Shown: one piece after another, positions 1 through 39,753 of the stretch
Layout of the letters: every line of letters begins with the position of its first letter
Numbering within the stretch: the first letter of the stretch is position 1
Source: Anaerovibrio sp.
GTDB taxonomy: Bacteria; Bacillota; Negativicutes; Selenomonadales; Selenomonadaceae
NCBI RefSeq assembly: GCF_024697385.1
Contig: NZ_JAILFV010000014.1
Span: 1-39,753, forward strand
Reading direction: 5' to 3'
Length of the DNA stretch: 39,753 bases
Translations under genes and position numbers: made by a program
Notes under the pieces: generated by a model
The model's input: the letters and a program-made list of their open reading frames with translations, nothing else
Databases searched by the model: none
Told to the model about the DNA's origin: nothing

Positions 1-54
1 TCCCTGTATCTGATAGGATATCTTCGGGAGTTTTTGGCGTCGGGGAAGCTTTGA
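1..54 (+). CDS. 3' end of an unidentified CDS (truncated by window)
   Basis: Frame 1 is open from base 1 (SLYLIGYLREFLASGKL*) to TGA at 52-54; too short to identify. Confidence 0.4.
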   Translation, partial: SLYLIGYLREFLASGKL

Positions 55-76
55 TATTTCTTTGTGAGGTATTGTT

Positions 77-937
77 GTGCAGACAGTTTATCCGAGTTTT
101 TATAAAGATTTTATATGCAAGGCGGAAAAGTGTGGTCATTCCTGTTGCCGTGGCTGGGAAATAGATATTGATGATGCTTCGATGAAAAAGTATCAGTCAA
201 TGGATGGTCAGCTGGGGCTTGACCTGGTGGTTTATACCACCTGTGAGAATGGGGTATCAAAATTCATACTCAATAGTGATGACCAATGCCCTTTTTTGCT
301 CCGGAATGGCTTGTGCAGGCTTATAATCGAAGGCGGTGAGGAACTGCTTTGCAATATTTGTGCGTCTCATCCGAGATTTTATACTATTGCAGGTGATTTT
401 GAGCTGGCCGGGACAGGCCTCAGCTGTGAAAAAACCTGTGAACTGCTTTTGGCGGATGATGAGCCCCTGAGGTTCTACCTGGAGGGTAGTCATGAGACCA
501 TGGACTTTTACCAGCTCATTGATCGCCTGGGGTTTAAGATGCTAAAGAATGAGATGCTGTTTGTGCCTGGACTTTCCAGACTGGAAGCCTGCAATGTGCT
601 GGATACCATGGCCAGGACTGAGCCGATTGATGAAAAATGGATGACGGATATCAACGGGTACAGGGAATATCTCATAATGCACCCGGATGTACTGACGCGA
701 TACAGGGAGCAGGTTGATGATGGTATCCTTCAGAAAATATACCAGTATATTGTTTATCGCCAGCTGACCAAGCTGACGGAGGTCACCACTGAGGACCTGT
801 TGATATATGCTGACTGCTCAATGGAGTATATTTTTATTGCTGCGGCAATTTCAGGAGATCTCCATGAGGCTGTACGCCGTTGGTCTGAGCAGATAGAATA
901 CTGTATTGAAAATGTGGATATGCTGCTTTTTTGCTGA
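77..937 (+). CDS. fliB: Flagellin lysine-N-methylase (FliB-like), Cys-rich
   Basis: 286 aa; N-terminal YPSFYKDFICKAEKCGHSCCRGWEIDID and CxxCxxHPRF-type Cys motifs typical of FliB/YkgJ-like proteins. Confidence 0.75.
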   Translation: MQTVYPSFYKDFICKAEKCGHSCCRGWEIDIDDASMKKYQSMDGQLGLDLVVYTTCENGVSKFILNSDDQCPFLLRNGLCRLIIEGGEELLCNICASHPRFYTIAGDFELAGTGLSCEKTCELLLADDEPLRFYLEGSHETMDFYQLIDRLGFKMLKNEMLFVPGLSRLEACNVLDTMARTEPIDEKWMTDINGYREYLIMHPDVLTRYREQVDDGILQKIYQYIVYRQLTKLTEVTTEDLLIYADCSMEYIFIAAAISGDLHEAVRRWSEQIEYCIENVDMLLFC

Positions 938-1034
938 GGATGGTTTCCTGAGCAATATAGGGTAGAAATTTGGTCCGTCTTTTTTGTATAATGGTGTAAA
1001 TATTTTTGTTTGCTGATTAGGGGAGGCGGTCAGG

Positions 1035-1823
1035 TTGTCAATCGAAATAATTCAGGGGTTGCTTATTCCTTTCCTGGGTACCAGCCTGGGGGCTGCCTGT
1101 GTTTTTTTCATGAAAAATCAGATAAATCCGATGGTGCAGAGAGGTCTTTTGGGCTTTGCTGCCGGTATAATGGTAGCTGCATCGGTATGGAGCCTTTTGA
1201 TTCCCGCCATGGAACAGGCGGTTTTAGGCTGGGGGGAAATGTTGAGCTGTGTTCCTGCGGTAACTGGCTTTTGGGGCGGAATTCTTTTTTTGCTCCTGCT
1301 GGATCATTTTATACCTCATCAGCATATGAACAGCGATGAGACCGAAGGAATTTGCTGTAATATATCCCATTCTGCAAAATTGGTCCTGGCGGTGGTACTC
1401 CATAATATTCCTGAGGGTATGGCTGTTGGTGTAGTTTATGCCAGCTGGTACATGGGGGCTTCAGATATTACCCTGGGAGCGGCTGTGGCCTTGGCTGTGG
1501 GTATTGCCATCCAGAATTTTCCGGAGGGGGCCATTATTTCCATGCCACTGCGGGCTGATGGCCTGTCCAAGGGGAAGGCCTTCTTTTACGGGGTGCTTTC
1601 CGGGGCTGTGGAGCCTGTAGGTGCTTTTGTTACCATGCTTTTTGCCGGTATTATTACCCCAGTATTACCGTTTTTCCTCAGCTTTGCGGCAGGAGCCATG
1701 CTGTATGTCGTGGTGGAGGAAATTATTCCCGAGATGTCTGAGGGGGAGCATTCAAATATTGGAACTATTATGTTTGCTATAGGTTTTTCGGTTATGATGA
1801 TATTGGATACAACCCTGGGCTAA
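1035..1823 (+). CDS. ZIP family metal transporter
   Basis: 262 aa multi-pass protein with HNIPEGMAVGV and QNFPEGAIISMPL ZIP signature motifs; TTG start. Confidence 0.85.
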   Translation: MSIEIIQGLLIPFLGTSLGAACVFFMKNQINPMVQRGLLGFAAGIMVAASVWSLLIPAMEQAVLGWGEMLSCVPAVTGFWGGILFLLLLDHFIPHQHMNSDETEGICCNISHSAKLVLAVVLHNIPEGMAVGVVYASWYMGASDITLGAAVALAVGIAIQNFPEGAIISMPLRADGLSKGKAFFYGVLSGAVEPVGAFVTMLFAGIITPVLPFFLSFAAGAMLYVVVEEIIPEMSEGEHSNIGTIMFAIGFSVMMILDTTLG

Positions 1824-1893
1824 TGTCAAGGCCGGGACACTTGGAACAGGGAAACTGATATTTTGTATGTTGGTCGTATTTATGAGGTGAGAT

Positions 1894-3117
1894 TTGGTGA
1901 AATTCTTGGAAAGATTTGCGACATCCAGGGCTATACAGGATGGAATTTACTTTTCAATTTTAATGGAGGTTTTTTTTATCGGGCTGTTTCCTACAGTTGC
2001 CATAGTATTTCTGGGAATTGGTATTCTGCTGTTCTTCCTGCGATTATGGAAGGATCCCGGCTTTAAACTTCAGGAAACTTATTTCAGGTGGTTTATAGTG
2101 GTTTATCTGGTTTTCGGAGCGGCCTCGATCTTGGTATCTCCGGACAAGATGTACAGCCTGTCAATATGGTATGTCCTGGTGTTGATTTACCTGTTTACAT
2201 ATATCCTGATTTCCCAGAATGTTACATCCAATGCACAGGTGAAGTACCTGGCCTACGCTTTGGGTATATCAGCGGCTTTTGTGGTGCTGTATGGGTTCTT
2301 CCAGTTCATTTTTGGCATTGATACCAGCGCGATGAAATGGGTTGATGGTGAGGCTTTTCCGGAGCTCAGGAACAGGGTTTTTTCCACCTGGGAAAATCCC
2401 AATATCCTGGCTGCTTATCTTGATATTGTGGTATGTATGCTTTTGGGAATGTTTGCCCATGCTGAGGGACGAAAGATCCGTATCATGCTGGTGGCAGGAA
2501 TACTTTGTGCGTTGGCGTGCCTGGCCATGACCTATGCAAGGGGAGCCTGCCTTACTATTGCTGTTATTTTAGTTGGCTATGGAGCTCTCAAGGACAAGCG
2601 TGTTTTACTGGGAGCCCTAGTGCTGGTCATAGGTGCCCTGGTACTGAACCCGGTGCTGCTTGAGCGTATGAGTACGGTGTTTTCCATGGCGGATACATCC
2701 TCTGAAATGCGGATAGCCATGTGGGAGAGTACTATACAGATGATAATGGACCATCCTATTTTTGGTATAGGTGGTGGAGCTTATTCATTGGTTTATCCTA
2801 TTTACGATACATATATTGTGGATGGCAGTGTCACCCTGGTCCATGCGCATAATATATACCTGAACTACTTGGCTGAGGTGGGTATAATCGGTGGGATGGC
2901 CTTTTTGATGTTCTTTTTGGGCAACATGCTTATGGCACTGTTTCCTAAAAAGGAGATGCCGGATAATTTTACCCGTGGAATGATGGCGGGATTGGGACTG
3001 GCATTGGTATCAGTGGCCCTTAACGGACTTACGGATGATGTGCTCTATAATATTCCATCGTCAATGCTGCTTTGGCTTATGTTTGGTCTGGTACATGTAT
3101 TAAAGGAGAAAATTTAA
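1894..3117 (+). CDS. O-antigen ligase family (Wzy/WaaL-like) membrane protein
   Basis: 407 aa polytopic protein; HNIYLNYLAEVGIIGGMAFL and MWESTIQMIMDHPIFGIGGG are typical of Wzy_C/O-antigen ligase proteins. Confidence 0.8.
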   Translation: MVKFLERFATSRAIQDGIYFSILMEVFFIGLFPTVAIVFLGIGILLFFLRLWKDPGFKLQETYFRWFIVVYLVFGAASILVSPDKMYSLSIWYVLVLIYLFTYILISQNVTSNAQVKYLAYALGISAAFVVLYGFFQFIFGIDTSAMKWVDGEAFPELRNRVFSTWENPNILAAYLDIVVCMLLGMFAHAEGRKIRIMLVAGILCALACLAMTYARGACLTIAVILVGYGALKDKRVLLGALVLVIGALVLNPVLLERMSTVFSMADTSSEMRIAMWESTIQMIMDHPIFGIGGGAYSLVYPIYDTYIVDGSVTLVHAHNIYLNYLAEVGIIGGMAFLMFFLGNMLMALFPKKEMPDNFTRGMMAGLGLALVSVALNGLTDDVLYNIPSSMLLWLMFGLVHVLKEKI

Positions 3118-3776
3118 TGGATATATTAACTTTTGAGTTTTGGACGGCATTGTTTTCAATTATAATCCTGGATTTGGTCCTGGCAGGGGACAATGCTGTG
3201 GTTATTGCCATGGCAGCCCACAGATTGCCTGCAGAATTAAAAAAGAAGGCTATACTGGTAGGCACTGCAGGTGCGGTAGTCATAAGAATAATCATGACAA
3301 TGCTGGCAGTCTACCTTTTGTCTATTCCTTATTTGCAGGCAATGGGCGGACTGCTGCTCATCCCAATTGCCATAAAGCTGCTGAAACCGGCCGAGGAGGG
3401 CCATGTAGAGGAAGCAGATAACTTTATGGGTGCCGTAAAGACAATAATAGTAGCTGATGCTGCCATGGGCATAGATAATGTGCTGGCAGTTGCCGGTGCG
3501 GCCCGGGGCAGTTTCATGCTGGTGGTAGTTGGTCTTCTTATCAGTGTTCCAATCGTGGTTGGCAGCAGTCAGCTGATTGGCAAGCTGTTGGATAAATGGC
3601 CGGTGCTTATATATCTGGGAGCTGGTATTTTGGGTTGGACAGGTGGAAGCATGCTCATCCATGATGCCAGCATAGGTCCGATGATTGCAAATATTATTGG
3701 CCCTATGGCCAATATGGTTGTGCCGGGAATCCTGGCAGCCGGAGTGTGCATTTTCGGCCTGATGAGAAAGAAATAA
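3117..3776 (+). CDS. TerC family (YjbE-type) integral membrane protein
   Basis: MDILTFEFWTALFSIIILDLVLAGDNAVVIAMAA and AAMGIDNVLAVAGAARG TerC motifs; ATG at 3117 is preferred over the ORF-track start at 3072. Confidence 0.85.
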   Translation: MDILTFEFWTALFSIIILDLVLAGDNAVVIAMAAHRLPAELKKKAILVGTAGAVVIRIIMTMLAVYLLSIPYLQAMGGLLLIPIAIKLLKPAEEGHVEEADNFMGAVKTIIVADAAMGIDNVLAVAGAARGSFMLVVVGLLISVPIVVGSSQLIGKLLDKWPVLIYLGAGILGWTGGSMLIHDASIGPMIANIIGPMANMVVPGILAAGVCIFGLMRKK

Positions 3777-3917
3777 TCATGGTATCCTTCTGAGGCATGG
3801 TGGAGTGCTGACGATGGTTGCCGGTTTGTATTTGAAGCTGGTATTTTGTATGGTTATACATGGTATAGCTTGTGTGCATTGCGTGAATAATTGTTTGACG
3901 AATATGCCTTTTGTGCA

Positions 3918-3946
3918 TTGACAATTATATAGGAACGATTTAAAAT
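3918..3946 (+). promoter_or_regulatory. Predicted sigma70-type promoter for the riboswitch-mutAB transcript
   Basis: TTGACA (3918-3923), 17-nt spacer, TAAAAT (3941-3946), just upstream of the cobalamin riboswitch. Confidence 0.7.
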
Positions 3947-3968
3947 AATAATAAATAGAATAGAGTAA

Positions 3969-4132
3969 GGACAGGTGTCTGTTGATCAGACTTAATAGAG
4001 AATCCGGTAAAATGCCGGAGCGGTCCCGCCACTGTAAGGGCTGAGCGAGGTACAATCATGTCACTGGAATGCATGTGCAGACTGGGAAGGCGTACTGAGC
4101 TATGACCCCGAGCCAGGAGAACTGCCTGTTTT
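3969..4132 (+). ncRNA. Cobalamin (B12) riboswitch aptamer
   Basis: gaatccggtaaaatgccggagcggtcccgccactgta core, near-consensus B12 box agccaggagaactgcct, and P1 pairing acagg/cctgt. Confidence 0.93.
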
Positions 4133-4267
4133 ATCATCACCGTTAGCGAAAAGAGGATTGTCATCAGTCCTTTGCGATTGGATATGCTTATACCTGCGAG
4201 CGATGGGTAGGGGATGGAACTACGATGGATGGAATAGCTGTATAATATTCATTTATCTGGTATCAGT

Positions 4268-4298
4268 CTCCGGCTTTTTTGAGTCGGAGTTTTCTTTT
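4268..4298 (+). terminator. Intrinsic terminator-like hairpin between B12 riboswitch and mutA (possible expression platform)
   Basis: CTCCGGC / GTCGGAG stem (one G-U), loop ttttttga, followed by ttttctttt; no stop codon of a preceding gene needs it. Confidence 0.6.
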
Positions 4299-4382
4299 AT
4301 CAGGCAGGTATTTCTTGCATCATGTCTGTCTGCAAACTCTATGCAGATGGACTTTTTTATTTTGTATGAGGGAGGTTGTTGT

Positions 4383-6584
4383 ATGAGTGAGGAGAAAAGC
4401 GGCCAGGCTGCCGGAGACTTGGATCTTCAGGCACTTTTGAAAAAGTCGCATCAGGAAACTTCTTTTCCGGATGTTCCTTTGGACGAATTTGAGCCGCCCA
4501 CTTATGAGGAGTGGAAGGAAGCCTGTATTGCTCTTTTGAAGGGGGCACCATTCGATAAGAAAATGTATACCAAAACCTATGAGGGTATTACATTTTCGCC
4601 AATGTATTTCAGGGCTGACACTGATTCTATTTTGCCCAAGAAATCCTTTCCAGGGCTGGATGATTATCTGAGGGGTGCCAAGCCTAATGGCTATATAGAG
4701 GCTCCATGGGGAATAGCCCAGTCCTGTGATGAGACCATGCCCAAGGAGAATAATGAGCTGTTGAAGCATGAGATCGACAGGGGCTCGACCATTTATAACA
4801 TTCGTTTGGACAGGGCTACCTTATCCTGTGTGGATGCCGGTCAGACTGACAAGCCAGGGGATGATGGCTGCAGTATCACCACCTTGCAGGATGTTCATGA
4901 TCTGCTGGATGGGCTTAAGCTGGATACATATCCACTGTATATCTATGCCGGTGAATCGGCTTTGCCTGTCTTCGCGATGGTGATTGCGGCTCTGAAGGCA
5001 AGCGGCAGGGATATTGGAGCTTTAAGGGGCATTATAGCGGCAAATCCTGTTGGGGAGCTGGTTGCCAGGGGGAAAAACAGCCAGTCATTGGACAAGCTGT
5101 ATGATGAGGCCTATGAATGCGGTAAATGGGCCATAAAGAATACGCCACAGCTCAGGACATTGTTTGTAAAAAGCGATGTATTCAGCAATGGTGGCGCAAA
5201 TGACATCCAGGAAATAGCCTACAGCCTGTCAGTGGCCGTTGATTATCTCCGGGCAATGATGGAGCGTGGCATGACGGTGGACGAGGCTGCAGGACAGATA
5301 GCCTTTGAATTTTCCATGGGTGCCAATTTCTTTATGCAGATTGCCAAGCTGAGGGCCGTGCGGCCGATTTGGGCACAGATTGTAGAGGCCTTTGGCGGGA
5401 ATGAGGATTCCCGCAAAATGTACATACATGCCCGCCCATCAAGATTTTTCAAGACCGTATATGATCCGTATGTAAATATGCTGCGCAATACCTCTGAAAT
5501 CTTTTCCGGTGTTGTGGGAGGCTTGGATTCCTTTGAAAATCCTCCTTTTGATGAGGTTATCCGCAAGGGGGATGAATTCTCCCGCAGAATTGCCCGTAAT
5601 GTACAGATCATGCTTCAGGAGGAATTTGGCCTGCTGCAGCCAATAGATCCTGCCGGTGGTTCCTGGGCAGTGGAGACTCTTACCAAGCAGGTTAAGGAAA
5701 AGCTGTGGGCAGAATTCCAGACCGTGGAAGGTAAGGGCGGAATAGTTGCTGCACTGAAGGAGGGATATCCTCAGGAGCAGATAGCAGGTATTCTTGCCGA
5801 CAGATTTAAAAAACTGGAGCTGCGCCGTGATCGTATTGTAGGTTCCAATATGTATCCGAATATGACGGAGGTACGCCTCGATCCACGACCGGAGGATTTT
5901 GGGGAGAACAAAAAACTTCGCTGTGAGGCTGTGTCAGCTTATATTAACGATGTGGATGTTCAGTACAGGGATGAGGCACTGTCCAAAATAAAGGAGACAA
6001 AGGGCTCCATGGATTGCGTGATATCAGCTGCCAAGGCTGGAGCCACTGTATCCGAGCTGAAGCAGGCCCTCACCTGTCCTAAATGTGCTGAAGCCGCCGA
6101 GGAAATCGAAAAAATAGGTGTTCACCGTTGGAGCGAGCGGTATGAGGCTCTCCGTATGGTAACTGAAGCCTATAAGGAAAAACACGATGATAATGTGAGG
6201 ATTTTCCTGGCCAATATGGGTCCTATCCCACAGCATAAGGCCCGTGCAGACTTTACCACCGGTTTCCTCCAGGTAGGAGCCTTCGAGGTAATGGGCAACA
6301 ATGGGTTTAAGACTGTCGAGGAGGCAGCAGCTGCTGCAAAGGAATCAGGGGCAGATGCTGTTGTAATATGCTCCACTGATGCCACCTATCCGGAGATTGT
6401 TCCTGCCCTGGCACCTATGCTTCATGAGGCTTTGCCTCAGGCTACTGTTTTCCTGGCAGGAGAAGCACCGAAGGACCTCAAGGAAACATATGATGCCGCT
6501 GGCATAAACAGCTATATTTCTGTCAGGGCAAATTGCTATGAAATTTTGCAGGCACTGCAGAAAAAGAAAGGGATGATTGAGTGA
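4383..6584 (+). CDS. mutA: Methylmalonyl-CoA mutase small (beta) subunit
   Basis: Starts [13 protein letters not shown] after a ggagg RBS; MCM-fold domain plus degenerate B12 domain lacking DxHxxG; pairs with adjacent mutB. The ORF-track start at 4158 lies in the leader. Confidence 0.92.
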
Positions 6585-8785
6585 TGGCTTCTTTTAAAAA
6601 TCCGGATTTTACCACAATGAATCTTAAAGAAGCTCCAGAGCGAAGCCCTGAAGAATGGCGCAGGCTGTTCAAGGATTCTGCCGGTGCTGCCTTTGATGAT
6701 TTGACCGGTAAGACTATGGAGCATATTCCTATAAAGCCGTTGTATAATTATGATGAATATGAGCATATGAATCACCTGGATTTCGCTTCAGGGATTCCGC
6801 CGTGCCTGAGGGGACCTTATTCTACCATGTATGTCTTCCGCCCTTGGACAGTTCGTCAGTATGCGGGCTTCTCAACGGCTGAGGAATCAAATGCATTTTA
6901 TCGCCGCAACCTGGCTGCCGGGCAAAAAGGTCTGTCCATAGCCTTTGATCTGCCTACCCACCGCGGGTATGATTCTGATAATCCCCGTGTATTGGGTGAT
7001 GTTGGTAAGGCAGGAGTTGCGATAGATTCAATTTTGGATATGCGTATACTCTTTAGTGGCATTCCATTGGATCAGATGTCCGTATCCATGACCATGAATG
7101 GTGCAGTATTGCCTATACTGGCCTTTTATATCCTTTCCGGCGAAGAGCAGGGTGTAGACAAGAGTGTCATGGCAGGTACTATTCAGAATGATATCCTGAA
7201 GGAATTCATGGTGCGTAATACTTACATCTATCCACCTGAGATGTCCATGCGTATCATTGGTGATATTTTTGAATATACTACTAAATACATGCCTAAATTC
7301 AACAGCATTTCCATTTCCGGCTACCATATGCAGGAGGCAGGCGCCACTGCAGATATTGAGTTGGGCTATACGCTGGCTGATGGTCTGGAGTATATCCGGA
7401 CAGGTGTGGCTGCAGGATTACCGGTTGATGCCTTCGCCAAGCGGTTGTCCTTCTTCTGGGCAATTGGCAAGAATTATTTCATGGAGGTTGCCAAGATGCG
7501 TGCAGCCCGTGTTCTCTGGGCCAAGATTGTCAAATCATTTGGTGCTACAAATGACAAATCCATGGCTCTGAGAACCCACAGCCAGACTTCAGGCTGGTCG
7601 CTTACGGCACAGGATCCGTTCAACAATGTTTCCCGTACACTTATGGAAGCTATGGGTGCTGCTCTTGGTCATACCCAGTCCCTGCATACCAATGCACTGG
7701 ATGAGGCCATTGCACTGCCGACTGATTTTTCGGCCCGTATTGCCCGTAATACACAGCTGTATATTCAGGATGAGACCAGTGTATGTAAGATTATTGATCC
7801 TTGGGGTGGTTCCTATTATGTTGAGGCCCTCACCAATGAGATTATCCGCCGTGCCTGGGCACATATCCAGGAGGTTGAGGCTCTGGGCGGCATGGCCAAG
7901 GCCATTAACAGCGGCCTGCCTAAGATGCGTATTGAGGAGGCTGCTGCCCGCCGTCAGGCCCAGATTGATTCCGGTAACGAATCCATTGTAGGATTGAATC
8001 GCTTCAGGCTGGAGAAGGAAGATCCGTTGGAGATTCTGGCCATCGATAACACTGCAGTTCGCCAGGCTCAGATTGAACGGCTGGAAAAGCTCCGTGCCGA
8101 GCGTAACGATGATGATGTCCGCCGTTGTCTGGAGGGTATTACCAAGGCTGCTGAATCCAGGGATAACGGCAATCTTTTGGAGGCTGCCGTTGATGCAGCC
8201 CGTGCCCATGCCTCCCTGGGTGAGATTTCCGATGCCGTTGAAAAGGTATCCGGAAGATTTCAGGCGGTCATTCATACAATTTCTGGGGTATATTCCTCTG
8301 AATTCACCGACAAGAGTGCTCTGGAGAAGGCACGGGAGATGGCTGATGAATTTGAGGAGCTCACCGGACGCAGACCAAGAATTTTTGTGGCCAAGATGGG
8401 ACAGGATGGTCATGACCGTGGCCAGAAGGTTATTGCCTCATCCTTTGCCGATATGGGCTGGGATGTGGATGTAGGGCCTCTGTTCCAGACTCCGGAGGAG
8501 ACCGCCCAGGATGCTGTGGACAATGATGTGCATATGGTCGGCTTCAGTTCACTGGCAGCAGGTCATAATACACTTCTGCCACAGCTGGTACAGGAGCTGG
8601 CAAATCTTGGCCGTGATGATATCATGGTTTGCATTGGTGGCGTAATACCGGTGCAGGATTATGATTTCCTCTATGAAAGTGGTGCAGTGGCAATTTTTGC
8701 ACCTGGAACCAATATTCCGGAGGCAGGGATTAAGCTGCTGACATTGCTGATTGAAAGAGCCAGGGAAGATTTGGAGGAAGAGTGA
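6584..8785 (+). CDS. mutB: Methylmalonyl-CoA mutase large (alpha) subunit
   Basis: [53 protein letters not shown] and C-terminal B12 motif DGHDRG; TGATG overlap with mutA. Confidence 0.96.
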
Positions 8786-8797
8786 TGGTGACGGGTT

Positions 8798-9991
8798 ATG
8801 GCTAAATATTCCACTTCAAAACCGAGCTGGGTTCCTGAAGAGCCCAATGAAAAATTTGCCTGTAGTGTTATGGGCGGTATAGAGGGGATTAAGGACACCA
8901 CCGTGGGAAATATAAATCCTAATATTCTGAACGGAAAGGTCAAACCAAAACGGCGGCTGGTCTTAAGTGAGGACGATTATGTCAATGGGGTGCTAAGGGG
9001 AGACCGCATGACATTGTCCCGGGCTATAACTCTCATTGAAAGTAATAATTCAAAGCATTTTGCCAAGGCACAGCGGGTATTGCAAAGGCTTTTACCACAT
9101 ACAGGAAAAGCACTTCGCATAGGTATTACCGGTGTGCCTGGCGCCGGCAAGAGCACAATCATAGAGGCTTTGGGCAATATGTTGTGTGATGCCGGTCATC
9201 GGGTGGCTGTTTTGTCCGTCGACCCTACCAGCTCTGTTACCAAGGGCTCAATATTGGGCGATAAAACAAGAATGGGGACTCTGTCCCGCCGGCAGGAGGC
9301 CTTTATAAGGCCTTCTCCTGCGGGAGGAACCCTGGGGGGAGTTGCCCGTAAAAGCCGTGAAACAATGCTCATGTGTGAAGCGGCCGGCTATGATATTATT
9401 CTCATTGAGACTGTGGGAGTTGGTCAGTCAGAAACCACCGTCAGGTCCATGGTGGATTTCTTCATGCTGGTGGTACTGACAGGTGCCGGTGACGACCTGC
9501 AGGGAATCAAAAAGGGAATTATGGAGTTGGCAGATGCAATTGTAATCAATAAGGCAGATGGCGATAATCTCCTGAAGGCAAAGGTGGCCAGGGGGGAATA
9601 TGAACGGATGATTGAGTATATACGGCCTGCTACTGAGGGGTGGCCGACTCATGCTTATCTGTGTTCTGCTTATACCAAATTTGGACTGCCTGAGCTTTGG
9701 AAGGTGATTCAGGCTTTCAGGGAAATGACTACCGAAAGTGGCGTTTTTGATAAGAGACGCCGGGGGCAGCTGCTGGAATGGATGCACAGTATGATTGATG
9801 AGCATCTCCACAGCCTGTTCTTTGACGACCCGGTTATTACCGGGCGGATGCCTGAGGTAAAGGCTGCTGTCCTGGAGGGCGTTATTTCACCAACCCAGGC
9901 CGTCAAGGAGTTGGTGAATATGTTTGATGTGGATATGGCAGCAAAGCGCCAGGTGGATATTTTTCATCCGGAAATGGAAGTGAAGGGATAA
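8798..9991 (+). CDS. meaB: MCM-associated GTPase MeaB (ArgK family), copy 1, with N-terminal extension
   Basis: GVPGAGKST Walker A, DPTSSVTKGSILGDKTRM, ETVGVGQSE, NKADGDN; N-terminal tail of about 60 aa absent in copy 2. Confidence 0.93.
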   Translation: MAKYSTSKPSWVPEEPNEKFACSVMGGIEGIKDTTVGNINPNILNGKVKPKRRLVLSEDDYVNGVLRGDRMTLSRAITLIESNNSKHFAKAQRVLQRLLPHTGKALRIGITGVPGAGKSTIIEALGNMLCDAGHRVAVLSVDPTSSVTKGSILGDKTRMGTLSRRQEAFIRPSPAGGTLGGVARKSRETMLMCEAAGYDIILIETVGVGQSETTVRSMVDFFMLVVLTGAGDDLQGIKKGIMELADAIVINKADGDNLLKAKVARGEYERMIEYIRPATEGWPTHAYLCSAYTKFGLPELWKVIQAFREMTTESGVFDKRRRGQLLEWMHSMIDEHLHSLFFDDPVITGRMPEVKAAVLEGVISPTQAVKELVNMFDVDMAAKRQVDIFHPEMEVKG

Positions 9992-9994
9992 TCG

Positions 9995-10561
9995 GTGTAT
10001 ACTAAAAAAATTTATCTTTCAGGTGGTAATTTTCATGAATTACAGGCTGTATACGAAGCACTTCACGGTGTTATAAAGGTCTGTACCGGATATATCAATC
10101 CTGACAGACAGCCTGCTGATTATGAATCAGTGGCTGCCGGGCGCACGAATGCAGTTATGGGCATCTGTCTGGAATATAATCCAAAGAAAATTGATATATC
10201 CATGCTGTTGGATGTTCTGTTTGCCGTGACTGATCCTTACAGTGAAAACCAACAGGGACCACTGAAGGGGCCGATGTATGGCTGTGGTGTATATTATGTA
10301 TCTTCTGAGGACCTTCCTCAGCTGCAGCTGCACATCAACTTCATGGCAAATAGGGGAACTCCGCCGGCTGTGGACTCCTGCGGGCTTATTATCAATGACC
10401 CTGTAAGTGATCAGAGACAGAGGCGTCGCCTGTTTGTAAAGGTAGAACGATTAGAGTCCTTTACAGAGGCCGAGGAAGTTCATCAGAATTTTTTACTGAA
10501 AAATCCTGATACGGCTACATATATTGATATTTGTAAATTCAAGAGATATATAGGGGAATGA
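9995..10561 (+). CDS. MsrA-fold protein lacking the catalytic Cys (putative pseudoenzyme)
   Basis: Aligns by eye along MsrA: GGNFH (for GGCFW)...GVIKVCTGYINP...YESVAAGRTNAV...EYNPKKIDISMLLDVLFAVTDPYSENQQGPLKGPMYGCGVYY. Confidence 0.75.
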   Translation: MYTKKIYLSGGNFHELQAVYEALHGVIKVCTGYINPDRQPADYESVAAGRTNAVMGICLEYNPKKIDISMLLDVLFAVTDPYSENQQGPLKGPMYGCGVYYVSSEDLPQLQLHINFMANRGTPPAVDSCGLIINDPVSDQRQRRRLFVKVERLESFTEAEEVHQNFLLKNPDTATYIDICKFKRYIGE

Positions 10562-10570
10562 TATCGGGAA

Positions 10571-10605
10571 TTAAAGGGTGATTGCCAGAGGCAATCACCC
10601 TTTAA
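10571..10605. terminator. Strong inverted repeat, probable terminator of mutAB-meaB-msrA-like unit
   Basis: Perfect 16-bp arms ttaaagggtgattgcc / ggcaatcaccctttaa with a 3-nt loop. Confidence 0.75.
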
Positions 10606-10634
10606 TAATTGTATGACAATTTTACTGTCTTTCC

Positions 10635-10663
10635 TTGACTGTGAATAGCTGTAGTGGTAGACT
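10635..10663 (+). promoter_or_regulatory. Possible promoter for the second propionate operon
   Basis: TTGACT, 17-nt spacer, TAGACT; weak -10. Confidence 0.3.
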
Positions 10664-10815
10664 TTTAATGATGTATAATATATCTGTGTAGGGTGTAATA
10701 ATTTATGGATTAAGGTAAGGATAACCGAGAGTTATGAATGCTGTTATTCATGGGTTTGCCATGCGTTCTACATGGAAAAAATCTGGTCGTATTTGACCGC
10801 AGGGGAGGATTTTCG

Positions 10816-12321
10816 ATGATTGATATTATCGATCGGGTACGCAACAAGGAATTACAGTCTAAGATTGTTACTGCTGAAGAAGCTGCAGCAATCATTAAGC
10901 CTGGTATGAATGTTGGTACCTCAGGCTTCACTCCATCCGGTTATCCAAAGGCTGTACCTATGGCTTTGGCAGCTCGTATGGAAAAGGAGCATTTTAAGAT
11001 TAACCTCTGGACCGGCGCTTCTACTGGCGACGAGGAAGATGGTTATCTTGCAAGGGCTGATGGAATTCAGTTCCGTATGCCGTATCAGACCAACAAGGAT
11101 ATGCGTAACGCTATCAACAGCGGTAAGATTGAGTATGCAGACCTGCATTTATCTGAATCCGCACAGTTGGCGCGTTATGGGTACATGGGCGGAAAAATTG
11201 ATGTAGCAATTGTTGAGGCTTGTGCCATCACAGAAGAGGGGAATATTATTCCTACTACTTCCTTGGGCAATGCAGCATCATATGTTCAGACAGCAGATGT
11301 GGTTATTGTCGAGGTGAATACCAGCCAGCCTATAGAGCTGGAAGGCATGCACGATGTGTATGTTCCTCTGGATCCACCAAATCGTCTGCCAATTCCTGTT
11401 GTTAAGCCTAATGACAGAATTGGTACACCATACATTCCTTGTTCTCCTGATAAAATCAAGTACATAGTACCTTGTGATATCACTGACAAGGTTCGTCCAC
11501 TTGGTGAAATCGATGAGAACTCAAGGAAGATGTCACAGCACTTTATTGATTTGCTGCATGCAGAGGTTAAGGCTGGCCGTATGCCAAAGAATCTGCTTCC
11601 ACTGCAGTCAGGTGTAGGTGCTGTTGCTAATGCCGTAATCAGTGGCTTCGTAGATTCTGACCTGAAGGACCTGTCCGTATATACTGAGGTTATTCAGGAT
11701 GGAATGTTCGATCTGATTGATGCCGGCAAGCTGAACTTTGCGTCAGGTACTGCATTGTCTCCATCTCCTGAGGGGTTGAAGCGTTTCTATGCCAATATCA
11801 AGGAATATAGAAAGCACATTATGCTCCGTCCGCAGGAGGTTGCAAACAGCCCTGAGGTTGCCCGCCGTATCGGTGTTATTGCCATGAATACAGCTATTGA
11901 GGCTGATATCTACGGCAATGTCAACTCTACCCATATCATGGGCAGCAAGATGATGAATGGTATTGGTGGTTCCGGTGATTTTGCCCGTAATGCTTACTTG
12001 ACAGTATTCTTTACTGTATCCACTGCCAAGGACGGTAAGATTTCTTCCATCGTTCCTATGGTTTCTCATGTAGACCATACCGAGCATGATGTAGATATCA
12101 TCGTTACTGAGCAGGGTCTGGCTGATCTTCGTGGACTTTCACCACGCCAGCGTGCAAAGGTTATCATTGAAAACTGCGCACATCCGGACTTCAAGCCTAT
12201 GCTGATGGATTACTATGAAAGAGCATTAGCAGAAACCAAGAGTGCCCATACTCCACACATTTTGCATGAAGCACTTTCTTGGCATGAAAGATTTATGAAA
12301 ACAGGCACAATGAAGAAATAA
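10816..12321 (+). CDS. Acetyl-CoA hydrolase/transferase family; likely succinate (propionyl-CoA/acetyl-CoA):CoA transferase
   Basis: [80 protein letters not shown] at 10816 after ggggagg RBS. Confidence 0.88.
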
Positions 12322-12338
12322 CAGGAGGATATTCCATT

Positions 12339-13985
12339 ATGAGCAATGAAAAAATTCAGGCTGGTTTAGACAAATATAATGCCAGTGTAGAAAAAGCTAC
12401 CTCTCGCTTCCCAGAGCGTTCTCACCTGCCAGAGCAGCGTCTGTACACTCCATTGGATATCAAGGATACTGATTATGCTGATGAAATCGGTTTCCCTGGG
12501 ATGTATCCTTATACCCGAGGCGTACAGCCTACCATGTATCGTGGCCGTTTCTGGACCATGCGTATGTATGCTGGTTTCTCCACTGCAGCTGAATCCAACA
12601 AGCGTTACCGTTATCTGATTGAGTCCGGTGCTACTGGTCTTTCCTGTGCATTTGACCTTCCTACCCAGATCGGTTATGACTCTGATGATTCCATTTCAGA
12701 GGGCGAGGTTGGTAAGGTAGGCGTTGCTATTGACTCTCTGGCTGATATGGAAGTTCTTTTCGACCAGATTGATCTCGGCAAGGTTTCCACTTCTATGACT
12801 ATCAACGCTCCTGCATCAGTTCTGCTTGCTATGTATATTGCAGTTGCTGAAAAGCAGGGTGTTCCTGCTGATCAGCTTAAGGGTACTATTCAGAATGATA
12901 TCCTTAAGGAATATGCAGCCCGTGGTACATATATTTTCCCACCGCGTCCGTCAATGCGTCTGATCACCAACATCTTTGAGTATTGCTCCAAGAATGTTCC
13001 GAAATGGAATACCATTTCCATTTCCGGTTATCATATTCGTGAGGCTGGTTCCACTGCTTCCCAGGAAATCGCATTTACCATTGCTGATGGTATTGCATAC
13101 TGCGAGGCAGCAATTAAGGCCGGCCTTCATATCGATGATTTCGCAGGTCGTCTTTCCTTCTTCTGGAATGCTCATAACAATGTGCTTGAGGAAGTTGCAA
13201 AGTTCCGTGCTTCCCGTCGTGTATGGGCCAAGGTTATGAAGGAGCGTTTCCATGCTGAAAAGCCAAAATCCATGATGCTTCGTGTTCATACTCAGACTGC
13301 AGGTTCCATGCTGACTGCTCAGCAGCCTAACAACAACATCGTTCGTGTTGCCCTGCAGACTGCAGCTGCTGTTATGGGTGGTACTCAGTCACTGCATACC
13401 AACTCCCGTGATGAGGCTTTGGCATTGCCTACTGAGGAATCCGTTATGATCGCTCTCCGTACTCAGCAGATTGTTGCTTATGAGTCCGGTCTGGCTGATG
13501 TAATCGATCCATTGGCAGGTTCTTACTATGTTGAGGCTCTTACCAACAAGATCGAGAAGGAAGCATGGGAATACATCAACAAGATTGATGAAATCGGCGG
13601 TGCTGTTGCAGCCATCGAGAAGGGTTATATCCAGAAGGAGATTCAGGATTCTGCATACAAGTGGCAGATGGATGTTGAGTCTGGTGCAAAGACTATCGTT
13701 GGTGTTAACAAGTTCCAGATTGAAGAAGAGCCACCAAAGGGCTTGCTGAAGGTTGATGCTTCTGTAGGTGTTGCACAGTGCAAGCGTTTGGCTGACATGA
13801 AGGCTAAGCGTGACAATGATGCTGTCAAGGCTGCATTGGCTGACCTGAAGACTGCTTGCCAGGATGAGAACGAGAACCTCATGCCACATATCCTGAACGC
13901 TGTTCGCACTTATGCAACTCTCGGTGAGATTTGCGGTGTAATGCGTGAAGTATTCGGTGAGTACGAGGCTCATGTAAATCTGTAA
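12339..13985 (+). CDS. Acyl-CoA (methylmalonyl-CoA) mutase large subunit, split type, no B12 domain
   Basis: 548 aa MCM catalytic domain ([49 protein letters not shown]) ending before any DxHxxG. Confidence 0.93.
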
Positions 13986-14057
13986 TCCGAAATTGTTTCC
14001 AGGGGGGGAATATACAATCCCTCCTGGCTTCACAGATAATTTGGAGGTAATTTAGAA

Positions 14058-14450
14058 ATGGAAAAGCGCATAAGAGTATTAGTTGCAAAACCAGGCCTGG
14101 ATGGCCATGACCGTGGTGCAAAGGTTGTAGCAAGAGCATTGCGTGATGCTGGCTTTGAGGTTATTTATACCGGTCTTCGTCAGACTCCTGAGCAGATTGC
14201 TGAAGCAGCTTTGCAGGAAGACGTTAATGTTGTGGCAATGTCCATCCTTTCCGGTGCACATCCACATCTTTTCCCTAAAGTTGTAAATCTGGTTCGTGAA
14301 AAGGGCATGAATGATGTTCTTATCATCGGCGGTGGTGTTATTCCTGAGACTGATATTCCGGCCCTTAAAGAGGCAGGAATCGCCGAGGTATTCACCCCAG
14401 GTACTCCAACCAGCGATATTGTTGAATTTATTAAGGCTAATGTCAAATAG
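14058..14450 (+). CDS. Cobalamin-binding small subunit of split methylmalonyl-CoA mutase
   Basis: 130 aa; [63 protein letters not shown]. Confidence 0.95.
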
Positions 14451-14530
14451 TAGATTGGTGACAGTGGAGATGCCGGCTGCAGGTTTTTCTGCAGCCACAG
14501 CTCCTTGTTGCTGGTAATGGTGGTGCATTG

Positions 14531-15469
14531 ATGGACATTGTAGAAGAACTTTTAAAGGGTAACCGGTTGGCTTTGTCACGGGCTATTACAGCTATCGAAA
14601 ACGAGTATGACGAGGCTTTGGACATCATGAAAAAGCTGTATCCTCATACTGGTCATGCTTTTGTTCTTGGGATTACCGGTCCTCCGGGAGCTGGAAAAAG
14701 CACCTTGACTGACAAGCTGGCAAGGGCATATCGTGCACAGGGAAAAACTGTTGGTATCATTGCAATTGATCCCACCAGCCCATTTACCGGTGGTGCCATT
14801 CTTGGAGACCGTATCAGAATGAATGGCTTGACCATGGATGAAGGCGTATTCATTCGCAGTATGGGAACCCGTGGCAGCTTGGGAGGGCTTTCTCATAAGA
14901 CAGCTGATGCAGTAAAGGCCATGGATGCTTTTGGCAAGGATATTATTTTCGTTGAAACTGTTGGTGTTGGTCAGTCTGAGGTTGATATCGTAAAGGCTGC
15001 CGATACTACCATGGTAGTCCTGATTCCCGGAATGGGTGATGACATCCAGGCTATCAAGGCAGGTATCCTTGAGATTGGTGATGTTTTCACTATCAATAAG
15101 GCTGATCATGATGGCGCAGACAAGCTGGTTCGTGAAATGAACATGATGCTTGATCTTGACGGCATGATGACGGATTGGCGGCCACCAATCCAGAAGGTCA
15201 TTGCCAGCCAGAATGAAGGTATTACTGAAACTATCGAAAACATAGAAAAGCATTTCAAATACATCAGTGAAAATGGTATACTGACAAAGCGGCGTACGGA
15301 GCGTTCAAAGAATGAGATGATGGATGTTCTCCAGAGCAGTATAGGTTCACATATTACCAAAAAGCTGATTGATTCAGGCTTAATGGATAAATATGTTGAA
15401 CAGATAAAGGCCAGGGAAACTGATCCTTATACCGTCGTAGGTGGTATAATGAAGGATATGTTGAAATAA
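14531..15469 (+). CDS. meaB: MCM-associated GTPase MeaB (ArgK family), copy 2
   Basis: GPPGAGKSTL, DPTSPFTGGAILGDRIRMN, ETVGVGQSEVDIVK, NKADHDGAD. Confidence 0.94.
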   Translation: MDIVEELLKGNRLALSRAITAIENEYDEALDIMKKLYPHTGHAFVLGITGPPGAGKSTLTDKLARAYRAQGKTVGIIAIDPTSPFTGGAILGDRIRMNGLTMDEGVFIRSMGTRGSLGGLSHKTADAVKAMDAFGKDIIFVETVGVGQSEVDIVKAADTTMVVLIPGMGDDIQAIKAGILEIGDVFTINKADHDGADKLVREMNMMLDLDGMMTDWRPPIQKVIASQNEGITETIENIEKHFKYISENGILTKRRTERSKNEMMDVLQSSIGSHITKKLIDSGLMDKYVEQIKARETDPYTVVGGIMKDMLK

Positions 15470-15501
15470 GTGTAAATAAGGTATTTAGGGGGAAAAAAGA
15501 A

Positions 15502-15924
15502 ATGGCATTTAAGATCTTAGGTGTTGATCATATTGGTATTGCATGCAAGGATTTACAGGCAGGTAAGGATCTTTGGAATACTATTGGTTTGGCCTGTACC
15601 GGAGAAGAGACTGTTGCAGAGCAGAAGGTTACTACTACCTTCCATCCAACTCCAAATGGCTCTGAGATTGAGCTTCTTGTGGGTACTGCTGATGACAGCC
15701 CAATTGCCAAGTTCATTGAGAAGAACAATGGCCGTGGTGGTATCCAGCATATCGCCCTCAGGGTTGATGATCTTCCAGCAGCTATTGCAGAGCTTCAGGA
15801 GAAGGGTATTGTCATGATTGATAAAGCACCTCGTAAGGGTGCCGGCGGTGCAGATATTGCATTCGTTCATCCAAAATCTGCAGGCGGTGTTTTGTTGGAG
15901 CTTTGCCAGCATGAAGACCGTTAA
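15502..15924 (+). CDS. mce: Methylmalonyl-CoA epimerase
   Basis: 140 aa glyoxalase-fold: VDHIGIACKDLQAG, GGIQHIALRVDDLPAAIAELQEKG, FVHPKSAGGVLLELCQ. Confidence 0.95.
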   Translation: MAFKILGVDHIGIACKDLQAGKDLWNTIGLACTGEETVAEQKVTTTFHPTPNGSEIELLVGTADDSPIAKFIEKNNGRGGIQHIALRVDDLPAAIAELQEKGIVMIDKAPRKGAGGADIAFVHPKSAGGVLLELCQHEDR

Positions 15925-15988
15925 TCTGTCGGTTCTTATGCAGACAGTACATAATCCAGCCCATATCGGGCTGTTTAGGAGGTAAAAA

Positions 15989-17524
15989 ATGGCTACAGTT
16001 CAGGAAAAAATTGAGCTTATGAAGAAAAAGAAAGCTCATATTGAGCTTGGTGGCGGTGAAGCCCGTATTGCCAAGCAGCACGACAAGGGGAAGATGACTG
16101 CCCGTGAGCGTCTCAATCTTCTTTTTGATGAAGATTCCTTTGTAGAGCTTGATGCTTTCGTTAAGCATCGTTGCACCAATTTTGGTCAGGAGAAGAAGGA
16201 TTTGCCAGCTGAGGGTGTTGTAACAGGTTATGGTACTGTAGATGGCCGCCTGGTATATGCCTTTGCCCAGGACTTTACTGTTGAGGGCGGTTCCCTTGGT
16301 GAAATGCACGCAAAGAAGATTTGGAAGGTACAGGATTTGGCCATGAAGATGGGTGCACCTGTTATCGGTATCAATGATTCAGGTGGTGCGCGTATTCAGG
16401 AAGCTGTTGATGCCCTTTCCGGCTATGCTGGTATTTTCTATCGTAATACTGCTGCTTCCGGTGTTGTTCCTCAGATTTCTGTTATCATGGGACCATGTGC
16501 AGGCGGTGCAGTTTATTCACCAGCCATCACAGATTTCATCTACATGGTTGACAAGTCTTCCCAGATGTTTATTACCGGTCCTGCAGTAATTAAGTCTGTA
16601 ACCTATGAGGAGGTTACTGCTGAGGCTCTTGGCGGTGCAATGACCCACAATACCAAGTCCGGTGTTGCTCATTTTGTTGCATCTGATGAGAAGAATTGTA
16701 TCGAGCAGATTCGTTATCTCTTGAGCTTCCTGCCAAGCAACAATATGGAAACCACTCCATTGGTAGAGCCAACTGATGACCCGGATCGTATGGATGAGTC
16801 TTTGAATGAGGTTATTCCTGATGACCCTAACCAGCCATATGACATGAAGGATGTAATTACCGGATTGGTTGATGACGGTGAGTTCTATGAGGTACATGAG
16901 CACTTTGCTACCAACATCATTACCTGCTTTGCCCGTTTTGATGGCCGTAGCGTAGGTATCATTGCAAATCAGCCTAAGGTTATGGGCGGTTGCCTTGATA
17001 TTGATGCTTCTGATAAGGCTGCCCGTTTTATCCGTATGTGTGATGCATTCAACATTCCATTGGTTAATCTGGTTGATGTACCAGGTTTCCTTCCAGGTGT
17101 TGGTCAGGAACATGGTGGTATTATCCGTCATGGTGCAAAGATGCTTTATGCATACAGTGAAGCAACTGTACCTAAGGTAACTGTTATCACCCGTAAGGCT
17201 TATGGCGGTTCTTATATTGCTATGTGCTGCCGCGAACTGGGTGCAGATCAGGTTATGGCTTGGCCTTCTGCTGAAATCGCAGTTATGGGTCCTGCCGGTG
17301 CAGCCAACATTATCTTTAAGCGTGATGAACCAGAGGCTAAGGCACAGCATACTCAGGACTATGTTGATGAGTTTGCTACTCCTTACAAGGCTGCAGAGCG
17401 TGGTTATGCTGATATGGTTATTGAACCAATGGAAACCCGCCCTCGTATCATCTCTGCATTGAATGCATTTGAAAGCAAGCGTGAAGCTATGCCAGCTAAG
17501 AAGCATGGCAACATTCCACTTTAA
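15989..17524 (+). CDS. mmdA: Methylmalonyl-CoA decarboxylase alpha / acyl-CoA carboxyltransferase subunit
   Basis: 511 aa; KMTARERLNLLFDEDSFVELD, GINDSGGARIQEAVDALSGY, MGPCAGGAVYSPA, ARKHGNIPL-type C-terminus; close to Veillonella MmdA as recalled. Confidence 0.92.
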   Translation: MATVQEKIELMKKKKAHIELGGGEARIAKQHDKGKMTARERLNLLFDEDSFVELDAFVKHRCTNFGQEKKDLPAEGVVTGYGTVDGRLVYAFAQDFTVEGGSLGEMHAKKIWKVQDLAMKMGAPVIGINDSGGARIQEAVDALSGYAGIFYRNTAASGVVPQISVIMGPCAGGAVYSPAITDFIYMVDKSSQMFITGPAVIKSVTYEEVTAEALGGAMTHNTKSGVAHFVASDEKNCIEQIRYLLSFLPSNNMETTPLVEPTDDPDRMDESLNEVIPDDPNQPYDMKDVITGLVDDGEFYEVHEHFATNIITCFARFDGRSVGIIANQPKVMGGCLDIDASDKAARFIRMCDAFNIPLVNLVDVPGFLPGVGQEHGGIIRHGAKMLYAYSEATVPKVTVITRKAYGGSYIAMCCRELGADQVMAWPSAEIAVMGPAGAANIIFKRDEPEAKAQHTQDYVDEFATPYKAAERGYADMVIEPMETRPRIISALNAFESKREAMPAKKHGNIPL

Positions 17525-17542
17525 TTTTGGAGGTATTGAGAA

Positions 17543-17926
17543 ATGAAAAAGTTTAACATAAAAGTAAATGGTACTGCATATGAAGTAGAAGTAGAGGAAG
17601 TAAAGGGAGCAGCTTCAGCTCCTAAGGCAGCTCCTAAGGCAGCTCCAGCTCCAGCAGCGGCTCCTAAGGCAGCTCCAGCTCCTAAGAAGGCTGCAGTAGC
17701 AGCAGGTGCAGGTGAGACTGCAGTTAATGCTCCAATGCCAGGTAAGGTATTGAAGATTGTTGCAGGTGAAGGTACTGCTGTAAAGGCTGGCGATACTGTT
17801 CTTGTTCTCGAGGCTATGAAGATGCAGAATGAAATCCCAGCTCCATGCGATGGAACTGTTAAGGCTGTCAATGTATCTGAGGGCTCAACTGTATCTGCAG
17901 GTGAGGCTATGGCTATTATCGGCTGA
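17543..17926 (+). CDS. mmdC: Biotin carboxyl carrier subunit (biotin/lipoyl domain) with Ala-Pro-Lys linker
   Basis: LEAMKMQNEI biotinylation motif; PKAAPKAAPAPAAAPKAAPAPKKAA linker. Confidence 0.9.
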   Translation: MKKFNIKVNGTAYEVEVEEVKGAASAPKAAPKAAPAPAAAPKAAPAPKKAAVAAGAGETAVNAPMPGKVLKIVAGEGTAVKAGDTVLVLEAMKMQNEIPAPCDGTVKAVNVSEGSTVSAGEAMAIIG

Positions 17927-17960
17927 TGCTGATACATTAGGCTTATCTGAATTTGTATCT

Positions 17961-18001
17961 AAAGAGGGTGCTTCCCCTGTCGGGAGGTACCCTCTTTATT
18001 T
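17961..18001 (+). terminator. Rho-independent terminator after the mmd unit
   Basis: aaagagggt ... accctcttt arms followed by atttt. Confidence 0.85.
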
Positions 18002-18189
18002 TGTGGGCATCTCTTCTGCAGAAATGATGCATACCTTGAAGGCTGACAGGTTCATATCGGCCGGGAGAGACTGTAATCAGGTCGAAGGGTATGTGATGAA
18101 AAAGTAAAAGAAGCAATAAAAAAGGAAATAGCGTATTTGTGTAGAAGTAAAAAAGGTAAGATTTTGCAGATTTTTATGGAGGTGCTGAT

Positions 18190-19134
18190 ATGACAAAGAG
18201 TATATGTGATGTCCTTGGAATAAAATATCCTATCATTCAGGGAGGTATGGCCTGGATTTCTGATGCCAAAATGGCTGCTGCCGTATCAAATGCAGGCGGT
18301 GCTGGTATAATCTCCTGTGGCGGTCGCACTACGGAATATGTGCGTGATGAAATACGCAAGGCCAAGAAGCTGACTGACAAACCCTTTGGTGTAAACATAA
18401 TGCTGATGGCACCTAACAAGGATGAAATATTGGAGGTTATCTGTGAGGAAAAACCGGCCTTTGTAACCCTGGGTGCCGGTAATCCTGTACCATTTGTTGA
18501 GCCGCTGCATAAGGCCGGAATTAAGGTAATACCGGTTGTTCCTAATGTTAAGCTGGCAAAAAGATTGGAGCAGAATAATGCTGATGCCATAGTGGTTGAG
18601 GGTATGGAAGCCGGTGGTCATATTGGTGTTCTTACCACAATGGCATTGATGACCCAGGTTATTCCTGAGGTTGATATCCCGGTGGTAATGGCGGGAGGAA
18701 TTGCCGATGGTCGTGGAATTGCAGCTGCCTTGCTGATGGGAGCAGCAGGAGTTCAGATGGGAACCAGGTTCCTGGTTGCTGAAGAATGTCCTGTTCATGC
18801 TAATATGAAGCAGAAGCTGATTGAGGCGATAGATACTGATACCATCGTGACGGGGCAGACCATTAAGAGCGCTGTCCGGGGAGTGAAAAACAAATTTTCA
18901 GAGGAGTACCAGGCATTGGAATTTTCCGGCAAGGCAACAAAGGATGAATTGCTTAAGCTGGCAACCGGGACCAATAAGCTGGCTGCTGTTGATGGGGATA
19001 TGGAAAACGGCATGATACAGGCAGGACAGAGCCTGACCCCATTGAAGCGGGTGGAACCGATGGCCGATATTATTGAAGCTCTGGTAAAGGAGACCAGGGA
19101 ATGCCTGGCAAATGCCCAAAATATAAAGGTATGA
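18190..19134 (+). CDS. fabK: Enoyl-ACP reductase II (FabK) / nitronate monooxygenase family flavoprotein
   Basis: YPIIQGGMAWISDAKMAAAVSNAGGAGIIS, VEGMEAGGHIG, GGIADGRGIAAALLMGAAGVQMGTRFL. Confidence 0.8.
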   Translation: MTKSICDVLGIKYPIIQGGMAWISDAKMAAAVSNAGGAGIISCGGRTTEYVRDEIRKAKKLTDKPFGVNIMLMAPNKDEILEVICEEKPAFVTLGAGNPVPFVEPLHKAGIKVIPVVPNVKLAKRLEQNNADAIVVEGMEAGGHIGVLTTMALMTQVIPEVDIPVVMAGGIADGRGIAAALLMGAAGVQMGTRFLVAEECPVHANMKQKLIEAIDTDTIVTGQTIKSAVRGVKNKFSEEYQALEFSGKATKDELLKLATGTNKLAAVDGDMENGMIQAGQSLTPLKRVEPMADIIEALVKETRECLANAQNIKV

Positions 19135-19146
19135 CGGGAGGAAAAT

Positions 19147-19581
19147 ATGGGATTGGATCAAGGGCCTTTCTCCAGGGAGGAGCTTATAACAGCTGCTCTT
19201 GAGAATATAGGCCATTCCTATGCCCCCTATTCCGGCTTTAATGTTTCAGCGGCGGTTCTTATGAGCAACGGTAAGATATATACCGGAGCCAATATTGAAA
19301 ATGCGGCTTATTCGGCAACTGTCTGTGCAGAGCGGTGTGCAATTTTCAAGGCTGTCAGCGAGGACAGGGAGGCAAAAATAATTGCTATAGCAATCGTAGG
19401 CGGCCGTGACTGCAAAACTGATGAATACTGTCCGCCCTGTGGGGTATGCAGGCAGGTCATGCGGGAATTTGCGGTTCCGGATACCATGAAAATTATATTG
19501 GCCAAGACCGTGGAGGACTATATTGAGACCACGCTGGAGGCTTTGTTGCCAATGAGCTTTGGACCGGACCATCTGCGATAG
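19147..19581 (+). CDS. cdd: Cytidine deaminase
   Basis: YSGFNVSAAVLM, GANIENAAYSATVCAERCAIFKA, CPPCGVCRQVMREF. Confidence 0.93.
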   Translation: MGLDQGPFSREELITAALENIGHSYAPYSGFNVSAAVLMSNGKIYTGANIENAAYSATVCAERCAIFKAVSEDREAKIIAIAIVGGRDCKTDEYCPPCGVCRQVMREFAVPDTMKIILAKTVEDYIETTLEALLPMSFGPDHLR

Positions 19582-19596
19582 GAATATAGACATACT

Positions 19597-19640
19597 AAAA
19601 GGGACTTTCAACAGATTGAATCTGAAGAAAGTCCCTTTTT
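19597..19640. terminator. Bidirectional terminator between convergent cdd and DUF1858 genes
   Basis: aaaagggactttc / gaaagtccctttt arms with T run on one side and A run on the other. Confidence 0.8.
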
Positions 19641-19651
19641 GGCGGGAAAAA

Positions 19652-19849
19652 TTATTCTCCTACTACATTGTTCAGTCCCTGAATAAGGGAGTCAACATCA
19701 ATACCGTGAGCCATAGCACCCTGTTCAATGTTTTCATAATGAGCTGCAGCACAGCCGATGCAGCCCATACCGGATTCCATGAATACAGGAACTGTATCAG
19801 GATATTTTGTTACTACCTCCATAATGGACATATCTTTCGTAATAGCCAT
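19652..19849 (-). CDS. DUF1858 (hybrid-cluster-associated redox disulfide) domain protein
   Basis: 65 aa MAITKDMSIMEVVTKYPDTVPVFMESGMGCIGCAAAHYENIEQGAMAHGID; CxxC motif; aggaggt-type RBS on minus strand. Confidence 0.88.
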   Translation of the reverse strand: MAITKDMSIMEVVTKYPDTVPVFMESGMGCIGCAAAHYENIEQGAMAHGIDVDSLIQGLNNVVGE

Positions 19850-19985
19850 ATATCAAAAACCTCCTTATATACGAAATTACTAGATGATTATATCATAAAA
19901 AATGTACTAATTCATGAAAAACAGGTGAATTAATTCGAAAAAAAATGTATAATAAATGGGTTCTTAAAAATAAGGTGGCGGGATA

Positions 19986-20819
19986 ATGATGGACGTTCAA
20001 TCGTTTATAGAAAAGTACAGAATTTATATAATTATAGGAATTTTGGTCCTGGCGGTGGCAATTATAGTCATGTGTGGCAAAAAGCCGCAGGTAAAGGTGC
20101 CGGAAAACGAGGTCGGCAATGATATACGGGCTGTAATGGTCATCAACTACCACAAGGTAGACAATGTGTTTCATTCCCTTTCGATTCAGGTCGATGATTT
20201 TGATAAACAGATGCAGTGGCTGCAAAAGCATGGATATCATTCCATTACTCCGGATCAGCTTTATGAGTTTGTTGCCAATGGGGCAGAGCTGCCGGAAAAT
20301 CCTGTGCTGATTACATTTGATGATGGGTACAGGGATAATTATGTGAATGCGTATCCTATAATGCAGAAATATGGTTTTGTCGGCACTATTTTCGTTGTAA
20401 CCAGTTTCTTGGATAAATATCCGAATTACATGACCTGGGATCAGGCCAGGATTTTGGAGGCTAATGGATTTTCTATTGAATCCCACACAGTCACCCATAA
20501 ATCGATGACTGAGGCCAGCGATGAGCAGATTATGGAGGAGCTTGTCCGGTCCAAGGAGACCATAAAGGATAAACTGGGCAAGGAAGCGGATTATATTGCA
20601 TATCCTACAGGGACATACAACCTGCATATAGCCCAGATGGTAAAGGACGCAGGCTACAAGGGAGCGTTTACCATCCGGTACGATACTGTAAACCGCAACA
20701 GCAATGTTTATGCCCTGGAACGGGTGCCGATTTTTCACACTGAAAATACCAACAAGGATTTTTTGGAAAGAATTCAGTATTTGCCCCTTGTAAACAAGGA
20801 TGGATGGATAAAAAAATAA
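19986..20819 (+). CDS. Membrane-anchored polysaccharide deacetylase
   Basis: N-terminal TM helix; VMVINYHKV, VLITFDDGYRDNY, IESHTVTHKSM, IAYPTGTYN NodB-domain motifs. Confidence 0.92.
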   Translation: MMDVQSFIEKYRIYIIIGILVLAVAIIVMCGKKPQVKVPENEVGNDIRAVMVINYHKVDNVFHSLSIQVDDFDKQMQWLQKHGYHSITPDQLYEFVANGAELPENPVLITFDDGYRDNYVNAYPIMQKYGFVGTIFVVTSFLDKYPNYMTWDQARILEANGFSIESHTVTHKSMTEASDEQIMEELVRSKETIKDKLGKEADYIAYPTGTYNLHIAQMVKDAGYKGAFTIRYDTVNRNSNVYALERVPIFHTENTNKDFLERIQYLPLVNKDGWIKK

Positions 20820-20975
20820 CTCGGTCTAAGATGTCCCCTTCCTCTATAGGTGGAGGACAATCTTTAACAGGTGGTGAGCATATCTCCCACCTCGTGCGGT
20901 GCATAGCTAGTGCCCTTGGGTAAAACGCCAATCGGAAGTCTTTTCTTTTTCCAAAAGAAAAAATTGAACAACTGC
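20820..20975 (+). repeat. Dispersed structured element, copy C (3 hairpins)
   Basis: Alignable with copies at 35640 and 39623: taagatgtcccctt..., gagcatatctccca, aaacgcc-atcggaag, poly-pyrimidine/purine hairpin, gaacaa. Confidence 0.75.
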
Positions 20976-20993
20976 GTTATAAAATGAGATTTG

Positions 20994-21106
20994 TGCAGTG
21001 AAAATGCTGATGCTCATCTGATGATGGACAGCTGACCCTATGTGAATCTTGTCTCGGAAACTGCATTGTATGTATCAGCCTTCGGTTTTTTCCGAAGGCT
21101 TTTTTG
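20994..21106 (+). ncRNA. Candidate small structured RNA with terminator upstream of mraZ
   Basis: TGCAGT/ACTGCA closing stem enclosing GCTG..CATCtgatGATG..CAGC hairpin, then terminator; no CDS in the interval. No clear promoter seen. Confidence 0.3.
21077..21106 (+). terminator. Rho-independent terminator
   Basis: AGCCTTCGG tttttt CCGAAGGCT followed by TTTTT. Confidence 0.9.
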
Positions 21107-21277
21107 TTGTCTGAAATACATGATAACTACTTTTGGGTGAAGGCACCCACTTTACACCACCAAAATGAAAAAATTCTGATAAATATCAAAAAAAATTTGT
21201 AAAATTGTACTTTCATGATGTCTGATATGATGCTGGAAGTCAATACTGACGCGGGCTTACGAAATTTTTTCAAAAAA

Positions 21278-21307
21278 GTGGAAAAAAGTGGGTGGATGTG
21301 GTAGAAT
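21278..21307 (+). promoter_or_regulatory. MraZ operator (three GTGGN boxes) overlapping the mraZ promoter
   Basis: GTGGa-aaaaa-GTGGg-tggat-GTGGt at 21278/21288/21298 (10-bp period), then tagaat -10-like at 21302. Confidence 0.8.
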
Positions 21308-21331
21308 ATTCCTGCAAGGTGGTGATGGAGC

Positions 21332-21763
21332 ATGTTAATGGGCGAATATATGCATTCAATAGATGCTAAGGGCCGTGTAATTTTACCGGCTGATTTTCGC
21401 GCGGAATTGGGAGACAGCTTCATTGTTACCAAGGGCCTGGATGGGTGTCTGTTCATTTATGCACAGTCAGAGTGGGAACAGCTTTCAGCCAAACTTCGTC
21501 AGTTGCCTTTAGCCAAGACTGAGGCCCGTGCCTTTGTTCGTTTCTTCTTTGCCGGAGCCCGTCAGGTTGAGCTTGACAAACAGGGTCGATTTTTGGTCCC
21601 TGCCACCCTTAGGCAGCATGCTTCCCTCCAGAAGGATGTAGTGCTTATCGGGGTGTCCAGCCGCATTGAGGTATGGAGCAAGGATGAATGGCTCAAGTAT
21701 AATGAGGAGATTAATCCTGCAGTTTCAGCCATTGCAGAGACTTTGGCCGATCTGGGAATATGA
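21332..21763 (+). CDS. mraZ: Transcriptional regulator MraZ
   Basis: MLMGEYMHSIDAKGRVILPADFRAELGDSFIVTKGLDGCLFIY; second AbrB-like half QVELDKQGRFLVPATLR. Confidence 0.97.
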   Translation: MLMGEYMHSIDAKGRVILPADFRAELGDSFIVTKGLDGCLFIYAQSEWEQLSAKLRQLPLAKTEARAFVRFFFAGARQVELDKQGRFLVPATLRQHASLQKDVVLIGVSSRIEVWSKDEWLKYNEEINPAVSAIAETLADLGI

Positions 21764-22713
21764 GGTTGCCAATGAGTACGGAATTTCATCATATAAGTGT
21801 TATGCCTGAGGAAACGGTCAACGGATTAATCACTGATTTATCCGGAACCTATGTTGACTGTACTCTCGGCGGAGCTGGTCATTCCGGAAGGATAGCAGCC
21901 AGACTTAATGCTGATGGAAGGCTTATTGGGATCGATCAGGATGAGGCGGCTATTGCCGCTGCCAGTGAACGGCTGGCAGGATGCAATTGTCGTGTAGATA
22001 TAGTCAGGGATAATTTTTCCAATCTGGACAATATTCTCAAGGCTCAGGAGGTACAGGCTGTTGATGGTATCCTTTTTGACTTGGGGGTATCTTCCTACCA
22101 GCTTGACACTGCTTCCCGCGGTTTTTCCTACATGCAGGATGCACCTCTTGACATGCGAATGAACCAGCAGGCAGAGTTTTCTGCTTATGACATAATCAAT
22201 GGTTACAGCATGGAGGAGCTTTGCCGCATATTCAAGGAATACGGCGAGGAAAGATGGTATAAGCGTATAGCCCAGTTTATCATTGATGCCAGAAAAAACG
22301 GTCCTGTTGAGACTACCGGTGAGTTAGTTGATATTATCAAAAAAGCAGTGCCGGCTGCCGTGCGTAACAGTAAGGGCGGTCATCCTGCAAAAAGGATTTT
22401 TCAGGCAGTGAGAATTGAGGTTAATGATGAGCTGGGGATTTTGGAAAAATCCTTCAGAAGTGCAGTAAGGCATCTTAAGCCAGGCGGCAGGATAGCCATT
22501 ATTACCTTTCATTCCCTGGAGGACAGGATTGCCAAAAATGTGTTAAAGGAAATGGCCAGTGGTTGTATTTGTCCACCGTCATTGCCGGTATGTGTTTGTA
22601 ACCATAAACCGGAAATTAAGCTATTGGTAAAGGCCGCTGTGGCATCAAAAAGTGAACTTGAGAGCAATTCCCGTGCAAAGAGTGCTAAGCTGAGAATTGC
22701 TGTAAAACTATAG
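21760..22713 (+). CDS. rsmH: 16S rRNA (cytosine1402-N4)-methyltransferase RsmH
   Basis: HHISVMPEETVNGL, YVDCTLGGAGHSGRI, FDLGVSSYQLD, ERWYKRIAQFI, ITFHSLEDRI; overlaps mraZ stop. Confidence 0.97.
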   Translation: MRLPMSTEFHHISVMPEETVNGLITDLSGTYVDCTLGGAGHSGRIAARLNADGRLIGIDQDEAAIAAASERLAGCNCRVDIVRDNFSNLDNILKAQEVQAVDGILFDLGVSSYQLDTASRGFSYMQDAPLDMRMNQQAEFSAYDIINGYSMEELCRIFKEYGEERWYKRIAQFIIDARKNGPVETTGELVDIIKKAVPAAVRNSKGGHPAKRIFQAVRIEVNDELGILEKSFRSAVRHLKPGGRIAIITFHSLEDRIAKNVLKEMASGCICPPSLPVCVCNHKPEIKLLVKAAVASKSELESNSRAKSAKLRIAVKL

Positions 22714-22759
22714 ATGATTTATCTTATGTGAATTTAAGCACAGAAAGGAGGGAACGGTT

Positions 22760-23152
22760 GTGCCAGCCAGACAACTGAATGAGGAGTATTATGAGGATTA
22801 TTATGAGGACTATTTTGATGAATTGCCCTCAGAAGAAAAAATCAAGATACACCGTAAAATAGTGAAGAGAAATATTCAAAGAAATCCTTTAAAAAGAAAA
22901 GCAATCGCCTTGTTTTTAACAGCGACTCTGCTGTGTGGCTCTGTTCTAATTGCCAGCAGCAGGTTGGCCAGCGAAGTATATGAGCTGGGTCAAATTCGTA
23001 GTGATGCACAGATGATGGAAAAGAGCAATGAAAACTTGCGTGTTGAAAATGCCAGAATGAAGGCACACTCCAGAATAAAGGAAATAGCTGTGAAGGAGTT
23101 GGGGATGACTGTTCCACAGGGTGCTTATTTCGCTGGAGAACAAGCCAGATAA
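22760..23152 (+). CDS. ftsL: Cell division protein FtsL-like
   Basis: 130 aa, one TM helix then coiled-coil, IKEIAVKELGMTVPQ motif; position after rsmH. Confidence 0.8.
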   Translation: MPARQLNEEYYEDYYEDYFDELPSEEKIKIHRKIVKRNIQRNPLKRKAIALFLTATLLCGSVLIASSRLASEVYELGQIRSDAQMMEKSNENLRVENARMKAHSRIKEIAVKELGMTVPQGAYFAGEQAR

Positions 23153-23279
23153 TCGTTTAAAATGCGTGAAAAAAATTAGTGATATTCAAGGTGAGGGATA
23201 TAGCTTCTGCCTGAAAAATAGCTACTCTGTCCGTGAGGATGGGGTCGTCTTTCACCGTGTTATTGTTATATTACCCAGG

Positions 23280-23312
23280 GTCATCATTTTTATAGTGATG
23301 ACTTTTTTTTTG
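23280..23312 (+). terminator. Rho-independent terminator between ftsL and murE
   Basis: GTCATCA tttttatag TGATGAC followed by nine Ts. Confidence 0.85.
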
Positions 23313-23343
23313 CCAATTTTTATTCCTTTTTTGGTAGATCTGA

Positions 23344-23696
23344 ATCCGGAAATAGATATAGGTATGCACGGACCGGATGGAGGCCTAACGGGGCACGCTT
23401 GCGCTCACGACAGATTGCCCTAGTGGTACTAGGCTCGCACTGCGCTGCTGTTTGTGCTTGCCAAGGACCAAGGGCAACTGAGGTCCCCTTATAGGCCTCT
23501 ATCCGGAAATAGATATAGGTATGCACGGACCGGATGGAGGTCTAACGGGGCACGCTTGCGCTCACGACAGATTGCCCTAGTGGTACTAGGCTCGCACTGC
23601 GCTGCTGCTTGTGCTTGCCAAGGACCAAGGGCAACTGAGGTCCCCTTATAGGCCTCTATCCGGCAATAGATATAGAGTATGCACGGACCGGATGGC
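23344..23696. repeat. Tandem 157-bp repeat, two full copies plus degenerate third
   Basis: Copies at 23344-23500 and 23501-23657 differ at two positions seen (aggCct/aggTct; gctgTttg/gctgCttg); third starts 23658; tail sequence caaactgaggtctccttatagacttct recurs at about 23724-23750. Confidence 0.95.
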
Positions 23697-23848
23697 GGCA
23701 ATCAACCCAAAAGTATGATAAGTCAAACTGAGGTCTCCTTATAGACTTCTCGCTAATAATGTATAAGAAAGTATAATATGCTTTCATTTTTTTTTGTTCG
23801 GTATTATAATAAGTTAGTTAAGTTATGATATTAAGTAGGAGGGTTCCA

Positions 23849-25345
23849 ATGGAAAAGACATTAGGAGCATTGGCGGAGCTGGTTGAAGGCGCCGAGATTA
23901 TTGGAAATAGTGATACCTTGATTAAAGATATAGAACATGATTCCAGAAAGGTCACTGAAGGGACCTTGTTCGCCTGCATAGCAGGAGCCCATGTGGATGG
24001 CCATACCTTTATTCCCCAGGCACGGGAGAAAGGTGCAGTGGCAATCATTACCGATAATGAAGATGCACCGATGCCGGCAGGTATGGATGTCCTGCTGGTG
24101 CCTGATCTTTCCAAGGCACTCAAGGTAATTGTGCCATTTTTTTATGATTATCCAGCCAGACGCATGCGGGTAATCGGTATTACCGGGACCAACGGGAAAA
24201 CCTCTATCAGCTATATGATCCGGTCCATGTTGAGGAAAATGGGCTTCAGGGTTGGCCTGATAGGTACTATCCAGATAATGATTGAGGATGAGGTTCTTCC
24301 AATCCATAATACTACCCCTGATGTGGTTGAGCTCCAGGCTACCATTAACAGGATGCTGGAAAATAACATGGATTATGTGGTCATGGAGGTTTCTTCCCAT
24401 GCTCTCGACCAGGATCGTGTAGCCGGGGTTGAATTTGATACTGTGGTCTTTACCAATCTCACCCAGGATCACCTCGATTACCATAAAACCTTTGAAAATT
24501 ACCGGTCGGCCAAGGCGAAGCTGTTTGACAGTGTCAGCCGCAGGGACAATGTAAAAAATGGCAAGACTGCGGTGGTTAATATTGATGATGAGGCCGGCAG
24601 GGTTATGCTTGAGCATGCTGATTGCCGACATATAACCTATGGTATAGACAATGATGCGGTACTTCGTGCCGAGAATATCCAGGTGCTTGCTGATGGGACT
24701 CGTTTTGATATAAGGCACCAGTTTGGCACCCTGCCATTGGACCTGAAAATTACGGGTATTTTTAATGTTTACAATGTTATGGCAGCTGTTGGTGCGGCAT
24801 TGGCTGAGGGGATACCTGTTCCTGTTATCAAGGCAGCCATGGAGGAGTTTACCGGGGTGCCTGGGCGCTTTGAGCTGGTAAGGGGCGGACAGGATTTTGC
24901 TGTTATCGTTGATTATGCTCATACTCCTGACGGTTTGGAGAATATTCTTCATACTGCCCGTAAGATTTGTGATAACCGTATCATAACGGTCTTTGGCTGT
25001 GGTGGTGATCGTGATAGAACCAAGCGGCCTATTATGGGGCGTATTGCAGCGGAGCTTTCTGATGTTATTGTGGCTACCTCGGACAATCCACGGACAGAGG
25101 ATCCAGCTTTTATTTTGGGCCAGGTGGTAGAAGGTGTGGAGCAGGCAGCCGGAGATAAGGAGCATGAAGCAATTATCGATCGCCGTGAGGCTATCTTCCA
25201 TGCCGTGAATATAGCGAAAAAGGGTGATATTGTTGTTATTGCCGGCAAGGGTCATGAGGATTACCAGATACTTAAGGACAAAACGATTCATTTTGACGAT
25301 AAAGAAGTAGCCATGGAAGCTATTAAAGGAAAAATAGGTGAATGA
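23849..25345 (+). CDS. murE: UDP-MurNAc-tripeptide synthetase MurE (meso-DAP type motif)
   Basis: GITGTNGKTS, DNPRTEDP motif (DNPR is associated with meso-DAP adding), GKGHEDYQI; ATG 23849 with aggaggg RBS. Confidence 0.95.
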   Translation: MEKTLGALAELVEGAEIIGNSDTLIKDIEHDSRKVTEGTLFACIAGAHVDGHTFIPQAREKGAVAIITDNEDAPMPAGMDVLLVPDLSKALKVIVPFFYDYPARRMRVIGITGTNGKTSISYMIRSMLRKMGFRVGLIGTIQIMIEDEVLPIHNTTPDVVELQATINRMLENNMDYVVMEVSSHALDQDRVAGVEFDTVVFTNLTQDHLDYHKTFENYRSAKAKLFDSVSRRDNVKNGKTAVVNIDDEAGRVMLEHADCRHITYGIDNDAVLRAENIQVLADGTRFDIRHQFGTLPLDLKITGIFNVYNVMAAVGAALAEGIPVPVIKAAMEEFTGVPGRFELVRGGQDFAVIVDYAHTPDGLENILHTARKICDNRIITVFGCGGDRDRTKRPIMGRIAAELSDVIVATSDNPRTEDPAFILGQVVEGVEQAAGDKEHEAIIDRREAIFHAVNIAKKGDIVVIAGKGHEDYQILKDKTIHFDDKEVAMEAIKGKIGE

Positions 25346-26724
25346 GTATGCCACAATTTTCTTTGGATGATATAAAAAATGCCCTGGGGGAGATAACTGT
25401 ATTGGAGCAGGGAGCGACCTGTTTTTCTGATGTTATTACCGATACCAGGAAAATTATTCCCGGAGCCTTGTTTGTTGCCCTAAAGGGTGAACGCTTCAAC
25501 GGTGAGGAGTTCGTTGGAGATGCCCTGAAAAAAGGTGCCGGTGGGGTCCTGGTCAGCAGTGAATATAATACAGCTGATACCTATGGGGGGACTGTAATCA
25601 AGGCTGCATGTGATACGCAGACTGCGCTGCAGAAGCTGGCGCATTTTTGGCGTATGAAATTTGATATACCAGTACTGGTAATCACAGGCTCCAACGGAAA
25701 AACCACCACAAAGGACCTGACAGCTGGGGTTTTATCGGCTGCCTTTCCGGTTTTGAAGACCCAGGGGAATTTTAACAATGAGATAGGTCTTCCCCTGACA
25801 CTGCTCAATATGAATGAAAGCCATCGGGCAGCAGTAGTGGAGATAGGTATGCGTGGTTTGGGACAGATTGCGTCCCTGGCACCTATTGCTGCTCCTACCA
25901 TTGGCATAGTGACCAATGTGGGTGAAACCCATATGGAGCTTCTGGGGTCCATGGAGAATATCGCCAAGGCCAAGGGCGAGCTGGTAGAGGCTGTTCCTGC
26001 CGGAGGGACTGTTATTTTAAATAATGATAACGAATATACCGCAGCTATGGCTGCCAAATGCAGGGATGGAGTAAGGGTCATCACATTTGGTATTGACAGG
26101 GATGCTGACATAAAGGCCATGGATATTTCCAGTGATGAGTCAGAGACCTGTTTTAAATGCCGTCTGGGTAATGATGGCCCTGTTGCTGATCTTGTGCTAC
26201 CAATGGTTGGGCGTCACAATGTTTCCAATGCACTTGCTGCTATTGCGGCAGGATATGCTTTGGGGCTGGATGCAGACAAAATCAAGGCGGGACTGGCAGC
26301 TGTTCAGATGACCGGAATGCGTTTTGAGACTAAAAAGCTTGGTGAATATAATATTATCAATGATGCCTATAATGCCAGCCCAATGTCCATGGAGGCAGCT
26401 ATCAAGACCATGTCTGAGGTTGCCAGGGGCCGATGTGTGGCTGTCCTGGGAGACATGCTTGAGCTGGGGGATCTGGCTGTTGCTGCCCACCGGAAGGTTG
26501 GCAGACAGGTAGCGGAAAGTGGTGCTGCTGCCCTGATAGCTTTTGGACCTATGGGGCAGGAAATAGCCAATGGTGCCTTGTCAGCCGGCATGAAGGAGGT
26601 TGTTCATGTGAACAGCCACCATGAGGCTGCCCGTAAGCTCAAGGAAATCCTTGAGCCTGGTGATACTGTTCTTTTCAAGGGGTCACGGGGCATGAAAATG
26701 GAAGAAATAATAGATTTGCTGTAA
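25342..26724 (+). CDS. murF: UDP-MurNAc-tripeptide:D-Ala-D-Ala ligase MurF
   Basis: DTRKIIPGALFVALKGERFNGEEF, ITGSNGKTTTKDL, INDAYNASPMSMEAAI, LFKGSRGMKMEEI. Confidence 0.96.
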   Translation: MSMPQFSLDDIKNALGEITVLEQGATCFSDVITDTRKIIPGALFVALKGERFNGEEFVGDALKKGAGGVLVSSEYNTADTYGGTVIKAACDTQTALQKLAHFWRMKFDIPVLVITGSNGKTTTKDLTAGVLSAAFPVLKTQGNFNNEIGLPLTLLNMNESHRAAVVEIGMRGLGQIASLAPIAAPTIGIVTNVGETHMELLGSMENIAKAKGELVEAVPAGGTVILNNDNEYTAAMAAKCRDGVRVITFGIDRDADIKAMDISSDESETCFKCRLGNDGPVADLVLPMVGRHNVSNALAAIAAGYALGLDADKIKAGLAAVQMTGMRFETKKLGEYNIINDAYNASPMSMEAAIKTMSEVARGRCVAVLGDMLELGDLAVAAHRKVGRQVAESGAAALIAFGPMGQEIANGALSAGMKEVVHVNSHHEAARKLKEILEPGDTVLFKGSRGMKMEEIIDLL

Positions 26725-26725
26725 T

Positions 26726-27733
26726 ATGGAGGCTTTTTTAGGAATGGGTTTGGAATTTACATTAGCGGGTGTTGATATAGCTTTGCCTATGAATGCGCTC
26801 TTTGCATTGGCTTTGGGGTTTATTCTGGTCCTGGGAGCCGGCCCGGTGCTGATTCCCCAGCTTCACAGACTGAAATTCGGTCAGAGCATTCGGGAGGAAG
26901 GCCCCCAGAGTCATCAGGCCAAAAGCGGTACTCCTACCATGGGTGGTTTGATGATAATCCTGGGTCTGGTCCTGGCAACCTTGGTTTTTGCCCAATGGAC
27001 GCTGGAATTGTTTTTGGCCTTGTTTGTGGTGGTAGGGCACTTTATTCTGGGCTTTATTGATGACTACATCAAGGTTGTAAAGAAACAGAATCTTGGGCTC
27101 AAGGCCCGCCAGAAGTTTCTGGGACAGCTTATAATTGCTGTTTTGGTGGCGGTTTATGGGGGCCTGCAGAATGATTTATGGATTCCCTTCTGCGAAAATA
27201 TTGATTTGGGATTTCTGTTTTACTTTTTACTTGTTTTTGTTATGGTGGGAACCACCAATGCGGTTAACCTGACGGATGGCTTGGATGGCCTGGCATCCGG
27301 CACTGTTGCCGTGGCGGCCTTTTTTTACATGCTGGTCTGTGCAGCCATGGGAAAGCCCGAACTGGCCGTGCTTTCAGCTGCTACAGTTGGAGCATGTCTG
27401 GGGTTCCTGAAATTTAATTATCATCCGGCAAAAATATTTATGGGTGATACCGGCTCATTGGCACTGGGTGGTGTCATGGCAGCCGTTGGTATTCTTACAC
27501 ATACCGAAATCCTATTGGCTGTAATAGGTTTTGTGTTTGTTTGTGAAGCATTATCGGTGATAATTCAGGTTATATCCTTCCAGAGTACCGGCAAGAGAGT
27601 CTTTTTGATGAGTCCTGTTCATCATCATTTTGAATTGAAGGGCTGGTCAGAAACAAAGGTTGTATGGGTATTTTGGACTGTCGGTTTCATAGCGGGAGTG
27701 GCAGGATTAGCACTGTTTGTTTTAGGTGCCTGA
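26726..27733 (+). CDS. mraY: Phospho-MurNAc-pentapeptide transferase MraY
   Basis: SHQAKSGTPTMGG, FIDDYIKVVKKQNLGLKARQKF, NAVNLTDGLDGLASG, MGDTGSLALGG, PVHHHFELKGW. Confidence 0.97.
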   Translation: MEAFLGMGLEFTLAGVDIALPMNALFALALGFILVLGAGPVLIPQLHRLKFGQSIREEGPQSHQAKSGTPTMGGLMIILGLVLATLVFAQWTLELFLALFVVVGHFILGFIDDYIKVVKKQNLGLKARQKFLGQLIIAVLVAVYGGLQNDLWIPFCENIDLGFLFYFLLVFVMVGTTNAVNLTDGLDGLASGTVAVAAFFYMLVCAAMGKPELAVLSAATVGACLGFLKFNYHPAKIFMGDTGSLALGGVMAAVGILTHTEILLAVIGFVFVCEALSVIIQVISFQSTGKRVFLMSPVHHHFELKGWSETKVVWVFWTVGFIAGVAGLALFVLGA

Positions 27734-27751
27734 ATTTACAATTTGTAGGAG

Positions 27752-29128
27752 ATGAATGGTATGGATTTTATGGGTAAAAAGGTTTTGGTTATAGGTGTAG
27801 GTATAAGTGGTAATGCTGTAGCCAAAATAGCAAAAAAAATGGGAGCAGATGTGACCTTGAGTGACTCCAAGGCTGAAGCAGATATAACTTATGATTTACA
27901 GGAGCTTCGTGATGCCGGGGTCAAGCTGGTTTTTGGAAAGCAGGACAGCACTCAGCTGGAGGGAGTTGATCTGGTGATCCTGTCGCCTGCTGTGCCGGTG
28001 CGGATTCCTTTGGTACAGGAGGCATATAAAAGAAACATACCTGTTACCAGCGAGGTGGAGGTGGCCTATGAACTGGCCAAGTCACCTATTTTTGCTGTTA
28101 CAGGAACTAATGGCAAGACTACTACTGTAACACTGCTTGGGCAGCTGATGCGCACCAGATATCCAAATGCCGGGGTAGGAGGAAATATTGGTATTCCCCT
28201 TTGTGAGGAGGCGCTGAAGGCTGGTGAGAACAGCTGTGTTGTAGCGGAGATTTCCAGCTATCAGATGGAGGCATCCACCAAGTTCAGACCTCATGTGGCT
28301 GTGGAGCTGAATGTCACCCCGGACCATGTAGTTCGTCACGGAAGCCTGGAGGTTTATCAGCAGATGAAGGAAAAGATGTTTGCCAATCAGGATTCCAGTG
28401 ATTATTTGGTCCTTAACTACGATAATGACAAGACCAGGGATATGGCAAACAGGGCTAAAAGCCGGGTGTTTTTCTTCAGCCGCAAGGAAGTCCTCAAGGA
28501 AGGTGCCTTTCTCAATGATGGATGGTTGACTATTGCATGGCAGGGACAGACCTGTAAATTGTGCCGTGCTGATGAACTGAAAATCAAGGGCGGACATAAT
28601 GTGGAAAATGCCTTGGCAGCTGCTGCAGCAGCCTTTTTGGGAGGCGTGAGAATTCCAAAAATCACTGAGACACTGAAGGCCTTTGAACCGGTAGAGCATC
28701 GTATAGAGCCTGTAGCTACGGTTAATGGCGTTCCATATTACAATGATTCCAAGGCGACCAACACTGATTCTTCCATAAAGGCCCTGGACAGCTTTGATGG
28801 TCATCTCATACTGATAGCCGGTGGTGATGACAAGCATACTGATTTGAGTGAATTCATGGCGCTGGTAAAGGAAAAGGTTGATGAGCTTATCCTGGTTGGG
28901 GATGCTACTGAGAGATTTAAGCAGGAAGCTCTTGCTGCAGGGTATCCTCAGGAGCATATCCATGAGGCCGGATATTCCATGGAAAAGGCTGTGGAAATTG
29001 CCCATGAGATTTCAGGCATACCTCAGATTGTTCTTCTTTCACCTGCATGTGCATCCTTTGATATGTACACCGGGTATGAAGAACGCGGTAGAGATTTTAA
29101 ACATTTGGTAAAGGAATTGCTTAAATGA
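27752..29128 (+). CDS. murD: UDP-MurNAc-L-Ala:D-Glu ligase MurD
   Basis: KKVLVIGVGISGNAVAKIAKKMGA, VTGTNGKTTTVTLLGQL, EISSYQME, YYNDSKATNTDSSIKAL. Confidence 0.96.
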   Translation: MNGMDFMGKKVLVIGVGISGNAVAKIAKKMGADVTLSDSKAEADITYDLQELRDAGVKLVFGKQDSTQLEGVDLVILSPAVPVRIPLVQEAYKRNIPVTSEVEVAYELAKSPIFAVTGTNGKTTTVTLLGQLMRTRYPNAGVGGNIGIPLCEEALKAGENSCVVAEISSYQMEASTKFRPHVAVELNVTPDHVVRHGSLEVYQQMKEKMFANQDSSDYLVLNYDNDKTRDMANRAKSRVFFFSRKEVLKEGAFLNDGWLTIAWQGQTCKLCRADELKIKGGHNVENALAAAAAAFLGGVRIPKITETLKAFEPVEHRIEPVATVNGVPYYNDSKATNTDSSIKALDSFDGHLILIAGGDDKHTDLSEFMALVKEKVDELILVGDATERFKQEALAAGYPQEHIHEAGYSMEKAVEIAHEISGIPQIVLLSPACASFDMYTGYEERGRDFKHLVKELLK

Positions 29129-30243
29129 GAATAATAGTATCTGGTGGTGGCACCGGAGGTCATATCTATCCTGCCATAACCATTATACGGATGTTGAAAA
29201 AGAGAATAGATAATCTGGAGATACTTTATGTGGGGACAAGCACCGGCCTGGAAGCGGATATAGTACCCAAGGAAGGTCTTCCCTTTAAAACAGTTGATCT
29301 TCAGGGCTTTAAGCGCAGTCTGAGTCCGGTCAACCTCATACGGGTGCTGAAGGCTGTTCGGGGAGTTTTTAAGGCTGCAGGTATTGTAAGGTCATATAAG
29401 CCGGATGTGGTAATTGGGACCGGAGGCTATGTATGTGGCCCGGTATTAATGGCTGCCAGTCTCATGGGTATTCCTACCCTTATTCAGGAACAGAATGTTG
29501 TTCCCGGGATTACCAACAAGATTTTGTCCCATTTCGTTTCGCGGATTGCTACCGGAGCTATTGAGGCCAATAAATTTTTCCCTCAGGACAAGGTGGTATT
29601 TACCGGTAATCCAATTCGCGATGAGGTGATTAATACCGAGCGCCGTCCGGGTTATGAAGCCTTTGGGTTGGATCCGGAGAAAAAAACACTTCTGGTTTCC
29701 GGTGGAAGCCGGGGAGCCCGCAGTATTAACCGTGCCATGGTGGGAGTGCTGAAGCATTTTGCCGGCAGTCAGGTGGTACAGATTCTCCATGCAACCGGCA
29801 AGGGGGAATATGATGATATACTTCAGCGGATTGCCGATGCCGGGGTGGATCTGAACAAGTGGAATAATATCAAGGTTTTTCCTTATTTGTATAACATGCC
29901 TCAGGCTATGGCAGTGGCGGATTTGGCTGTGTTCAGGGCCGGGGCCACGGGATTGGCTGAATTGACAGCCAAGGGGATTCCGGCAGTATTGATACCTTAT
30001 CCTTATGCTGCTGAAAATCATCAGGAATTCAATGCCAGGGCTGTAGAAAAGGCAGGTGCCGCTCAGGTCATTTTGAACAGTGACCTGAATTCTGATATAC
30101 TGATTGCAGCCATAGAGAAAATGTTATTCAACAATCAGGTCCTGCATGATATGTCAGTGGCCAGCCGCAGTCTGGGACGGCCGGAAGCTGCCGGGGTCAT
30201 TGCGGATATTATCATGGAATTGGCCAATAAGAAAAAGAATTAA
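29125..30243 (+). CDS. murG: UDP-GlcNAc:lipid I transferase MurG
   Basis: MRIIVSGGGTGGHIYPA, VIGTGGYVCGPVLMAA, QEQNVVPGITNKIL, SGGSRGARSIN, RAGATGLAELTAKGIPAVLIPYPYAAENHQ. Confidence 0.97.
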   Translation: MRIIVSGGGTGGHIYPAITIIRMLKKRIDNLEILYVGTSTGLEADIVPKEGLPFKTVDLQGFKRSLSPVNLIRVLKAVRGVFKAAGIVRSYKPDVVIGTGGYVCGPVLMAASLMGIPTLIQEQNVVPGITNKILSHFVSRIATGAIEANKFFPQDKVVFTGNPIRDEVINTERRPGYEAFGLDPEKKTLLVSGGSRGARSINRAMVGVLKHFAGSQVVQILHATGKGEYDDILQRIADAGVDLNKWNNIKVFPYLYNMPQAMAVADLAVFRAGATGLAELTAKGIPAVLIPYPYAAENHQEFNARAVEKAGAAQVILNSDLNSDILIAAIEKMLFNNQVLHDMSVASRSLGRPEAAGVIADIIMELANKKKN

Positions 30244-30262
30244 TTTGAAGGGAAGTATCATA

Positions 30263-31630
30263 GTGCTTAATGGCATTCATAAGGTTCATTTTATAGGAAT
30301 TGGCGGCGCAGGCATGAGTGCGTTGGCCAAAATTTTGGTGGAAAAGGGATATGCTGTTTCAGGCTCTGATATGAAGGAATCCGTTATGACCGGAACCCTG
30401 CGGGAATTAGGGGCCAGGATTTTCATTGGTCACAGGGCCGAAAATGTTGATGGAGCAGAGGCAATTGTGGTTTCCAGTGCAATCAGGGAGGATAATCCTG
30501 AAGTCCGGGAGGCTGAAAGGTTGGGGCTGAAAAGACTGCACCGTTCCGATGTTAATGCGTTTCTGATCAATAATTCCAAGGGTATTGCAGTGGCAGGTGC
30601 CCACGGTAAGACAACCACTACGGCTATGCTGGGCGTGTCACTGGATTATGAGGGCGTGTCTCCAAGCATTATTATTGGTGGCGAGGTGGATTATCTCGGC
30701 AGTAATGCCAAGCTGGGGAAAAGTGAATACCTGGTTTCAGAGGCGGATGAAAGCGATGGTACTTTTCTGAAATATTATCCATACATAGGTGTGGTTACCA
30801 ATATAGAAAATGATCATATGGACCATTATGGTTCCATGGAAAATATAATAAAGGCTTTTCAGCAGTTCATGAATCAAATTCGGGAAGATGGCTGCGCTGT
30901 GGTCTGCTTTGACAATGAAAATATCAGGAATTTGGCCGATAAAGTAAAGTGTCGGGTAGTATCATACGGAATAGATTCAGATGCCGATTATCTGGCCGGG
31001 AATATCACGGCTGATGCCATGGGGACTTCCTTTGATGTCCTTCACAAGGGTGAAAATCTTGGCAGTGTCAAGCTCAATGTACCGGGCAGACATAATGTGC
31101 TCAATGCCATGGCATGTATTGTAACCGGGCTTGTGATGGGGCTGACTGTGAGACATATGGCGGAAGGGCTTACCATGTTCAATGGAGCTAAGCGCCGTTT
31201 TCAGACAAAGGGAAAAGCTAATGGCATATGGGTAGTCGATGATTATGCACATCATCCTACAGAGATTGCCACAACCATCAAGGCAGCAAGACAGACACAG
31301 CCAAAACGGTTGATATGTGCATTTCAGCCACACAGGTACAGCAGGACACAGTTGCTGCAAAAGGAATATGGCAGTTGCTTCGCGGGAGTTGATATATTGA
31401 TTTTGACGGATGTCTATTCTGCCGGGGAGGATCCAATACCGGGAATTGATGGTGAGCTTCTGGTCAAGGAAGTGGCTGAACAGACCGGGCAAGAAACTGT
31501 TTATATCAAGGACAAGGCTGATATAGCCGGCTACCTGAAGTCCATCGCCCGGGAGGGAGACCTGATTATGACAATGGGGGCCGGGGATATTGTAAAATCC
31601 GGTGAGGAACTGGTGGAATTATTAAAATGA
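30263..31630 (+). CDS. murC: UDP-MurNAc:L-Ala ligase MurC
   Basis: VHFIGIGGAGMSALAKIL, VAGAHGKTTTTAML, DDYAHHPTEI; GTG 30263 preferred over track start 30146, which overlaps murG. Confidence 0.95.
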   Translation: MLNGIHKVHFIGIGGAGMSALAKILVEKGYAVSGSDMKESVMTGTLRELGARIFIGHRAENVDGAEAIVVSSAIREDNPEVREAERLGLKRLHRSDVNAFLINNSKGIAVAGAHGKTTTTAMLGVSLDYEGVSPSIIIGGEVDYLGSNAKLGKSEYLVSEADESDGTFLKYYPYIGVVTNIENDHMDHYGSMENIIKAFQQFMNQIREDGCAVVCFDNENIRNLADKVKCRVVSYGIDSDADYLAGNITADAMGTSFDVLHKGENLGSVKLNVPGRHNVLNAMACIVTGLVMGLTVRHMAEGLTMFNGAKRRFQTKGKANGIWVVDDYAHHPTEIATTIKAARQTQPKRLICAFQPHRYSRTQLLQKEYGSCFAGVDILILTDVYSAGEDPIPGIDGELLVKEVAEQTGQETVYIKDKADIAGYLKSIAREGDLIMTMGAGDIVKSGEELVELLK

Positions 31631-31643
31631 AAATAGGAGCTTA

Positions 31644-32588
31644 ATGATGAGCAATAAAATAGTTGTGGTAATGGGTGGTCCATCCAGTGAGGCTGAAGTG
31701 TCACGCCGGAGTGGAAATGCCATATTAAACGCCCTGAAATCAAAAAAATATGATGTGGTAGGGCTGGAGCTTGTGCCGGATACCTTTGTGGATCAGCTTC
31801 GGGAATTGAAACCTGATATCGTGTTTAACGCACTTCATGGTAAGTTTGGTGAAGATGGAATAATTCAGGGCACCCTGGATATGTTGGGGATTCCTTATAC
31901 CAGCTCAGGGGTCCGGGCCTCTGCAGTCACCATGGATAAGGTAGCCACCAAGCATTTCTTCCATGCAGCAGGAGTTCCTACTCCAAAATACCGTACATAT
32001 TTTGTCTTTGAGTACGAACGGCGCAATCTGGTTCAGGAAATTCTCGAGGAGTTTTCTGTTCCGGTAGTAATCAAGGCTTCCTCACAGGGATCGAGTATTG
32101 GTGTAGTTATTGTCAATGCTCCTGAAGAGCTGGATGCTGCCTTGAAAGAGGCTTTTAAGTATGACAGGGAAATATTGGTTGAGGAATTTATTAAGGGCAG
32201 GGAGCTGACAGTGGCCGTCTTCGGAGATGAAGAAAAGCAGGAGGCCCTGCCTATCATTGAAATTACCACGGCTACAGGCTGGTATGATTATGAAAATAAA
32301 TACAAGGTTGGCGGTTCCCAGCATATAATTCCTGCACCTATAGCTGATGAACTTACTCAACAGGTGCAGAAAATAGCCTGCAGGGCCTTTGCGGCCTGCG
32401 GGTGCAGTGGCGTGGCCCGGGTTGATTTTATGCTGAATACTGATGATGACAAACCTTATGCCATAGAGGTGAACACTGTTCCTGGCATGACAGAAACCTC
32501 ATTGGTTCCTGATGCCGGCAGAGCAGCTGGAATTGAATTCCCTGACCTGTGCCAAAAAATATTGCAGTTGGCTGGATTTAAGGAGTAA
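31644..32588 (+). CDS. ddl: D-alanine:D-alanine ligase
   Basis: VVMGGPSSEAEVSRRSGNAIL, NALHGKFGEDGIIQG, EFIKGRELTVAVFG, EVNTVPGMTETSL. Confidence 0.97.
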   Translation: MMSNKIVVVMGGPSSEAEVSRRSGNAILNALKSKKYDVVGLELVPDTFVDQLRELKPDIVFNALHGKFGEDGIIQGTLDMLGIPYTSSGVRASAVTMDKVATKHFFHAAGVPTPKYRTYFVFEYERRNLVQEILEEFSVPVVIKASSQGSSIGVVIVNAPEELDAALKEAFKYDREILVEEFIKGRELTVAVFGDEEKQEALPIIEITTATGWYDYENKYKVGGSQHIIPAPIADELTQQVQKIACRAFAACGCSGVARVDFMLNTDDDKPYAIEVNTVPGMTETSLVPDAGRAAGIEFPDLCQKILQLAGFKE

Positions 32589-32594
32589 TACACA

Positions 32595-33344
32595 TTGGAA
32601 GAAGGAAAGGTAGATACACCGAAGAAAAAAGTAATATCACATAAGGTATTAGTCACTTTGATGAGTGTATTAATTCTGTTTCTGGTGGTGATTACTATAG
32701 CCCTGTCACCTGTTTTTGTATTGAAGCATGTGAAGGTAAGCGGTAATTATTATATATCAGAGGAAGAGGTCTGCCGGATTTCCGGCGTGAACATGGGCGA
32801 AAATCTCTTTCAGCTTAAAATCGATGACATAATGCAGACCATGGTGAAGGATATAAGGATAGAAAGAGCCATTGTCCGGCGTGCCTTCCCAAGTACCCTG
32901 GAGATTCAGGTAGTGGAAAGGGTCCCTTTGGCCATGATTAAATGTGACTACGGATTTTTGGAGCTTGGCCGGGGTGGCGTTATACTGGATGCCCATAGGA
33001 CACTGACTGATATTCCTGTACCGATTATCAGTGGTGTGTCCGTATCCTCGCTTTTTGTGGGAGATACTGTGGAGAATGCGAACATCAATGCCGTCCTGAA
33101 TTTTTTGGATAAGCTTCATCATGAAACTACAGGTAATATTTCAGAAATCAATATCGCTGATACTGACAATGTCACGATTTACATGAGGGGGCCTGTTCAG
33201 CTTAAGCTGGGGAATCTTGACTCTATTGACAGTAAGCAGCAAATAACTGAGAGCGTGAATAAAGAGATAAAACAGGCGAAGTATCCGATTGATTATATAG
33301 ATGCCAGATTTGATGGCTCTTATTCCATCAAGTTCAAGGAATAA
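32595..33344 (+). CDS. ftsQ: Cell division protein FtsQ/DivIB (POTRA domain)
   Basis: One TM helix then VKHVKVSGNYYISEEEVCRISG...LEIQVVERVPLAMI. Confidence 0.9.
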   Translation: MEEGKVDTPKKKVISHKVLVTLMSVLILFLVVITIALSPVFVLKHVKVSGNYYISEEEVCRISGVNMGENLFQLKIDDIMQTMVKDIRIERAIVRRAFPSTLEIQVVERVPLAMIKCDYGFLELGRGGVILDAHRTLTDIPVPIISGVSVSSLFVGDTVENANINAVLNFLDKLHHETTGNISEINIADTDNVTIYMRGPVQLKLGNLDSIDSKQQITESVNKEIKQAKYPIDYIDARFDGSYSIKFKE

Positions 33345-33363
33345 AAGGTGGGGAGGGGAAACT

Positions 33364-34059
33364 ATGCGTATTGATAAAGGACAAATATCTATTGTCTGTG
33401 TCTGTATAGTTCTGGGTTTTATGTTGGCCATTCAGTTCAGAAGTACTCAGGATACCCGTGCTTCCCTGCCTTTTCAGCGGGTAGAGGAATTGTCTGCCAG
33501 ATTACATCAGGTAGAATCTGAAAATCAGGAGCTGGAGGACGAAATCAGGGAGCTAAAGGGATTGTCCAGCTCCGAAAAGAATGACAAGATCAATGATGAT
33601 ATTTTGATGATTTCCGGTATGAGTGCCCTGGAAGGACCGGGTATAATTCTTACTATTGATGACAGTGGTAAAATAGCCAAAAAGGAAAATGATCCCAATC
33701 TGTATCTGGTACATGATGAGGATATACTCAAGGTAGTGAATGAGCTTCGGGCCGCCGGAGCGGAAGCCATATCAATTAATGGTCAGCGCCTTACGGCAAA
33801 TTCTGAAATCAGGTGTGCGGGACCTACTATTTCCGTAAATAATGTCCGTTCAGCACCTCCTTTTGAAATCAGGGCCATCGGCGAAAAGGAAAATCTGATG
33901 AACGCCATCAACATGCGTGGTGGAGTGGCTGATTCCCTGAAGGTATGGGGAATAAAGCTGAATATACAGCCTGTGGATAATGTTTGGATACCGGCATATA
34001 AGGCAAGCAGCAAATATAAGCTGGCTGTTACCTCAAACAGGGAGGAGGAGTCAAAATGA
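33364..34059 (+). CDS. DUF881 family protein
   Basis: TM helix, coiled-coil, GPGIILTIDDS, INGQRLTANSEIRCAGPTISVNN; ATG 33364 after ggggaggg RBS. Confidence 0.92.
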   Translation: MRIDKGQISIVCVCIVLGFMLAIQFRSTQDTRASLPFQRVEELSARLHQVESENQELEDEIRELKGLSSSEKNDKINDDILMISGMSALEGPGIILTIDDSGKIAKKENDPNLYLVHDEDILKVVNELRAAGAEAISINGQRLTANSEIRCAGPTISVNNVRSAPPFEIRAIGEKENLMNAINMRGGVADSLKVWGIKLNIQPVDNVWIPAYKASSKYKLAVTSNREEESK

Positions 34060-34388
34060 TTTATGCAGTTATCGGCCTCCTGATTGGCATGCTTTTGGGC
34101 TTTGTGGTGCCATGGAGCATTCCTGTTGGTTATTCCGGTCTTTTTTCTGTAGCATTGATGGCGTCATTGGATACTGTATTTGGTGGGCTGAAGGCAGCCT
34201 GTAACGGCAATTTTGATGACCGGGTATTCATTACAGGCTTCTTTACAAATGCCCTGTTGGCAGCTTTTTTGGTTTATGTAGGTGACAGGCTGGGGATGGA
34301 CTTGTATTACGTAGCCTTGCTGGCCTTTGGACTGAGAATATTTAACAATTTAGGCGCTATACGCCATTATTGGCTCCAAAAGCATTAA
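34056..34388 (+). CDS. sbp: Small basic family protein (DUF1290)
   Basis: 110 aa, three TM helices, SVALMASLDTVFGGLKA..RIFNNLGAIRHYWL; follows DUF881. Confidence 0.9.
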   Translation: MIYAVIGLLIGMLLGFVVPWSIPVGYSGLFSVALMASLDTVFGGLKAACNGNFDDRVFITGFFTNALLAAFLVYVGDRLGMDLYYVALLAFGLRIFNNLGAIRHYWLQKH

Positions 34389-34497
34389 TTTCATTTTTAT
34401 TTCTTATAGATTTTAAAAACAATAAATGATATAATTCTATATGTATTGGTGTAATGAAAATTTTGTGAGCTAAAATATATATGTGGGGGTTGTTTTA

Positions 34498-35631
34498 GTG
34501 TCAATAGAGTTTGATGATTTTGAGAGTGACAGCAAGGCTGTCATCAAGGTAGTTGGTGTTGGTGGCGGTGGAAGCAATGCCATCAATTGCATGGTTAATG
34601 CCGGGGTAAAGGGCGTTGACTTTATTGCTGTTAATACGGATGCACAGGCTTTGTCAAAGTCTTTGGCTACTACCCGTATTCAAATCGGTGAAAAAGCTAC
34701 CCGTGGTCTTGGTGCCGGTGCCCGCCCGGATGTAGGTGCCAAGGCAGCGGAGGAAAACCGTGACGAAATCATGGAAGCCCTGAAGGGTGCTGATATGGTA
34801 TTCATTGCTGCTGGTATGGGTGGCGGTACTGGTACAGGTGCCTCTCCGGTGGTTGCAGAATGTGCCAAATCACAGGGAGCTCTGACAGTTGGTGTTGTGA
34901 CCCGTCCATTTTCATATGAGGGGCGTATGCGTTCCAAGCGTGCCGAGGCTGGTATCGCTGAGCTGCGTCAACGGGTGGATACCATTATTACGGTGCCTAA
35001 TGAGAAGGTATTAAGTATCATTGAAAAGACCACATCCTTTATTGATGCTTTCAAGAGCGTTGATGACATACTGCGTCAGGGCGTTCAGAGTATCTCTGAT
35101 CTTATAAATGATTCAGGTTATGTAAACCTTGATTTTGCTGATGTGGAGGCCGTAATGCAAAATGCCGGCCCGGCCCTGATGGGTATCGGGGAGGCATCAG
35201 GCGACAATGCTCCAATGCAGGCTCTGCGTGAGGCAGTTAATTCTCCACTTCTGGAGGTTTCAGTCAGCGGTGCCAGAGGCGTAATAATCAACTTCATTGG
35301 CGAACAATCACACCTGAATATGATGGAATTAAATGAGGCCAGTCAGAGCATTACACAAGATGCTCATCCGGATGCCAACATCATCTGGGGTGTATCTGTT
35401 GATGATTCTATGGGCGATACTGTTCGTGTTACTGTTGTAGCTACGAATTTTGAATCCGAACAGAGCAGCAGTGGATTATCACTTCCAAAACTTGATTCCC
35501 AGCCAAATGGCATGAGAGTTCCAGTGTTTGGCAAGAGTTCTCAGAGTGCTGAAGAAATTGGCGTTCCTAAACAGGATTTTTATAAGGCAAACGGAATTGA
35601 TATTCCTGTCTGGATGCGCCAGAACAAATAA
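34498..35631 (+). CDS. ftsZ: Cell division protein FtsZ
   Basis: [33 protein letters not shown] tubulin signature, C-terminal [13 protein letters not shown] start 34498 with gggggtt RBS. Confidence 0.98.
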
Positions 35632-35639
35632 CATCTTCT

Positions 35640-35787
35640 GACGAGGTTAAAGATGTCACCTTCCTCTGTGATTTGGGGAAAGCACCCCATAACAGTGGCA
35701 GGAATATATCCCGCCTTGTTGAAACGCTGCTGGGAAGATGTTTCTTCCAATGAGGAGACATTTGAACAATGGCTTTATGACTGCGAT
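35640..35787 (+). repeat. Dispersed structured element, copy A (3 hairpins), immediately after ftsZ
   Basis: Alignable with copies at 20820 and 39623. Confidence 0.72.
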
Positions 35788-35826
35788 TCCTGCAGGGATA
35801 TTTTCCTGCAGGATTTTCTTATATGA
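35653..35826 (+). CDS. Possible 57-aa small protein overlapping repeat copy A
   Basis: MSPSSVIWGKHPITVAGIYPALLKRCWEDVSSNEETFEQWLYDCDSCRDIFLQDFLI*; below ORF-track length cutoff; CxxC motif. Confidence 0.35.
   Translation: MSPSSVIWGKHPITVAGIYPALLKRCWEDVSSNEETFEQWLYDCDSCRDIFLQDFLI
35788..35820 (+). terminator. Rho-independent terminator of the dcw cluster
   Basis: TCCTGCAGG gatatttt CCTGCAGGA followed by ttttctt. Confidence 0.75.
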
Positions 35827-35844
35827 AGTGATGGTGTGTAGTCT

Positions 35845-36870
35845 ATGAAAAGATATTCTGTTCTTTTGATCAGCTCCTTCGTAATTATGGTGCTGTCCAT
35901 TTTTGGGGCCCTGTATTTTTCCGGGGGAGATAATCATTATGACGACAGCAGAATACGGGGACATATCGTTGTATATACAACACTTCCGGCTGAGAATGTG
36001 AGATGTATTGCCGATACCTATGCAAAAAGCAATAATATACGGGTAAATTTTGTTCCGATGACGGAAAGTGAGCTTGAATCCAAGCTGAAGTCTCCGGGAA
36101 AGGCTGATCTCGTGATTGCGGATAGCAGGCTTCTAAGGCGGGCTGCCGGTGCAGGTTGGCTGCAGCCGTATATTTCGGAATATGGCGATTCAGTGGGGGA
36201 TACCTTTAAGGATAATCATGGCTTTTGGACTGGCATATGGTATGATCCTGTTGTTTTTTGCATTAACAAGGACTATATGCGAAAGCTCAGGCACATCCCG
36301 AATTCATGGGAAGAATTGGCGGCCCCAAACAGCTATAGATTGGGAATCACAGATTTTATGGCAGCTGATAATGCTTCCAACATATACATGTTCATGGTTG
36401 CACAGTATGGGGAGGAAAGAGCCCTGGAATATATGAGGGCTTTGCACCCAAAGGTGGTACAATATGCAAAATATCTTTCCACTCCGGCCAGGATGGCCGG
36501 TATGGGAGAGGCGGATATTTCAATTGCTGTCCAAAGTGAGGTCCTGCGCTATGTTGGCGAGGGTTATCCCCTGAAGGTGATTTATCCTGCGGAGGGTACT
36601 GCTTATACTCTTACTGGTATTGGACTGATGATTAATTCACCCCATGCTGATAATGCCAGGGAGTTTTTGAATTGGATGCTGACAGATGCTCCATTACAGG
36701 TAATGCAGGAAAATGGGTTTTATTTTATGCCGGCCAATTCCTCGTTGATGACTGCCAGACAGTTTTCCGGGAAGAATGTTGTATTGTATAATCAACTGGC
36801 TGATTATCCTGAAAATCAGCGCCGACAGATGCTTGACCGTTGGTTGAAGGAAGTACGGTTCGGCTCGTAA
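35845..36870 (+). CDS. Extracellular solute-binding protein (Fe3+/anion type periplasmic binding fold), orphan
   Basis: N-terminal signal/TM segment; VVYTTLPAENVRCIADTYAKSNNIRVNFVPMTESELESKL, GFWTGIWYDPVVFCINKD. Confidence 0.8.
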   Translation: MKRYSVLLISSFVIMVLSIFGALYFSGGDNHYDDSRIRGHIVVYTTLPAENVRCIADTYAKSNNIRVNFVPMTESELESKLKSPGKADLVIADSRLLRRAAGAGWLQPYISEYGDSVGDTFKDNHGFWTGIWYDPVVFCINKDYMRKLRHIPNSWEELAAPNSYRLGITDFMAADNASNIYMFMVAQYGEERALEYMRALHPKVVQYAKYLSTPARMAGMGEADISIAVQSEVLRYVGEGYPLKVIYPAEGTAYTLTGIGLMINSPHADNAREFLNWMLTDAPLQVMQENGFYFMPANSSLMTARQFSGKNVVLYNQLADYPENQRRQMLDRWLKEVRFGS

Positions 36871-36889
36871 TGCAAAACAGGAGGTTATT

Positions 36890-38686
36890 TTGAAGGCTGG
36901 ATTTATTAGCCTTGGCTGTTCCAAGAACCTTGTGGATACAGAGGTTATGCTGGGACTTATCAAGGAAAAAAATATAGAAATTGTCAATGAACCATCTGAG
37001 GCAGATATACTGATCGTGAATACCTGTGCGTTTATTCAGTCTGCCAAGGAAGAATCAATAAATACTATTTTGCGCATGGCAGAGTATAAACAGCAGGACA
37101 AGGGACACTGTAAAGCTCTTATAATTGCCGGTTGCCTGGGGCAGCGTTACGGTCAGGAGCTGCTGGATGAACTGCCTGAGGCTGACGGGATTATCGGCAC
37201 AGAGGCCTGGAACCGTATAGGTGAGGTCCTGGATGAAACACTGCAGGGCAACAGGGTGGTGGTAAGAGGTGAAGGTGAAATTATCTATGATGCATCTGTT
37301 CCTCGTATACCAACCACTCCTAAGCACACTGCCTACATAAAAATCGCTGAGGGCTGCAACAACAGATGCGCTTTTTGTGCTATTCCGCTCATCAGGGGCA
37401 GCTACAGAAGCCGTACTGTCGAGGATATCCTTCAGGAAGCCGGAAGATTGGCAGACCAAGGCGTCAAGGAAATAGTACTCATAGCTCAGGATACGACCAA
37501 TTATGGTCACGATATTTACGGAAAACCTCAATTGGCCCGGTTGCTGAGGGAGCTGTGCCGGATTGATGGGATTAAATGGATACGGACCTTGTATTGCTAT
37601 CCTAGATTTTTTAATGATGAACTGATTGATGTGATGGCTGCTGAAGAAAAGGTAGTCAAGTATGTTGATATACCGTTGCAGCATGCCAATAATCAGGTGT
37701 TGCGCAATATGCGCAGGCCGGATACCAAGGAACAGATTGTCGAGCTTCTGCAAAAGCTGCGGGATCGCATTCCGGGAGTTGTAATACGCTCCACATTTAT
37801 TGTGGGCTTCCCGGGGGAAACAGATGAGCAGTTTGAGGAACTTAAGGAGTTTATTACTGCACAGCGGTTTGATCATGTGGGAATATTCACATATTCCCAG
37901 GAGGAGGATACTCCGGCAGCACTTATGGACAACCAGGTTCCTGAAGATGTGATGCAGGACCGCTATCACAGTCTCAAGGCTATACAGAGCCTGATTTCAC
38001 AGGAAATCAATGAAAGCCTTGAGGGGAAGGTGCTGGATGTTATCGTTGAGGGCCATACCGACGAAGGCATGCCTTTTGGCCGATCTTATAGACAGGCTGA
38101 TGATGTGGACGATCAGATATATATCGAAGGGGATTTGCACAGCCAGGTGGGTGACATGGTCAAGGTCCGTATTCTTCAAGGTTTTACTGAGGACCTTGTA
38201 GGAGAACTGGCAGAAGATATTCCCCTGGAGGAATTGGTTGGACGGGGCCTGATGGATGCCTCTCTGACAATAGCCTGTGCCGAATCCTGTACCGGAGGGC
38301 TTTTGACAAGCAGGCTGACGGATGTCTCGGGAAGCTCTGATTATGTAGTAGGCTCTGTGATCGCATATTCCAATAAGGTCAAGAAAGCCCAACTGGGGGT
38401 TCAGGAAGCAACCCTGCAGCGGGATGGAGCTGTGAGCAGCGAAACTGCCCTAGAGATGGCCGGTGGGGTTTGTACCCATTTGGGTGCCGATATTGGTGTT
38501 GGTATTACAGGAATTGCCGGTCCTGGTGGAGGCAGCGTGGAAAAACCGGTGGGGCTTGTGTACATATCGGTAGCTGGCAGCAAGGGTAATCAGGTCACCA
38601 AAAATGTATTTTCAGGCAGCAGACAGGAAATAAAAAAACAGGCGGTTGATAAGGCCCTGACCATGCTGCTGGATTACCTGAAATAA
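36890..38686 (+). CDS. rimO: Fusion: ribosomal protein S12 methylthiotransferase RimO + PncC/CinA C-terminal NMN amidohydrolase domain
   Basis: RimO: FISLGCSKNLVDTEVMLG, EGCNNRCAFCAIPLIRG, TRAM region; then CAESCTGGLLTSRLTDVSGSSDYVVGSVIAYSNKVK...GITGIAGPGGG in the same open frame. Confidence 0.92.
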   Translation: MKAGFISLGCSKNLVDTEVMLGLIKEKNIEIVNEPSEADILIVNTCAFIQSAKEESINTILRMAEYKQQDKGHCKALIIAGCLGQRYGQELLDELPEADGIIGTEAWNRIGEVLDETLQGNRVVVRGEGEIIYDASVPRIPTTPKHTAYIKIAEGCNNRCAFCAIPLIRGSYRSRTVEDILQEAGRLADQGVKEIVLIAQDTTNYGHDIYGKPQLARLLRELCRIDGIKWIRTLYCYPRFFNDELIDVMAAEEKVVKYVDIPLQHANNQVLRNMRRPDTKEQIVELLQKLRDRIPGVVIRSTFIVGFPGETDEQFEELKEFITAQRFDHVGIFTYSQEEDTPAALMDNQVPEDVMQDRYHSLKAIQSLISQEINESLEGKVLDVIVEGHTDEGMPFGRSYRQADDVDDQIYIEGDLHSQVGDMVKVRILQGFTEDLVGELAEDIPLEELVGRGLMDASLTIACAESCTGGLLTSRLTDVSGSSDYVVGSVIAYSNKVKKAQLGVQEATLQRDGAVSSETALEMAGGVCTHLGADIGVGITGIAGPGGGSVEKPVGLVYISVAGSKGNQVTKNVFSGSRQEIKKQAVDKALTMLLDYLK

Positions 38687-38729
38687 ATATCCTCAATGTC
38701 CCGATTATTATATTCGGTTTAATCTGGAT

Positions 38730-38753
38730 TTAATGAGTCTTTCATTAATTTTT
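38730..38753 (+). terminator. Weak AT-rich terminator-like hairpin after rimO fusion
   Basis: TTAATGA gtctt TCATTAA followed by ttttt. Confidence 0.4.
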
Positions 38754-38815
38754 CAAAAAACGAAATTACAATGATTCACAAATAAAGATGTTGTTTTGTA
38801 AGATGGAGGGGAAAT

Positions 38816-39622
38816 ATGATTATAAAAAATGTTATGTCTAAACTTTTTGCAGTAATGCTGATGAGCGCCGTTGCAGTAATACCTGGTATGGCTGTAGCTG
38901 CAACCGGGGACACGGCTCAGACAGCAGCTGCTCCTGCCGCTGCACCGGCTGCAGCACAGACTGCCGAGCAGGCTCCTGCAGATGCTGCGGCACCAAAGGA
39001 GGGAGAAGCGCCAAAGATAGATGAAAATACTACTGTTCAGGTGCAGCTTCCTTACAAGTATACCAGTGAGCGTTATGGTTACACTATAATGTGCCCGGGT
39101 AAACCGGAGGTAGTTCCTGCCAGCTTTTTTGATGATACTGCCAAGGGAGATGTGTTGATTTTTCATGGGACTGCAACTGATATCAACAAGGCATGGATTA
39201 TATTGATCAATGCCTATGATGAAGCTGATGTACCTGATAATCTGGGGACTCTGCCTGAGGAAGAAAAGAGAGCTACTATTGAAAAATTCTGTAAGAAATT
39301 TAATTATGCGGATGCCAGTGTAGTTGATCTGGGGGATAACAGATATGGTATGTATGCCATTACTGCCAAGGAATTGGATGTAGATACAAATGGTGATGGC
39401 AAATTTGATGATGTGGTAGTCGCCAGCAATCAGATGATAAAAACTTATCTGAAGGGTGCCTTCGGTGGTCATTTTGAGATTACCCTCCTGGATAATCCGA
39501 CACTTAGTCCAATGGGAATTGCCTTCTATAATGCAGGGCTGGCAACCTTCCAGCAGTGGCCTACATCCAGATATCAGGAATTCCTGGATTCAGCCAAGCT
39601 GCCTAAGAAAAAGAAAAAATAA
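38816..39622 (+). CDS. Secreted protein of unknown function with Ala/Pro-rich segment and DTNGDGKFDD loop
   Basis: Signal peptide KLFAVMLMSAVAVIPGMAVAA, AAAPAAAPAAAQTAEQAPADAA linker, C-terminal KLPKKKKK. Confidence 0.75.
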   Translation: MIIKNVMSKLFAVMLMSAVAVIPGMAVAATGDTAQTAAAPAAAPAAAQTAEQAPADAAAPKEGEAPKIDENTTVQVQLPYKYTSERYGYTIMCPGKPEVVPASFFDDTAKGDVLIFHGTATDINKAWIILINAYDEADVPDNLGTLPEEEKRATIEKFCKKFNYADASVVDLGDNRYGMYAITAKELDVDTNGDGKFDDVVVASNQMIKTYLKGAFGGHFEITLLDNPTLSPMGIAFYNAGLATFQQWPTSRYQEFLDSAKLPKKKKK

Positions 39623-39753
39623 CGAGCTTTAAGATGTCCCCTTCCTCTTTAGGTGGGGGAAAACAAACTACAACAGCTGGCGAGCATATCTCCCAGCTCG
39701 TTGAAACGCTAATTGGAAGATTTTTCTTCTAAAGAAGAAAAATTTGAACAATG
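39623..39753 (+). repeat. Dispersed structured element, copy B (3 hairpins; continues to window end)
   Basis: cgagctttaagatgtccccttcctctttaggtgggggaa...agctggcgagcatatctcccagct...atttttcttctaaagaagaaaaat. Confidence 0.75.

Follow-up and report, generated by a model that had tools for sequence, protein, structure and literature searches.

MsrX, a putative non-catalytic MsrA descendant encoded with methylmalonyl-CoA mutase in Anaerovibrio sp. and its relatives

The last gene of a methylmalonyl-CoA mutase operon in Anaerovibrio sp. encodes a protein, here named MsrX, that probably assists the mutase as a non-catalytic helper not yet described. The gene for this MsrA-fold pseudoenzyme, msrX, is found at positions 9995 to 10561 on the + strand of the window, i.e. 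the whole stretch of 39,753 nucleotides analysed. It starts with GTG, follows the meaB stop codon at 9991 by 3 nt and specifies 188 amino acids; coordinates, product length and gap had been read correctly from the sequence in a preliminary description. That description knew of no role for the protein, and a literature search of mostly non-subscription papers likewise found none that links MsrA with the term pseudoenzyme, or MsrA with MeaB and the mutase.

Homology, predicted fold and lost catalytic residues

The MsrA homology of the window protein is far above chance level. The Pfam PMSR model (PF01625) matches it with 97.8 bits (E 9e-28; cut-off 23.7), among PDB chains its best solved relative, at E 3e-22, is the MsrA domain of Neisseria PilB, and the NCBIfam msrA equivalog gives 90 bits, which is under its cut-off of 108. 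With a score so well over the PMSR cut-off, MsrX may be called a methionine sulfoxide reductase by automated annotation. No other PF01625 gene was found in the window's own genome, which is 87% complete.

An AlphaFold2 model of the window protein, built on a 57-member alignment, has a mean pLDDT of 87.7 and a pTM of 0.82. When compared with the PDB by Foldseek, nearly all of its confident matches are MsrA structures, and 3bqf and 3bqg are matched at TM 0.80-0.81 with probability 1.00. A second model, of a distant member from group f2 that has 25-40% identity to the other rows, likewise matches the MsrA fold (pLDDT 87.8, pTM 0.83). The homology along the product that was first proposed from motifs thus holds, as the PMSR score, the PDB chains and the predicted structure all agree. 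Poorly modelled are residues 121-140, an inserted loop with a conserved NDP (block pLDDT 53-56); this loop may become ordered upon partner binding.

The codon at positions 10028 to 10030 (+), which aligns with that of the nucleophilic Cys of MsrA, specifies Asn12. As described earlier, GCFW is GNFH in the window protein, MYGC stands for QYRS and the GHAE segment, then called reduced, is gone, with Met at the position of its Glu. Two further residues have gone: Leu replaces the Asp of QGND (D129 in E. coli), and Thr replaces the Cys of GYC. MYGC is specific to the window; MYR-x is present in most relatives, and the Tyr is retained in 40 of 56. The nucleophile Cys is absent from all 56 diverse mutase-type copies, including the window copy with its Asn, and the position is occupied by D (27 copies), S (19), N (6), P (2), Y (1) or A (1). 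The GCFW Trp is also missing in 56/56, its position varying (H, Y, R), as are Asp129 of QGND and the recycling Cys of GYC, and Glu94 of GHAE is lost in 53 copies and present in three. All 28 active reference MsrA copies carry the Cys, the Trp, Glu94, Asp129 and the GYC Cys.

Could MsrA activity persist by way of another Cys, or of selenocysteine? The window protein does have five Cys residues, but the alignment of the 56 family members shows no conserved Cys column and a loss of residues of the Glu94 and Asp129 type, and where MsrA encodes its nucleophile, the window and its relatives have sense codons for D, S, N, P, Y or A. Both the selenocysteine and the alternative Cys were rejected on this alignment, and residual activity is extremely improbable. 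To judge from its sequence, MsrX cannot be a methionine sulfoxide reductase by the known mechanism. The loss of Cys, Glu, Asp, Trp and recycling Cys bears out the suggestion of a catalytically dead MsrA homologue, and the check on a substitute catalytic Cys found no column conserved family-wide.

The MsrX family and its new conservation

MsrX has in common with MsrA (PF01625; PilB domain 3bqf) the fold, the length, glycines, a DP/NP, the HQ-x-Y segment and, in most members, the Tyr of QYRS. It differs in lacking the nucleophilic Cys, its Glu/Asp partners, the Trp and the recycling Cys, and in having a conserved insertion of ~20 residues together with new conserved motifs. These are GG[DSN]F[HY]ELQ, NPKKxD, EDxP..NF..R and the inserted loop with NDP. 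D67 and E105 are invariant in all rows of the alignment, K64, K65 and Q17 are present in at least 95%, and D106, F116, R120 and N134-D135 are also newly conserved.

In the tree, a branch with support 100/99 separates the 56 Cys-less copies, as a single clade, from active MsrA. Close relatives of the window protein are found in Anaerovibrio, Selenomonas ruminantium and Pectinatus; the scan of 85,000 species matched exact peptides of this protein, which reveals close relatives only. In the class, 253 of 381 genomes have a match at E 1e-5 or better, the weaker of which include true MsrA. The closest active relatives are MsrA proteins of group f34 (L069 and L070, the same proteins as L136 and L145), which resemble MsrX in the EDEP helix and the insertion but retain GCFW, the Glu and GYC and are not adjacent to mutAB-meaB. 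The shared insertion suggests that MsrX originated from such an MsrA. A plausible route is one where an active MsrA repaired the mutase, and the chemistry was then lost and the binding retained.

MsrX diverges much faster than its neighbours, with ~65-70% identity within the genus compared with 93-98% for MutB and MeaB. Could it be a remnant in decay, carried along by the operon? Some genomes of genus g10 have broken or truncated copies and several lineages have lost msrX, which would fit such a remnant, but the reading frames are open in all Cys-less copies of the tree, which span at least three families, and the median dN/dS of msrX is 0.12 (pairs with dS 0.15-1.2), a value that indicates purifying selection. 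Decay of the family is highly improbable; a pseudogene was rejected for most of it on the basis of dN/dS and open frames, and accepted for some g10 copies. Four of the latter (L185, L187, L190 and L192) have internal stops or truncation and an intact MutA, and msrX seems to be in decay in those genomes.

The new conservation also invites functional alternatives. MsrX could be an enzyme that performs Cys-independent chemistry on an intermediate of the mutase pathway, as the strong conservation of D67, E105, K64, K65 and Q17 within a metabolic operon might suggest. Neither a metal site nor a catalytic triad is evident, however, and the pathway is complete without MsrX, which some relatives lack; a new enzyme is very unlikely. 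Alternatively, a remodelled pocket could bind acyl-CoA, a corrinoid or free methionine (sulfoxide) and tune the mutase. The old active-site loop has been remodelled non-randomly to GG[DSN]F[HY]ELQ, with E in 48/56 copies at the Gly site of GCFWG and Q two residues later in 55/56, and a cobalamin riboswitch controls the operon, both of which favour a ligand sensor. On the other hand, the residue varies both where the Cys was lost (D, S, N, P, Y, A) and at the Trp site (H, Y, R), a poor fit to a fixed small-ligand site, and a sensor appears quite unlikely.

The operon and its linkage across genomes

All features of the operon are on the + strand. A sigma-70-like promoter (3918 to 3946; 11/12 in a consensus scan) precedes the cobalamin riboswitch of the leader (3956 to 4143; RF00174, 108 bits). 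It is followed by mutA (4383 to 6584), the gene of the inactive, small subunit of methylmalonyl-CoA mutase, which starts with ATG at 4383 after a GGGAGG ribosome site; by mutB (6581 to 8785), which encodes the catalytic subunit with its B12-binding domain; and by meaB (8798 to 9991), which encodes the G-protein chaperone of the mutase. A hairpin 3' of msrX (10570 to 10606; 17 pairs, z -7.3) is a probable terminator that the consensus terminator scan missed because of its weak T-run. MutA matches the mutase N-terminal family and no B12-binding domain at the threshold used, and MutB has both. MutB, MeaB and a downstream epimerase are above their NCBIfam cut-offs, and MutA matches the small-subunit model below cut-off.

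RF00174 matches are present in 10/10 related loci searched, mostly near mutA or msrX (e.g. L152:9112-9281). In an Anaerovibrio relative without msrX, an FMN riboswitch comes immediately after meaB (L102:7818-7979). A second mutase module in the window (10816-17926) consists of a succinate CoA-transferase, a 548-aa mutase domain, a separate 130-aa B12-binding protein, a second MeaB and a methylmalonyl-CoA epimerase, followed by a carboxytransferase and a biotin carrier, the last two assigned by eye. The organism seems to carry two adjacent mutase systems.

The msrX gene is directly downstream of meaB in 71 loci, among which a few genomes are represented twice; the median gap is 6 nt, and in 58 of the loci it is within 50 nt. 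Linkage to mutAB-meaB is found in at least three family-level groups and persists from ~70% down to ~31-35% MsrX identity. In genus g44 of group f2, msrX is upstream of mutA on the same strand in all seven genomes with matches, and the order riboswitch-msrX-mutA-mutB-meaB was read fully in one; some of these g44/f2 copies are too divergent for PF01625. Thus msrX is located behind meaB or, in another family, between riboswitch and mutA, and the association outlasts a change in gene order. Shortened and highly divergent MsrX sequences upstream of mutA were observed in genomes G036-G039 (L194, L195, L196, L199), and PF01625 misses them where tested.

The window's family comprises 189 genomes, of which 149 have MutA and MsrX, 20 neither, 13 MutA only and seven MsrX only, where a few weak MsrX matches may be true MsrA. 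The odds ratio for co-occurrence is 33 with phylogeny ignored, and it stems in part from single deletions, since one deletion can take out the whole operon. All seven MsrX-only genomes are incomplete assemblies. MsrX is absent beside mutAB-meaB in part of Anaerovibrio, in f34 and in genus g47, and within the window's genus, two genomes that are nearly complete encode mutAB-meaB and no MsrX. MsrX is therefore not essential to the mutase.

Might MsrX have another target, and be merely co-regulated with a B12 operon? In genus g10, mutAB, meaB and msrX are mostly apart, yet msrX is retained in most genomes, as an independent role would predict; the neighbours of the unlinked g10 genes, viewed by eye, have no common theme (transporter, GTPase, P-type ATPase, HypF-like). 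Against this, linkage at either end of the operon recurs in distant families, and genomes without mutA are mostly without msrX, so that an independent role has a low probability. The preliminary description had envisaged an MsrA-fold protein recruited to the MutAB/MeaB machinery. This stands as well supported: the MsrA fold was recovered for the window protein and the distant f2 member, no conserved alternative Cys was found, and the gene is tied to mutAB-meaB in at least three family-level groups and in two gene orders. A single role among those it listed (chaperone, assembly, repair or sensor) is not picked out.

MutA Glu117 and a proposed role at the mutase

Does a residue of the mutase vary with MsrX? 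Every lineage with MsrX that was examined has Glu at residue 117 of MutA (codon at 4731 to 4733, +; 119 in the query numbering from 4377); Leu occupies this site in the MsrX-less Anaerovibrio subclade and in 12/12 g47 genomes. Of 378 lineage pairs, three have the same unique replacement fixed at a MutA site that is uniform elsewhere; two of these pairs are sister or near-sister lineages, and the E-to-L pair is the only non-sister parallel. A MutA tree with column 117 left out separates the two E-to-L events: each falls on a branch of its own, with MsrX-bearing lineages as its sisters. As there are only two independent events, a sign test is unable to reach significance. Glu117 is kept in f34, which has the active MsrA relative and no MsrX, and in g10 species with decayed or missing MsrX. 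It is also present in an MsrX-negative, incomplete Anaerovibrio assembly (G113), whose MutA groups with the MsrX-bearing clade, and whose msrX may therefore sit in an assembly gap. No shared change was found at MutB or MeaB sites across the MsrX-less lineages. Glu117 aligns with the Phe of the QYAGFS loop of the catalytic subunit, which would place it where the inactive subunit has its vestigial barrel. The E-to-L parallel hints at a contact between MsrX and MutA.

We consider it moderately probable that MsrX is a non-catalytic MsrA descendant which serves, as an accessory protein, specifically the MutA-MutB heterodimer of the mutase and MeaB. Points against this reading are the lineages with mutAB-meaB and no MsrX, the broken g10 copies beside an intact MutA, the Glu117 kept in f34 and the fast divergence of MsrX relative to its neighbours. 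It would bind the mutase complex, most likely the inactive MutA near the vestigial substrate barrel, by means of its new conserved surfaces (GG[DSN]F[HY]ELQ, NPKKxD, EDxP..NF..R and the NDP loop). Once bound, it may stabilize the heterodimer or assist MeaB in cofactor loading or exchange. MeaB opens the catalytic subunit to let the cofactor in, and no contact is predicted between its G domain and the inactive subunit (PMC9974510; PMC10481361), which leaves the latter with a free surface where MsrX could bind. The MeaB/MMAA chaperone, which has a GTPase fold unrelated to MsrX, is encoded in the same operon and is the proposed partner in mutase maintenance. A bolder version makes MsrX an obligate third partner in a MutA-MutB-MeaB complex, docked on MutA and gating MeaB-driven B12 loading or repair. 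This is rather unlikely; if true, no such layer of mutase maintenance is known in any organism.

A precedent for MsrA function beyond sulfoxide reduction is an archaeal MsrA with ubiquitin-like modification activity (PMC5587910). That protein differs from MsrX in being described as catalytic, and it has no link to B12 or a mutase. Going by the literature searched, MsrX would be the first MsrA-fold pseudoenzyme family. The MsrX motifs and MutA Glu117 offer testable residues on either side of the proposed contact, and in major rumen and gut propionate producers MsrX may be a new part of the system that maintains the B12-dependent mutase.
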